Shown here: piece by piece, positions 1 to 64,000 of the stretch | Numbering within the stretch: position 1 is the first letter of the stretch | How the letters are laid out: each line of letters opens with the position of its first letter | NCBI GenBank assembly: GCA_018816735.1 | Contig: JAHIVH010000120.1 | Coordinates: 16,266-80,265, forward strand | Source of the DNA: Pseudomonadota bacterium | Lineage (GTDB): Bacteria; Desulfobacterota; Desulfobacteria; Desulfobacterales; JAHIVH01 | Length of the DNA: 64,000 nt | Direction of reading: 5' to 3' | Translations under genes and position numbers: made by a program | The notes under the pieces: model-generated | What the model saw: the letters and a program-made list of their open reading frames with translations, nothing else | Databases searched by the model: none | What the model was told of the DNA's origin: nothing

Positions 1-1
1 G

Positions 2-928
2 ATGAGTAAAAATATTCTGAACCTTACAGCCATTATTACCGTCTTGACGATTATTCTGGGATTTATCATATCCATATTTAATACCAAAAGCATCAATGGC
101 TCCATTTCTCTTCTTATGAAGAAAACAGAAGAAATTGCAGAAGGCCGGTTTGAGGTTATCGAAAATATCAATGCGCCCAGAGAAATTCAGGAACTGGCCA
201 GCCATTTTAACAAAATGTGCATGCGCCTGAAGGAACTTGATACCATGAAGGCCGACTTTATCAGCCATGTTTCCCATGAATTGAGAACACCCATGACAGC
301 CATCAAGGAAGCGTCCAACATGCTCGGAAAGGGAATGTTCGTCAACCGGCCGGATAAACAGGCTGACCTCCTCAATCTGATTGAATCCGAATGCAAAAGG
401 CTTATCAAATCCGTTAACAGAATCCTTGACCTTTCAAGCATGGAAGGGAATATGATGGCATACCAGTTTAAAGAATCAGACCTTTCACAAATCGTCAGGA
501 ATGCCATCCTGAAATTATTTCCCCTTGTTCAGAAAAAAGATATTGATCTGGAACTGATTCCCCATCCGGCAATGCCTTTGATACGTCTTGATGAAGAGAG
601 GATTGGAGAGGTTATGGAGAATCTTCTTGGGAATGCAATCAAATTTACACCTTCAAATGGTGAAATCAAGCTCTCGATAGACCATGATACATTAAAAAAA
701 GAAATACGGGTCACGGTTTCGGATACAGGTTGCGGGATAGCCACCAAACATCTGGAGGATATTTTTGACAAATTCAAAAGAATAGATAATGGCATCGAAA
801 CCACAAGAGGTACAGGACTTGGATTATCGATTTCAAAGCATATCATTACGGCACACGGAGGAAAAATATGGGCGGAAAGCCACGAAATAAAAGGCACAAA
901 CGTTTTTTTTACATTACCGGTATCCTGA
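2..928 (+). CDS. Sensor histidine kinase (HAMP, HisKA, HATPase), 5' end cut by window
   Basis: H-box FISHVSHELRTPMTAIKEA, N-box ENLLGNAIKFTP, G boxes DTGCGIA and GTGLGLSISKHIITAHGGKIWAES; ORF starts at window edge. Confidence 0.93.
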   Translation: MSKNILNLTAIITVLTIILGFIISIFNTKSINGSISLLMKKTEEIAEGRFEVIENINAPREIQELASHFNKMCMRLKELDTMKADFISHVSHELRTPMTAIKEASNMLGKGMFVNRPDKQADLLNLIESECKRLIKSVNRILDLSSMEGNMMAYQFKESDLSQIVRNAILKLFPLVQKKDIDLELIPHPAMPLIRLDEERIGEVMENLLGNAIKFTPSNGEIKLSIDHDTLKKEIRVTVSDTGCGIATKHLEDIFDKFKRIDNGIETTRGTGLGLSISKHIITAHGGKIWAESHEIKGTNVFFTLPVS

Positions 929-1476
929 TTTTACTCAGCATCGGAAACGGATGTCAGAATACATCAATTGCCAATTTTCAGTCAGGATTGTTTAATAAAA
1001 AAGGATGGTTCCATTTATCAAAAGCAGAGGTATACATTCAGAAAGGAGAATTTGAAAAGGCGATTTCTCAAAATTACAAAAGCATTCTTTTATTGCCATA
1101 TGAGGCCATGTTTCAGAAAGGGGTGATTTATGCCCATCCGGACTGCCCGTTTAAGGATTACATAAAGGCCCATGACTATTTTGAGACAGTTATTCAAAAA
1201 AGAATTCATGTGGCCCCGGAAATATATAATAAATCGGTTGTTTTCAAGTCGCTTATTTATGATCTCCTTGATACACAAAAAAAATATCAGGATACGGCAC
1301 AGGAACTGCAAGGAGCAACTGATCAGGTTGCTTCACTGAATACACAGGTTTTAAATCTGAATTCGCATATAGCCAACCTCCAGGAAGAGATAAATAATTT
1401 GAAAAATCAGATTGAAAACCTGAAGGAAGTCGATCTGAATCTGGAAGAAAAAAAACTGGAACCATTATATAAATAA
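868..1476 (+). CDS. Membrane-anchored or lipoprotein-like coiled-coil protein (QseG-like position)
   Basis: N-terminal hydrophobic segment with Cys (ILILLSIGNGC), C-terminal heptad-rich coiled coil; GGAGG 6 nt before ATG; lies between a histidine kinase and a sigma54 response regulator. Confidence 0.75.
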   Translation: MGGKPRNKRHKRFFYITGILILLSIGNGCQNTSIANFQSGLFNKKGWFHLSKAEVYIQKGEFEKAISQNYKSILLLPYEAMFQKGVIYAHPDCPFKDYIKAHDYFETVIQKRIHVAPEIYNKSVVFKSLIYDLLDTQKKYQDTAQELQGATDQVASLNTQVLNLNSHIANLQEEINNLKNQIENLKEVDLNLEEKKLEPLYK

Positions 1477-1515
1477 TTGAAACGAGATAATTGAAGAACA
1501 CAGGGATGTAGAAAA

Positions 1516-2892
1516 GTGAACAGGATTCTTATTGTTGATGATGACCCTGCCATCTTGAAAGTATTGAAGGTGCGCCTTGAGGCAGATGGCTATCTGGTGA
1601 CCGAAAAACAGAATGCAGACGAAGCGCTTTTTGCAAGCAAAAAAGAAATGTTTGACATGGCACTCCTCGACTATAAGCTGAATGGCGAAAGCGGGATTGA
1701 ATTGATGGAAAAGCTTCTTAAAACGAATGCTGAAATGCCGATTATTATTCTTACTGCTTATGGTACGATTGAGACAGCTGTTGAGGCCATGAAAAAAGGG
1801 GCATACAGTTACCTGACCAAACCCTTTGATGATACAGAACTTATTCTCCAGGTCAATCATTGTCTTGAAAAAAGCAAGCTTGCTAAAGAAGTTAAAAAAC
1901 TGCGGCGTATGGTAAATGACCAGTTCGGTTTTGAAAATATTATCGGAAAAGAGGGCAAAATGAAAAAAGTCCTCGAGCAGGTCTCCCAGGCTGCCTCGAC
2001 AGATTCAACCGTCTATATTGAAGGCGAAAGCGGAACAGGAAAAGAGTTGATCGCCAAAACGCTTCACGTGTCCAGTTCACGGAAAAACGGCCCCTTTATT
2101 GCCATCAACTGCGGTGCCATTCCTGAAAATCTTTTTGAAAGCGAACTTTTCGGTTATGAAAAAGGTGCTTTCACGGGCGCTGCAAAGAGTAAAAAAGGGT
2201 ATTTTTCTCTTGCCAATGACGGGACATTTTTTTTAGATGAAATTTCTGAAATGCCGGTTTCCACACAGGTGAAGCTATTAAGGGTTCTCCAGGAAAATGA
2301 ATTCTACCCTTTGGGTGGAAACACAAAAATTAAATTAAGCGCGAGAATCATTGCCGCATCAAACACAAACCTGACTGAAGAAGTATCAAAGGGCCATTTC
2401 AGGGAAGATTTGTTTTACAGGATTCATGTCATCCCCATCAAGTTGCCGCCTCTCAGAGAAAGGCGGGAGAGTATTCCTCTGCTTGCAGAACATTTTATAA
2501 AAGATTTTAATAAAACCATGCAAAAAAATATCAAAGGTATCTCTTCCCAGGGGATGACCAAGCTTCTAAACTATACCTGGCCTGGAAATGTGAGAGAACT
2601 CAAAAATGTTATTGAATATTCAGTGGCCATGTCACAATCTGATTTTATACCGGAAGACCTTCTCCTGACCACACAAAAATTTGAAAAAAAAGATGCCCAA
2701 AATGAGTCAGATAACCTGAAACCCTTAAAAGAGGCAAAACAGGATTTTGAAAAGGAATATCTGACACAACTTTTGAAACTTTCCAAAGGGAATATCAGTC
2801 AAGCCTCCAAGCTTGCGGGCAAATACAGGGCCGATTTTTATGAGCTATTGAAAAAACATGCATTGAAGGCTGATGATTTCAGAGCCAATTGA
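1516..2892 (+). CDS. Sigma54-dependent response regulator (REC, AAA+, Fis-like)
   Basis: REC domain with MALLDYKL; Walker A GESGTGKE; GAFTGA sigma54-contact motif; ANDGTFFLDEI; C-terminal Fis-like HTH. Confidence 0.96.
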   Translation: MNRILIVDDDPAILKVLKVRLEADGYLVTEKQNADEALFASKKEMFDMALLDYKLNGESGIELMEKLLKTNAEMPIIILTAYGTIETAVEAMKKGAYSYLTKPFDDTELILQVNHCLEKSKLAKEVKKLRRMVNDQFGFENIIGKEGKMKKVLEQVSQAASTDSTVYIEGESGTGKELIAKTLHVSSSRKNGPFIAINCGAIPENLFESELFGYEKGAFTGAAKSKKGYFSLANDGTFFLDEISEMPVSTQVKLLRVLQENEFYPLGGNTKIKLSARIIAASNTNLTEEVSKGHFREDLFYRIHVIPIKLPPLRERRESIPLLAEHFIKDFNKTMQKNIKGISSQGMTKLLNYTWPGNVRELKNVIEYSVAMSQSDFIPEDLLLTTQKFEKKDAQNESDNLKPLKEAKQDFEKEYLTQLLKLSKGNISQASKLAGKYRADFYELLKKHALKADDFRAN

Positions 2893-3293
2893 CAATGCCC
2901 TTGAAGGCGTTTCCATACATGGGATTTTTTTTATGAAAATCCTTAAAACAACCTGTCATTATTAAAATAGCCCTGACTGGATATTGCCTGTGGCATGTAT
3001 TTGGGCACTCCTTGTGAAGGAAATTCCCTTCACATCTTTATTGCATCTAAAAACAGCATGTTGGAAAGCAACAGGCAAAAGGCACATCTGAGGCTGTAGG
3101 TATTGGCCTTCATTTAAACCATATGGACGAATGGTAATAAGAAAGGATGATTTTAAATAAATAATAATAAAATTGAGTATATATAAAATATTCCCGGCTC
3201 ATGGCACAGGATGTGAATTACTATAAATCGCTAATTTATCCCCCCCACCCTGTGTTTTGCCGGAGTGATACCTGTCATTCCCGGTAATTTTCA

Positions 3294-3347
3294 GGTTGAG
3301 CTGAGTTCTCACCCTTTAAGAACGCCTTCTTAATGCTCAGCTCAACC
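3294..3347. terminator. Long-loop inverted repeat between convergent genes
   Basis: GGTTGAGCTGAG ... CTCAGCTCAACC perfect 12-bp arms, followed by CGTTTTATT. Confidence 0.55.
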
Positions 3348-3360
3348 CGTTTTATTCAAA

Positions 3361-4845
3361 TTATCCTGTAGCAACTGCTGTGATAGGCATTCCCATTAAT
3401 GGCCAGATAACAAGCACAAAAATACCTGTGACAACAAGGAGAAGAATGCTTGCCGGAATACCGTACAAGAAAAATTCTCCAGGTGTAAACTGTTTTGAAT
3501 CATACGCAATGGCATTTGGCGCAGCACCTACAAGCAGAAGGAAGGGCATACCTGCTGCAACCAGGGATGCGAATAAAATCACTTCCTGCGCAACTCCCAG
3601 ATACGGACAAAGGAGCAATGCAACCGGTAGAACGATGGCAATTGCCGCCACGTTCATGATAAAGTTGGTCATCATAAGTACAAAAAAGGTGATGGCAATA
3701 ACAAATATAAACCAGTGGGCATTCTGGAAGAGCGTAATGAAATTTACCGCCATCCATTTGGCTGCGCCAGTGTCGTAGAGACAGATACCAATACTCATTG
3801 CACCTGCGAAAAGCAGAATGATATTCCAGGGAATGGCTTCAAGATCATCAAGATCAAGAATGTTTACGATAAAGAAAAGAATCGTTGAGACCAGGATAAC
3901 CGCTGTTTTATGGAACGGTTTTAAAATCGGGAAAAACTGCCTTGAGGCAAGAAAGAAAATACATGCGCCGATGATAATGGCTGCTATAATTTCCTGTTTG
4001 GATATGGGCCCCTGTTCTTCAGCCAGTTTCTTCGCTTTTTCCCTCAAACCGGGAATAACCTTTTTTTCAGGTTTCAGCATAACCATGAACAAGCCCCAGA
4101 GGAGAAATACCATTGTCCATCCAATGGGGGCCATGTAATAGGACAGCTCGAAAAAGGAGACGGTTTTTCCGGCCACTTCATTGAAAAAACCCACGGCAAC
4201 AGCACCACGGGCAGCCCCGAGAAGTGTGATGATACTTCCGGCACCTGCCACATAAGCCATTCCGATAAAAAGGCCTTTTCCGAATTTGGTGGGTTTGTTG
4301 CCTTCACCATAAAGCTCATTAACGACAAGGAGCAAGGGGTATATCGTGGCAGCAACCGCTGTGTGGGCCATAATGTGGGTCAGGAGTGCGGTCACTACAA
4401 AGCACCCCAGGTAGATCATACTTGTTCGCTCGCCCACAATATTCAGCATTTTATAGGCCAGGCGTTGTGTCAAGCCTGTTTTGGTGAATACGAGTCCGAT
4501 GACAATGGAACCAAAAATAAACATAACGGATGGGTCCATAAAATCATGGAAAGCATCTTCTGCTGATCGAATCAGGAAAAGTACTTGCAGGACCCCAATC
4601 AGGATACTTGTAACCCCTATGGGGACAACTTCGAACACCCACCATATACCTGCCAGGCAGAAAACAGCAATCGCCCCCTTTGCCTGGGGCGTGAGGGAAA
4701 ACTTTTCACCCATGGGGTCCACAGCATCTCCCCATTGCGGTGAATAATAAATAAGTGCAAAGAGGAAAATTCCCAAAAACATAAAACCAAATCTTTTCCA
4801 GTCTATTCCGGATTCAGTTGATATTGATAACGCATCTGTAGTCAT
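3361..4845 (-). CDS. SLC13/DASS family sodium:anion symporter
   Basis: Multi-TM protein with conserved DASS features (FIMNVAAIAIVLPVA, GAAPNAIAYDSKQF); ATG at 4845 preceded by GAGGAG; ORF extends to 4896. Confidence 0.88.
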   Translation of the reverse strand: MTTDALSISTESGIDWKRFGFMFLGIFLFALIYYSPQWGDAVDPMGEKFSLTPQAKGAIAVFCLAGIWWVFEVVPIGVTSILIGVLQVLFLIRSAEDAFHDFMDPSVMFIFGSIVIGLVFTKTGLTQRLAYKMLNIVGERTSMIYLGCFVVTALLTHIMAHTAVAATIYPLLLVVNELYGEGNKPTKFGKGLFIGMAYVAGAGSIITLLGAARGAVAVGFFNEVAGKTVSFFELSYYMAPIGWTMVFLLWGLFMVMLKPEKKVIPGLREKAKKLAEEQGPISKQEIIAAIIIGACIFFLASRQFFPILKPFHKTAVILVSTILFFIVNILDLDDLEAIPWNIILLFAGAMSIGICLYDTGAAKWMAVNFITLFQNAHWFIFVIAITFFVLMMTNFIMNVAAIAIVLPVALLLCPYLGVAQEVILFASLVAAGMPFLLLVGAAPNAIAYDSKQFTPGEFFLYGIPASILLLVVTGIFVLVIWPLMGMPITAVATG

Positions 4846-4889
4846 TTTTTTTACACTCCTCGAATATTTGCAAGCGCTCTCTAAAGAGG

Positions 4890-5330
4890 TTACCAACCTT
4901 TATGCGCCACAATTTTTGAAATTTCAGCCTGACGAATTCGCTCATCGTGCTCTGCCTTTATCGTTTTTGCCGCATGTATTTTTTCTGCCAGATCATCCGC
5001 AGACGCAGGCTTTAATAAAAAGTCATACGCTCCCAGTTTCATTCCTTCTATGGCATTTTCAACTGTTGCCGCCCCTGTCAGCATGATGACCTGTAGGAGC
5101 GGATTAATGTCCTTGATCTGCCTCAGGGCCTCAGTCCCTGTCATTTCAGGCATCATCACGTCAAGAACGATAACATCGAAGTCGACTTTACCAATGATTT
5201 CAAGTGCTTTTTTGCCTGAATAGGCTATGGTCACATTGAAATCCCTGATTTTGAGCCGCTCCCCCATTGCATCGACAAAATCTTTTTCATCATCAACTAG
5301 TAAAACTTTTGTTTTCATCTGATCCTCCAT
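4890..5330 (-). CDS. Single-domain response regulator (REC)
   Basis: VLLVDDEKDF, VIVLDVMMPEMTG, MLTGAATVENAIEGMKLGAYDFLLKP. Confidence 0.92.
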   Translation of the reverse strand: MEDQMKTKVLLVDDEKDFVDAMGERLKIRDFNVTIAYSGKKALEIIGKVDFDVIVLDVMMPEMTGTEALRQIKDINPLLQVIMLTGAATVENAIEGMKLGAYDFLLKPASADDLAEKIHAAKTIKAEHDERIRQAEISKIVAHKGW

Positions 5331-5555
5331 TTAATTTTTTTATTTATTCTGTCGGAGGCTTTAAACGGATCTTGTTTTAAAGCTCCGGCTCTTATCGCAA
5401 TTCATTGAGAATAAATGGACTATCATATGGATTTATAGAAAACAATATGGAACTGATTGATGGTGGAAAATGTGCACACCTGACCGGAGAGTTTGCACTT
5501 CCTTTTAATCAAAATTCAGGTAGGCAGGGGATGGTTGAACCGGAAATTTTTATCA

Positions 5556-6212
5556 TCAGGTATTGAAACGTAAAATGATACCATGGGTATCCTTGTCTGC
5601 AGTGGCGCATCCATTGATCCTTTTTAAGGTGTCTTGAAGGCAGGCCCACTGTTCTGAGACTTGTATTCTGTTTGGCAGATCCGCATCCGGGGATTTATCC
5701 TTGCAGATGATTTTTACTTCAACCGTCTGATCTGATTTTTCCGGTGTAATTTGCATGCTGCTTCCGGATGAAAGCTGGCTCATCAAGGTGTCTATCGCAG
5801 ATAAAAGGGCAATCTCAAATTTGACCGCACTTGTTTTGAGGGTTGCCGGAACATCCGGTTTGTCCACGTGAATAGTTATATTGCAATTTTTTAATTTTCG
5901 ATGGATCAGTTTGATAATCATGTGGCTTGTTTGAAAAATATCCACATCCTTTTCATCATGATCCGGCGTGTGGGCGAATTCATTGAGGCTTGACGTCAGT
6001 TCCGATCCTCTTACGGTTTGACCCTTGATGGTGGAAAGGCATTTTTGAAATTTTTCAATGAACGGGAGCTCAGCGCCTTTATTCATAAGAAGAATATCCT
6101 CCATGAGCCCTCCGGTTTCCTTGATAATGGCAAAGATATTCTGAAGGTCATGGGTAACGCCTGCAGTGACCTTACCAAAAAAACGGGTTTCATCGGATAT
6201 TTTTTCTGTCAC
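5556..6212 (-). CDS. Histidine kinase-like protein with degenerate ATPase domain
   Basis: DHp-like GVTHDLQNIFAIIKE; no recognisable N, G1 or G2 boxes in the 218 aa. Confidence 0.7.
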   Translation of the reverse strand: MTEKISDETRFFGKVTAGVTHDLQNIFAIIKETGGLMEDILLMNKGAELPFIEKFQKCLSTIKGQTVRGSELTSSLNEFAHTPDHDEKDVDIFQTSHMIIKLIHRKLKNCNITIHVDKPDVPATLKTSAVKFEIALLSAIDTLMSQLSSGSSMQITPEKSDQTVEVKIICKDKSPDADLPNRIQVSEQWACLQDTLKRINGCATADKDTHGIILRFNT

Positions 6213-6226
6213 GGGGCATCTCCCTT

Positions 6227-6592
6227 TTATTTGTGTATGGCACCTAAGACTTTTTCAATGAATTCATCAATTTTCAGCGGTTTTATCAGATAATCATGCG
6301 CACCCATTTTTTTGCCTTCTTCACCATCTTTTGTCGAGCCCTGACCTGTTAAAAGGATCACCGGCAGATCTTTTTTGATTTTTTTAATGCTTTTTAATGT
6401 TTCAATGCCGCTTAAACCCGGCATTTTCAAATCAAGTATCACCACATCAAACTCTTTATCCTTCACCAGCTTAATTCCTTTTTCGCCATCACTTGCCAGT
6501 TCAGTTTCAAAGCCTCTTATTTCAAGCCTTTCCGCAAGTGTTTCCGAAAAATCTGTCTCATCATCTATCAGTAATATTCTGGTTCCTTTCAT
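6227..6592 (-). CDS. Single-domain response regulator (REC)
   Basis: ILLIDDETDFSETLAERL, VVILDLKMPGLSGIE, LLTGQGSTKDGEEGKKMGAHDYLIKPL. Confidence 0.93.
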   Translation of the reverse strand: MKGTRILLIDDETDFSETLAERLEIRGFETELASDGEKGIKLVKDKEFDVVILDLKMPGLSGIETLKSIKKIKKDLPVILLTGQGSTKDGEEGKKMGAHDYLIKPLKIDEFIEKVLGAIHK

Positions 6593-6922
6593 GTTCAGAT
6601 CTCCAATTTTTTTCTGGTATCCTTAATGATAAATATCTTGAAAAGGTGTGTTTTATTCCTATGCAATCTGATTCTAAACGATTTATTTCTGTAACATAAT
6701 GCAATCCTGTTGTACATTGATTTGTTTGAAAGAAAAAGAGTTGGCCAGACAGGCCATATATGGTAATTTATCGAATTTTATCGGCATATTGTATTTGCAC
6801 TGAGTCCGCGTTGATGCTATTGTGATAAGCAAATCAATTTCAACATGTGTTTTCAGAATTGGGTAAAACATGCAAGTCGCATAAGAAAAAAACGTTATTA
6901 CGGTAATTTATCAGGAAAGCCT

Positions 6923-7393
6923 ATGAGAATATGGAAACTGATTGAAACAAAAGATATTTTTTTAAACATGACGATTCCTGACAAGGATGCGATCATTCGC
7001 TATATAGCAGAAACCTGCAAAAACCATGGCATTGTTGCGGATCAGGAATTGCTTTATCAAGGCCTTCAGCAGCGGGAACAGACCATGAGCACCGGTATCG
7101 GGAACGGAATTGCCATTCCCCATACGACCAATCCGGAAGCCAGCCAACCAACGGTGATATTTATTCATCTAAAGAAACCTGTTGATTTCGAATCGATCGA
7201 TAACCGCCCTGTGGATATTATCGTCGCGATTGTTATACCAGATGAACAAATCAACCTGCATCTTCAGATACTGGCCCGCATTTCAAGACTGTGCAGCAAA
7301 CCGGATTTTCTTGAATCCATAAGATGTGCCAACAGTCCGGAATCTCTCCATGATATCATCAGGGAAATGGAAGAAAAGCTGGTTAATTATTAG
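6923..7393 (+). CDS. PTS fructose-type EIIA (PtsN-like)
   Basis: REQTMSTGIGNGIAIPHTTNPEA active-site region; ATG 6923 (MRIWKLIE) after CAGGAAAG; ORF extends upstream to 6845. Confidence 0.88.
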   Translation: MRIWKLIETKDIFLNMTIPDKDAIIRYIAETCKNHGIVADQELLYQGLQQREQTMSTGIGNGIAIPHTTNPEASQPTVIFIHLKKPVDFESIDNRPVDIIVAIVIPDEQINLHLQILARISRLCSKPDFLESIRCANSPESLHDIIREMEEKLVNY

Positions 7394-7416
7394 AAACTGA
7401 AAAGTGGAAAATAGTC

Positions 7417-7752
7417 GTGTACCTATTGTTTACAGTGCTAAATAATGAAGACCTTTTAGATACCATCCTTACCGGATGGATCGACATGGGCATTACGGAT
7501 TCAACAGTAATAGAAACCACCGATGCTCTCCAGCTTATCAGTCATCATATTCCAATTTTTGCGGGATTCAGAATTCTTACAAGCGGTGGTGTTCGGCACA
7601 ACAAAACGCTTATGACTGTTATTGACGATGAATTCCTTGTTGACGGTGCCATAGATTATCTGAAAAAGGTATGCCAGGAAACGGGGAAGACCAATCAGGG
7701 AAAATATTTTGTTGTACCGCTTTCAAAATCAGGTCTTTTAGGACGGCTGTGA
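7417..7752 (+). CDS. P-II-like small regulatory protein (putative)
   Basis: 111 aa, alternating beta/alpha pattern resembling P-II/CutA fold; follows PTS-IIA gene; start codon GTG. Confidence 0.5.
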   Translation: MYLLFTVLNNEDLLDTILTGWIDMGITDSTVIETTDALQLISHHIPIFAGFRILTSGGVRHNKTLMTVIDDEFLVDGAIDYLKKVCQETGKTNQGKYFVVPLSKSGLLGRL

Positions 7753-7753
7753 G

Positions 7754-8965
7754 TCAGGCATCAGACCGGATTGCCTGTTCTCTGAACAGGCGGTGAATCA
7801 GGTTGGTACTGATTAGGTCATTGATGACAATGGTAAAAAGAGCTACCGATACAATTGTTTGGGATATCCCCCAGGGAAACCCCTGTTGAAAATCAAAAAT
7901 AATGGCCAGAGACAGTCCGCCCTGATCAAGCAGGCCGAACCCAATCGATTTCGGCTGGGTTTTAAATTTGGGTATGATCCATGTGATCAGGATGCCGCCT
8001 GAAAACTTCGCTGCCATACGGAAAAAAAAGTAACCTGAAGCCATGAGCAATACCCATGAGTTAATGATGGTCCAGCTTGCACCTAAAAATACACAGAGCA
8101 GAAGGTATAAGGGTTTTTCGATACTCATGAGCAGGTTGAAAATTTTTTCTTTTTCCATGGAAATGTTGACCAGAGCGAAACCGAATATGAAATTGATGAC
8201 AAGTGGTGAAAAATGAAGCATGGACGCTGCCCCACTGGTAAGGATGGCCATGCCAACGATGGCGATTGACAGCTCATCGGTATTCAGGCGCTGGGCCAGA
8301 AAAAAATTATAAAGAAGCAGCAAAAAAATCAATGCGGCAACAATGATCGTCAATTCAACTGTGAATCGGGATGTCATGAAGACATCTGCCACAATCGGAT
8401 GTCTGAAAAAATAGGCAAAACTCAAAATGGAAAGCGCAATGCCCGAGTCGATGCTGGACATGAATCTTAAAAGCCTTATCATATCGTGACGTCTTGAAAT
8501 CGTATCTCTTGCCAAAAGCGCTATCCCTGTGGGGGCGCTGCATACTGCAGCAGCAGCCATCATCAGTGTGATGGCCGGCAGTTTCTGATTATTATCCCTG
8601 ATAAGAAAAGAGAGCATGAAAAACACGGCAGGGATGACATAAATGAATGTCAGTGCCGCCTCAATGAAAGTGGCCTGAAAAAAATGGCGGGGAAATCGCC
8701 TGAGTTTGGCCATTTCAAACTGAAAACCAAAAAGAAGGCCAATCCATCCCAGAACAAGTGCCATGAGCGGTTCAAGGCCTTTTAAGGTGTTGATGTCGAG
8801 AAGGTTCAGAAAATTGGGGCCTAAAAGTAACCCCAGGAAAAGAAATTCGATGCCTGTAAGATAAAATTTTCTGGAAAAAAGCGGCATTTTAAATCCCCTG
8901 AACGTCAGGTGATAACCACTCATGGCCAGAAAAATAATGATCAGGAATACAAAGAAAAATTTCAT
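7754..8965 (-). CDS. Cation:proton antiporter (CPA2/NhaK-like), membrane domain only
   Basis: About 12 hydrophobic segments, GLLLGPNFL and FGFALVNISMEKEK, GLLDQGGLSLAIIFDF; no TrkA-N domain. Confidence 0.8.
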   Translation of the reverse strand: MKFFFVFLIIIFLAMSGYHLTFRGFKMPLFSRKFYLTGIEFLFLGLLLGPNFLNLLDINTLKGLEPLMALVLGWIGLLFGFQFEMAKLRRFPRHFFQATFIEAALTFIYVIPAVFFMLSFLIRDNNQKLPAITLMMAAAAVCSAPTGIALLARDTISRRHDMIRLLRFMSSIDSGIALSILSFAYFFRHPIVADVFMTSRFTVELTIIVAALIFLLLLYNFFLAQRLNTDELSIAIVGMAILTSGAASMLHFSPLVINFIFGFALVNISMEKEKIFNLLMSIEKPLYLLLCVFLGASWTIINSWVLLMASGYFFFRMAAKFSGGILITWIIPKFKTQPKSIGFGLLDQGGLSLAIIFDFQQGFPWGISQTIVSVALFTIVINDLISTNLIHRLFREQAIRSDA

Positions 8966-8984
8966 ATATGTCTTTCTTTGAAGG

Positions 8985-10832
8985 TCAGAGCATTTTTATC
9001 ACTTCATCCAGAAAACGGCTCTGCCTGGAATACTGACCCCTTCTGAATTCTGCACAGCAAAGATAGAGGTACATCTCCGCCCGTGTCATGGCAACATACA
9101 TCAGTCGTCTTTCTTCCTGAAGTTCTGATTCGTTTTCCATGGACCGCCAGTGCGGGAAGATGTTTTCCTCACATCCCGTCACAAATACGACGGTATATTC
9201 AAGGCCTTTGCTTGCATGGACGGTTGAAAGGCTGACCCCGGTTTCTTTTTCTTCTTCGTCCTCTTTATCCTCTTTTATCAGTGATGCATCTTCCAGGTAA
9301 TCGCCAATATTGTCGTGAAGAGACGCTGAATAAATCAGTTGTTCAAGATTTTCCATTCTGCTGGTGAAATCCATTTTATCTTCTTTTGAAGCGGTTTTGA
9401 GGTACTGCTCATAATTGAAAGTATAAAGGATTTCATTTATGGCCTGCTTGGGCGGCATATCCCTCATCATGTCAAGATTTTCAATGAGAAATTTCAATTC
9501 CTTATGGACTTTTGGGGTAAGAATCCGTTCTCCGATAATTTTACGGACAGCATCCTGAAGGCTCATATCCCCTGTCCGGACACTTTTGATTCTGGAAAGC
9601 ATGGATGGCCCCACCCCTCTCCTCGGGACATTGATGATACGCTCAAAGGCCACATCATCCTTTGGAAAGAAAGCTGCTGAAAGATAGCAGTTCACATCAA
9701 TGACTTCCTTTCTTTCAAAAAATCCCTTTGCACCTTTCATGATATAAGGAACCTTGTAAGCCCTGAATGTTTTTTCAAACGACAGGGACAGGGCCTTGGT
9801 CCGGTAAATGACCGCCATGTTTTCATAAGGAATACCCATGGTGTTCAACGAAATGGCTTTTCTGGCCACAAAAGATGCTTCTTCAGATTCGTTATAGAAG
9901 GAATAATGCTCGATCACGCCCCCTTTTTTTCCTGAAAAACATTTTTTTTTCATCCGCTGACTGTTGTGATCGATCAGCGCATTTGCCACCTGGACAATTT
10001 CATCTGCGGATCTGTAGTTTTCTTCGAGTCTGAAAATTCGGGCGTTTTCAAATGTTTCTTCAAATGACAGGAAGTGACTGACATTGCTGCCCCTGAAACC
10101 ATATACCGCCTGCCAGTCGTCACCCACACAGAACAGGTTCCCGTTTTTCAGGAAAAGCCGTGTGAGTTCTTCCTGAAGGTTGTTTGTGTCCTGGTATTCA
10201 TCCACCAGAATGTATTGAAAATAATCCTTGTAGTGTTTTCGGATGTCTTCATGATCCCGGAGAATGTTTCGGGTCAGAAGAAGAATATTGTCAAAATCCA
10301 CGGCATTCTGTTCTTTCAGCATGGATTCATAGTGATGGAATATATCCTTGATCATAAAGCGCGTGGCACGGACATGATTATCGAAATACGTATCTGGATC
10401 TCCGGAATTTTTTGCCTTTGAAATATCCGAGATAATGGCGCCTGTGTATTTTTTGTCAATATCGAGATTGGCCATAATCTCTTTGATGATTTTGGTCTGG
10501 TGATATTGGCTCAAGATTTGTAAAGGGTGGGAAAGTCCTGCAAGCTGACAATGGGATTTAAGGATTTTGAAACAGGCGCCATGATATGTTCTGACCCAGG
10601 GAAAATGATTGAGAGACATACGGGTCAAGTCAACGAGTCGGTTTCTCATTTCTTCTGCTGCTTTGTTTGTAAACGTAATGGCCAGTATCCGTTCAGGGTC
10701 AAACCCTTTTGACAGAAGATAGGTTATTTTTGCTGTAAGTGTTCGGGTTTTTCCTGAACCCGCACCTGCCACCACAAGCGCAGGGGTACCCATATGTTCT
10801 ACGGCAATTTTCTGTTGAGGGGAAAGTTGCAT
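8985..10832 (-). CDS. ATP-dependent DNA helicase, UvrD/Rep/PcrA family
   Basis: Walker A VVAGAGSGKTRTLTAKI, ILAITFTNKAAEEM, DEYQDTNNLQ, VGDDWQAVYGFRGS, LSTVHASKGLEYTVVFV, EERRLMYVAMTRA. Confidence 0.96.
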   Translation of the reverse strand: MQLSPQQKIAVEHMGTPALVVAGAGSGKTRTLTAKITYLLSKGFDPERILAITFTNKAAEEMRNRLVDLTRMSLNHFPWVRTYHGACFKILKSHCQLAGLSHPLQILSQYHQTKIIKEIMANLDIDKKYTGAIISDISKAKNSGDPDTYFDNHVRATRFMIKDIFHHYESMLKEQNAVDFDNILLLTRNILRDHEDIRKHYKDYFQYILVDEYQDTNNLQEELTRLFLKNGNLFCVGDDWQAVYGFRGSNVSHFLSFEETFENARIFRLEENYRSADEIVQVANALIDHNSQRMKKKCFSGKKGGVIEHYSFYNESEEASFVARKAISLNTMGIPYENMAVIYRTKALSLSFEKTFRAYKVPYIMKGAKGFFERKEVIDVNCYLSAAFFPKDDVAFERIINVPRRGVGPSMLSRIKSVRTGDMSLQDAVRKIIGERILTPKVHKELKFLIENLDMMRDMPPKQAINEILYTFNYEQYLKTASKEDKMDFTSRMENLEQLIYSASLHDNIGDYLEDASLIKEDKEDEEEKETGVSLSTVHASKGLEYTVVFVTGCEENIFPHWRSMENESELQEERRLMYVAMTRAEMYLYLCCAEFRRGQYSRQSRFLDEVIKML

Positions 10833-11100
10833 GATATTCCTTTGATGATTACACGTCTAAAAGTTACCTAAAAAAAGCTCTGCCTTTTATAACACCATCT
10901 TTTAATTTTGCATCTAATTTTTAAAAATGGAAGTGTTGAATGAGGGAATTGATTGGTATAAAATATAATAATATTAAATAATTATATTACGTATGCACAG
11001 ATATTAAAACATAACCACAATTACGTTTCACCTTCAACCGGATGAGGTTTTTAAAAACGTATATTATAGGGTCAGCTATATCGGAATGACGTCCAGAGGG

Positions 11101-11132
11101 AGGCATTTCGTAAAACGGTTTACGAAATGCCT
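11101..11132. terminator. Perfect 14-bp hairpin downstream of cspA
   Basis: AGGCATTTCGTAAA-ACGG-TTTACGAAATGCCT followed by GTTTTCTT. Confidence 0.6.
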
Positions 11133-11154
11133 GTTTTCTTCTGTGCCAAAAAAT

Positions 11155-11358
11155 TTAAACTTTCAAGACCTTTTTGGCAGCAGATCCTCTCTCATTGCTT
11201 TCAATTTCAAAATTTACTTTGTCACCTTCTGCGAGTGTCCTGAATCCAGGCATGTCAATGGATGAATAGTGAACAAAAATATCTCCGTTACCATCTTCCT
11301 GTTCGATGAACCCATACCCTTTTTTGTCGCTAAACCATTTTACTGTACCTTCTGCCAA
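11155..11358 (-). CDS. cspA: Cold-shock protein (CspA family), TTG start
   Basis: AEGTVKWFSDKKGYGFIEQEDGNGDIFVHYSSI; GGAGGAGACGTT before TTG; ORF extends to 11391. Confidence 0.93.
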   Translation of the reverse strand: MAEGTVKWFSDKKGYGFIEQEDGNGDIFVHYSSIDMPGFRTLAEGDKVNFEIESNERGSAAKKVLKV

Positions 11359-12037
11359 AACGTCTCCTCCTTTTTTAAAAACATTAATCATACTGTCCGC
11401 AATCGAAACAGAATAAATTTGACCTTTCCAATCACATCTTGCCAGAGTTACAGGCTTAAAAAATAAACGGAAATAATTTTACGGATGTGTGTTTAGAAAA
11501 TGGTCATACAATTTTCTTCCGATCACGGTTGCCCTTTTAAAAAAGAGCAAGCACACGACTACCCAAAAACCTTGCACGTATTTATGTCATGCAGGAAAAA
11601 TGATCTAATTTAAATACAGAATACAGATATATGATATTCATTTATTGTTGAAACAAGATATTTACAAAAAATATATGAACGCTTAGCGTCCGGCAATACT
11701 TACTGCTGTTTGGATCGATACAGGAGTGAGAACTTCAGCCATCGGTGTTTAAACCCGCTTCAAAATATTTTATTTGCCCCGGATATCAATCAGGTACAGC
11801 AGTAAGTTTTGTTATTATGAGAGATATCATTTATTTTGAAGCTGCATTTTTAGTATGTAATTTCATCAAGATACGTTCTTTAATACCTGTAAAAAATCAA
11901 TTTAAATTTGCATAACATAGATTGATAGTTCAGATCAATAGTTTTACAATTTTTTTTTTATATCGGTCAGCGTTGATTTAATCAGTTATCTGATTTCTCC
12001 AGGCTGTTTTTCCTGATCAATGAGATTTCACTTGTCC

Positions 12038-12868
12038 TTAAAAAAATACACCTGAAAAAACAGCCAAAATGCCAATGGCCCAGCAGTAAAAGGCAAACAA
12101 GTGGAGTCGGCCTTTTTTGACGATCTTAAGCAGAACGCGCAGGGCCATATATCCGGTGATAAAAGCTGTTGCTGTTCCCACTGCCGTTAAACTGTTTATG
12201 TTAAAATCCGTTGAAAACCCGTCGATGAGTCCAATAAATTCAGCTGCCATGATTGCAGGCATACTTAAAAGGAATGAGTATCTGGCGGCTGTTTCTCGTT
12301 CAAGTCCCATAAAAAGCCCGGCTGCTATGGTTGAACCTGACCGCGAAATACCGGGCATGACGGCAAGTCCTTGAATGGTGCCGATGATAAACGCCTTTTT
12401 GGGTGAAACATCCTTGATCAGCAAATGGGTATCTGTTCGTTTTCTGGTAACCCATAATAATATACCGGTAATAATCAACATACATCCGACGACAGTTATG
12501 GATGAGAAAATTGTATCTGCATAATTTTTCAGGAATAAGCCAATAACCCCTGTGGGTATGGAGCCCAACACGATCAGATAGAACAGTCTGGCATCCGGAT
12601 CGGTTGCCAGGATATCAGACGTTTTTTCGTTTTTAAAAACAGACACCATCAACTTGAAAAATGCATTGATCATGCCCTTTATTTCCTTTAGGTAAATGAG
12701 GGCAACGGCAAGAAGCGTCCCCACATGGAGGCTGATATCGAAAAAGAGCTGCGGTTCACTTAATCCGAACAGATGTTGAAACAGGACCAGGTGGCCGGAG
12801 CTGCTCACCGGCAGAAATTCCGTGAGCCCTTGAATAATCCCTAAAATAACAGCCTGATACATTTCCAT
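12038..12868 (-). CDS. uppP: Undecaprenyl-diphosphatase UppP/BacA
   Basis: AVILGIIQGLTEFLPVSSSGHLVL and GLAVMPGISRSGSTIAAGLFMGL. Confidence 0.96.
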   Translation of the reverse strand: MEMYQAVILGIIQGLTEFLPVSSSGHLVLFQHLFGLSEPQLFFDISLHVGTLLAVALIYLKEIKGMINAFFKLMVSVFKNEKTSDILATDPDARLFYLIVLGSIPTGVIGLFLKNYADTIFSSITVVGCMLIITGILLWVTRKRTDTHLLIKDVSPKKAFIIGTIQGLAVMPGISRSGSTIAAGLFMGLERETAARYSFLLSMPAIMAAEFIGLIDGFSTDFNINSLTAVGTATAFITGYMALRVLLKIVKKGRLHLFAFYCWAIGILAVFSGVFF

Positions 12869-12882
12869 TATCGCCGATTTCC

Positions 12883-14847
12883 TTAGAGTATAATGTTTCC
12901 GGTCATGTGCGTATGATATCCGCCAAGGGCATTTACGCGTGCTTTAAATCGTTTCGTATTTATGGTTTCAATCAGTTTTTGCATATTGGGAGAATTGAAA
13001 AATTCGCCCGGTATAACGAGATCATACTGTTCGGTCACAACCGGAATAAAATCAAGGTTAAGCGCCTTTGCCGCCGCATAGATCCCCAAGCCCACATCCA
13101 CCCTGCCTGAAAGCACCGAGACAGCTACGGACATATGCGTATATTCTTCATCGGCATAGCCGATAATCGTTTCCGGATCAATTCCAAGTTGGGAAAGCTT
13201 GAAATCGAGAAGGATTCGTGTTCCGGAGCCTGCCTGCCGGTTCATGAACCGGATATCTCCCCTTGACAAATCCTCGATGCCTTTGATCTGTTTCGGATTA
13301 TGTTTGGGGATGATAAGGCCCTGATCTCTCATGACCAGATGGACAACATTCACGTGGACATCCTTCAGGTATTTTTTGATATAGGTCACGTTGTAACTGC
13401 CGTCATCCGCATCAAGAAGGTGAGACCCGGCCAGATGGCATACACCTTTTTTTAAAGCTATCAAGCCCCCCATACTTCCCACATGACTGGATGAAAGGCT
13501 TATCCCTGCATCCCTTCCAAGCTGATCAGAAAGAATGTCCAGGGTATTGTCATGGCTGCCGGCGACCACAAGTGTTTTGCGGATAGAGGATGCCGTTTTC
13601 AAAAGCGTTGCCCGGACAGGTGTCTCTGCTGTTAACCCTTCCACGTGGTTGGGTATACGGATGATGCCATCTGCCTGCGTGATGCTTGTGATAAAACCCG
13701 CTCCTCTGGGAAGCGGCGTGCATACGGTTTTATCGCCCACATGCCCGATTTTTATGCGCAAAAATTCTTCGACGCCGAGTTTGGATGGAATTTTCCGCGT
13801 AGGCGTCACGTCGATTTCAGGACGTTCCTGTTCCGGTTGTCCGGTCATGTTTAATAAAAGAGGTTCGGCGAACTGTTCAAAGGAAATGATGGCGGAAACC
13901 GGATATCCGGGAATACCGATAACGGGGATATGATTGATGTCGCCAAGGATAACCGGTTTTCCCGGCATGATGGTCACGCCATGGACGAGAATTTCACCCA
14001 GTTCCCCGATAACGTGGCTGGCAAAATCTTCTGATCCGGCGGAGGAACCGCCGATGATCAGAATCATATCCACGTCTTTTTTAGTAAATCCATCTACCGA
14101 TTTTTTAATGGTGTCAAGATCGTCTCCAACAATTTTGATACGTTCATATTCCCCACCGGCAGACCGGATGAGCCCCCCCAGTACGTAAGAGTTGCTTTCA
14201 ATGACCTTCCCGGGTTTGAGATCTAAAAGGTGTTTGTCCGGGTGAAGGTCCAAAAAACCGTCGACCAGCTCCGAGCCTGTAGGAATGACCAATACTCTGG
14301 GCTTTTTGTAAACCGGGACGGCGAAAATGCCTCCGGAAAGAAGGGCCCCCAGACAATAAGACGTGATTTTGTGGTTGCTTGGAAAAAGGAGTTCTGTAGC
14401 CACTATGTCTTCGCCCATTTTCCGGATATGCTGCCAGGGAAAGGCCGGGGCCTCAATTCTTATGGTATCTCCGGATATGACCTGGATATGTTCTATCATG
14501 ATGACGGCATTGCAATTTTCCGGTATCATATGACCGGTATTGACATAGAATGCATCTTTGCCGATCAAGAGATCTTTCGGTCGGTTTTCACCGGCGCCAA
14601 ATGTTTGGGCGGCGTTTACAGCGATGCCATCCATGGCTGCAGCGTGAAAATGGGGAGATGAAATTTTTGCCGAAACCGGTTCTGATAAAATCCTTCCCAC
14701 GGCATCCGGAACAGGAAGCATTTCAGTATCACAAATTTTTTTATTTGAAAATCGATCAAAGAGAATTTGCCTTGCCTCTTCAAGAGATTTCATTTTCAAG
14801 TAGATATTTCTTTTTGGACTCATGGCGTGTGCCTTATTGTTTTTCAA
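12883..14847 (-). CDS. MoeA-like molybdopterin biosynthesis protein with C-terminal PBP-like (substrate-binding) domain
   Basis: MoeA motifs AAAMDGIAV, NTGHMIPENCNAVIMIEH, GGSSAGSEDF, GKPVILG; C-terminal AGSHDNTLDIL...NRQAGSGTRILLD PBP-like domain. Confidence 0.92.
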   Translation of the reverse strand: MKNNKAHAMSPKRNIYLKMKSLEEARQILFDRFSNKKICDTEMLPVPDAVGRILSEPVSAKISSPHFHAAAMDGIAVNAAQTFGAGENRPKDLLIGKDAFYVNTGHMIPENCNAVIMIEHIQVISGDTIRIEAPAFPWQHIRKMGEDIVATELLFPSNHKITSYCLGALLSGGIFAVPVYKKPRVLVIPTGSELVDGFLDLHPDKHLLDLKPGKVIESNSYVLGGLIRSAGGEYERIKIVGDDLDTIKKSVDGFTKKDVDMILIIGGSSAGSEDFASHVIGELGEILVHGVTIMPGKPVILGDINHIPVIGIPGYPVSAIISFEQFAEPLLLNMTGQPEQERPEIDVTPTRKIPSKLGVEEFLRIKIGHVGDKTVCTPLPRGAGFITSITQADGIIRIPNHVEGLTAETPVRATLLKTASSIRKTLVVAGSHDNTLDILSDQLGRDAGISLSSSHVGSMGGLIALKKGVCHLAGSHLLDADDGSYNVTYIKKYLKDVHVNVVHLVMRDQGLIIPKHNPKQIKGIEDLSRGDIRFMNRQAGSGTRILLDFKLSQLGIDPETIIGYADEEYTHMSVAVSVLSGRVDVGLGIYAAAKALNLDFIPVVTEQYDLVIPGEFFNSPNMQKLIETINTKRFKARVNALGGYHTHMTGNIIL

Positions 14848-16076
14848 ACTAGTATGACCTGAACTTCGGTACCTTGTAACAGCCCTTCTTCATTCATCCC
14901 AACTTCGATCACACCGTCCGCCCGGATCATGGTGCTTATCAGGCCGGATTTGCCCAGAACAGGTTCTGCGTATGTGATGTTATCCCTGCGAACGAGTTTG
15001 ACCCGTGTATAATCTATCCTGCCCTGGGCAGATGAAATATTTCGCGTCAAAATGGCTTTTAAAGGAGGACCTTTTTGAAATGGATTTGAAATGCCTCGCA
15101 AATAGTCAAGACAAGGGCGGACGACGGTATTGAATACGATCATGGCAGATGTTACATGGCCGGGGATTCCCCAGATGAATTTATTTTCAGCCTTTGCCAG
15201 AATGGTCGGTTTTCCCGGGCTTATGGGGATGCCATGAACCAGGATGCTGGAATTTTTAAGGGCGGAGAGCGTCTCAATGGTTAAATCCCGTGTGCCCACA
15301 GAGCTTCCGCCTGAAATCAGGACCATGTCTGTTTCCTGGCATGCTTTTTCACATGCCTCAAAAAGGAGTTCGCGCTGGTCCCTGATAATGCCGTATGATT
15401 TGGGCGTACCGCCATATTTTTTCACAAGGCCCGACAGGGTGAAGGTATTCATATCCCGGATATATCCGCACGGCGGGATTTCGTTCACCGGGACCACTTC
15501 ATCTCCAGTCGAGATAATGCCGATCACCGGTTTCCGGTAAACCTGGACCGGATTATGCCCAAAAGCGGCAAGTGCGCCAGCTTCCTGCGGTCTTATCAAG
15601 GTCCCTTTTTCAAGAACGACCGTCCCTTTTCTGAAATCCTCACCTTTTTCAATAATGTTCTGGCCAGGGGCCATGCTTTTGAACGCTTCTACGGTCTCAT
15701 CATCGATGCTGTCCGTATGTTCGATCATAATGACGCTGTCTGCATTTTCAGGCAGCATGCCGCCTGTGGGAATTGGGGCGGCTTCTCCGGAACCGATCGA
15801 AAAATCCGGTTTCTCAGCCATGGAAACAGCGCCCTTAATGGTCAGGTAAGCAGGATTGCTTTCGCTTGCCCCGAATGTCGATGCAGCTTTGACCGCATAC
15901 CCATCCATGGTGGACCGGGAAAAGGGCGGCAGATCCATATCTGCTATAACATCAACGGCCAGAACCCTCCCTTGGGCACAAAAGAGATCAACCGGTTCCA
16001 TTTCTACCCGATCTGTCCCGGAAATCAGTTTCAGGACATCTTCAAGGGGGGTGACTTTAAAAAAATCTTTTATCAT
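14844..16076 (-). CDS. moeA: Molybdopterin molybdenumtransferase MoeA
   Basis: FSRSTMDGYAVKA, IPTGGMLPENADSVIMIEHT, GGSSVGTRDLT, GKPTILA; overlaps the downstream moeA-like gene by 4 nt. Confidence 0.94.
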   Translation of the reverse strand: MIKDFFKVTPLEDVLKLISGTDRVEMEPVDLFCAQGRVLAVDVIADMDLPPFSRSTMDGYAVKAASTFGASESNPAYLTIKGAVSMAEKPDFSIGSGEAAPIPTGGMLPENADSVIMIEHTDSIDDETVEAFKSMAPGQNIIEKGEDFRKGTVVLEKGTLIRPQEAGALAAFGHNPVQVYRKPVIGIISTGDEVVPVNEIPPCGYIRDMNTFTLSGLVKKYGGTPKSYGIIRDQRELLFEACEKACQETDMVLISGGSSVGTRDLTIETLSALKNSSILVHGIPISPGKPTILAKAENKFIWGIPGHVTSAMIVFNTVVRPCLDYLRGISNPFQKGPPLKAILTRNISSAQGRIDYTRVKLVRRDNITYAEPVLGKSGLISTMIRADGVIEVGMNEEGLLQGTEVQVILV

Positions 16077-16103
16077 AAGGGTTGTTTCGAATCATGCAGG
16101 CCA

Positions 16104-17327
16104 TCATTTCAGTGCTTTTCTGATTCGCTCCATGGCTCTTTTCACGTTTTCATAGCTGTTGAACGCACTGATCCGGATATAGCCCTGACCGCATTTCCCA
16201 AAACCCGCACCAGGAGTACAGACCACGCCTGCTTCTTTCAGGAGAAGATCAAAAAATGCCCAGGAATCTGTTTTGCCGTCTATCCAGATATACGGCGAAT
16301 TCTCGCCACCTGTCAGTTCATAGCCCATATCTGCAATTTCTTTTCTTATGAGCTGTGCATTTTTAAGGTAATAATCTGTCAGGCCTTTTACCTGTTTTTT
16401 TCCTTCCTCATTGTAAATCGCTTCTGCCGCTTTCTGAACCGGATATGAGACGCCGTTGAATTTTGTTGAATGTCTTCGGTTCCACAGGGCGTGGATCAGA
16501 TGGGCATTCCCCTTTGTATCCCAGGCCATGCAGGTTTTAGGCACAACCGTGTATGCGCATCGTGTGCCTGTGAAGCCGGCTGTCTTTGAGTAACTCCTGA
16601 ATTCAATGGCCACTTCGCGGGCCCCTTCAATCTCATATATCGATTTCGGCAAGTGTTCGTCCCGGATAAATGCCTCATAAGCTGCATCAAAAAGAATGAG
16701 CGCTTTTTCCTTTCGGGCATAATCCACCCAGGTTTTAAGCTGGTCTTTGGTAATTGTCGATCCGGTGGGATTATTGGGAAAACAGAGATAGATCAGATCG
16801 ACCGGCGTTTCCGGAAGTTCCGGAACAAAGCCGTTTTCCTTGGTGCTGTCCAGGTAAACGATATCCTCATATCGCCCGTCGCTGAAAAGGCCTGTCCGGC
16901 CTGCCATGACGTTGGTATCGAGGTATACCGGATACACCGGGTCGGGTATGGCAATTGTTATGTCGTTTGAAAAAATTTCCTGGATATTACCCGTATCGCA
17001 TTTCGCACCGTCGCTTACAAAAATTTCATCCGGAGAAATATCGGCGCCTCTTTTCTGAAAATCTTCCGCAGCTATTTTCTCCCTTAAAAACGCATATCCC
17101 TGTTCCGGACCATAGCCCCTGAATGTGGCATCTTCCGCCATTTCAGCCACACCTTTCCGAAACGCTTCTATACAGGCATCTGGGAGCGCTCTTGTGACGT
17201 CTCCAATACCCAGCTTGATCACTTCTTTGGTTGGATTGTCTTTCTGATATGCGGTCACGCGCTTGGCAATGTCCGAGAACAGGTATGATGCCTGAAGTTT
17301 TAAATAGTTTTCATTGATTTTGATCAT
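16104..17327 (-). CDS. dapL: LL-diaminopimelate aminotransferase DapL
   Basis: [54 protein letters not shown] (PLP lysine region). Confidence 0.95.
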
Positions 17328-17654
17328 GAATCTTCCTCTGTCAATTTAAAAATATGGACGCTTTTTAGCTCCTGATTGTTTACCTTACGGGTAATACTCG
17401 AAAATTCCAGTATGAGTCAAGAGGGGATTCTGTATATTCCACTCAGCCAAGTTCAATTGAAAGTCTTACCATTCGATTTTTGATAAAAAGTCACCATCAT
17501 CTTGGATGAAACTGCAGCAAGAATGGTTAAATGGACCTTGACATTAAATGTCATTCTCTATAATTATCCTTAGTAAAACAAGATTCTTATCCTTAGGTAA
17601 ATAAATATTAACTGAAACTGAAATCTGCATTTTACATGACGGTTGTCTAATAAT

Positions 17655-18782
17655 ATGAATCATGAACCCAAATCCCCATCTCCAATTATTACCATTGGAA
17701 GTGGAAATATTGAGCACGTTTTAGAACTTGACGGTGAAATACATCTGGGGCGAAAGCATATTGTAAAATCCCATGAATTTTTAGGTGGAAGCTGTATTAA
17801 TTATTCTATACGACTTATGTCAATGGGTGAAATCGTTTATCCGATTCCTTTTATCGGTAAAGATAAATATGGCCGAGAAATCCAGAAAAAGTTGATAAGC
17901 ATCGGAAATAAATATGACCGATCCTCTACATGCGAAAATTTTATAAATTCAGAAGATTTTTTTGTCCCAACCATTCAGACGCCTAAAGCAACGATAATGG
18001 TTCATAAAGGACAGCGAACTATTTTTTCGCAGGGCTTGACGCAAACCGGCGTATCAGTCGAACACATTGAAAAGCGCATTCGACGGTTGATTGAAAAGAT
18101 GCCAACCTGTTCGATCATGATCGGACATGTAACACCTGATATTGATGCCATGGCGCCAGGGGAAATCACAAAAAAAATAATCGATATATGTGATGATAGC
18201 CAACTCATTTATGCTAATTTGGGTAATGGGCAACTGGTTCACGGCGTGGATTTTTGGAAAAAAGATATGTGCCGTACCGATATCTTTCAGCTGAACATCG
18301 AAGAGATAAAACGATTTTTTTTGAAATCCGGCATGGATAATTCGCTCTACAACATTATCAAGTGGTTAAGAAAGAATTCCATTACAGCTGTCATCACATT
18401 GAATCGATTCGGTGCCGTTGGAACTTACAAAGACGGTCGCGATGGTATTGTTCTAGCATGGCCGCTTGATATCGGTGACATTATCGATCCGACAGGCGCG
18501 GGCGATGCCTTTGCTTCAGGGATGGTATCCTGCCTGAAAGGGAAAAAGTCATTTTCTTTTAATGAATTCGTATCTGCCATTGATATAGGACGATACTGGG
18601 CGTCTTATGCATGCAAAAGCCTTGGGGCATGCGCCGCCTGTCCGGATAAAAAGGCCATAGATGCATTTATCCAAAAACAAGCGCGATGCCATGATAACCT
18701 GATTATGGAAATCACAGAGGAAAACCATCCCAAACAGATCATGGATCTCATCGATAACGTGTATCAATTATCGATTTGTTAG
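17655..18782 (+). CDS. PfkB-family carbohydrate kinase
   Basis: C-terminal DPTGAGDAFASGMVSCL signature; ORF opens at 17643 (TTG), ATG at 17655. Confidence 0.88.
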   Translation: MNHEPKSPSPIITIGSGNIEHVLELDGEIHLGRKHIVKSHEFLGGSCINYSIRLMSMGEIVYPIPFIGKDKYGREIQKKLISIGNKYDRSSTCENFINSEDFFVPTIQTPKATIMVHKGQRTIFSQGLTQTGVSVEHIEKRIRRLIEKMPTCSIMIGHVTPDIDAMAPGEITKKIIDICDDSQLIYANLGNGQLVHGVDFWKKDMCRTDIFQLNIEEIKRFFLKSGMDNSLYNIIKWLRKNSITAVITLNRFGAVGTYKDGRDGIVLAWPLDIGDIIDPTGAGDAFASGMVSCLKGKKSFSFNEFVSAIDIGRYWASYACKSLGACAACPDKKAIDAFIQKQARCHDNLIMEITEENHPKQIMDLIDNVYQLSIC

Positions 18783-19033
18783 ATATTTGGATTCCATATA
18801 ACCCATCTAATCTGGAGGAATTACAAAAAAAATTAATTTTGGCAATTAAGGAAATTTATAAATAGCATGCATGATTTATCAAATTGAATATTTTAGCTTG
18901 ACTATGATTGCCCAATTCAGGAATAATATCCGTTTATTCAAACTATTAAAAAGTTTGATCTTATGTGGATAGAAAAAAAGAAAGGAACCCCATAGTCCTG
19001 TTCTTTAAAGATTGAAAATATATAACAAGCCGG

Positions 19034-19894
19034 TTGGCAGAAATGGAAAAAATGAAAACAGCAGCTCTTTTTGACGTTGACGGTACCTTGACCCCTCCCA
19101 GACAACCGATCACGGAATCCATGGTCAGGATAATCGATCGTCTTTGCGTTCCTTTCAGTGTTGCGGCCGGCAGCCACCTCCCGCTTCTGAAAAAACAATT
19201 CTTTGAACCTCTGTTTCAATATGGGTACAGAAAAAAGTTCAACGCATTTCTGAGTAATGGTGCCATTCAGTATTTGTGCGATTTTTCAGAAGGACTATCG
19301 GTTCTGCCGGTAAAGTCTTTCAATATCCGTGAGTTTTTGGGAGAAAGCGATTACCGCTTTTTGATAGACACGCTCGAAAAAACCCTTGACCTTTCGGAGT
19401 TCAAGCTTCCCGGTTCGCTTAAGGTGTTTGATAACACGATTGTATTTCGTGACTCAATGGTCAATTTTGTACCTATCGGCCGGCTTAAGGTTGAAGGGCC
19501 GGAAGCGCAAACCAATCGGAATAATTTTGTCGCCTTTGACAACAAAGACCGGAAAAATGGATACAGGCTCGACGTGATGGCACATCTGAACAGAGAACTG
19601 GCCCCGCTTATTGAAAAAAAAGGATTGAAAATAACGTTGGGGGGCCAGACGTCATTTGACATCGGTATTGTTGGAAAGGATAAGACCAATGCGGTGACGA
19701 CGTTATTTGAGAGCGGTGTTGAGCGTGTCGTCTTTTTTGGAGATGCCTTGTTTGAAGGCGGGAACGATTATGCCATACGTGAATTCGAAAAAACATGGCC
19801 TGCCGATTCTCCGCATAAAATTGAGACTGTTCACGTGCATTCATACAAGGACACAATTGATCAACTTCGCCAGTTTGGTTTTCTTTTCGAATAA
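19034..19894 (+). CDS. HAD-superfamily phosphomannomutase of eukaryotic PMM type
   Basis: ALFDVDGTLTPPRQPIT and VFFGDALFEGGNDYAI, both typical of eukaryotic-type PMM; start codon could be internal. Confidence 0.82.
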   Translation: MAEMEKMKTAALFDVDGTLTPPRQPITESMVRIIDRLCVPFSVAAGSHLPLLKKQFFEPLFQYGYRKKFNAFLSNGAIQYLCDFSEGLSVLPVKSFNIREFLGESDYRFLIDTLEKTLDLSEFKLPGSLKVFDNTIVFRDSMVNFVPIGRLKVEGPEAQTNRNNFVAFDNKDRKNGYRLDVMAHLNRELAPLIEKKGLKITLGGQTSFDIGIVGKDKTNAVTTLFESGVERVVFFGDALFEGGNDYAIREFEKTWPADSPHKIETVHVHSYKDTIDQLRQFGFLFE

Positions 19895-19915
19895 AACATC
19901 TGAAGAGGAATTTTA

Positions 19916-21877
19916 ATGAAACCGAATCATGTAACAATCAATCCATCAGCAACCAAGAACGAATCCCTTGAGATTAATGACGAACTCGTTAACGCCTATT
20001 CATTGGAAAAGTGGGCTCGCGATTTTAATCTGATGACCGCAGGTTATCGGGACCAACTGGATCCGGATGATATTCTAAATCCAGAGGTGCCAGTCAATTT
20101 GGTCACCATGGTTATTTTAGGGGAAGCCAAGGCCCGTGTTTTTAAGAGAAAAACAAAAGATCCGGGTGCATTGCATGTTCATATCGGCGGGGAAACCCGT
20201 CCCCATACCCAGGATTTTATCAAGCTATTGTCCCGCGTGTATGCGGCGAACGGTTTCTATGTGCACTTGCGGTCCATGATTTTAACGACGCCGATCTGGT
20301 ATTCCTCTTTCGGGGTTTTTTATGAAGACTTCCAAAGTGGCGATAATCTGACGGCCAGTCATTCCCAGTATTTTAAAGGGGGATGGAAGCCATTAGATTC
20401 ATTTGGGAAGCAACTTGTTGAAGAAGAATCGGACATTATAAAAGAGGTGAACCATATTGTTGAATCCAGGGCGACTATCCAGCTTGCCCCTATGTCGGAT
20501 GCAAAGATATTGCATGATTTTGATGTGGACGATGCCTATATCCGGTATCAAAAAACAGTTGTTGATGAACAATCGATCAATGAGATAAAAAAGGCCAGCA
20601 AGCAGGGATTCCGATGCTCAATCTGTACGGTTGGGGGATCGATGAAAAAAACATCGGAAAAACTGTTCCAGGGGTTTGGTATATCTACAGGCCCGGATGG
20701 CATCATTCAATACTTTCTTGACGATGAAGATTCCCAATATCACGGTATCGGCCAGATCAATGGCGAGAACTATGGTGTGGACCCGACCAAAAAGGAAATC
20801 TACCGCAATATCGGCGCCCAGGAAAAATTAATTAAAGGTGAGGCAGCGGTCATTTTTATATGGGATCCGGATGGCGATCGCTTTAATATGGTGACCACCG
20901 CATCAAAACGGAATATCGACAGATTTAAAAGCCTGGGTTTGGAAGTTGAACAGCAGGACAAAACAGATAAATGCATTGTTTATTTCACACCGAATCAAAT
21001 TTTTTTTATGTTGGTTGCCTACCGGATGAGTGCGTTAAAACGGGATGGCAGTATAGGGGCTTACGATTGGTTTATCGCCTCTTCGGTAACGACTTCCAGA
21101 GCATTGGATGAACTGGCCGAAAAGGAAAATTTCCCCATTGTGCACGTGCGTGTCGGTTTCAAACACTGGGGAACCTTTGCCCATTGGCTTGAAAGCAGGA
21201 AGGATGCGGATGAACCCTATATAACGGCCTTGGGAGATCGCGTGGCAATCGGGAAAAAACCCCGGTTAATTCTAATGTGCGAGGAGTCCGGTGGCGCTAT
21301 TTTCGGTGGTAATGAATTCCTGATGAATAAGTTGTCTTCAAATGCAATTATTGCAATGAGGGAGAAAGACGCATTCCAATTCGGGTTGTTATCCCTATCT
21401 CTGGGTGCCTTTCTATATAACTCGAGCCAGTCGTTTGCTGATTATTATTGTGACCTGATAGAAAAGTATAATATTCGAAATCGTTTTTTCAAACGATATG
21501 ATAAGCGTCTTTATGATGAAAGTTTGTCAGGTGCGGTTCGGGAGAACGCCAAAAAAATTGGAGAAGCAAAGCGGGACCGGATTATGAAATATTTTCATGA
21601 TTTGGCTGTAAACTATTCTTCACACATGGATTTGGATGAAGCTCGAAAAGAAATTCACGCCAAATGCCCCCCAAATAGTCGAAATCTCCCTTCTATCAAA
21701 AAAATTAGTCTTATTGGAAAGGGTGGCTTACTTGAAGGGACGTTTATTCAATTTGACACGTTCTGGCTGGTTATCCGGTCCTCCGGGACAGACGCAGTGT
21801 TAAGATATTATATGAACGGCGAAAATAAGGAAGAAATGGATTCTGTTCAAAACACGATAATGAATCTGGATATTTAA
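19916..21877 (+). CDS. Phosphoglucomutase/phosphomannomutase-like alpha-D-phosphohexomutase, divergent
   Basis: Metal loop IWDPDGDRFNMV, sugar loop CEESGGAIFGG, variant phosphoserine loop LTASHSQYFKGGWK. Confidence 0.82.
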   Translation: MKPNHVTINPSATKNESLEINDELVNAYSLEKWARDFNLMTAGYRDQLDPDDILNPEVPVNLVTMVILGEAKARVFKRKTKDPGALHVHIGGETRPHTQDFIKLLSRVYAANGFYVHLRSMILTTPIWYSSFGVFYEDFQSGDNLTASHSQYFKGGWKPLDSFGKQLVEEESDIIKEVNHIVESRATIQLAPMSDAKILHDFDVDDAYIRYQKTVVDEQSINEIKKASKQGFRCSICTVGGSMKKTSEKLFQGFGISTGPDGIIQYFLDDEDSQYHGIGQINGENYGVDPTKKEIYRNIGAQEKLIKGEAAVIFIWDPDGDRFNMVTTASKRNIDRFKSLGLEVEQQDKTDKCIVYFTPNQIFFMLVAYRMSALKRDGSIGAYDWFIASSVTTSRALDELAEKENFPIVHVRVGFKHWGTFAHWLESRKDADEPYITALGDRVAIGKKPRLILMCEESGGAIFGGNEFLMNKLSSNAIIAMREKDAFQFGLLSLSLGAFLYNSSQSFADYYCDLIEKYNIRNRFFKRYDKRLYDESLSGAVRENAKKIGEAKRDRIMKYFHDLAVNYSSHMDLDEARKEIHAKCPPNSRNLPSIKKISLIGKGGLLEGTFIQFDTFWLVIRSSGTDAVLRYYMNGENKEEMDSVQNTIMNLDI

Positions 21878-21905
21878 TATTGACCAATTTTAATAGGACT
21901 TCATT

Positions 21906-22709
21906 TTGCCCAAAACACTTATCATTACGCATCCGGGGTCTGCCCATTTTGATGAATTCTTTGCGATTTCGCTTATTATTGCCATTAATGACGATGTTGA
22001 ATTTCATATCGACAGAAGAGATCCTGCGCCGGATGAACTGAAGAATCCAACGGTATGGGTAGTGGATATCGGGGGCGAATATAATCCTCACCTGAAGAAT
22101 TTTGATCACCATCAGAACCTGGAAATCCCGGCAAGTTTCATGATTGTCGCAGACTTTCTTGGTGTCTCGTCAAAATTAAGCGTGCTTCCCTGGTGGGCGT
22201 ATAAGGACAGAATTGACCGGTTCGGGCCTATCCGCGTCGGCGAAGACATGGGGACGGGTAATCTGGTGGCTACATACAGTCCTTTTGAAGAATGGTATCT
22301 GGAATATTTTTCCAAACAACCGGACGCATGCAGGGACGTCATGAAGGCATTTGGGAAATGTATACTGGAAAAGGCAGATGAGCTTTCTTCCGGAATTAAT
22401 TACTGGAAAAACGCAAAAAGGATACAGGTGAAACAAAAGACATGCCTTCTGGGTGAGACCAATGATCTGACAGGCGCTGAGGAGTATTTGACACGTGTGG
22501 GCATTCCTTTTTCAATAACCGTTTCCCACGATAAACGGGGCGAGGGATGGACATTGAAACGATATCATGATGACCCGGAGGTCGATTTTTCAAAGGTTTC
22601 TGATCACAAAGATATCAAGTTCGCCCATAAGGGCGGATTCATTGCCAAAACCCGGACACGACTGGCGCTTGACAAAGTGATTGAAATTGTTGACCTGGCC
22701 GTCAGTTAA
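21906..22709 (+). CDS. MYG1/UPF0160-like (DHH-related) phosphoesterase family protein
   Basis: THPGSAHFDEFFAISL, VVDIGGEYNPHLKNFDHHQ metal-binding pattern. Confidence 0.72.
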   Translation: MPKTLIITHPGSAHFDEFFAISLIIAINDDVEFHIDRRDPAPDELKNPTVWVVDIGGEYNPHLKNFDHHQNLEIPASFMIVADFLGVSSKLSVLPWWAYKDRIDRFGPIRVGEDMGTGNLVATYSPFEEWYLEYFSKQPDACRDVMKAFGKCILEKADELSSGINYWKNAKRIQVKQKTCLLGETNDLTGAEEYLTRVGIPFSITVSHDKRGEGWTLKRYHDDPEVDFSKVSDHKDIKFAHKGGFIAKTRTRLALDKVIEIVDLAVS

Positions 22710-22869
22710 TCGCGTATTTTCGCCTTGAAGTTGTGCCAAAATAGTGTTTGACTCTGATTTCTCAATGAACATATAATTACAATAATTTTAGAGTTGAATG
22801 AAGAAGAAAGACACATCTGAAACAACCAATTAGACCATTTAAAACCATTTCATATTGCCGTCAGGAGAC

Positions 22870-23442
22870 ATGATTATGCCAAAGGAATTGCAGAGAAAAA
22901 TAAATCTTGAGCAATTTAAGCTTATCAGCTATGCAATTTCAACCTATGAAGATCTGAATGTGTTAAATGCTCATATTGTTGAAAGCATATGCCGGTCCTT
23001 CAATGTCAAGGGATGCAGTATCTTTTTGTTTGATGAACACGAAAAACAACTGTTTCGCGTCAGTTCATATGGCATCAGTGAAGACTATCTGCAGAAAGGC
23101 CCGATCTATGCGGCTGATGCTCTGGAGGAATTTAAAACTGGTCAGCCGGTTCTTTTTACCGACTTTCAACATGACCCAAGGGTTCAGTACCCGGAAGCAG
23201 CAGCAAAGGAGGGAATCGTGGCCATGCTGTCGGTCCCCATCCGATGCAAATCCCACGTTCTGGGCTTGCTGAAAATATATCATTCGGAAAAATGGATTCT
23301 ACATAGTGAAGATCTGGAGTCTATTCGAATTCTCGCCGATCATCTGGGTCTCGTGATCGAAAATAACGGACTTAGAAATTTTCTTGAAGAAGTAAAAATG
23401 GCCATGAGAAGCCTTCCCAAGCGTCTTTCCCAAGGGCTTTAG
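22870..23442 (+). CDS. GAF domain protein
   Basis: NVKGCSIFLFDEHEKQLFRVSSYGIS, AMLSVPIRCKSHVLGLLKIYHSEK. Confidence 0.85.
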   Translation: MIMPKELQRKINLEQFKLISYAISTYEDLNVLNAHIVESICRSFNVKGCSIFLFDEHEKQLFRVSSYGISEDYLQKGPIYAADALEEFKTGQPVLFTDFQHDPRVQYPEAAAKEGIVAMLSVPIRCKSHVLGLLKIYHSEKWILHSEDLESIRILADHLGLVIENNGLRNFLEEVKMAMRSLPKRLSQGL

Positions 23443-23445
23443 TTT

Positions 23446-24360
23446 ATGCCAGGAAGAGTCGTTACAGATACATCTGATTTTTTTTCTATTGATTATGGTG
23501 ATGAGCTTAAGATCGGCAAAAAACGGTTCAGAATTATCGGGCATGCCAAGGAAAAACGATTTGGGGTGGAAGACCCTAAATTTTGGGTAAAAAGAGTGAT
23601 TGATCTCGATACCAATCAAAGCAAGATCGTCAAGCTGGTTTTTTATGAAAAATTTGTAACCAACCTGGGCGGTGTAAAGATAAACTGTTTCAGGAATCCT
23701 GATAAAGAAGGGAAAATTATCAAACTGGTAAAAAATCATCCCTATTTTATGCAGGGTGAGGAATACAGGGATGAAAAGTTAAATAATATCAGAGTGCTGG
23801 ATGTTGTGAGAGGTCATGATTTTTATGAGTACCTGGAAGGCCTTGAGATGGATTATCAGACATATTATCATACGAAGCTTTCCAATATTCTGAAACATTT
23901 GGTGAAAGCATTTGAGGCCATCCGGTTTCTGCATATTCATGGTTTCAGACATGGGGATATCAGGAATGATCACCTGATCATTCAAAATGAAACCGGAAAT
24001 TATGTGTGGATCGATTTTGATTATGATTACGAAGCACCGGAAAATCCCTTTGGGCTCGATCTTTTTGGCATGGGGAATATCTTGCTTTATTCAATTGGTA
24101 AAGGCTTCCATGTGATTTACGATATTGAAAGAAACCCGGACGTTTATGGTGATCTCGTCACAAGGCTGAAGCAGAGTGACATGTCGATTCTGGATAAAAG
24201 CAGGGTCATGAATCTTAGAAAAGTGTATCCATCCATTCCCAAAAAACTGAATGATATTCTGATGCATTTTTCGCGGGCAACCGATATTTATTATGAAAGT
24301 GCAGAGGAAATCATAGAAGATATCAACAGGTGCCTGTATTTGTGTTTCGACGAATTTTAA
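23446..24360 (+). CDS. Atypical protein kinase-like protein
   Basis: Kinase-like catalytic loop HGFRHGDIRNDHLII and metal motif WIDFDYDY; no clear glycine-rich loop. Confidence 0.75.
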   Translation: MPGRVVTDTSDFFSIDYGDELKIGKKRFRIIGHAKEKRFGVEDPKFWVKRVIDLDTNQSKIVKLVFYEKFVTNLGGVKINCFRNPDKEGKIIKLVKNHPYFMQGEEYRDEKLNNIRVLDVVRGHDFYEYLEGLEMDYQTYYHTKLSNILKHLVKAFEAIRFLHIHGFRHGDIRNDHLIIQNETGNYVWIDFDYDYEAPENPFGLDLFGMGNILLYSIGKGFHVIYDIERNPDVYGDLVTRLKQSDMSILDKSRVMNLRKVYPSIPKKLNDILMHFSRATDIYYESAEEIIEDINRCLYLCFDEF

Positions 24361-24448
24361 ATGGAAGTGGTTTTAATTTTAATTGTTTTTTCTTCAGGCT
24401 TTTTAGCATGTCCTATAAGAGAAAGAATACGCCTGGGAGGTATTTATT

Positions 24449-24895
24449 TTGAAGAATTCAATTATGATTGCGCTGAATGACTCATTAAGCTCAAGGGCTG
24501 TGATCGACTATATCTGCAATTTATCCCTGCGGCCGGAGGATGTCAGATTTACGCTTTTGCATATTTACCGGGAACCTTCTTCAGGTGAAGAACTGATGGG
24601 CCAAAAATATATGCGGAAGTTGCCTCTGAAATATCTGTCGATGCTTTCAAGTGTCAAGGAAAAGCTGGTTCAGGCAGGCTTTTTAAAGGACAATATTGAA
24701 GTGGCTTTAATTACAGATCCGTATGCCACCGTTGCAGACGGCATCATCGATCAGTTTAAGAAAAAGGATTACAGCATGGTGGTCGTGGGACGGAAAAGGA
24801 TGTCAAAAGCCGAGGAATTCGTCATGGGGGATGCGAGCATCAAGCTTGTAAGGGCGCTTGAAAGAACGGCCGTTATGGTGGTAAAGTTGAAATAA
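24449..24895 (+). CDS. Universal stress protein (UspA family)
   Basis: IMIALNDSLSSRAVIDYI, MVVVGRKRMSKAEEFVMGDASIKLVRALERTAVMVVK. Confidence 0.88.
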   Translation: MKNSIMIALNDSLSSRAVIDYICNLSLRPEDVRFTLLHIYREPSSGEELMGQKYMRKLPLKYLSMLSSVKEKLVQAGFLKDNIEVALITDPYATVADGIIDQFKKKDYSMVVVGRKRMSKAEEFVMGDASIKLVRALERTAVMVVKLK

Positions 24896-25053
24896 AAATA
24901 AAACATGGCATGGGAAAGAAACATTGCTTTTTACCAAACCGGTATTAGAATAAGCCGTTTGAATCCTGTATCACTTGTGGTTATTTTTTTATTTTGTACA
25001 TGCAATTTATTTATTTTATAAGTAAATATACTTAATACACTTTTTAAGGCTAA

Positions 25054-25410
<357 letters not shown>

Positions 25411-25446
25411 ACAGCGCGTATTTTTACTTCATCCAGGGTTTTTAAT

Positions 25447-26313
25447 TTGAGGCACGAGAACAATCCATTTGTCAGTGTGATTATCCCCACATACAATCGG
25501 GGATGGATTCTTAAAGACGCAGTTGATTCGGTTCTTTCACAGGATTATCCTCATTTTGAACTGATCGTTGTGGATGATGGGTCAACTGATGATACAAAAG
25601 ACATTCTAAACACATATGGTGCTGACATTCAGGTCCTCCGGCAATCAAACACCGGCGTCAGTGCTGCACGAAACAGAGGCATCCGGCATGCTTCAGGCGA
25701 GCTTGTCGCCTTTCTCGATTCTGATGACTCCTGGTTCAAGCGGAAATTATCGGATCAGGTTTCTTTTTTTAATCAAAATCCGGAAGCCCTTATCTGCCAG
25801 ACAGAAGAGATCTGGATCAGAAACGGCAAACGGGTGAATCCCCGAAAAATTCATAAAAAATTATCCGGCATAATATTTGAGCCTTCGCTTCATCTTTGCC
25901 TGGTCAGCCCATCTGCCGTGATGATGCGGCGCGAGTTTTTCGATAGAATCGGTTATTTTGATGAAACGCTTCCTGCCTGTGAGGACTATGATTTATGGTT
26001 ACGTGCGAGTGCCTCATACCCTGTCTATCTGATTGATGAGCCGTTGATTTCAAAACGGGGCGGGCATCCGGATCAGTTGTCAAAAGGTTGGGGGCTTGAT
26101 AAATACCGGATACTGTCCTTGAAAAAAATTATTGAAAGCGGTCTGCTTTCAGACGACCAGAAGAAAGCTGCTTTGCGAGTAATGAAAGAGAAAATTACGA
26201 TTTACGCCCAGGGGTGTCTCAAGCGGGGGAAGGCAGAGGAGGCTTCCGAGTACATGAAACTATATTCTGACAAAATCGAAACATGTATCATTGCCTATAG
26301 AGAGGTGACATGA
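25447..26313 (+). CDS. Glycosyltransferase family 2
   Basis: VSVIIPTYNRGWILKDAVDSVLSQDY, VDDGSTDDT, FLDSDDSW. Confidence 0.94.
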   Translation: MRHENNPFVSVIIPTYNRGWILKDAVDSVLSQDYPHFELIVVDDGSTDDTKDILNTYGADIQVLRQSNTGVSAARNRGIRHASGELVAFLDSDDSWFKRKLSDQVSFFNQNPEALICQTEEIWIRNGKRVNPRKIHKKLSGIIFEPSLHLCLVSPSAVMMRREFFDRIGYFDETLPACEDYDLWLRASASYPVYLIDEPLISKRGGHPDQLSKGWGLDKYRILSLKKIIESGLLSDDQKKAALRVMKEKITIYAQGCLKRGKAEEASEYMKLYSDKIETCIIAYREVT

Positions 26314-27131
26314 AAGAATTGAAAGGAAAAGTTGCAGCCGTAACAGGGGCGGGATCGGGAATCGGAAGAGCGCTTGCGGAAAATCTGGCAGGAGAAGGGT
26401 GCCATTTGGCGTTGTCGGATATAGACGAAAAGGGCCTTATAGAAACCGTGGGTATGCTTGAGAAATATCATGTGAAAGTGACCCGTCATATTGTGGATGT
26501 ATCTGACAGGGAAAAAATGGATAGATATGCAGCAGACGCCGCATCTGCTCATGGCCAGGTCGATATGATCATCAATAATGCCGGCGTTACAATTGTGACA
26601 TCTGTTCCCGGGGTTTCCTACGACGATTTTGAATGGCTTATGAATATCAATTTCTGGGGAGTCGTCTATGGTACCAAAGCATTTCTGCCTTACCTTCAGA
26701 AACAGCCTGAAGGCCATGTCGTCAATATTTCCAGTATCAATGGCATACTCACCTGGCCAAATCACAGCCCATACTGTTCGGCCAAATTCGCCGTCAAAGG
26801 CTTTACAGAAGTCCTGCTTCAGGAAATGGACGGCACGTCTGTTCGTGTTTCATGCGTTCATCCTGGCGGTATAAAAACCAATATTGCCAGGAATTCACGT
26901 TTCTATGAAAGTGCCAATAAAGAACTGGATAAGGATGGTACGGTTAAACTTTTTGATAAACTGGCCATGACAACGGCTGACAAGGCTGCCCAAATTATCA
27001 TTCAGGGGATCAAGAAAAACAAACGCCGCATTATGGTCGGCATGGACGCCAAAATCATGGACTGGCTGACACGGCTTTTCCCTCTTGCCACTGTAAAACT
27101 CATGGGGATTGTCACTAAAAAAGCGAAGTAG
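26310..27131 (+). CDS. Short-chain dehydrogenase/reductase
   Basis: VTGAGSGIGRALA, NNAGVT, active site SPYCSAKFAVKG; overlaps upstream ORF by 4 nt. Confidence 0.94.
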   Translation: MKELKGKVAAVTGAGSGIGRALAENLAGEGCHLALSDIDEKGLIETVGMLEKYHVKVTRHIVDVSDREKMDRYAADAASAHGQVDMIINNAGVTIVTSVPGVSYDDFEWLMNINFWGVVYGTKAFLPYLQKQPEGHVVNISSINGILTWPNHSPYCSAKFAVKGFTEVLLQEMDGTSVRVSCVHPGGIKTNIARNSRFYESANKELDKDGTVKLFDKLAMTTADKAAQIIIQGIKKNKRRIMVGMDAKIMDWLTRLFPLATVKLMGIVTKKAK

Positions 27132-27174
27132 AGTGAATTCTAAACAAATGTAAAATTCTGTAAGGATAAGAATA

Positions 27175-28161
27175 ATGAAGACATCAATTCTGACATTATG
27201 CTGCTTTCTGTTTCCTGTTATCGGATCTTCCATTCATGCAGAACCACTGCCAGGGATTTCCATTCGTGCGTATTCTCCATTGAACGGGGCGATAGTATTC
27301 GAAGCTCAGAAAAATGGCATACAGCAGGCTGACGTGGATATTTTTGTAGATGAATCGTTTGTCGGAAAGACAGATGGGACAGGCCAGTTAAGATCCGAGT
27401 GGCTTGCAGCAGGAGACCATGCATGGCAGGCGAGCCATGAAGGCAACAAAGCAGCAGAAGGTCAGTTTACGGTCAAAGAAACGGTGGATATCGTATTTGA
27501 AGATAGAGGCGCTATAATGAATGGTGAAATGAATCGAAACAATCTTCAGGTACGCCCCCTTATAGAAACGTGGACGGGATTTTTTTCCGTCAGAAACACC
27601 GGTACAACCGCCATAGATCATTTTTCCGTGAGTTTTATATGTCCCATGAGAAACGAAAAATCGATGACCGTAAAACTGGTGTCTCCCCCCATTCCATCAT
27701 GGTTATGGAAGCCGTTTATGGGAAGTATGCTGGATGCCTGCAAACGTCGCATGGTTGTCAATGTTCAAGATAAGAAAGTGACCATGAAAGACGCCTTTTC
27801 CGATATACCTATCACCGTAATAGATATAAATAGCACAAAGCCATTGGGAGAAAATGGACTATTGCCCGGAGCTGTAATAACAGTCCAGTATACAGAACCC
27901 TATCAAAATTGCATTGACGGGTTTGTGAGAAGTATCGGAAAGGAATTGAACATTGAGATAGACCGGGAAGTCGTAGACCCTGAAAACAATATCATGCAAA
28001 TCATTATGCGGGAGTATAAATTCGGGCCGATGGTCTTTAAAAAAATCAAGGCCAATGCGATTTTCAAGGGATTTGGAAAAGAAGGTACCTGTACGTTAGG
28101 CCTTTCTATCGATGATACGGTATACGACCAGGTACCTTGGGTTGCTTTTGAATGGCTGTAA
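27175..28161 (+). CDS. Hypothetical secreted protein
   Basis: N-terminal signal peptide (LTLCCFLFPVIGSSIHAEP); no family recognised. Confidence 0.65.
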   Translation: MKTSILTLCCFLFPVIGSSIHAEPLPGISIRAYSPLNGAIVFEAQKNGIQQADVDIFVDESFVGKTDGTGQLRSEWLAAGDHAWQASHEGNKAAEGQFTVKETVDIVFEDRGAIMNGEMNRNNLQVRPLIETWTGFFSVRNTGTTAIDHFSVSFICPMRNEKSMTVKLVSPPIPSWLWKPFMGSMLDACKRRMVVNVQDKKVTMKDAFSDIPITVIDINSTKPLGENGLLPGAVITVQYTEPYQNCIDGFVRSIGKELNIEIDREVVDPENNIMQIIMREYKFGPMVFKKIKANAIFKGFGKEGTCTLGLSIDDTVYDQVPWVAFEWL

Positions 28162-28210
28162 AATGGTTCTTGGGTTTAATGTTTTGTTGAATATTGATCA
28201 AGGGTCGATT

Positions 28211-29008
28211 TTAATTTCCTTTAAATTCCGGTTTCCGTTTCTGGAAAAAGGCGCCGATACCTTCCATAAAATCCTGGGTACCAACTGACAGCATGAATTG
28301 ATCCGCATCCATATGCATCACAGCCTGATCGGTCAAAGAGGCAATGGCATTGACACTTTTCTTCACCATCTGGGCGGCAATGGGGGGTTTTTCCGCATAG
28401 GCCTTCGCCATTTCTTTTGCTTTTGCGATTAACTCTTCTTTGAGGGCAACTTCATCCAGAAATCCCCAGGAAAGAAGGGTTTCCGCGTTTTCTTTCTGAG
28501 CCAGAATAATCATACGTTTTGCCCGGGCAGCTCCTATCAGGTTCACGCACATGGGCAGGGCTCTCCAGCTCAGATTCATTCCCAGCCCCACTTCCGGATA
28601 GCCTATCCGGCAATCGTCCGCCCCAATCCGGAAATCGCAGGCTGCGGCGATGCAGGCCCCGCCACCCAAAGCAAACCCATTGACGGCAGCGATGGTAATC
28701 TGGCTCATTTCGTAGATTTCCCGAATCATTTTAGGCCCGAGATCAAGTTGCCGCAATTTTTTTAACATGGAGGCGCCCATCATGCTGCTGCTCTGGTTGG
28801 AATCGGCCAAATCAACCCCGCAACTGAAATTTTTCCCTTTGCCTGTAAAAATAACGACCCGCGATACCTCATCCTCCTGAAATTCTCTAACCGCCTGGAT
28901 GATTTCCTTCATTAAATCGATGCTTAGCGTATTCAGTTTTTCCGGTCGATTCAGGGAAACGGTTGCTACATGTTCATCACGTTCTACGGTCAAATAGGTA
29001 TAGCGCAT
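28211..29008 (-). CDS. Enoyl-CoA hydratase/isomerase family protein
   Basis: VATVSLNRPEKLNTLS, FSCGVDL, AAVNGFALGGGACIAAACDFRIG. Confidence 0.94.
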   Translation of the reverse strand: MRYTYLTVERDEHVATVSLNRPEKLNTLSIDLMKEIIQAVREFQEDEVSRVVIFTGKGKNFSCGVDLADSNQSSSMMGASMLKKLRQLDLGPKMIREIYEMSQITIAAVNGFALGGGACIAAACDFRIGADDCRIGYPEVGLGMNLSWRALPMCVNLIGAARAKRMIILAQKENAETLLSWGFLDEVALKEELIAKAKEMAKAYAEKPPIAAQMVKKSVNAIASLTDQAVMHMDADQFMLSVGTQDFMEGIGAFFQKRKPEFKGN

Positions 29009-29089
29009 GTGTCTCTCCTTGTAAAATGAATGAATTTGATCAATAACAATTACACTGTATCGTACCTGTTTCCAAGGCCTTCATGTCTT

Positions 29090-31066
29090 TCAGGCACTGG
29101 TCGGGTCAGACGGTTTTGAGAGCTCATGAAACAATGCCAGCTGTTCTTTTTTCCCTAAGACCCCTATAATATCATCTTTGGCTAGCACGAAGTCCGGTGC
29201 CGGATTAGTAAATAGCGTTCCATTCCGCAAAATACCGGCAACTGTGACGCCGGTCTTGCTTCGAATTTTTAATTTTTCAATTGTTTTTTCAACCATCGGG
29301 CTGTTCTGAGGTATCGCCACCCAGGTCAGTCCAAATAAACGGGAGGCATTCTGCAATTGGGTAATGGATGTGTATTCTGCATGCAGGTCATATAATGGCC
29401 GGTAGAGTTCATGTCTGACTTCGTCCGTAAACTGCTGGATTCTGTCTGCCGGAAAGTCGAGGTGAAGAAGGGCCTGACGGGTGAATTCCAGGCTTGCTTC
29501 GAATTCCGGCTGCACGATATGATATACACCGCTATCCTGAAATTCCTTCATCTGATCGAGTGATTGTGCACGTGTCACCACGTGGAGGTCGGGCCTTATT
29601 TTTTTAGCCAACGAAACAATTGCCTTTGAAACGATGAATGCAGGTGTCGTGGATAGAAGGAGTTTAGACTTTTTTATTTCTGCTGCCTCCAGAATGATTT
29701 GTTGGCTCGCATCGCCATAAATGATGGGAAAACCAAAGGTTTTTAACTGCTCAATCCGTCTGCCATCAAACTCAAGAATGACAAAGGACACTCCGATTCG
29801 TTGCAAAACATCTGCAATGTGCTTCCCGATCCTGCCGCCACCGGCAATAATCAGATGATCTTTTAACCCATCTTCGGGAAGGTTGATCGTTTGCAGGGTA
29901 AACGGCTTTCGCCACCTGTTGCGAAGCGCATATAAAGGTGTTGTCAATCCGGAAATAAACGGGGTAAAAAACATAGTGATAACGGTTGTGGTAAGAATTA
30001 AGGAATAAAAATCCATTGAAATCGATTGGGTGCTGATGCCAACCCGCGCCAGAACAAATGAAAATTCCCCTACCTGTGAGAGTCCCAATGCGGTTGCAAG
30101 GGGTATGACATTGCCATAGCCGAACGATTTGCTTAAAAACCCGAATATGATTCCTTTGCCGGTCATGATGATCAGAACCAGCAGTAAAACGGTTTTGAAA
30201 TGAGATATCAGATAGTGAGGGTCAAACAGCATGCCGACCGATGTAAAAAAAAGAAGGCTGAAGATATCCCTTAAGGGGATGATGTCACTCAATGCCTGAT
30301 ACCCATAATCGGACTCGCTTAACAGCATTCCTGCCACAAATGCGCCAAACGCAAACGAAAGTCCAAATAGATAGGTTCCATAACCGATGCCCAGTCCCAT
30401 TGCTGTCGTTGCCAGTAAAAAAAGTTCCCTTGAATTCCAGTTGGCGATGTGTTTCATGATCAGTGGTATCAGACGGGTACCACCCAAAATCATTACCAAA
30501 AGAAAAAGAAAGGCCTTGACAATCGCAATGCCCAATAACGGCAGTCCTGCTTTGGGATTGTTTAACTGGGGCAGGATAATCATCATGGGTACGATGGCCA
30601 AATCCTGGACTATCAGCATGCCGATCATGACCCTGCTTGATAATGTGCCGATCCGCCCCTGATTTTCAAGTGTTTTAAGTAAAACCATTGTGCTGGACAG
30701 TGATATCAGGACACCAAACCAGATTGAGCTTATCCATGGCCAGCCAAACAACTGACCCACCGAGAATCCAAAAAGGATGGTTACGACAATCTGGATAGGG
30801 GTGCCGATCAGGGCAATGTTTCTGACCGGTTTTAATTCCTTGAAAGAAAATTCCAGCCCCAGGGCGAACAATAAAAGCGCAATTCCTATTTCAGCCAGCA
30901 TTTCGATTTCATGAATGCTTGAAACAGTAATGCCTCCCGTATAAGGGCCAACCGCTATGCCTGCCAGAATATATCCTAAAATCAGCGGTTGTTTGAGTCG
31001 TTGTGCAATCAAACCGCCTATAAACGCGGCCATCACAATGATAATGATATCACCGGCAATTCCCAT
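29090..31066 (-). CDS. Monovalent cation:proton antiporter-2 family protein with TrkA-N and TrkA-C domains (YbaL/KefB-like)
   Basis: [30 protein letters not shown], Trk[29 protein letters not shown]...GDAS, TrkA-C-like C-terminus. Confidence 0.93.
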
Positions 31067-31570
31067 AATCTTCCTTTAAATAGTTTTAGAATAGTAACAT
31101 TTGCAATATTATCCGTCTGTATTGCTTATATACGTTGCATTAACGATTTAATCTGTTTGAAAATGCTTTTGTATCAATCATTTAATTGGGTATTAGAAGG
31201 ATATATGCTTATCAAACAAGCCAATATGGTATGTTGCTTTATTTTCCTAATCCTTTTCAGCATGACTTTGCTCAAATATCGATACCCAAATACATAAAGC
31301 AATCCATCTGAAAAGTAAATATTCTAAAGTGTGTGTATAACATATTGTTATTCAATAATAAACACCTATCATCCTTCAGATGTCAAAATATGGCATTTTT
31401 ATTGCATATGTAAACGACGTTATATTTAAATGTGATTTAATAATTATTTTTATGATACAATATTATTATAATTTCGGTAGTTAAACTATAAATCGCAAAT
31501 GTCCTTTTGGGGCAAATTAAATCAACATTTATATCGGTAAACATTTTAAATTTTTTTATAGGAGAGAAAA

Positions 31571-32209
31571 ATGAAAAAAGCATTAACTATTTTATGCGCA
31601 ATTTTGTTAGCAGTAGGCCTTTCAGGATCTGCAAGTGCACTTGTATTTGAGTTGGATCATTATGACATCAATCTTAACGACACTGATCCGGGTCTTGTAT
31701 TAAATTATGGCAAAATTTTATCTACACCGGGTTCTGGCGATTTGTCACTGGGAGCATCTTATACGACCCAGTTGTTCAAGCTCTGGACCAACGAAACAAC
31801 AGTAAATGGCGATGATACCGTCCCCCAAAATATTTTTGTTGATTTTTATTTCACCCGGCCCGATTCATTTACCGGAACAGTTGGCGGGCAAACCAATGGC
31901 AATCGCTCGAGCTGGTGGATTTTTTCGGGATATTATCAATATGGTGCTGTGACCTGGTCCGGACCCCAAACCCTGTATTTTGGCCCTGAAGGGGATGGTG
32001 AATTGTTGGTCAGTTTATCAGATGCAACTTTTAATGCAGGTTTTTTTGGGTTGAATGAAGGCAGGTGCCCTGGTGCTGTAATTGATGTGACCTTCACCTA
32101 TCTTAAAGAAGCGTCTTCCCAGGCACCGGTTCCGGAGCCTGCAACCATGCTCCTTCTTGGTTTTGGTTTAATTGGTATCGCGGGTGTTACAAGAAAAAAA
32201 CTTCAGTAA
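31571..32209 (+). CDS. PEP-CTERM sorting domain protein
   Basis: Signal peptide; C-terminal VPEPATMLLLGFGLIGIAGVTRKKLQ; AGGAGAG RBS. Confidence 0.92.
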   Translation: MKKALTILCAILLAVGLSGSASALVFELDHYDINLNDTDPGLVLNYGKILSTPGSGDLSLGASYTTQLFKLWTNETTVNGDDTVPQNIFVDFYFTRPDSFTGTVGGQTNGNRSSWWIFSGYYQYGAVTWSGPQTLYFGPEGDGELLVSLSDATFNAGFFGLNEGRCPGAVIDVTFTYLKEASSQAPVPEPATMLLLGFGLIGIAGVTRKKLQ

Positions 32210-32237
32210 GGCATCAATTATTAGGTTGGTTTTACAC

Positions 32238-32265
32238 CTAAGGCCCCTGTTTAAAGGGGCCTTAG
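32238..32265. terminator. GC-rich hairpin after PEP-CTERM gene
   Basis: CTAAGGCCCCT-gtttaa-AGGGGCCTTAG, 11-bp stem. Confidence 0.5.
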
Positions 32266-32279
32266 GGCTCACTTTGAAA

Positions 32280-32308
32280 CCTCAGAGAATTTTCTTGATT
32301 CTCTGAGG
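32280..32308 (+). terminator. Rho-independent terminator
   Basis: CCTCAGAGAAT-tttcttg-ATTCTCTGAGG followed by TATTTTTTATTTTT. Confidence 0.85.
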
Positions 32309-32314
32309 TATTTT

Positions 32315-33667
32315 TTATTTTTCCGGCAGACCATCATCAGGAAAAACCGCTCCATTCGGGAATGTATCATCAGGCAAAATGGACACTTCACTCGTGGCAT
32401 CAATGAATAGCCTTCCTTCAATATTCATACTATCCATTACAATAGTATTTCCTGTTATATCGAGATTAAAAAAAGGATCATCATTCAGGGTGATGCGTTG
32501 CGTGTTATTTCCGGCAAGTGTTACTGTTCCTTTATTGTGAAGAAATTCTCCGGTATTATCCAGCTCGCCGGTGATGAAAATATATGCCCCCTGTGCAGGG
32601 GACAGAACACCTGCCTGATCGATAAATAAGTTATGAAAAATGGAATCTGTTCCGGGGATGAAAGTCCCTTTGAAAATAGAAAGTTCTTTTACGATTAACT
32701 GTTCTGTTTCAACATAGCTTTCATTTTCTACCTCCAGATAATCGAATTCAGTCTCACCGGAAATGACCTGGGGGGCTTCGCCTTTGAGTACAACTGTTCC
32801 GCCATTGACCGAAAACGTACCGTTATTGATCAGGTTTCCGTATAAAAAAAGGGTTGCTTCCGAATGAATCGTCAGGCATCCATTTTTCCCGATTTCAATA
32901 GTATTGAGATGTGCGGATTCCCCATTCAGTATGAGGGTTCCGTTTGAAATTTTTAAGCGTCCGCTGATTTTAAGCCCGGCGTTATAAATGAAGGTATCTC
33001 CGCCAGTTATTTCGAGCTCGTCATTTTCCTGACCAAAATCAAATTCACGGATGGACGGAAACGTATCTTTTATTTCCTCAGCAGGGCAGGCATTTTTAGG
33101 GTTAAAATCGCACTGTCCGGATGTATTGTACCAGTATCGATAGAGAAGTGTACTATTCTCGATTTGAATGAAATCAAGCGCGCCGTAAACATCTTGATAT
33201 TTGAATAAAAGAATACCCCGGTAAGAATTTTTGTATGATCTGGAAGCAGACGTTGCAAAAACAATTTTATCCGGACAGGAAAAATTTAATTCAGGTGTGT
33301 TGTTTAAGACATCGACCGTGCTGAATCCATTGTAGGATTTATAGGAGGATGTCTGCCAGATAGAAGGGCCATCTGAAACGTTTGCAAAGGATAGTCCTTC
33401 AATGCTGTAAATATATCCAAAGTGTTCATTGGCCTGGCTCCATGGGATTTTTACCAGACCCAGGTCCAGGCATTTGCCAATTTTACTGATGCCCTGTCCT
33501 TGAACAATATCGGCATGAACGTGTTGAGGATATGGAATGAAGAACAAAAGATTCAAAATAAGATACCATATGCTCCTATTGATGGTGTTCCCGGATATCT
33601 TATAGACCAATGGTTCTTGATGGCAGTTCGGGGTTGTGGATTGCGGCATAAAAACGCTCTGGGTCAC
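32315..33667 (-). CDS. Hypothetical secreted beta-repeat protein
   Basis: Hydrophobic N-terminal segment; repeated short beta-strand pattern (NNGTFSVNGGTVVLKG, DNTGEFLHNKGTVTLAG). Confidence 0.6.
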   Translation of the reverse strand: MTQSVFMPQSTTPNCHQEPLVYKISGNTINRSIWYLILNLLFFIPYPQHVHADIVQGQGISKIGKCLDLGLVKIPWSQANEHFGYIYSIEGLSFANVSDGPSIWQTSSYKSYNGFSTVDVLNNTPELNFSCPDKIVFATSASRSYKNSYRGILLFKYQDVYGALDFIQIENSTLLYRYWYNTSGQCDFNPKNACPAEEIKDTFPSIREFDFGQENDELEITGGDTFIYNAGLKISGRLKISNGTLILNGESAHLNTIEIGKNGCLTIHSEATLFLYGNLINNGTFSVNGGTVVLKGEAPQVISGETEFDYLEVENESYVETEQLIVKELSIFKGTFIPGTDSIFHNLFIDQAGVLSPAQGAYIFITGELDNTGEFLHNKGTVTLAGNNTQRITLNDDPFFNLDITGNTIVMDSMNIEGRLFIDATSEVSILPDDTFPNGAVFPDDGLPEK

Positions 33668-34077
33668 TATCGTTCTCCGGAATTGTTTGGTGAATAAATC
33701 ATCGATATCATTTTGGCCTTGGTTCAGTCAGCTGCAGGGAGCACATTTCATGCCAGATAAAATTTTTACATATCTACTTGTTTTAATATGTGATTGCTAA
33801 TTTTTAACTGTTTTAGTTGGTGTTTAAGTATCCTTGCACCTTATTTTCGTTGCCGCCTAAATATCTGCTTAACGATTTGAATTTTATACACTTATTATGG
33901 CGAAGGGTTTAATATGCATGAAATTTCATACACAATTTGTTTTCAGATAGATGTTTATGTGGAGATTGTTTAATTTGCCTTGTTGACAGGATTATGGGCT
34001 TAACATATTTAGAGGGCATGGATTTAAAAGTCGTTTGAAATAACGTCAAATCAATATTTTGATGGCCGGAGGGGAGT

Positions 34078-35106
34078 ATGAAGGAAAAGGATAAGACATA
34101 TGAAACACGTGCACTTGCCGCATGTGTGGAGGTTGGAAAGCTTCTGACATCGACACTCAATTTAAAGGAAATCCTGAGGCTGATTGTTGTAAAAGTAAGT
34201 GAACTCGTGGAAGCGGAAAACTGGTCACTTCTTTTAAAAGATGAAAAAACCGGTGAACTGAGTTTCAGCATTGTCGTGGGGATTGACGAGTCCCTGTTTA
34301 AGGGGATCAGGCTTGCACCCGGAGAGGGTATCGCAGGCATTGTGGCAGAGACAGGTGAAATTAAGATTATTCAGGATGTGCATGCCGATACCTGCTTCTA
34401 CAGAAAAGTGGATGAAACAACCGGATTTACCACCCGGTCTGTTATCTGTGTACCGCTTAAAACCCATGGGAAAGTGTTGGGCGTGCTTGAGATTGTCAAT
34501 GTGAAAGATACGACCTTTTTTGAATCCCATTATCTTCGCATTTTGACCATACTTTCAGACTATGCAGCCATTGCCATTGAAAATTCCCACCACTGTGACC
34601 GGATTTTTCAGTTGACCATCCGGGATGAATATACCGGTCTTTTTAATGCGCGCTATCTTCATCAGATTCTTGACGGGATCATCGATCAGGGAAAAGGGGA
34701 AGAAAGACAACTGGCCCTTGTATTTGTCGATATCGATAACTTCAAGGAAGTGGTGGATACCTATGGCCATTTATTGGGGTCCCAGGTTTTGAAGGAAGTG
34801 GGGAATACGATGAGCGATTGCATTCATGGAAATGATATTCTCGTCAAATACGGCGGAGATGAGTATATCATTATTTTGCCGGATAAAAACAGATCAGAAG
34901 CCATTTCCTGTGTGGAAACCATTATAGACACAATCAGAAAAACCACTTATCTGGCATCTGAAACAAAGCCGGTTTATATTACCGCCAGTTTTGGCATTGC
35001 GTTGTACCCTGATGATGCATCAACGTCAAGGGATCTGCTTTCAAGGGCGGATAACATGATGTACACGATAAAGCGTTCCACAAAAAACGGATATGGTGTG
35101 GCCTGA
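34078..35106 (+). CDS. GAF-GGDEF protein (putative diguanylate cyclase)
   Basis: GAF domain, then DEYTGLFNARYL and VKYGGDEYIIILP. Confidence 0.93.
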   Translation: MKEKDKTYETRALAACVEVGKLLTSTLNLKEILRLIVVKVSELVEAENWSLLLKDEKTGELSFSIVVGIDESLFKGIRLAPGEGIAGIVAETGEIKIIQDVHADTCFYRKVDETTGFTTRSVICVPLKTHGKVLGVLEIVNVKDTTFFESHYLRILTILSDYAAIAIENSHHCDRIFQLTIRDEYTGLFNARYLHQILDGIIDQGKGEERQLALVFVDIDNFKEVVDTYGHLLGSQVLKEVGNTMSDCIHGNDILVKYGGDEYIIILPDKNRSEAISCVETIIDTIRKTTYLASETKPVYITASFGIALYPDDASTSRDLLSRADNMMYTIKRSTKNGYGVA

Positions 35107-35138
35107 TCGGTGTATTCAATAAGTGCGTAAATGCACGG

Positions 35139-35170
35139 TCAATGCCGTTTTCTTAAGAAAACGGCATTGA
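35139..35170. terminator. Perfect 32-bp palindrome between convergent genes
   Basis: TCAATGCCGTTTTCTT/AAGAAAACGGCATTGA. Confidence 0.7.
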
Positions 35171-35172
35171 AT

Positions 35173-37344
35173 TTACTCTTTATTTGACACCCCTGCTTCT
35201 TCAAAAGAGGCCATCTCTCTCATGATCCGACAGGCTGCATCGATAATATCGATGGCAAGGGCTGCACCTGTTCCTTCTCCCAGTCTCATGTCAAGATCGA
35301 TCAGGGGAGACAACTTCAGTTTGTCAAGCGCGGCTTGCTGCGAAATTTCAACAGATTTATGGCCTGAAAACAGATAGCCGTTGATATCCGGGCAGATCAG
35401 GGAGGCGATTAAACCTGCTGCCGTTGAAATGACGCCATCCAGAACGATGGCTGTTTTTTTGGAGGCTGCGGCAAGGATGGCGCCAACAATGCCTGCGATT
35501 TCATATCCCCCCACCCGGATCAGCACATCAAGACCGCTTCTTGCATCAGGCTTCTGAAATTGAAGTGCCTTTTCAATCACACAGGCCTTATGGTCAACCC
35601 CCTTGTCATCGATACCGGTGCCCCTGCCGGTCGCATCTTTGGGAAATATCCCAGTGATTGCACAGATGATGGCTGTGGCAGAGGTGGTGTTTGCGATCCC
35701 CATTTCACCTAATCCAACGATATCAATAGGTGTTTTTTCGAATTCGGACAGAAAGACAGTCATGCCGTTTTCAATTCCCTGAATGGCTTCTTTTTCTGTC
35801 ATGGCAGGCTCAAGCGCAAAATTCCGTGTACCTTTTCGTATTTTTTTTGTGATCAGATCCGGATGATCGGCGAGATCGCTTTTAACGCCCATGTCCACCA
35901 CATGGATGTCAATATCATTGTGCCGGCACAGGACATTGATAGCCGCGCCCCCATTTAAAAAGTTTTGAACCATCTGGGCAGTCACTTCCGAAGGAAATGC
36001 AGAAACCCCTTCTTCTGCAATACCATGGTCTGCTGCAAACACAAACATCGCTTTTCTGTCGATACAGGGGGTCAAATTCTCCTGAATCAAACTCATCCGG
36101 ACGGCCATGTCTTCCAGTCTTCCCAGGGCCCCAAGGGGTTTGGTCTTGAAGTCGATTTTCTTCCTGGCAGAAGGAAGAATCTCCTGGCTTACGGGTTTTA
36201 AATGATCGGACACCTTTTTTGCTATACCGGATTGGGCAGTGATAGCCTGTAAATCATTTTTATCGGTCGTACTATTATTAACCGTTGAGGGTAGTGTTGT
36301 CATGCGTTTTTTCTCCTTATGATCGTCTGAAAAATGAATGATATACTTTAATGATATTCCTGAAAGCACATGCGCCATGATCGTTGGAATGACTTCAGGG
36401 GTAATGATATCTTCTGTCAGATATTTGAAAGCAGAAGGATCTTTCTGGATTACAAAAAGGGCGTTCTCCATATCCTTTTTCGTGCAACCGTAAGAGCCGG
36501 TAAGGGAGTGCTCTCTGTAATGCATGAGATTTAAAAGATTGCTCTCGATAGGTTGATTCTTCTTGAGGCCGCTGAAAAATGAAAACCGGCCGCCTTTGGC
36601 GATTTTGGTCATGCTGATGTTAAATGCTGCAGGATCATCACAGGCATTGATGACCACGTCAAAGTCGCTTTCCGGTGTGGTTTTGACGCAGGGGATATGG
36701 GTATGCTCAAGAAACGGTTTTATTTTATCGATTTTTTCTTCATCTTTTTCGATAACGATAGGACGAGCCCCCTGTTGAAGCGCTGCATAAGCCGTAATCA
36801 GCCCGACCGTACCCCCTCCCACGACAAGCAAGCGTTCATGCTTTTTCAGACCTGTTTTTGACAGGGCATGAAGGGCGCAGCCGACCGGTTCTGAAAAACA
36901 GGCGATCTGCGAGGGTAAATCTTCCGGTATGGGAATGAGGCTTTCCTTTGGCGCATCCACATAATCGGCAAATCCGCCATCATGATGAAAACCGGTTATT
37001 TCCATATCTTCGCACAGGTTTTCCTGGCTGCTTTTGCAGTAACGGCAAATGCCACAGGTTTTTCCCGGCCAGATCACAAAACGGTTTTTCGATGTATCTG
37101 AGACCACGATTTCATGACCAGGGACTCTGGGAAGAGACAGATCCCGATGGCCTTCATGCCATATTTTGGCATCAGTGCGGCAAATGGCGCAACAATCGAC
37201 CTTGAGCCTTTTGTATCCGGTTTCCGGCTCTTTTTCGTTATCGTTGGTTTTTGTAAGTGTCTTTAACCCGGTTAACAGGAATCTCATATATATCCTTATA
37301 TCAAAGGTTCTTCGGTCATGAAAGCCATCCTTGAAGCGTTTCAA
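35173..37344 (-). CDS. Single ORF: Zn-dependent alcohol dehydrogenase domain joined in frame to CobT (nicotinate-nucleotide:DMB phosphoribosyltransferase)
   Basis: N-terminal MDR domain (CRTDAKIWHEGH, GHEIVV, CGICRYCKSSQENLC, VVGGGTVGLITAYAAL); C-terminal CobT (PLGALGRLEDMAVR, VFAADHGIAEEGVSAFPSEVTAQMVQNFLNGGAAINVL, GMTVGLGEMGIANTTSAT-like core). Internal ATG at 36303 preceded by AAGGAG. Confidence 0.88.
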   Translation of the reverse strand: MKRFKDGFHDRRTFDIRIYMRFLLTGLKTLTKTNDNEKEPETGYKRLKVDCCAICRTDAKIWHEGHRDLSLPRVPGHEIVVSDTSKNRFVIWPGKTCGICRYCKSSQENLCEDMEITGFHHDGGFADYVDAPKESLIPIPEDLPSQIACFSEPVGCALHALSKTGLKKHERLLVVGGGTVGLITAYAALQQGARPIVIEKDEEKIDKIKPFLEHTHIPCVKTTPESDFDVVINACDDPAAFNISMTKIAKGGRFSFFSGLKKNQPIESNLLNLMHYREHSLTGSYGCTKKDMENALFVIQKDPSAFKYLTEDIITPEVIPTIMAHVLSGISLKYIIHFSDDHKEKKRMTTLPSTVNNSTTDKNDLQAITAQSGIAKKVSDHLKPVSQEILPSARKKIDFKTKPLGALGRLEDMAVRMSLIQENLTPCIDRKAMFVFAADHGIAEEGVSAFPSEVTAQMVQNFLNGGAAINVLCRHNDIDIHVVDMGVKSDLADHPDLITKKIRKGTRNFALEPAMTEKEAIQGIENGMTVFLSEFEKTPIDIVGLGEMGIANTTSATAIICAITGIFPKDATGRGTGIDDKGVDHKACVIEKALQFQKPDARSGLDVLIRVGGYEIAGIVGAILAAASKKTAIVLDGVISTAAGLIASLICPDINGYLFSGHKSVEISQQAALDKLKLSPLIDLDMRLGEGTGAALAIDIIDAACRIMREMASFEEAGVSNKE

Positions 37345-38419
37345 ACCCTTTATCAGGGGTCCGGTTCTGTGTTGTTACCCAGTTTTCAAGCGTTTTAAAA
37401 GCTGCCCCGTCTTCTATCATCCGGGAAGCCTGTTTGACACCTGAGGGAATGTCTGCTGCATGACCGGAAATATAATAGATCAACCCGGCGTTTAACACGG
37501 CTGCATCTTTTCGTGCGCCGTTCTTATTTCCTCTTATCAGGGCCACAAATTGACGGGCTTCCTGTTCAATGGTTTCAGCAGGCCTGAGTTCATCTGCCGC
37601 ATGAGTGCCAAGTCCCATATCATGGGGCCGGAAAGAAAATTCATCCATATCGCCGTTTTCCTTAAGTTCCGACAGGTACGTTGTACCGCAAACAGATGCC
37701 TCATCCATGCCTTTTTCCGAGTGATCCACCGTACCAAAAACAATAAGGGCGCGTCTGTAGCCGATGGCTTTCATGACAGTCAGGGCCGGTAGCATCATTT
37801 CTTTTTTATATACACCCCTGACCGCCAGTTTGGGTAATGCCGGATTGGCAAGGGATGCGGCAATGTTTAATGTGGAACCGAATGAAATTTGGGAGAGAAT
37901 CCTTCCCAGCGCCTGGGGATGAACCTCAGGGCTCATACCGTTAAAAAGCCCGATGTTTGCTTTTTCGATGCTTTCAGACACGATTGACACACCACATTCC
38001 ACATCCACACCAAGGGCTTCCGCTATGTCTACCGTTCCACACACGGATGTAATCGCCCGTGCGCCATGACGGGCCATTTTAATGCCGCCTGCGGCGCCCA
38101 GGATCGACGCTGCCGTACTGATGTTATAGGTCTTTTGCGTATCCATGCCGGTACCGCAGTTTTCAACAACAGGGAAATGATCTCCCACGGTTACATGGGT
38201 AGTATCCCGTTCATAAATCGCTTCAAAGCAGCCTGCGATTTCATCTGAAGATTCCCCTTTGGCTGTTAAGGCAGAAAGAAACGCGCCCTGCTGCATGTCA
38301 GTGGTCTTTTGGTCAATGATTGTGATGAACGCATCTTTTGTGTCTTTCCGCGTGAGATTTTCTTTTCGAATCAGCCGATTAATCAGGTTCCCCAATTTTC
38401 GGTCGGTTTCAGTCAGCAT
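37316..38419 (-). CDS. TrpD-like anthranilate phosphoribosyltransferase family protein
   Basis: VVENCGTGMDTQKTYNISTAASILGAAGGIKMARHGARAITSVCGTVDIAEALGV; FNGMSPEVHPQAL; GGAGG RBS. Confidence 0.88.
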   Translation of the reverse strand: MLTETDRKLGNLINRLIRKENLTRKDTKDAFITIIDQKTTDMQQGAFLSALTAKGESSDEIAGCFEAIYERDTTHVTVGDHFPVVENCGTGMDTQKTYNISTAASILGAAGGIKMARHGARAITSVCGTVDIAEALGVDVECGVSIVSESIEKANIGLFNGMSPEVHPQALGRILSQISFGSTLNIAASLANPALPKLAVRGVYKKEMMLPALTVMKAIGYRRALIVFGTVDHSEKGMDEASVCGTTYLSELKENGDMDEFSFRPHDMGLGTHAADELRPAETIEQEARQFVALIRGNKNGARKDAAVLNAGLIYYISGHAADIPSGVKQASRMIEDGAAFKTLENWVTTQNRTPDKGFETLQGWLS

Positions 38420-38679
38420 ATTTTCCTCCGTCTTTTTTACCGCTTGAAAAGCGGTATTTTACGTCACTGGTGTTTTTCAGGCAGCCGTACGTATGAAAAA
38501 GTTAAAGCCGGATAAGGATGGTTGATGATATACAAAGGGGGCAGGCCCGGAACACCTCTGAAAGCATCTATCCATACCTTTTCCATTTGGGGCGAACACC
38601 TTGCCCGAATTAAAAAAAATATGGATTGCCTCCAGTTGGCATCCTAAAAAAAGAAGGGGATAAACATAACCCAAACACA

Positions 38680-38847
38680 TTAACAGGCAGGCTTTCTGGC
38701 TTGCGGATCATCCTCGTTACCGCGCCTTCCCGGGAATCCCCAGTGGCCATATTGCGGCAGTCGTCCCCGTTTACAGCAATGACTGGCTTGCGATGGTTTC
38801 TCACCATCTTTCCTTTTAACACCGCATTCATACGATGCACCTGTTAA
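38680..38847 (-). promoter_or_regulatory. Cobalamin (AdoCbl) riboswitch aptamer
   Basis: Minus strand: TTAACAGGTGC at 5' end, GGCCACTGGGATTCCCGGGAAGGCGCGG core, B12-box-like GCAAGCCAGAAAGCCTGCC, closing P1 CCTGTTAA pairing with TTAACAGG. Confidence 0.92.
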
Positions 38848-38997
38848 CTTCGTACGTCTATTAAGCCATTTCAATTTGGTTTGTCAATGGACTTTTGAAA
38901 ACAGGAAATCATCTGATCAATACCCATTGATTTTTTTCAATTCGTCTTTATGTTATTTCAGATTATCAATCAACCAAATACAGGAGTATAATACAAA

Positions 38998-39924
38998 ATG
39001 GGCAATCAGATTAAAACAACCCTGTTATTAACACTCATGACCGTGTTTTTCATGTTTATCGGAAGAATTCTGGGGGGTGGCCCCGGTATGGTCATCGCCC
39101 TTATTTTTGCAGGTGGCATGAACCTTTTTTCTTACTGGTATTCGGATAAGCTCGTCCTTAAAATGTATAAAGCATCTGAGATTTCATCGGAAGATGCCCC
39201 TGAACTGTTTGATATCGTGAAAAGACTTGCCGAAAGAGCAGACCTTCCCATGCCAAAAGTATTTCTTATTCCCCAGGACGCCCCCAATGCATTTGCCACA
39301 GGCAGAAACCCTCAGCATGCGGTGGTGGCTGTCACCCGAGGTCTGTTGAAATTAATGGGCCGGGATGAAATCGAAGGTGTTCTTGCCCATGAGCTGGGGC
39401 ATGTTAAAAATCGGGACATCCTGATAGGAACCGTTGCGGCAACTATGGCAGGTGCGGTGATGATGCTTGCCAATATGGCCAAATGGTCTGCCCTGTTCGG
39501 CGGGTTCAGCAGGGATGATGATCATCGAGGCGGCGGGTTCATCGAGCTCATCACGATGGCCATAATTGCACCCATTGCCGCCATGCTGATTCAGATGGCG
39601 ATATCCCGGTCACGGGAATACCTGGCGGATGCAACTTCCGCAGAAATTACAGGAAACCCTGAAGGCCTTGCATCTGCCCTGGAAAAGCTGGGGGGATACG
39701 CCAAACAGATACCCATGGCAGCAAATCCGAGCACGGCCCATATGTTTATTGCAAACCCATTGTCCGGCCAACGAATGGCGAGTTTCTTTTCAACCCATCC
39801 CCCCATAGAGGAGCGGGTGGCCAGATTGCGGCACACAAGGCCAGAGCCTGAGAGAAATGTTCAGCAAGGCACACGGCCTGATATGGACAAGGATGCAAGA
39901 GATTTCTGGAACAGGTTGTCATAA
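38998..39924 (+). CDS. htpX: M48 family zinc metalloprotease HtpX
   Basis: HEXXH in VLAHELGHVKNRD, NAFATGRNPQHAVVAVTRGLL, FSTHPPIEERVARL. Confidence 0.95.
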   Translation: MGNQIKTTLLLTLMTVFFMFIGRILGGGPGMVIALIFAGGMNLFSYWYSDKLVLKMYKASEISSEDAPELFDIVKRLAERADLPMPKVFLIPQDAPNAFATGRNPQHAVVAVTRGLLKLMGRDEIEGVLAHELGHVKNRDILIGTVAATMAGAVMMLANMAKWSALFGGFSRDDDHRGGGFIELITMAIIAPIAAMLIQMAISRSREYLADATSAEITGNPEGLASALEKLGGYAKQIPMAANPSTAHMFIANPLSGQRMASFFSTHPPIEERVARLRHTRPEPERNVQQGTRPDMDKDARDFWNRLS

Positions 39925-39956
39925 AAAGAAACGTCTGCAAACGTTAACCTCTAAAC

Positions 39957-40781
39957 ATGAAAGGTAGATGCCCCATGGATGATTTCAGGAAAAGAACGCT
40001 TGGGAGGACCGGATTGAAGGTGGGACGGCTTGGGGTTGCTGCAAGTTATGGCGCACCGGCCCAGGCATTTGAGGAAGCATTTGAAAAAGGCTGCAATTAT
40101 TTTTACATGGGTTCCGGACGTCATCGTGGAAATATGCATCAGGCCATCCGGAATATCATTAAAAAAGGCCAGCGGGATAAACTGGTGATCGCGATTCAAA
40201 CCTATGCGCGAAACGGGATGTTGATGGAACCGTTTTTTAAAAGAACGCTTAAAAAGCTTGGTATTGATTATGCGGATGTGATGATATTGGGATGGCATAA
40301 TAAACAGCCATGGCCCAAACTGGTTGATCGTGCTGTTTCCATGAAGGAAAGGGGCTTGTTCCGATTTTTTGGCATGTCCGGCCATAATCGAAAACTTTTC
40401 CCTGAGCTAAACGCAACCAATGTATTTGATGTGTTTCAGATCAGATACAATGCTGCTCACAGAGGTGCTGAAAAAGAAACATTTCCCTACCTGAATGAAA
40501 AAAACCAGCCTGGAATCATATCTTACACGGCAACGCGGTGGGGGCATCTTTTAAATGATAAAAAAATGCCGGAAGGCGAAAAAGCACCATCGTCAAGCGA
40601 TTGCTACCGGTTTGCCATGACCAACGGATCTGTTGACGTCTGCCTCTGTGGTCCAAAGACCGTTTCGGAAATGAGAGACGCTCTTCCCGCATTGGATCTT
40701 GGTCCTTTAAACGGCGATGAAATGGCCCGGATGAAGAAAATCGGGGATCATGTTCATCGCACGGCAAAAGGTTTTTTTTAA
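39957..40781 (+). CDS. Aldo/keto reductase family protein
   Basis: RTLGRTGLKVGRLGV, DYADVMILGWH, GLFRFFGMSGH. Confidence 0.85.
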   Translation: MKGRCPMDDFRKRTLGRTGLKVGRLGVAASYGAPAQAFEEAFEKGCNYFYMGSGRHRGNMHQAIRNIIKKGQRDKLVIAIQTYARNGMLMEPFFKRTLKKLGIDYADVMILGWHNKQPWPKLVDRAVSMKERGLFRFFGMSGHNRKLFPELNATNVFDVFQIRYNAAHRGAEKETFPYLNEKNQPGIISYTATRWGHLLNDKKMPEGEKAPSSSDCYRFAMTNGSVDVCLCGPKTVSEMRDALPALDLGPLNGDEMARMKKIGDHVHRTAKGFF

Positions 40782-41148
40782 AATCAGATTTCAACTCAAT
40801 TTTTGTTTTTCCTCAATGAGGTGACGCGCCCCATCGAAATACGCCACCCTGGCTCACATTAAATGGAACTATAAATTTAGCTGGACCCACTTTATACGTT
40901 TCTGGCCCAGATTATATGATATTAAGGGGCACCCAGGTCACTTCGTAAATACTACCTATGGATTTACAAAGATTCCAACCGCCATAGATTGGTATGTTAT
41001 TTCGCCCTTTATATTTTCTCTGCTGTTCTTGAATGATCTTGAAATATTTTTTTCAATATCATATAAAAATCTAAAGATGAAAGATGCTCTTCGGCCACTC
41101 AATCAGATATCTTCAATTCGCAACTGTCCGTTTGTTTAAGGAAAATCT

Positions 41149-42171
41149 TTGTTGAAAAATAAAATCTACACGAGATATTTTTTTTGCCAATTTCTGTCGG
41201 AACCAGGCTTAAATTCTCTCTCTCAAAAAATCATCAACCGTTTGATCATGATATTCCTGCCCATTTCTTTATTCTTCACCCCGGTCTGGTTCGCACATGG
41301 CGGGGAACACGCCATTTCAAGTCTTACCGCAGCGGAACGAATCTGGCTTGACCGAAATCCTGAAAAACTCACCCTGCTTTTCAACATCGAATTCCCTCCG
41401 TTAGAATTTGCCTCACCGTATGGCACCTTTACCGGCATGGGGGCAGACATCATTGCCGAAGTAGAAAAAAAATTAGGTGTCACATTCCTCAAAAAACCAT
41501 CCGACGACTGGAACGAACATATATCCTCATTAAAAAACGGGGCATGCGCTGTTGCGCCAACGATAGTCGACACATCCGAAGGGGAACAATACGCCTTTTT
41601 TACCAAACCCTACACCACAGTGCCTGTTGTCATCATTACGACAAGAACCATTAAGGAAGATCTGGACCTGGATGATCTCTCTGGCCGAAAGGTGGCAGTG
41701 GTTTCCGGTTATGCAACCGAAACCTATCTCCGGCAAATAGCGGATGACCGGATTGAGATTGTGCCTGTGTCAAGTGTCACGAAAGGGTTAAGTTTACTGT
41801 CATTCGGGCGCGTGGATGCTTTTGCGGGAAATCTTTCCATGGCAGCTTACGCCATTGAAAAAGAAGGGATTTCGAACCTGCGAATGGCTGGCAGCACAGA
41901 TTATTCCTTTGCCTTTAGTATTGGCATAAGCCGCAAATACCCGTTGCTTTTCAGTGCCATTCAAAAAGCCCTTGACACCATCCCACAAAGCGAGATCAAT
42001 GCCATCCGCAGCAAATGGATACACATTGATACAAGCAACTGGCAACCGAAACCACCCAGGCAGGTGCATGGGATGCCCGTCCGAAATCCCAAATTATCTA
42101 CATCAGCAAACAATGGTATAAAATGTTGGGCTATGAGCCCAATGCAACAGAAATTTCCTTCCCGGACCTGA
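41149..42171 (+). CDS. Extracellular solute-binding (SBP_bac_3) domain protein, probably the 5' part of a frameshifted sensor
   Basis: Signal-like hydrophobic segment, LLFNIEFPPLEFASPYGTFTGMGADIIAEVEKKLG; frame ends in low-similarity tail over the PAS start of the next ORF. Confidence 0.8.
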   Translation: MLKNKIYTRYFFCQFLSEPGLNSLSQKIINRLIMIFLPISLFFTPVWFAHGGEHAISSLTAAERIWLDRNPEKLTLLFNIEFPPLEFASPYGTFTGMGADIIAEVEKKLGVTFLKKPSDDWNEHISSLKNGACAVAPTIVDTSEGEQYAFFTKPYTTVPVVIITTRTIKEDLDLDDLSGRKVAVVSGYATETYLRQIADDRIEIVPVSSVTKGLSLLSFGRVDAFAGNLSMAAYAIEKEGISNLRMAGSTDYSFAFSIGISRKYPLLFSAIQKALDTIPQSEINAIRSKWIHIDTSNWQPKPPRQVHGMPVRNPKLSTSANNGIKCWAMSPMQQKFPSRT

Positions 42172-44315
42172 GGCGGTTCATGCACACAGATGATCATGCC
42201 TTTGTGACTCAGTTTTTTGATAATTATGTTGCCGAAAAAGGTAGTGCTCAATTTGAAACGGAGTTCCGTATGCGAAGGGCGGATGGCTTATGGTGCTGGG
42301 TGCTTTCCAAAGGTAGGGCCGTTGAGTGGGATGAGTTCGGCACCCCCGAACGTATCATCGGCCTGGATATCAATATCGATTCCTTCAGGGAAGCCCAGGA
42401 CAAGGTGAACCAGAGTGAAAAAAAATTTCGGGCGATTTTTGACAATGCCCCCTATTCCATTGTCATTAACAGCCTTGAGGACGGGCGTTATCTGCAAGCC
42501 AACAAGGCCTTTCTGGACAGCCGGGGTGTCAAGCCGGAAGAACTGGCCCAACTGAAGGCGGAAAGCTTCTCGCTCATTTCAAGAGAAGACGTGGCAGACA
42601 TCTTCGACACATTAATGAAAAAGGGTTTTGTGAAAAATCGTGAAGTGAAAACCGTCACAAAAGATGGCGCTATCCGGTACTCGACATTCTCGTCTGTCAT
42701 CATGGATATTCAGGGCCAAAAGCAAATCCTTTCCATGACGGTGGATACAACCGAAAGAAAACGTGCGGAAGACGCGTTAAAGGAAAGCGAGGCCCGATTT
42801 CGTAAACTTTTCAAATTGGCGCCCATACCCATGAGCTATATCTCCATGGATGGAAAAATCCTGGATGTCAACGACAGCCTCGTAAAGACGATGGGATATA
42901 CAGCTGATGACATGCCGACCCTGGAGCATGCCTGGGAGCATGCCTTCACCGATAATGACCTGAAAAACGAAATTACCTCAAAATGGCGGGCAAGCCTCGA
43001 AAACGCCATTAAAGACCATTCAGACATCGAATCCATAGAATGCCCGGTTCGTTGCAAGAACGGCAGCTTTCGAGACATGATTGTCAGCACAAAACTCATC
43101 GGAGACAGTATTATTATCAGTTTTTTTGATATTACCGAGCGCAAACAGGCGGAAGCGGAGCGGGAAGTGCTTCAAAGCCAGCTCTACCAGTCACAGAAAA
43201 TGGAGGCCATTGGTGTTTTCGCAGGTGGTATTGCGCACGATTTTAACAATATGCTGGGCGCCATCCTGGGATATTCGGAACTTATGTTGAGTAAACTGGA
43301 CGCTTCAAATCCGTTTCGTGAATTTCTAAATAGCATTCTCGATGCGGCCCAACGTTCCGCCAAGCTCACCCGCCAACTGCTCGCCTTTTCCCGTCAGGAA
43401 ATGATTTCACCGGTCATATTCGACCTCAATGAGGCTGTTGAAGCCATATTAAAAATGATACGAAGGCTCATCGGAGAAAACATAGAATTGATCTGGTTAC
43501 CAGGGGAAATGCCAGGCATGGTCCGGATGGACCCCACTCAACTGGACCAGATTCTTGTTAACCTCTGCGTCAATGCGAGAGACGCCATAAAAGATACCGG
43601 AAGGGTTACAATAGAAACCAACACTGTCGTTATCGATGATCAACATGGTGAGGGGCATGCCGAATTACTCCCCGGAGCGTATGTGATTTTAGCGGTAAAA
43701 GACGATGGTTGCGGAATTGATACAAAAACACTGAGCCATATCTTTGAACCCTTTTTCACGACCAAAGCTCTGGGAAAAGGAACAGGTATGGGATTGGCCA
43801 CCATATACGGTATCGTAAATCAGAACAACGGCGCTATAAACGTATACAGCGAATTGGAGAAAGGAACCACATTCACCATCTACATTCCGCGTCATGCCGC
43901 CGAAAAAACGCCAGAAAAACAGGAGCGAATGGCCGATCTACCCAAAAGCAGGGGAGAAACCCTGCTTATTGTAGAAGATGATCCGATGCTTTTGGGAATG
44001 AGCATGCTCATGATGCAGAAGTTGGGATACTCCGCGTTAACGGCAAGCACGCCTGGTGAGGCCGTCAGGATAGTCGAGGAAGACCATGCTGAAATTCACC
44101 TTTTGATCACCGATGTCATCATGCCGGAAATGAATGGCCGGGACCTGGTGAACCGACTTCAGAAATTCCAGCCAGGCATCAAGCACCTTTTCATGTCGGG
44201 CTATACAGCTGACGTGATCGCCCATCAAGGGGTACTGAATGAGGGTGTCAATTTCATTCAAAAACCCTTTTCATTAAAGACAATGGCGTTAAAAATCCGT
44301 GAAGTTCTCGATTGA
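42123..44315 (+). CDS. PAS-containing hybrid histidine kinase/response regulator
   Basis: Three PAS-like segments, IAHDFNNMLGAILGYSELML H-box, VNLCVNARDAI, DGCGID, GTGMGLATIYGIV, REC with LLITDVIMPEMNGRDL; frame open upstream to 42030. Confidence 0.93.
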   Translation: MLGYEPNATEISFPDLRRFMHTDDHAFVTQFFDNYVAEKGSAQFETEFRMRRADGLWCWVLSKGRAVEWDEFGTPERIIGLDINIDSFREAQDKVNQSEKKFRAIFDNAPYSIVINSLEDGRYLQANKAFLDSRGVKPEELAQLKAESFSLISREDVADIFDTLMKKGFVKNREVKTVTKDGAIRYSTFSSVIMDIQGQKQILSMTVDTTERKRAEDALKESEARFRKLFKLAPIPMSYISMDGKILDVNDSLVKTMGYTADDMPTLEHAWEHAFTDNDLKNEITSKWRASLENAIKDHSDIESIECPVRCKNGSFRDMIVSTKLIGDSIIISFFDITERKQAEAEREVLQSQLYQSQKMEAIGVFAGGIAHDFNNMLGAILGYSELMLSKLDASNPFREFLNSILDAAQRSAKLTRQLLAFSRQEMISPVIFDLNEAVEAILKMIRRLIGENIELIWLPGEMPGMVRMDPTQLDQILVNLCVNARDAIKDTGRVTIETNTVVIDDQHGEGHAELLPGAYVILAVKDDGCGIDTKTLSHIFEPFFTTKALGKGTGMGLATIYGIVNQNNGAINVYSELEKGTTFTIYIPRHAAEKTPEKQERMADLPKSRGETLLIVEDDPMLLGMSMLMMQKLGYSALTASTPGEAVRIVEEDHAEIHLLITDVIMPEMNGRDLVNRLQKFQPGIKHLFMSGYTADVIAHQGVLNEGVNFIQKPFSLKTMALKIREVLD

Positions 44316-44377
44316 TACGGGATAAATTTTTTCGAGCCTGCCATTTCCCAGAAAATATATCCCTTCATTTGCAATTT

Positions 44378-44404
44378 AGAGGATGAGGCATATCCTCATC
44401 CTCT
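44378..44404 (+). terminator. Hairpin after hybrid kinase gene
   Basis: AGAGGATGAGG-catat-CCTCATCCTCT, 11-bp stem. Confidence 0.5.
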
Positions 44405-44440
44405 TCTGATATCTGCGTTGTGAACTATAATTTCAAATCA

Positions 44441-46942
44441 CTATCGTACCAGGGATGAAATAAAACACCCTTTGGCTCCGGAGTTCGAGTTGTCATGCAT
44501 ATTAGACAATTTCTGATCCATATCGTTTTTCACATTTCCTGCGATACGTTCTGTATCTTCCAGGTTGCTTGAATCGTCGTCTGCCTGATTTTCAGGAATA
44601 CCGCCATCATCATCCAAAAGACGATCAGAGGCGTAATCAATTGTTTCGGATGCTTCATTCACATTCTCAAGCTGAATTGACGGGGAGGCATTCTCCGATT
44701 CCATTTCAACATTGGAATCGCTTTCATGAAGCAAATAATCGTTGATTTTGCTGTTTAATTGTGTGCCTCCAGGGCCGACCCATTTCCAGGTAACGCCTTC
44801 TCCTTTGCTGTTGTCGGCGATTTTGAAATCAAGCCTTGCCGGATAGTCTTCCGTGATGACGATGGTATTGGTGGATGGTCTTAAAATCGGGACCAGGTGG
44901 GGAAAATCAGATCCGGAAAGTGAAATCCGTATGCGATGCCCTCTTTTGAACACATTGCATGTGGGCCACAGTTCCACCACATACTGATACAAGTCTCCCT
45001 CATTGATCAATTTGGGATAGTGATCCGGGTATGTATAAAATGGATCAAAAGGAGTATAGGAAGGATCAACAGGGTGCTTCGTCAAAAATTCGGATTCATC
45101 CGGGTCATACTGCCTGTGGGATGCCCTCAGCCAGCCGGAAGTCAAATTCTTGGCGCGACCTTCCGGATAGACATCGTTCAGCTCGACCACCCATTGCACA
45201 TCCTTTTCCTCCATCTGTTCGACCCAGAAGTTGTCTTTCAATCCCAGCATGTTTTCAACCGTAGCCATAAGTCCTTCAACAAAATTTTGCGCATAGGGAC
45301 TCGTAAATTCCGTTCTGGCCCAGAATGTAAGGGCAAGCGGACCCACAATTTCCATGTCCTCGGATAGCGGCTCAGTTGTAAATGTAGGGATTTTCCACTC
45401 ATCACTCCGCTCATCCTCGTAATACATGGTTTCATCAACATCCTTGCCGAACCACATTTTCGAAATTTGGGCAAAAAGGGATGTAACACCTAAAAGCCAC
45501 CTGGCAGATGATCGGGAATCCATTCCATGAAGGGCTTTTGGAAGGGCGGAATGTTTCATCACGGGGTTATCGCTTTCAAAATCAACATCGGAAGGATTGT
45601 CTACCATCGAATAGATCTGGTTTTCCGGATTGTTTGTAAACGCATCTCCTGAGATGTTAGCTGCCTTGGCTTTGGAAAGATAAAGGGTTTTTGAATCGGT
45701 TCTGTCGTCTGAAAGGGGCCACGATTTTTCAGCCCGCCACCTGTCCACGCCGAGAACCCGCATGACCACCGGAAAATCTTTCATGAACACGTCTTCTTTG
45801 CCCTTGATCTTCCAGTCAAACCATCTTGCCGGAAGGGCCAGACGTTCCAGTGCGGGAATCCCCAACCCAAAGGAGCCGTCGGTATGATACCAGTCACTGA
45901 TCAACAGCGCTTTGTCTTCATCGGCGTGCATGCTTAACCCGTACTGATAATTATTGAGCGTCCCCCGAGTCAGGATATCGTACCAACCGCTCACAAGAAA
46001 CACCGGGAGTTTGGGGGAAATGACACATTGATCGCCTTCAGGGTAGCCCCATCCGCCTTCCGGCTTTATGGGCCAGTAGGACATTGGGGAGCGCTGATCA
46101 TATACCTCCGTACTGTCGGTAATATGTTCGTTGGTCGTCACCAGACTTAATACATCCGGAAAATTGTTCCAGTGACTCACCCAGATTTCCTCAGCCTCTT
46201 TGATATCCGCTTCCGTAGGATTGAAATTTTCCTCTCCAAGCCGAAGCAGAGGCGGCAGCAGTCCAAAGGTTTCAACAATCCCGAATATGCCTGACTCAAG
46301 GGTCAGATTCAGGGTGCCGCCCTGCATCAGGCCATCCCTGTATAAATCACTGAACGTGACCAAAGGGAACAGAGCCTTGAGATGAACCGGTGCTCCATCA
46401 CCCTTGCAATCGACGATACCGGAAACCAGCATTTGTATGATGCCCATATAGGACGGCCCGAACATGCCGACGTTTCCGTCCGACCATTCTTGGGCCGGAA
46501 TGAAATCATCAATCACGTATTTGGTTGCATACTGTTCGGCCAGAGAAAAAACCTCCCAGGGCCCGCCTGAAGAACCGCTTCCCATAATATCCACCACCAG
46601 CAGGGTATACCCGTAGGTGATGATGGGCGCAACAGTCGGTGTGATGAACAGCCGATTGTAAGGCGTTGCCACCAGTATTGTCGGCGTTTTTTCACGGTAC
46701 GACCGGTTGGGCCTGATCACTGTGGCCCAAAGCGTTACATCCTCATCCATATGAGGATTTTTCTCTTTCGGGACTTCAATTCGGACATTGATATCAATGG
46801 TAAAGCCCGGAATACCTCCTTTTTCAAGCTTGGCTTTAAGGTTATCCGCATCATTCTCGGAAAGCATACTTCCGTATGAAACAAACGGCATCATCCCACA
46901 AATGAGAGCCATACAAAATATAGCATAGCGTAAACAGGCCAT
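44441..46942 (-). CDS. CocE/NonD family (S15, X-Pro dipeptidyl-peptidase-like) hydrolase, secreted
   Basis: Signal peptide; VDIMGSGSSGGPWEVF, GMFGPSYMGIIQ nucleophile region, HRIRISLSGSDFPHLVP. Confidence 0.88.
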   Translation of the reverse strand: MACLRYAIFCMALICGMMPFVSYGSMLSENDADNLKAKLEKGGIPGFTIDINVRIEVPKEKNPHMDEDVTLWATVIRPNRSYREKTPTILVATPYNRLFITPTVAPIITYGYTLLVVDIMGSGSSGGPWEVFSLAEQYATKYVIDDFIPAQEWSDGNVGMFGPSYMGIIQMLVSGIVDCKGDGAPVHLKALFPLVTFSDLYRDGLMQGGTLNLTLESGIFGIVETFGLLPPLLRLGEENFNPTEADIKEAEEIWVSHWNNFPDVLSLVTTNEHITDSTEVYDQRSPMSYWPIKPEGGWGYPEGDQCVISPKLPVFLVSGWYDILTRGTLNNYQYGLSMHADEDKALLISDWYHTDGSFGLGIPALERLALPARWFDWKIKGKEDVFMKDFPVVMRVLGVDRWRAEKSWPLSDDRTDSKTLYLSKAKAANISGDAFTNNPENQIYSMVDNPSDVDFESDNPVMKHSALPKALHGMDSRSSARWLLGVTSLFAQISKMWFGKDVDETMYYEDERSDEWKIPTFTTEPLSEDMEIVGPLALTFWARTEFTSPYAQNFVEGLMATVENMLGLKDNFWVEQMEEKDVQWVVELNDVYPEGRAKNLTSGWLRASHRQYDPDESEFLTKHPVDPSYTPFDPFYTYPDHYPKLINEGDLYQYVVELWPTCNVFKRGHRIRISLSGSDFPHLVPILRPSTNTIVITEDYPARLDFKIADNSKGEGVTWKWVGPGGTQLNSKINDYLLHESDSNVEMESENASPSIQLENVNEASETIDYASDRLLDDDGGIPENQADDDSSNLEDTERIAGNVKNDMDQKLSNMHDNSNSGAKGCFISSLVR

Positions 46943-47375
46943 CTCTCCCCCTTTTTTTTGAGCTGCAAATAGTATAACTATTTTAAATTATTAACATTAA
47001 ATTGATTGTATTCATATGGACTGTTCGGGATTGCTTTGGTTGAAATGTTCAACGCAAGAACACAGATTCCAATCCAAATACATGTTTCATCAAAATTAAG
47101 TTAACATAGACGGTGTGTCAATGTTTATCGAAAAAATTTTACTGAATTGTGCTTCGCCAAAATTAAATCGTGACTGAAATTATAGGGTATTTTTACTGCC
47201 CGAACAGTTTACGCAAGGTAGAAATGATAATTTTATCGTAATTTTTAGATAATAAAATAAATCGTTTATGGATGTGCTGACGCTTTTTACGAGACCATCA
47301 TAGTGGGTTAACTAAAGAGTGTTAACCAATTTGCTATGTGGATTTGCCACACGGTTATAGAACTGAAACAAAGAC

Positions 47376-47750
47376 TTACTTGATTTCAAACAAGTTGCCG
47401 TCAAAATCAAAGATGAACACAAGGTTTTTGTCTCCTTTTGGAATTCGGTTGATCTTTATGCCTAAAGACTGGCAGCGGTTCAGGAAATCATCACGGTTTT
47501 CCACTTCCAGGCAGGTGTGTTCGATGATGCCGGCATTGGTTTTTTTCTGATCATGGATGAATATCTCAAAATGACATTTATCGTTCATATAGTTGATCAT
47601 TTTCAGGTCGGAAGCGATGTTGAAGATGGCTTGAGATAGACTTTCAGGGAGAATTTTAGGTTGGCTTTTCGTGAGCCCTAAAAGTTCCTGGTAGAATTTG
47701 TCTGCATTTTCTTCTGTTTGGCACGTCAGACCCGAATGTAAAATCTTCAT
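47376..47750 (-). CDS. VOC (glyoxalase/bleomycin resistance) family protein
   Basis: HSGLTCQTEENADKFYQELLGL ... HTCLEVENRDDFLNRCQSLGIKI; ORF extends to 47777. Confidence 0.8.
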   Translation of the reverse strand: MKILHSGLTCQTEENADKFYQELLGLTKSQPKILPESLSQAIFNIASDLKMINYMNDKCHFEIFIHDQKKTNAGIIEHTCLEVENRDDFLNRCQSLGIKINRIPKGDKNLVFIFDFDGNLFEIK

Positions 47751-47769
47751 GTTTTTTCCCCTTATCGTG

Positions 47770-48783
47770 TCACTCATTTGGCTTAATGATAACTTTTATC
47801 GAATCCTTTGCCTCGGTAACCAGTTTAAATCCTTTCTTAATATCATTCAGGGGCAGTTTGTGCGTAATCATGTCATCAACGGTAATCAACCCTTGCGCCA
47901 AAATTTTAATGGCTTCGGAAATATCCGGCGGGCCACAATAGTAAGAGGTGAGTATTTTAATTTCTTTCATCCAGAAATCATTGATGGGGACTATCACATC
48001 TTTTCCCGGTTCCGGCACGGCAAAGAAAACAATACTCCCCCCTTTTTCAACACATTCCCAGGCTTGCGCGATGGCAGACAGCGCGGATGTGCAAAGGATG
48101 ACGACGTCGGCTTTTTTTGAATTTTTCTCTATCAGGCGGGCAGGAACGTTATCAGACGCGTTAATCACAATATCAGCGCCAATTTTTTTTGCAAATTCAA
48201 GCCTGTTTTCATTGATGTCTACGGCGATTGTATTGTAATTTTTCGCTTTGGCCAGTTTCAAATGAATCAAGCCGGACATGCCGCAGCCCATGATCATGAC
48301 GGTTTGGCGCTCTTTAATTCCCGAAAGCCTTTGCGCCCGGACCACACAGGCAAGCGGTTCAATAAAGGTGCTTTGATCATAAGAGATGGTTTCAGGAAGA
48401 AGATACGTCCCTTTTTCAACCAGGCCGGACGGGACAACAATACATTCGGAAAATCCCCCGGGCAGCCGGTCTTTTACATTCGGGCAAACCGGGTAGTGCT
48501 CATTTTCGCAGTAGTGGCAGGCCATGCAGGGTACTTTGGGTGCAACAAAAACCCTGTCACCCGGTGCGTATTTTTTAACGTGTTCACCTGTTTTTACGAT
48601 TTTACCGCCAATCTCATGGCCCAATACCAGGGGAGCCCTTGGCAGTCGGTACCATTCTGAAATGTCACTGCCGCATATGCCGCATGAAATGACTTTTACA
48701 AGCATTTCTTCAGGGCCAGGTTCTGGCAGGGGAACGTCTTCTATCCGGATATCGCTGTTGTTATACCACATGGAAATTTTCAT
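47770..48783 (-). CDS. Zinc-dependent alcohol dehydrogenase (MDR family)
   Basis: CGICGSDISEWYRLPRAPLVLGHEIGG, structural Zn CMACHYCENEHYPVC, IMGCGMSGLIHLKLA. Confidence 0.94.
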   Translation of the reverse strand: MKISMWYNNSDIRIEDVPLPEPGPEEMLVKVISCGICGSDISEWYRLPRAPLVLGHEIGGKIVKTGEHVKKYAPGDRVFVAPKVPCMACHYCENEHYPVCPNVKDRLPGGFSECIVVPSGLVEKGTYLLPETISYDQSTFIEPLACVVRAQRLSGIKERQTVMIMGCGMSGLIHLKLAKAKNYNTIAVDINENRLEFAKKIGADIVINASDNVPARLIEKNSKKADVVILCTSALSAIAQAWECVEKGGSIVFFAVPEPGKDVIVPINDFWMKEIKILTSYYCGPPDISEAIKILAQGLITVDDMITHKLPLNDIKKGFKLVTEAKDSIKVIIKPNE

Positions 48784-48808
48784 ATGTTTTTATCCTGCTA
48801 TTGCTGTA

Positions 48809-49690
48809 TCAGTGTTGATTCTTCAACGAGTTATAGAGTTCAAATGCTTTTTCCGGTTTTTCATTTTCATGGACTACCGCTTTAACGGCCTGAATCATGG
48901 CAACCGGTGAATCTGCCTGAAAAATATTGCGGCCCATATCCACACCGTTTGCGCCTTGCTGGACAGCGTTATATGCCATGGTCAGCGCCTCCAGCTCCGG
49001 TATTTTCTTGCCGCCCGCCATCACAATCGGCACCGGACAGGAAGCGGTTACGGTTTCAAAACCTTCTTCCACATAATAGGTTTTTATGTAATGCGCGCCC
49101 AATTCTGCGCATATTCTTGTGGCAAGCCTGAAATAACGGGCGTCCCGTGCCATATCCTTGCCCACGGCGGTTACAGCCAGAACGGGTATGCCGTAACGGT
49201 TTCCCATGTCTACCATTCGGGTCATATTGATGATCGATTCTTTTTCAAATTCCCCGCCGATAAACACCTGAACGGCCATGGCGCAAACATTTAACCGTAT
49301 GGATTCCTCAATGTCAACGGCGATATCTTCGTTGGAGAGTTCCTTTAAAATGCTCGTCCCACCGGACACTCGCAATACGATCGACTGAGAAAACGACGGT
49401 GGCACAATGCTCCTTAAAATACCTCGGGTCAGCATCAGCGTATCTGCATATGGCGCAAGCGGCAGGATGTTCAGATCGATCCGCTCCAACCCTGTGGTAG
49501 GCCCCTGAAAATAGCCATGGTCAATGGCCAGCATAACGGTTCGTCCGGTTTTGGGATTGAAAATTCTTGAAAGCCTGTTTTTCATTCCCCAGTCAAGAGA
49601 ATTCGAACCCTTGAGAAAGAATCCTTCGGTCTTTTGCGGTGTGTCGGCAAAATATTTCTTGCCTTCTTTCAGGTCGTCTACATCTGGCAT
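48809..49690 (-). CDS. LsrF-like class I aldolase/thiolase family protein (DeoC/LacD/FbaB superfamily)
   Basis: [87 protein letters not shown]; close to my recollection of E. coli LsrF. Confidence 0.88.
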
Positions 49691-49915
49691 GTTTTCCCCC
49701 TTGGCATTTCAAATTATTGAATAATTAGGCCTGAAGCTTGTTTTTGTACAAAACATTAACCCAAGTTGCAAATGCGGAGTATGAAAAAAGATTATTTTTT
49801 TGTCAATGTATTTGTGGCGGTTTATATTTCGTAAGAAAGGGGGGCAGGCGAAAAGCCGGTTAAGCCGCCTGCATTATTACTAATGTCTGTTTCAATGTCA
49901 TAAACTTAAGGCAAA

Positions 49916-49947
49916 AAAGGCGATTCCAACTCACTGAAACCGCCTTT
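49916..49947 (-). terminator. Probable terminator of aspartate kinase gene
   Basis: Minus strand AAAGGCG...CGCCTTT followed by T run. Confidence 0.5.
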
Positions 49948-49970
49948 CAGATTTGATTTACGAACAAAAA

Positions 49971-51194
49971 TTATTCTTTTTTATCCAGCCCAAACGCCGT
50001 GTGGAGCGCTCTTACAGCCAGCTCTGCGTATTTTTTTTCAATGACACAGGAGATCCGGATTTCAGACGTGCTGATCAACCGGATATTGATATTTTCCTGG
50101 GCAAGGGTGCTGAACATTTTGGCTGCCACGCCGGAATGGTTTTTCATGCCAACGCCTATGACCGAAATTTTTGCAATGTCTTCTGCGGTGAGCACTTCTG
50201 TGGCTCCGATCTCTTTACCGACTCTTTCAGCAATCTCAACAGCCGCCTTGAAGTCGCTTTTTGTGACCGTGAAGGTGAGGTCTGTATCCCCACCGGTTCT
50301 GGTGTTCTGAATGATCATGTCCACGACAATACCTGCATCGGCAATCGGGCAAAAGATTTTTGATGAAATGCCCGGTTGGTCCGGAACGCGTTTCAAGGTT
50401 ATTCTTGCTTCATTTTTATCACAGGTGATGCCTGATACTTCCAGACGTTCCATCCCGGTATTTTCATCAAGGACCATGGTTCCTTCCTCCTCATTAAATG
50501 ATGATCTTACGTGTATGGGTACATTAAATTTCTTGGCAAAACTGACCGATCGGATCTGCAGCACCTTGGCGCCCAGGCTTGCCATCTCGAGCATTTCATC
50601 GTAGGAAATCCGGGATAATTTTCGTGCTTTTTCACATATGCGGGGGTCTGTTGTATAGATACCATCAACGTCTGTGTAAATTTCACAGCTGTCTGCCTTG
50701 ATGGCCGCAGCAACGGCTACTGCCGTGGTATCTGAGCCGCCCCTTCCCAATGTGGTGATGTTCCCTTGATGATCGCTTCCCTGAAATCCGGCGACCACAA
50801 CGATATGTTTCTGGGCGATCAGGTCTTTTATCCGCGCTGCACCGATATTTTGAATACGTGCCTTGGTAGCCGCATTATCCGTGAGAATCTCCGCCTGATA
50901 TCCTAGAAGAGATTGTGCCTTGTAGCCCATGGATTGAAGCATCATGGCCATGAGCGCCACGGTGGTCTGTTCACCTGTTGCGAGAAGAACATCCATTTCC
51001 CGCTCAATCGGGAGATCCGATATCTCTTGAGCCATTTTAATCAGGTTGTCCGTAACGCCCGCCATGGCGGACAAGACAACGACCACGTCGTTTCCCTGAT
51101 CATACGTTTTAATAATTCTTTTTGCGACATTCCTTATCCGGTTAAGATCTCCTACCGAAGTGCCGCCATATTTTTGAACAATCAGTCCCATCAA
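49971..51194 (-). CDS. lysC: Aspartate kinase
   Basis: [37 protein letters not shown], two ACT domains. Confidence 0.96.
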
Positions 51195-51271
51195 CTTCTC
51201 CTTAAAAAAGGCATTCTTTATCTTAAAAAAACATCTTGCCCCAATAACGTTATTTTTTCGTATATGGTATT

Positions 51272-51751
51272 TTATTTGAAGTCAAAATTTTTTATCAAAT
51301 CCGGATTTTTCTGTCCAGATATAATGATCGTAAAAATGCGATCGGTATCATCTGTCATATCAATCGATATGCTGATGTCTTCTTTTAGAAAATGTTCCGG
51401 GAATTTGTCTGCCCATTCAATGGCGACAACCCCTTCACCGTTGATGATATCAAAAAAACCCAGGTCATCCAGCTCATCCATGCTGGTCAAACGGTAAATA
51501 TCGATGTGAAACAGGCGATGGCGTCCCGGATATTCATTAATGATGTTGAATGTGGGGCTTGTTATATAATAGGTGGAAGGCACTCCCAGCCCTTTTGCAA
51601 GTCCCTGGACAAAGGACGTTTTGCCGCTGCCCAGATCGCCTGCAAGGGAAATCACGGTTCCTTTTTCTACCCATACGCCGATGGTTTCGGCCATCATTTT
51701 TGTTTTCTCAGGGGATGTGGTGGTCACTGTATATTTTATTTTGTCTGGCAT
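51272..51751 (-). CDS. tsaE: tRNA threonylcarbamoyladenosine biosynthesis ATPase TsaE
   Basis: [53 protein letters not shown] extends to 51829. Confidence 0.95.
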
Positions 51752-51764
51752 TGTTTTAACGATA

Positions 51765-53387
51765 TTAAATGATATCAATGGTCTGTCTGGTTTTAAAAAG
51801 CCTTTTGCTGAAAACCGTCCGGTTTTCATTGTCGTGAAGGGCCAACATGCGCCTTATCTGTTCCGGAATGGTCTTCACAATATCTGATGCAAGATATCCC
51901 ACAGGGCCGATCTCTTCTGAAAGGGTATCGGATGTCTTCCCGTGAAGATAAACGGCTGAAACAGCGGCATCTTCAGGGGACAGGCCCTGGGCGACAAGAC
52001 CTGCTATCATGCCTGTCAATACATCTCCCATGCCTGCGGATGCCATCCCCGGATTCCCGGTTTGATTAATCCATACCCTGCCATCCGGATGGGCGATAAT
52101 CGTTTTTGCGCCCTTAAGGACCAGATAAACATGATATGTTGATGCAAATTCCCGGGCTATAGCGATACGGTTCTTTTGGATGGTATTGACGTCTGTTCCC
52201 ATGAGGCGGGCCATTTCTCCGGGATGAGGTGTCATGATCACCGGTATGCTTGCTGTTTTTAATATATCCACATGTCCTGACAGACAGTTTAATCCGTCTG
52301 CATCAATCACCATCGTGATACGGCTTTCTTCAACCAGTTTACGGACCAGTTTTTTGGTGGAAGGGTCCGTGCCAATGCCAGGACCAATGGCGATGCATTT
52401 TTTATCTGCCATGAGATTTAAAATGGCATCAAAGGATAATTCGGACAGATTGCCGTTTTTTGTTTCCGGAAGAGGGTAGGTCATGCCTTCTGTGATAAGT
52501 GATTCAAGAACGGGGTTGAGATTTTTGGGACATCCGAGGGTCACAAGACCTGCACCTGTCCGAAGCGCTGCCATCGATGTCAGTGCGGCAGCACCAGTTT
52601 TCCCTGGTGACCCGGCGATTATAAGGAGGTGGCCGGTATGGCCTTTATGGGTTTCAGGGGCGCGAACAGGAAATGTTTTTCTGACCAACTGGTCTGTAAT
52701 AAGGAAATGATTGGGTTTGACGTCGTCTCTGATATGGTGGGGAATGCCAATATCGATAATTTCTATTTTCCCGGCATATTGTGCGCCTGGAAAGACAACA
52801 TGTCCGGGTTTTGCAAAGGCAAAGGTAACGGTGACGTCAGCATTGATGGATATGCCGCAGACTTGGCCTGTATTTGAGTTAATGCCGGATGGAATATCAA
52901 CACTTAATACGTTTTTTTTCTGTTCGTTTACAAATGCAATCACGTCTTTATAATGGCCTCTGACATCCGAATTCAGGCCGGTACCCAAAATGGCATCCAC
53001 ATAGAGATGTTGATGGGCCATGTCCGCTTTTTTTTCCTGAAAAGCTGCGGTATCTGTTACCTCACAAACCTCTATATTCAAAGGAGCGAGGAGGGAAAGG
53101 TTTAAAGCGGCATCCCCTTTGACTTTCTCTTTTTGGGTCAATAAAAATACAGTGGGTCTTACACCTTTTAAAAAAAGATATCTTGCAATGACAAATCCGT
53201 CTCCGCCGTTATTTCCGCTTCCGGCCAGTATCCCCACTTTTTTATTTTCAAGATCGCCAAACTGTTCCATAAGGACGCGGGTTGCCCCGCGGCCTGCATT
53301 TTCCATGAGAACGACCCCTGGTATGCCAAAAGAGGTAATTGTTCTCTGATCCATTTCCCGCATCTCTTCAGCCGTAACAAGTTCCAT
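51765..53387 (-). CDS. nnr: Bifunctional NAD(P)H-hydrate epimerase/dehydratase
   Basis: VLAGSGNNGGDGFVIARYLF, DIPSGINSNTGQV, HKGHTGHLLIIAGSPGKTGAAAL, GNPGMASAGMGDVLTGMIAGL. Confidence 0.95.
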   Translation of the reverse strand: MELVTAEEMREMDQRTITSFGIPGVVLMENAGRGATRVLMEQFGDLENKKVGILAGSGNNGGDGFVIARYLFLKGVRPTVFLLTQKEKVKGDAALNLSLLAPLNIEVCEVTDTAAFQEKKADMAHQHLYVDAILGTGLNSDVRGHYKDVIAFVNEQKKNVLSVDIPSGINSNTGQVCGISINADVTVTFAFAKPGHVVFPGAQYAGKIEIIDIGIPHHIRDDVKPNHFLITDQLVRKTFPVRAPETHKGHTGHLLIIAGSPGKTGAAALTSMAALRTGAGLVTLGCPKNLNPVLESLITEGMTYPLPETKNGNLSELSFDAILNLMADKKCIAIGPGIGTDPSTKKLVRKLVEESRITMVIDADGLNCLSGHVDILKTASIPVIMTPHPGEMARLMGTDVNTIQKNRIAIAREFASTYHVYLVLKGAKTIIAHPDGRVWINQTGNPGMASAGMGDVLTGMIAGLVAQGLSPEDAAVSAVYLHGKTSDTLSEEIGPVGYLASDIVKTIPEQIRRMLALHDNENRTVFSKRLFKTRQTIDII

Positions 53388-53409
53388 CGCAATCGCTCAA
53401 GTTTGAATT

Positions 53410-54129
53410 TTAAAGTTCTTTGACCAGTGCCAGCATCTCCCTCACGGCTTTATCCAGGCCCACAAGAACCGCACGTGAAATGATGCTGTGGCCGATGCTG
53501 TATTCGTCTATTTCCTGAATCCCTTTAAAGGCCTTGATCGTGTTATAGCATAATCCATGGCCGGCATTTACGCCGAGTTTAAGTTTTTTTGCGAGTTTGG
53601 CGGCGTTCACGATATTTAAAAATGCTTTTGTCCGCTTTTGAGGTGTATCTGCATCACAGAAACCACCAGTGTGAATTTCCACCATATCGGCATTTATCTT
53701 GTGTGCGATCCGGATTTGTTCTGCATCCGGGTCAACAAACAGACTTACGGGAATATGGGCACTTTTAAGCGTTTCCACACCTTCAGAAATAATGTCCATG
53801 TTCAGGGAAAGGTTCAATCCGCCCTCTGTTGTCAGCTCTTTTCGTTTTTCAGGAACCAGGGTGACCAGATCCGGCTTGACTTCAAGGGCAATACCCAGCA
53901 TTTCAGGGGTTGCGGCCATTTCAAGAATCAGTTTGGTCTTTACCGTTTGCCTTAGAATTTTTACATCCCTGTCTTTGATATGCCTTCTGTCTTCGCGGAG
54001 ATGGACCACGACCCCTTCTGCCCCTGCCAGCTCAACAAGGGCTGCCGCAGTTACCGGGTCCGGATAATTTATTTTTCGAGCCTCTCTTAAGGTAGCAATA
54101 TGATCAACATTTACAGCAAGTCCTGCCAT
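53410..54129 (-). CDS. pdxJ: Pyridoxine 5'-phosphate synthase PdxJ
   Basis: LAVNVDHIATLREARKINYPDPVTAA, VHLREDRRHI, NAGHGLCYNTI; ORF extends to 54138. Confidence 0.96.
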   Translation of the reverse strand: MAGLAVNVDHIATLREARKINYPDPVTAAALVELAGAEGVVVHLREDRRHIKDRDVKILRQTVKTKLILEMAATPEMLGIALEVKPDLVTLVPEKRKELTTEGGLNLSLNMDIISEGVETLKSAHIPVSLFVDPDAEQIRIAHKINADMVEIHTGGFCDADTPQKRTKAFLNIVNAAKLAKKLKLGVNAGHGLCYNTIKAFKGIQEIDEYSIGHSIISRAVLVGLDKAVREMLALVKEL

Positions 54130-54156
54130 GATGGACATCTCCTTAATTTTAATATT

Positions 54157-54618
54157 TTAAAAATAATCAAGTTCTGTATTGTTTTCTATCAATCTTAAAA
54201 GTTCTATACTCTTTGTTGTCATTTTTTTTTCTTCATTGGGGGAAGTATCATGGTCGTATCCGAACAAATGGAGAATGCCATGAACCAGAAGTTGAGATAG
54301 TCGTTCATCTGTTTTAATGCCGGCATGCTCTCCTTCCCGTATTGCCGTGTCTATAGAAATCACCACATCACCCAGAAGATGGGGAGAAATTTCACTGAAG
54401 TCGCCATCACACATGGGGAAAGAAATAACATTTGTGGGACCGTCACGGTTCAGGTAGTCCCTGTTTAACGATTCGATTTCCACGTCATTCACAATCGTTA
54501 TGGAAAGCTCATAATCATCACGAGATCCCAAGGCGCTTAATATGACTCTGGCCTTTTTCTTCAGTTGCGTCAGGGAAATTTTTTGGCTGGTCTGCCTGTT
54601 TGTTATCAGAACGTTCAT
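54157..54618 (-). CDS. ybeY: Endoribonuclease YbeY
   Basis: NRDYLNRDGPTNVISFP, LLVHGILHLFGYDHD; ORF extends to 54687. Confidence 0.94.
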   Translation of the reverse strand: MNVLITNRQTSQKISLTQLKKKARVILSALGSRDDYELSITIVNDVEIESLNRDYLNRDGPTNVISFPMCDGDFSEISPHLLGDVVISIDTAIREGEHAGIKTDERLSQLLVHGILHLFGYDHDTSPNEEKKMTTKSIELLRLIENNTELDYF

Positions 54619-56920
54619 CTTCCTTTTTTTCTTCCTGCTGCGTGGCTGTGGTTTCAGCATATTCGATTCTATGATGGTAGATACCATTTAATATTTTATT
54701 GAAACTTTTTGCAATACTGTGCAAGTCTTTCAGCGTAAGTTCGCATTCGTCAAGCTGGCCGTCAATGAATATTTTATTGATCAGATTCTGAACCAGCCCC
54801 TGTATCCGGGAGGGGGTCGGGTTGTCAAGGGTTCTTGAAGCTGCTTCGACCACATCTGCGAGCATGACGATTGCCGTTTCCCTTGTCTGGGGTTTGGGGC
54901 CCGGGTATCTGAAATCTTCACTGTTAACGGTTTGTCCCGCACCTTTCAGCTGTTTCGCTTTTTCGAAAAAGAAGCTCAGCAGGCTGGTGCCATGATGCTG
55001 CCTGATTGTATCGACAATATCCGCTCCCAGTTTTTCTTTTTTTGCGATTTCCACACCGTCCTTGATATGGGCTGTAATAATCAGTGCAGACATGGATGGT
55101 GCCAGTTTGTCGTGCTTGTTTTTCCCCGGTGTCTGATTTTCAATGAAATAGAGGGGCTTTGTGATTTTTCCCACATCATGATAGTATCCGCAAACCCTTG
55201 TAAGAAGAGGGTTTGCCTGGATTTCCGACGCTGCCGCCTCTGCCATGGTGCCTACGATGACACTGTGATTATAAGTTCCGGGGGCTTCTATCATCAGTCG
55301 TCTTAAGATGGGCTTGTCAAGGTTTGCCAGTTCCAGCAGCTTGATGTCTGTGGAGTAGTCGAAGAGAATTTCGATGATCGGGGTTATGCCCGAGGTTATT
55401 ATACCGGACATGATACCGCTTGCAAATCCGAATATCCAACCCCATAGCAGTCGTTCACCTGTTATCTGGTCCATATAAATATCAATTGCTGTGATCAATA
55501 TGATGTTCAATAAACTGATTTTTAAACCTGCCTTGATGAATACTTTCCGTTCACGGCAATCCTGAATCCAGAATGTGGCCATGGCACTCTGAAGGAAGAA
55601 GTACACAAATATTTCAAATTTATTCTGGAAAATGATTGTGGCAAAAACAGAGAGAATCAGTGCAAACGGAATGGCGATTTCGATGCCCAGGAAAAGGCAG
55701 ATCGTCATGGTCGCTGCAGCCATGGGCAGTGAATAGGCCAGGGAGGTGTCAGATACTGCAAATGCCAGTTCCGAAGATTTGGTAATAGGTAAAAAAGCGA
55801 TCATCTTGACCATGAAAAGAAATGCCAGCAGAATGAGGGCCAGAAAAAATAGATGTTTGTTCAGGTTGCGATCCATTTTTTTCTGGCGCTTAAAATGGAG
55901 CACATAGGAAATCATGAGAAAACAGAGGATCAGCATGGCCGTTCCCACACTGCTCGTTACGATATGTTTTTGTTTGGTCTGGGTCTCAAGGTTTTTCAAT
56001 TTGATCAGCTGGGGCATAGTTACCCGTTCGCCTTCACGGAGGAGCATTTCTCCTTCCTTGATCATATAAAGAACGGATTTGACTTCTGCCTCAGATGCTT
56101 TAAGCCTGTTTTCAGTTTCATTTTTGTTCAAGGTAATATTGGGCTGAATCAGTTTCTGCGAAAAATCAACGATAAGATTTTTAAGGTTAGAACTCGTATC
56201 TTTTAAAAGCGGTTCTCCAATAATTCTGACCATGGTTTTGGCCTGATCCAGGCCATAGATACGTTTCAGGTTTCTTACGACGGTTTCTTCATTTGTACCT
56301 ACCGATCGTAAAATGATGCCCTTGTCCTGTTCTTTAAGAAGAATTTCTTTATTTGTGACAACGCCGTTTTCAATAATCTCAGTGATGATTTTATTGATAA
56401 TCTCAGATATGTCAGTTGAAAAGTTATCTTTCTTGAGGATTTGAAATGCCCCTGAACTGATTGACGTACCAACAATATCTTCAAAGATGGTTTTCAGTTC
56501 ATCGTCTGAAGGTATTACTTTTGTATCCATCCGGGGAGCGGTTTCTGTTGTGCCGGCAGATTCTTCCAGCGGCTTTTCTTCCGGAGAAAGAAGGGTTTTC
56601 AATTCCTTGAAGGCGTGGAATACCCGTGATTTCAAGTCCGGAAGAAGTGCGGTGTCATGATCGTAAACCGTTAAAACAGAATCTATGGCCTGTTTCCGGT
56701 TGAATTCAGTGGCCACTGTATCTTCAATATAAAAATCTTTGGGGGCCTTTACATCTCTTTTGGCGATATCTCCCAGCTTGTAGGAATGCTGCTTCACTGT
56801 CAGGTTGGGGTTCAGGAAAAATGTAAATATGAGCGTGACAAAGATTAAAAGAAACCACAGAACCTGTCTTTTTGTTACTAGAAATTTGAAAAACGGCTTG
56901 GTATTTATTTTAAGGTCCAT
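54518..56920 (-). CDS. 7TM-HD (PgpH-type) HDIG domain membrane protein
   Basis: 7TM segment and HD domain PGTYNHSVIVGTMAEAAASEI, GYYHDVGKITKPLYFIENQ. Confidence 0.94.
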   Translation of the reverse strand: MDLKINTKPFFKFLVTKRQVLWFLLIFVTLIFTFFLNPNLTVKQHSYKLGDIAKRDVKAPKDFYIEDTVATEFNRKQAIDSVLTVYDHDTALLPDLKSRVFHAFKELKTLLSPEEKPLEESAGTTETAPRMDTKVIPSDDELKTIFEDIVGTSISSGAFQILKKDNFSTDISEIINKIITEIIENGVVTNKEILLKEQDKGIILRSVGTNEETVVRNLKRIYGLDQAKTMVRIIGEPLLKDTSSNLKNLIVDFSQKLIQPNITLNKNETENRLKASEAEVKSVLYMIKEGEMLLREGERVTMPQLIKLKNLETQTKQKHIVTSSVGTAMLILCFLMISYVLHFKRQKKMDRNLNKHLFFLALILLAFLFMVKMIAFLPITKSSELAFAVSDTSLAYSLPMAAATMTICLFLGIEIAIPFALILSVFATIIFQNKFEIFVYFFLQSAMATFWIQDCRERKVFIKAGLKISLLNIILITAIDIYMDQITGERLLWGWIFGFASGIMSGIITSGITPIIEILFDYSTDIKLLELANLDKPILRRLMIEAPGTYNHSVIVGTMAEAAASEIQANPLLTRVCGYYHDVGKITKPLYFIENQTPGKNKHDKLAPSMSALIITAHIKDGVEIAKKEKLGADIVDTIRQHHGTSLLSFFFEKAKQLKGAGQTVNSEDFRYPGPKPQTRETAIVMLADVVEAASRTLDNPTPSRIQGLVQNLINKIFIDGQLDECELTLKDLHSIAKSFNKILNGIYHHRIEYAETTATQQEEKKEDERSDNKQADQPKNFPDATEEKGQSHIKRLGIS

Positions 56921-56998
56921 ATGTGTTCACTTTATGTTTGGAGTAAAAACAATATTTCCGTGGGTATATCACAACGTGATGTTCTATAGACACAGAAA

Positions 56999-57982
56999 TT
57001 ATTTGGTATTTTCCGTTAAGGTTTCATAGGCTTTTATGATTTCCATGACAAGCTTATGGCGAACAACGTCTCTTTTGGAAAAAAATACAAATTGTATACC
57101 CTCGATGTCCTGAAGGATATTTTTAGCCTCAATCAATCCGGATGCTTTATCCTTTGGAAGGTCTGTCTGAGTGATATCGCCCGTGATAACAGCCTTGGAA
57201 TTGAATCCGATGCGTGTTAAAAACATTTTCATCTGCTCTGTGGTTGTGTTCTGCGCTTCATCCAGAATAATAAATGAATCGTTTAACGTCCGGCCTCGCA
57301 TGAACGCCAGGGGCGCCACTTCTATGATTCTCTGTTCCATCAGGCTCGCAACTTTCTCAAATGGAAGCATATCGTGCAGCGCATCATAGAGGGGTCTTAA
57401 ATAAGGGTCGACTTTTTCTGCAAGATCTCCGGGAAGAAACCCCAGAGACTCCCCTGCTTCAACAGCAGGGCGGGTTAATATCAACCGGTTGACCTTGCCT
57501 TTGGACAGTGCGGCCACTGCCATGGCCATGGCCAGATATGTTTTTCCTGTACCGGCCGGCCCGATTCCGAAAACAATATCAAAGTTTCTGATCGCCTCAA
57601 TATAATTTTTCTGGGTTGGATTTTTTGGGGTGACCGAACGTTTTTTTGACGTTACAAAAATCGTATCCAGAAAAATGTCCTTCAGTTTCACCCGATCATC
57701 AGATTTTAATGCTCTTACGGCAAAATCAATATCATTGGGATAAAGAGAAAATTTTTCTTTCAATATGTGATAGAGCTGGTTCAGTATATTTTCAGCAAGC
57801 CCTAAAGTGACCACATCCGCTTCAATGAGGACCGTATTCCCTCTTGCATTGATGGTTGCATCAATTGCTTGGCCGATTCTTTTCAGATTGCTGTTATGTT
57901 CACCAAACAGCTGTCTTGCCAAATCGAAATCCGGAAAAGTCAGTTCTGAACGGTTGTGCTGGGTATCTGTCATTTGGTCCAT
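56999..57982 (-). CDS. PhoH family ATPase
   Basis: [60 protein letters not shown]. Confidence 0.96.
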
Positions 57983-58273
57983 TCATTCGTCATTATTGCG
58001 GTCACCGGCCGTTTAATATCCTTAATTGTCAATATGCAAATCAAGGATGGTCCTTAAAAAATTGTCTAATACATATCACACCTTTTCAAACGATTGCAAA
58101 CAGCAATCCTCGCGTTTGATTTAAAAACCCTTCTGAATGATCTTGACGGTTAAAATTCCATTTGATAATCAAAAGCCTTTGATAAAATTATAAATTTTTT
58201 TAATATTTTTTACGATTTTATGAAATAGCCTGATTGTAAGGCGCTTTCTAAATAATAAAAAAACCGGAGCGTT

Positions 58274-58849
58274 ATGAATCCACTTGATATGATTATCGTT
58301 GTGATTATGGCATTTTGTCTTATCCGAGGTCTTTTCAGAGGGTTTGTCAAGGAAATATCTTCAATCATCGGTGTCATGGCCGGATATTATGCTGCATATA
58401 CCTATTATCCGGACCTGTCCGACTACTTATCCGGTTTGATGTCGTCAGGAAAAATCTATATGAATGTATTGAGTTTTCTTGTGCTGTTTTGTGGTATATA
58501 TCTGATAATAAGCTTACTGGGCGTTTTGATTAAATTTATCATGAAAATTGCCTATCTCGGGTGGGTCGACCGAATTCTCGGAACCTTGTTCGGCGGCATC
58601 AAAGGAATATTGATTGTTTCCGTCATACTGATCGGGCTTGCAACGCTGTTGCCTAGAGATACGTCACTTATCCGGACATCCGTTCTTTCAAAACACGTGG
58701 CAAAGGTTTCTGTGGTCATGATAAGGGCCGTTCCTGATGAGATGAAAAGGGAATTCGGTGAGCGATTGAAGAAACTTAAAGAGTCATGGGGAGATCGCCT
58801 GGTCGATCAGGCAAAAGTGGCCTATAAAATAAATAAGGATTTAAAATAA
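58274..58849 (+). CDS. CvpA family membrane protein
   Basis: MNPLDMIIVVIMAFCLIRGLFRGFVKEISSIIGVMAGYYAA. Confidence 0.9.
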   Translation: MNPLDMIIVVIMAFCLIRGLFRGFVKEISSIIGVMAGYYAAYTYYPDLSDYLSGLMSSGKIYMNVLSFLVLFCGIYLIISLLGVLIKFIMKIAYLGWVDRILGTLFGGIKGILIVSVILIGLATLLPRDTSLIRTSVLSKHVAKVSVVMIRAVPDEMKREFGERLKKLKESWGDRLVDQAKVAYKINKDLK

Positions 58850-59620
58850 ATGGATGTGGACCGGATCATCCAGCTGATTCAAACCCTTCGGGGAGAAGGG
58901 GGCTGCCCCTGGGATAAAAAACAGACGCCGCAGTCGCTTTCAACCTATTTGATCGAGGAAGCATACGAACTGGTTGAGGCCATTGAAAAAGATAATGGGG
59001 ATGAGATCAGAAACGAACTGGGGGATGTGCTTTTTCAAATCCTTTTTATAGCTGAGCTCTACAGGGAAAAAGGGGCGTTCGATCTTGCCCAGATCATTGA
59101 AGAAAATATCAGGAAAATGGAAGGACGCCACCCTCATGTATTTGGTGATGTAAAAGTGACTTCCGTTCAGGACGTGAAAAAGAATTGGGACAAGATCAAG
59201 GCCAAAGAAAAAAAAGATACGGATGGGACATCTGCACTTGAATCTGTACCGGCATCTCTGCCCGCATTGATGAGGGCTTATCGTATTTCATCCCGGGCAG
59301 CCGGGGAGGGGTTTGACTGGGATGATATTGAAGGCGTCATGGAAAAAGTGGAGGAAGAATGGTTTGAACTGAAAGATGCGTTAAAAGAAAAAAGTATTAA
59401 GGATGTTGCCCTTGAATTTGGCGATATTCTGTTTACTCTTGTAAATGTGGCCCGTTTTGCCGGTATCCACCCGGAAACAGCGTTAAAGGATTCAACCGGA
59501 AAATTTGAAAAGCGTTATCTTCATATGAAAAAGGCGCTTGCCGGTAAAGGACTTTTGCTTCCTGAACTCAGTCAGGAAGAAAAAGATATTTTTTGGGAAA
59601 GGGCCAAGGCGGAAACATGA
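58850..59620 (+). CDS. mazG: Nucleoside triphosphate pyrophosphohydrolase MazG
   Basis: GGCPWDKKQTPQSLSTYLIEEAYELVEAI, ELGDVLFQILF, GRHPHVFGDV. Confidence 0.96.
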   Translation: MDVDRIIQLIQTLRGEGGCPWDKKQTPQSLSTYLIEEAYELVEAIEKDNGDEIRNELGDVLFQILFIAELYREKGAFDLAQIIEENIRKMEGRHPHVFGDVKVTSVQDVKKNWDKIKAKEKKDTDGTSALESVPASLPALMRAYRISSRAAGEGFDWDDIEGVMEKVEEEWFELKDALKEKSIKDVALEFGDILFTLVNVARFAGIHPETALKDSTGKFEKRYLHMKKALAGKGLLLPELSQEEKDIFWERAKAET

Positions 59621-59658
59621 TGGAATGGATTTTTTAAAATGAGTTGAGGGTGAGCGTG

Positions 59659-60000
59659 ATGACCATTACCAAAGGACTTCAAAAAGCTGAAAAACTTGAA
59701 ATACAATCCTATAAGCAACCCAAAGATGTTAAAACCCTGAGGGAAACGCATGTCCCGTTTTCAGGAACACCCAAAAAACATCCCTATCATCCTGATCGTG
59801 TGATTCTGGTGGCTGACCCGTATAATACGATTTCACATTACTACGAGTTCAGGGCAAAAGATATCACCTTTGTGGAGGAGCTGCCCAATATTGTTAATGT
59901 GGATGGCGAGACTGTGCCGGTTGCAAGAATCTGGGTGAAGAAAAAGTGTGTTGCCCTTCAGTGTATGCCATTTATGGTCGATGATATGGATGCCATTTAG
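59659..60000 (+). CDS. Conserved hypothetical protein
   Basis: ORF follows mazG; ATG at 59659; no family recognised. Confidence 0.6.
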   Translation: MTITKGLQKAEKLEIQSYKQPKDVKTLRETHVPFSGTPKKHPYHPDRVILVADPYNTISHYYEFRAKDITFVEELPNIVNVDGETVPVARIWVKKKCVALQCMPFMVDDMDAI

Positions 60001-60058
60001 GGGGAATAGAAGGGAAAGCACTCTTCCCGGGTCTCCCTTCCTTGTTTCAATCGTTTTT

Positions 60059-60448
60059 TTATTCGCCGTAAATATGAACCGTGTACTGTGTCCAGAAGCT
60101 CAGGATTTTAAGCGTTTCAAGATCAGCATAATAAACGGTTTTAATGCCATTTTTCCGGGCAATATCATAAATGGCATTGCTGTCCCATATGAAATTCAAG
60201 TAATAAAAAGAAAAATGTTTGACGTCACTCATGCCTTGCTTCGTCCCTTTTGGCGTTTCTTTCATATTCAGGTCCAGGGGCGTGATGGTGTGTGTATAAA
60301 CAAGCCCTCGATATGCCTGGCTGGTAATTCCTTTTAATGGCGGTCTGGGAGTACCGGGCTGGGGAATAACAATCACGTTGGTCGGTGAACATCCTGCCAT
60401 AAAAAAAATCAGAAGCGGAATGACAAGGGTGATGTAAAGGCGTTTCAT
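60059..60448 (-). CDS. TRL-like family lipoprotein
   Basis: Lipobox LIFFMAGCS; KGITSQAYRGLVYTHTITPLDLNMKETPKGTKQG. Confidence 0.65.
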   Translation of the reverse strand: MKRLYITLVIPLLIFFMAGCSPTNVIVIPQPGTPRPPLKGITSQAYRGLVYTHTITPLDLNMKETPKGTKQGMSDVKHFSFYYLNFIWDSNAIYDIARKNGIKTVYYADLETLKILSFWTQYTVHIYGE

Positions 60449-60478
60449 TCGAAATCCTCCATTGTTTTCAGATGGCGT

Positions 60479-60772
60479 CTAATCACCATATACGATGGTC
60501 GTTACTTTTGAATATAATCCGAAAAGAATGGAATAGGTCTTCTGGTCGGCATGCCTGATGACGGTTATTTCGCCATTTTCGGCAGCTTTCTTTGTCCCGG
60601 CATCCCCCCAGGCAACCAGCCAGAGAACGGATTGAAGGCTTGCTTCCCCTGTTTTTGTCCCGAGAGAGGTCTGGTCCATGTCTGTGTCAAGCGGTGTTTT
60701 AACATTCACATATGCACATCCGGTCATCATGATCGCCAAGCTTAGAATCAGACCCATTAAAAAACGTTTCAT
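60479..60772 (-). CDS. TRL-like family lipoprotein
   Basis: Lipobox AIMMTGCA; TPLDTDMDQTSLGTKTGEASLQSVLWLVAWGDAGTKKAAENGEI. Confidence 0.78.
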   Translation of the reverse strand: MKRFLMGLILSLAIMMTGCAYVNVKTPLDTDMDQTSLGTKTGEASLQSVLWLVAWGDAGTKKAAENGEITVIRHADQKTYSILFGLYSKVTTIVYGD

Positions 60773-61139
60773 ATTTTGTATTCTCCTTTTTCTTCGTTTG
60801 CTGCTTCAAATGATGCGTTGAAAAAAACGCTGCCGTTTATTGAAAAACGTTCTATCTTTATGAAGCGGTTCTGTCAACATTTCTCAGGGGAGGATGTCGA
60901 ATATTTCAGCCACAATCTGTTGCCGAATCATATTTTATACTACAAGACATTCGTTATTTTTTATCTAAATTACTTGTGTAAGAAATTGAATTCGCACAAT
61001 GAAAATGGATTTAAAATGTTATATGCATAGATTATAATAGGTTATTTGTGTTGACAATGACTATATCTGTCGATATCAAGAGTAATTACACAATTAATAA
61101 TTTAATGACTGAAAAATAGAATAGTATTTTCGGAGGTTC

Positions 61140-61406
61140 TTGAAGACCATGGCGTCATTGACTAAAATAGAAGAACTCCTTGATAGAATAAATGCATCGT
61201 TAGTCAAGAAATCAAAATATCTGGAACTGAAAAGGACCAATGCCTATTTTCTTATTGTGCTGAATGGTCACCGGGTAATTAAATCAGGGCTCACCATGGC
61301 AAAAACCCAGATCGTTCTGGAAGGGATGCTTGAAGGCATCAAGCTCGCTTTCTCAAGAAAATCTTCCGAAAAAACAAAAAAAAATCCGGATGTCAGTTCC
61401 TCTTGA
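61140..61406 (+). CDS. Hypothetical protein, 88 aa
   Basis: ORF with GGAGGTTCT 5' of start; TTG start at 61140 or ATG at 61149; no family recognised. Confidence 0.45.
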   Translation: MKTMASLTKIEELLDRINASLVKKSKYLELKRTNAYFLIVLNGHRVIKSGLTMAKTQIVLEGMLEGIKLAFSRKSSEKTKKNPDVSSS

Positions 61407-61447
61407 AAGGAAAAGACACCCGGCGTATCTGTTGAGTATTTTTCTAA

Positions 61448-62845
61448 TTATTGTTTAGGAAATACAGCCTTTGGTTTTTCAGTGTTACCCGTCGCATTTG
61501 GGTAGTCCGTGGATATATATGATTTTTTATTGTGTTTGATCATATCTCTGGCCTCTTCCATGAACCCATTGTATCTTTTTTTGCATTCATAAAATCCATG
61601 CCACCAGGTGTAGTCGGGGGCCATCATGGCAGATCCCATTCGGGCGCGTCTTCCTTCGTGGTGCCACAGCTCATAGAACTCAACCTCAAGCGGTTCATCG
61701 AAAAATCGGGTCTGGTCCAGAAGACCCTTTTCATTCAGCTCATCAAAAACCGCCTTTGCAGGTTTAAAATAGACATTATTATATTCCTGAACCACTTTAT
61801 CAAGCTTCATGTAGTGATCGTCCACCCATGTTTTTCCGTGGCACTGGGTGCAGACTTCTTTCATTTTATCTCTTTCGGTTTCCCAGTTGGTTTTTGCCGG
61901 AAGCGGTTTAAATTCGGATGGCCTTACGGTTAAGGGCGCCTGAAGTTCCCATGACAATCTTTCCGTGACATCATGTGAGGTTAATACACTTCCTGCACCG
62001 GACATGTGGCAGGACGCGCACGTGGGACCCCGGAAATCAACGCCTGGAGACCAGGTGCCTGGTGCAGCCTCCCAGTTGTAATCATCACCAAATGCGTCAT
62101 AAATATCGCCATGCTTGGATTCGGTGAATATTTCAATCTGGGGATGATCCGGCCCTAAATGGCACTGGCCGCAAGCTTGGGGCTTCCTTGCTTCCATCAC
62201 GGAGAACCGGTGGCGGGTGTGGCAGCTGGTGCAGCTTCCCTTGCTGCCATCCAGATTGATTCTTCCCACGCCCACATTTGGCCAGGTTTCAGAGGTAAGC
62301 TTGCCATCTTTCATTTCAAGGACCGTGCCATGGCAGTGATAGCAGCCAGCAGTCCTTTCAACATCGCTGTTCATGCCTTTGTTCAGCCAGGGGTCGATTT
62401 TCCATATGATTTCCATAGTATTGGCATGTTTGCTTACGCTGTATTGTTTGGCTTCATCCGGATGGCATCTGGAGCAGTCCTTTGGGGTGACAACCGCAGC
62501 AATCGGAATTTTATATTCCTTTGTCCCGAATTTCTGGTCAGATCGCTCATATTGTTTGAAATGGGCCTGGCTGACATCAGGATCGCTCGCCTCGGCCTTA
62601 TGGCAGTCAATGCAGGTGATGTTGGCGCTGGCATGACGGCTGCCCGCCCAGTCGGCAAAAAGGCCCGGATGCTCTTTTTTATGACAGTCAATGCAGGCGA
62701 TCGCTTCCCTGGGCATGCTTCTTTCAATGCGGAACTCCTTGTCCTTGGCTGTATTGACTTGGGCAAAGGCATTCTCAGAAAGTGTGATGGCAAAGACCAT
62801 CATCACCAAAAGCATATACAGTCTTCCTGATACAGATTTTCTCAT
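61448..62845 (-). CDS. Octaheme c-type cytochrome of hydroxylamine oxidoreductase (HAO) type
   Basis: Signal peptide and eight CXXCH motifs (CIDCH, CIDCH, CSRCH, CYHCH, CTSCH, CGQCH, CASCH, CTQCH); CGQCHLGPDHPQIEI and MMAPDYTWWHGFYE. Confidence 0.9.
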   Translation of the reverse strand: MRKSVSGRLYMLLVMMVFAITLSENAFAQVNTAKDKEFRIERSMPREAIACIDCHKKEHPGLFADWAGSRHASANITCIDCHKAEASDPDVSQAHFKQYERSDQKFGTKEYKIPIAAVVTPKDCSRCHPDEAKQYSVSKHANTMEIIWKIDPWLNKGMNSDVERTAGCYHCHGTVLEMKDGKLTSETWPNVGVGRINLDGSKGSCTSCHTRHRFSVMEARKPQACGQCHLGPDHPQIEIFTESKHGDIYDAFGDDYNWEAAPGTWSPGVDFRGPTCASCHMSGAGSVLTSHDVTERLSWELQAPLTVRPSEFKPLPAKTNWETERDKMKEVCTQCHGKTWVDDHYMKLDKVVQEYNNVYFKPAKAVFDELNEKGLLDQTRFFDEPLEVEFYELWHHEGRRARMGSAMMAPDYTWWHGFYECKKRYNGFMEEARDMIKHNKKSYISTDYPNATGNTEKPKAVFPKQ

Positions 62846-62888
62846 GGCATCTCTCTCCCTGTTTTTTTACATATGAAACGAATAATTT

Positions 62889-63440
62889 TTATAAGCCCAA
62901 CCCTCTGTATGTATTTTCATACTGTTTATATCTGAAAACTTCCGAAGAATTGTGGACCAGATTTTTATGGCAGTCCACGCAACGTTTTTCATAACCTGCC
63001 CGCGTAAAAAGGACATCCCTGTGTGCGAGCATGGCACCTCTTTTATTGGGGATATAAAGGATATTTCTGTGGCATTTCATGCACTGGGCGTTTTTAAATG
63101 ATGCATAGGCCGATTCTCTTGCTTTCAGGCGATCATAGTCATTGTGAACAAAATGGGCAAAAACGTCTTTCATGCCGTGCATGGTTTTCTGATAGAAAAA
63201 ATTCAGCATGTCATGGGGGGCAGGAAGGTGGCAATCCATGCAGTCTGCCACGAATCCCTGTTCGTTGTTGACGTGGGTTGACGTCCGCCATTCATTGACT
63301 GCAGGTTGAATTTCATGGCAGGAGGCGCAGAACTGGGGGGTTGATGTCCTGACCATCGTATAGTAGGTGATGCTGAAGACCGGCAAACTCAATAATACAC
63401 CAAGTCCAACAAGCAAGACGCTGATAATGAATTTGTTCAT
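62889..63440 (-). CDS. NapC/NrfH-type membrane-anchored tetraheme cytochrome c
   Basis: N-terminal TM anchor and four CXXCH motifs (CASCH, CMDCH, CMKCH, CVDCH). Confidence 0.92.
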   Translation of the reverse strand: MNKFIISVLLVGLGVLLSLPVFSITYYTMVRTSTPQFCASCHEIQPAVNEWRTSTHVNNEQGFVADCMDCHLPAPHDMLNFFYQKTMHGMKDVFAHFVHNDYDRLKARESAYASFKNAQCMKCHRNILYIPNKRGAMLAHRDVLFTRAGYEKRCVDCHKNLVHNSSEVFRYKQYENTYRGLGL

Positions 63441-63797
63441 GATTCCCTCATGATGCTGATTTTTTAGTCAGGCCTTCACTTGCAAAACAGGCGGTTGAAT
63501 ATTTTATTAAGGTTATCTTACAATCTTAAAAACGTTTTACTATCTCTGATTCCGGATGATTTGTTTTACGAGCAATACTGTCACAAGGTGCGTTGTCTGT
63601 ATCAGATGGATGGTTATCCGCATCATTTAATGATATTTAGAATTTCTGTTTTTATAGGTGATTGAGCCGGAAAAGTAAAGACTAAAAATGGACGTTTCGA
63701 TGGAAACAGATATTCAAGATAAATGCCGGGCTATAGGTATTTGTTATCAATGAAAGGTGCTATAAAGCAAGCCAGGTAAATTGGGTGTGGAATTGTG

Positions 63798-63839
63798 CCA
63801 TGTTCTGCCCTTGCATATTCCTGCAAGGGCAGAACATGG
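63798..63839. repeat. Perfect 18-bp inverted repeat with 6-nt loop
   Basis: CCATGTTCTGCCCTTGCA-TATTCC-TGCAAGGGCAGAACATGG. Confidence 0.8.
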
Positions 63840-64000
63840 ACTTCAAAAATTTATAGCCATAAGTTCAATGCCGTTTCCTTAAGAGTTTTGTTTATAAGCG
63901 TAATGAAATTGTTTTTGCTTAACCTTATGTTTTCTGGGGTATTCTCTGCCCGGTCGAATACTTTCAGTTGTTTTTATAAAAAGAGAGCATACTTTTAAAA

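Follow-up and report, generated by a model that had tools for sequence, protein, structure and literature searches.

The window, i.e., the whole 64,000-nucleotide stretch of DNA that was analyzed, encodes a eukaryotic-type (HAD-fold) phosphomannomutase (PMM) and, directly behind it, a long alpha-phosphohexomutase (MUT), and we put at roughly 70% the probability that the two together supply the function of the ordinary bifunctional PMM/PGM, having displaced it. Both genes lie in a run of four same-strand genes that the first-pass annotation had read from the sequence. The ORF positions and the Pfam matches (PfkB, 4.5e-11; PMM, PF03332, 4.8e-19; PGM_PMM_I, 7.6e-9 in MUT, with III and IV weaker; MYG1_exonuc, 1.4e-13) bore out all four genes and their coordinates, with intergenic gaps of 251 bp (PfkB-PMM), 21 bp (PMM-MUT) and 28 bp (MUT-MYG1). 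The four do not make up a single pathway; PMM and MUT form the unit. The features are as follows:

11515..11729, reverse strand: more flanking sequence from downstream of the lost PMM/PGM, matching the congener
11856..11997, reverse strand: deletion scar of the ordinary PMM/PGM, its last 18 codons (11944-11997) and 3' flank, just 3' of uppP
12038..17327, reverse strand: uppP, moeA-PBP fusion, moeA and LL-DAP aminotransferase, the usual neighbor block of the ordinary PMM/PGM in the order
17643..18782, forward strand: PfkB-family sugar kinase (alternative ATG at 17655)
19034..19894, forward strand: eukaryotic-type (HAD-fold) phosphomannomutase, PMM (PF03332)
19916..21877, forward strand: MUT, a 653-residue alpha-phosphohexomutase (loops TASHS, DPDGDRF, EESGGA, RSSGTDAVLR)
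21906..22709, forward strand: MYG1-like protein, heading a separate conserved block (21906-27131)

The PMM scored 69.5 bits against PF03332 (gathering cut-off 22.4), and the motifs FDVDGTLTPPRQ and GGND that had been claimed for it are both present. The best PDB matches of its AlphaFold model (pLDDT 92) were eukaryotic PMMs (E 2e-21 to 1e-16); the bacterial PgmH (4bnd) ranked lower. Alignment of six bacterial and two viral-contig sequences with human PMM2 revealed that D14, D16, R139, R150, R162, D216, K217, D237 and G243-N244-D245 are invariant; the nucleophile and general acid Asp, the three substrate Arg and GGND are all present in the window PMM. It shares with eukaryotic PMM2/PMM1 the fold, the Asp pair, TPPRQ, PIGR, GGQ.SFD and GGND, but is bacterial, has a longer cap with insertions, is linked to MUT and lacks the IMP-site residues of PMM1. 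Identity to the eukaryotic enzymes in structural alignment is only about 28-30% and the protein falls in its own bacterial clade, so a recent transfer from a eukaryote is unlikely. A precedent for a bacterial HAD-fold enzyme of the PMM type is Lactococcus lactis PgmH, which the title of Neves 2006, as cited in PMC9537760, calls an alpha-phosphoglucomutase that is essential and unrelated to the alpha-phosphohexomutases; in contrast to PgmH, to which it is about 22% identical, the window PMM is nearer to eukaryotic PMM and is paired with MUT. Since its relatives begin with M(K/E)T.., translation more likely starts at ATG 19043 or 19052 than at 19034.

All four phosphohexomutase loops were found in MUT, in altered form. 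The serine loop, TASHS at 146-150, has serine in place of the asparagine of T(S)ASHN, and T146 to S150 are invariant in 27 sequences. The metal loop DPDGDR(F) and the phosphate loop RSSGTD fit the superfamily patterns DxDxDR and RxSGT, the latter loop reading SGTDAVLR in place of SGTEPxxR, while the EES motif of the sugar loop EESGGA is common to Pgm (GEESAG), unlike CpsG (GEMSAH) or GlmM (GEDSGH). Structure prediction, which had been proposed as a check, returned a phosphohexomutase fold (pLDDT 90) with a Salmonella-type Pgm as the best Foldseek match (E 9e-24, TMt 0.74); one model thus resembles eukaryotic PMM structures and the other phosphoglucomutases, in agreement with the suggestion of two mutases of different folds. 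Among the curated NCBIfam models for GlmM, PgmG, CpsG and Pgm, the best score was 48.5 bits, below the cut-off of 439. In the tree, the MUT family stands apart from GlmM, PMM/PGM, Pgm and PGM2-type enzymes, with long branches blurring its placement among them; a protein with an EESGG motif (L195), which we take to be possibly cd05800-like, did not group with MUT with support. MUT appears to represent an alpha-phosphohexomutase subfamily so far undescribed. The bifunctional PMM/PGM (PgmG/CpsG/AlgC type), for which we propose the same job, is by comparison a single 450-residue enzyme, whereas MUT has about 650 residues, a branch of its own and other sugar and phosphate loops, and lies beside a HAD-fold PMM.

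Across 84,980 species genomes, a search for MUT returned 29 loci. PMM immediately precedes MUT, on the same strand, in five genomes from three phyla: the window's genome (G000), G149 (gap of 33 bp) and G381 (16 bp), all Desulfobacterales-type, G390 (Ca. Desantisbacteria; 106 bp) and G391 (Acidobacteria; 63 bp). The PMM-linked MUTs constitute one clade (support 98/100) inside the MUT family, and pairwise identities of PMM and MUT covary (r = 0.95; ten pairs, not mutually independent). About 20 remoter MUTs have 38-45% identity to the window MUT over the full length; PMM was sought in the remoter-MUT genomes of the scan and in G064, G137 and G160, and was not found, while one genome (G036) encodes PMM without MUT. 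Genus g107 has the pair (G149), or a MUT at a contig end (G249, G285), convergently 3' of uppP, and in G023, of the same family, that uppP-side position is held by PMM/PGM.

The ordinary PMM/PGM acts on mannose and glucose phosphates alike. Background genomes of the order mostly encode at least two phosphohexomutases, and the ordinary, PgmG-like enzyme has uppP or moeA-PBP as a neighbor at 14 of the 20 loci considered (14 families), the 20 having been chosen for carrying such an enzyme. The pair genomes G000, G149 and G381 (94.5%, 99% and 98% complete) and G391 contain GlmM and MUT and no ordinary PMM/PGM; G390 contains MUT, a degenerate mutase domain in fusion with a nucleotidyltransferase, and no intact ordinary PMM/PGM. 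A CpsG/PgmG-type enzyme is retained in at least 12 of the remoter-MUT genomes. In G036, GlmM and a glucose-type Pgm are present and PMM/PGM was not found. Absences from single genomes carry little weight because most of the compared genomes are metagenome assemblies of 77-99% or unstated completeness; absence is safest for the window's genome, owing to the scar described below, and for G149.

A congener of the window's genome (G001) retains the ordinary PMM/PGM (466 aa; 525 bits with the PgmG model) 10 bp behind moeA-PBP. The DNA alignment between window and congener is unbroken from 17428 to 12897 and resumes at 11987-11856 and 11729-11515; where it breaks, the body of PMM/PGM is missing from the window and uppP occupies that place. 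Over 134 bp, the window is 74% identical to the 3' end of the congener gene (E 2e-17), with an alignment score of 64 where 500 shuffles yielded 18 at most, and the flank at 11515-11729 is 71% identical over 222 alignment columns (E 1e-19). The last 18 PMM/PGM codons in the window include one internal stop, reading EIR*LIKSTLTDIKKKL* where the congener enzyme ends in EIQQLVESTLSDIKKNM*. The protein-level match alone is unconvincing, as 24 of 300 shuffles scored 23.1 bits somewhere, though none of them did so at the C-terminal end, and it is the DNA match to the congener on which we accept the scar. The segment 11856-11997 is the scar left by deletion of the ordinary PMM/PGM gene. In the congener, uppP does not lie between moeA-PBP and PMM/PGM, and the locus was therefore rearranged as well. 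The PMM-MUT pair sits about 7-8 kb from the scar, not at it. The evidence from the scar pertains to the window's genus only, and a search of the 1.45-kb gap of G149 for a PMM/PGM remnant found none.

Gene loss, the deletion scar and the position of the pair beside uppP in g107 all suggest that PMM and MUT do the ordinary PMM/PGM job. For the division of labor we lean slightly towards a split of substrates, in which PMM would interconvert mannose-6-phosphate and mannose-1-phosphate, and MUT, whose EES-GG sugar loop resembles that of glucose-specific enzymes, would interconvert glucose-6-phosphate and glucose-1-phosphate; both products would feed ordinary sugar-nucleotide synthesis, as with PMM and PGM in eukaryotes. 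Such a split fits the replacement of PMM/PGM by PMM and a second mutase, and the combination of PMM with a glucose-specific Pgm in G036. In keeping with the proposed role, a distant bacterial relative of PMM, encoded on a Novosphingobium plasmid, adjoins mannose-6-phosphate isomerase, with a sugar-phosphate nucleotidyltransferase close by. On the other hand, the SGTDAVLR loop and the long branch of MUT leave its substrate choice wide, and the split could differ, since eukaryotic PMM1 acts on glucose phosphates too (PMC5736207). In the literature we found no report of such a displacement of PMM/PGM. If true, a central bacterial enzyme has given way to two enzymes in the manner of eukaryotes, and the exchange is still visible as a scar between two congeneric species; a long, apparently undescribed phosphohexomutase family is defined, and bacterial HAD-type PMMs gain a probable role.

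The PfkB kinase is probably a looser partner of PMM and MUT, and may provide hexose phosphate or prime the mutases. It scored 43.1 bits with PF00294 (cut-off 25.8) and has an intact GAGD anion-hole motif (DPTGAGDAF); none of the NCBIfam equivalog cut-offs was reached. Among 390 genomes of the order, 10 have a homolog, and MUT is present in four of these. In G381 the homolog is 2.4 kb away from PMM; in G149 and G285 it is located elsewhere in the genome. The kinase adjoins a PMM/PGM-type mutase in G353 and the end of a PGM2-type mutase in G375.

Could the pair instead control an activator, with MUT or the PfkB kinase making glucose- or mannose-1,6-bisphosphate and PMM removing it, as in mammalian PGM2L1/PMM1? 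The pairing of two folds and the phosphohexomutase-adjoining PfkB genes of several genomes would fit, and a bacterial glucose-1,6-bisphosphate synthase, Slr1334 (cd05800), is itself a member of the alpha-phosphohexomutase superfamily, as is MUT (PMC9426568). In place of the PMM1 IMP-site residues M186, N218 and E219, however, the window PMM has Q205, D237 and A238, the first two being the PMM2 residues and the alanine belonging to neither type. Exchange of these PMM1 residues for those of PMM2 abolishes IMP control (PMC5736207), and a PMM1-like IMP switch was rejected here because the required residues are missing. In addition, the pair stands in for the ordinary PMM/PGM instead of accompanying it, and no PfkB homolog was found in G390 or G391. 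We therefore regard activator control as unlikely, and a bacterial hexose-1,6-bisphosphate cycle at this locus, the counterpart of PGM2L1/PMM1, as quite unlikely. The authors of the Slr1334 study left the existence of a bacterial PMM1-like phosphatase an open matter (PMC9426568), a question that becomes directly testable with the window PMM.

A pathway dedicated to an unusual hexose phosphate or sugar nucleotide, uniting the kinase, both mutases and MYG1 as first proposed, is very unlikely. Four same-strand genes, three of them for sugar-phosphate enzymes, and an NAD-dependent epimerase adjoining PMM in G381 speak for it; the other pair loci were searched for a shared sugar-nucleotide gene and none was found, and the loss of the ordinary PMM/PGM from the whole genome suggests a housekeeping function. 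MYG1 was rejected as a pathway member, its gene being unlinked to the mutases in relatives. Its match is partial (residues 6-71, PF03690 positions 2-65 of 318) and falls short of a full-length domain; among 390 genomes of the order, 26 have MYG1, and the window's is the only one of these that also belongs to the genomes with MUT or PMM. The congener has MYG1 at the head of a separate block that lacks the mutases, MYG1-GAF-kinase-Usp-PII-GT2-SDR, collinear with the window at 66-91% identity and with different genes upstream. The 17.4 to 21.9 kb segment of the window lies between two blocks also found in the congener, there on separate contigs, and the three-gene insert (PfkB, PMM, MUT) was not found in the congener assembly, which is 65% complete. 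What survives of the proposed cluster, and of its expected conservation in other genomes, is the PMM-MUT linkage and the tendency of PfkB-like kinases to accompany phosphohexomutases; MYG1 falls outside.

That the two mutase genes are functionally unlinked neighbors, adjacent only through common descent or transfer, would suit a pair seen in only five genomes and the PMM without MUT in G036, but is highly improbable in view of the gene order and close spacing shared by three phyla, the covarying identities, the single clade of PMM-linked MUTs and the joint association of the pair with PMM/PGM loss.

Mobile elements were considered as well. Plasmid carriage of MUT was rejected, as the plasmid matches comprised only two remote phospho-sugar mutases. 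As for a phage origin, the phage collection gave no match, and IMG/VR contained remote relatives only, on four contigs. Some bacterial HAD-type PMMs are annotated merely as 'HAD-IIB family hydrolase'.

Homologues of the PfkB-family sugar kinase encoded upstream of the eukaryotic-type phosphomannomutase (PMM) in the window were found next to other mutases at two loci:

L114:7872-10364 (genome G353), kinase homologue and PMM/PGM-type mutase, 30 bp apart
L112:7761-9373 (genome G375), kinase homologue adjoining the end of a PGM2-type mutase

These neighbourhoods show kinases of this subfamily repeatedly encoded next to various types of phosphohexomutase. In Ca. Desantisbacteria G390, an 815-residue protein (L185:1217-3664) fuses a nucleotidyltransferase to a phosphohexomutase domain in which both the serine loop and the metal loop are lost.

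In the PMMs of G149 (L051:10499-11338) and G036 (L010:1495-2325), which read DIDNTLTPP/DIDNTITPP, asparagine takes the place of the glycine in the HAD motif DxDGT; in L066 this position is serine. PMM-type proteins were also identified on mobile and viral sequences:

L221:5596-9768 (NZ_CP030355.1), Novosphingobium plasmid genes for a nucleotidyltransferase, mannose-6-phosphate isomerase and PMM-type protein, with an interposed transposase
L092:7974-8810 and L093:7989-9023, PMM-type proteins of IMG/VR viral contigs, with a TLTPPRQP motif

The plasmid protein is annotated only as a HAD-IIB hydrolase, and similar proteins occur on six further sphingomonad plasmids; the viral proteins share 28-31% identity with the window PMM.

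Within the window, the regulatory and stress genes at 21906-27131 (MYG1-GAF-protein-kinase-like-Usp-PII-GT2-SDR) form a conserved block, which is led by the short MYG1-like protein and is collinear with L058 of the congener G001, with protein identities of 66-91%. Two MoeA paralogues lie side by side at 12883-16076, one of them 654 residues long with an extra C-terminal substrate-binding-like domain, and this arrangement is kept beside uppP and PMM/PGM throughout the order.
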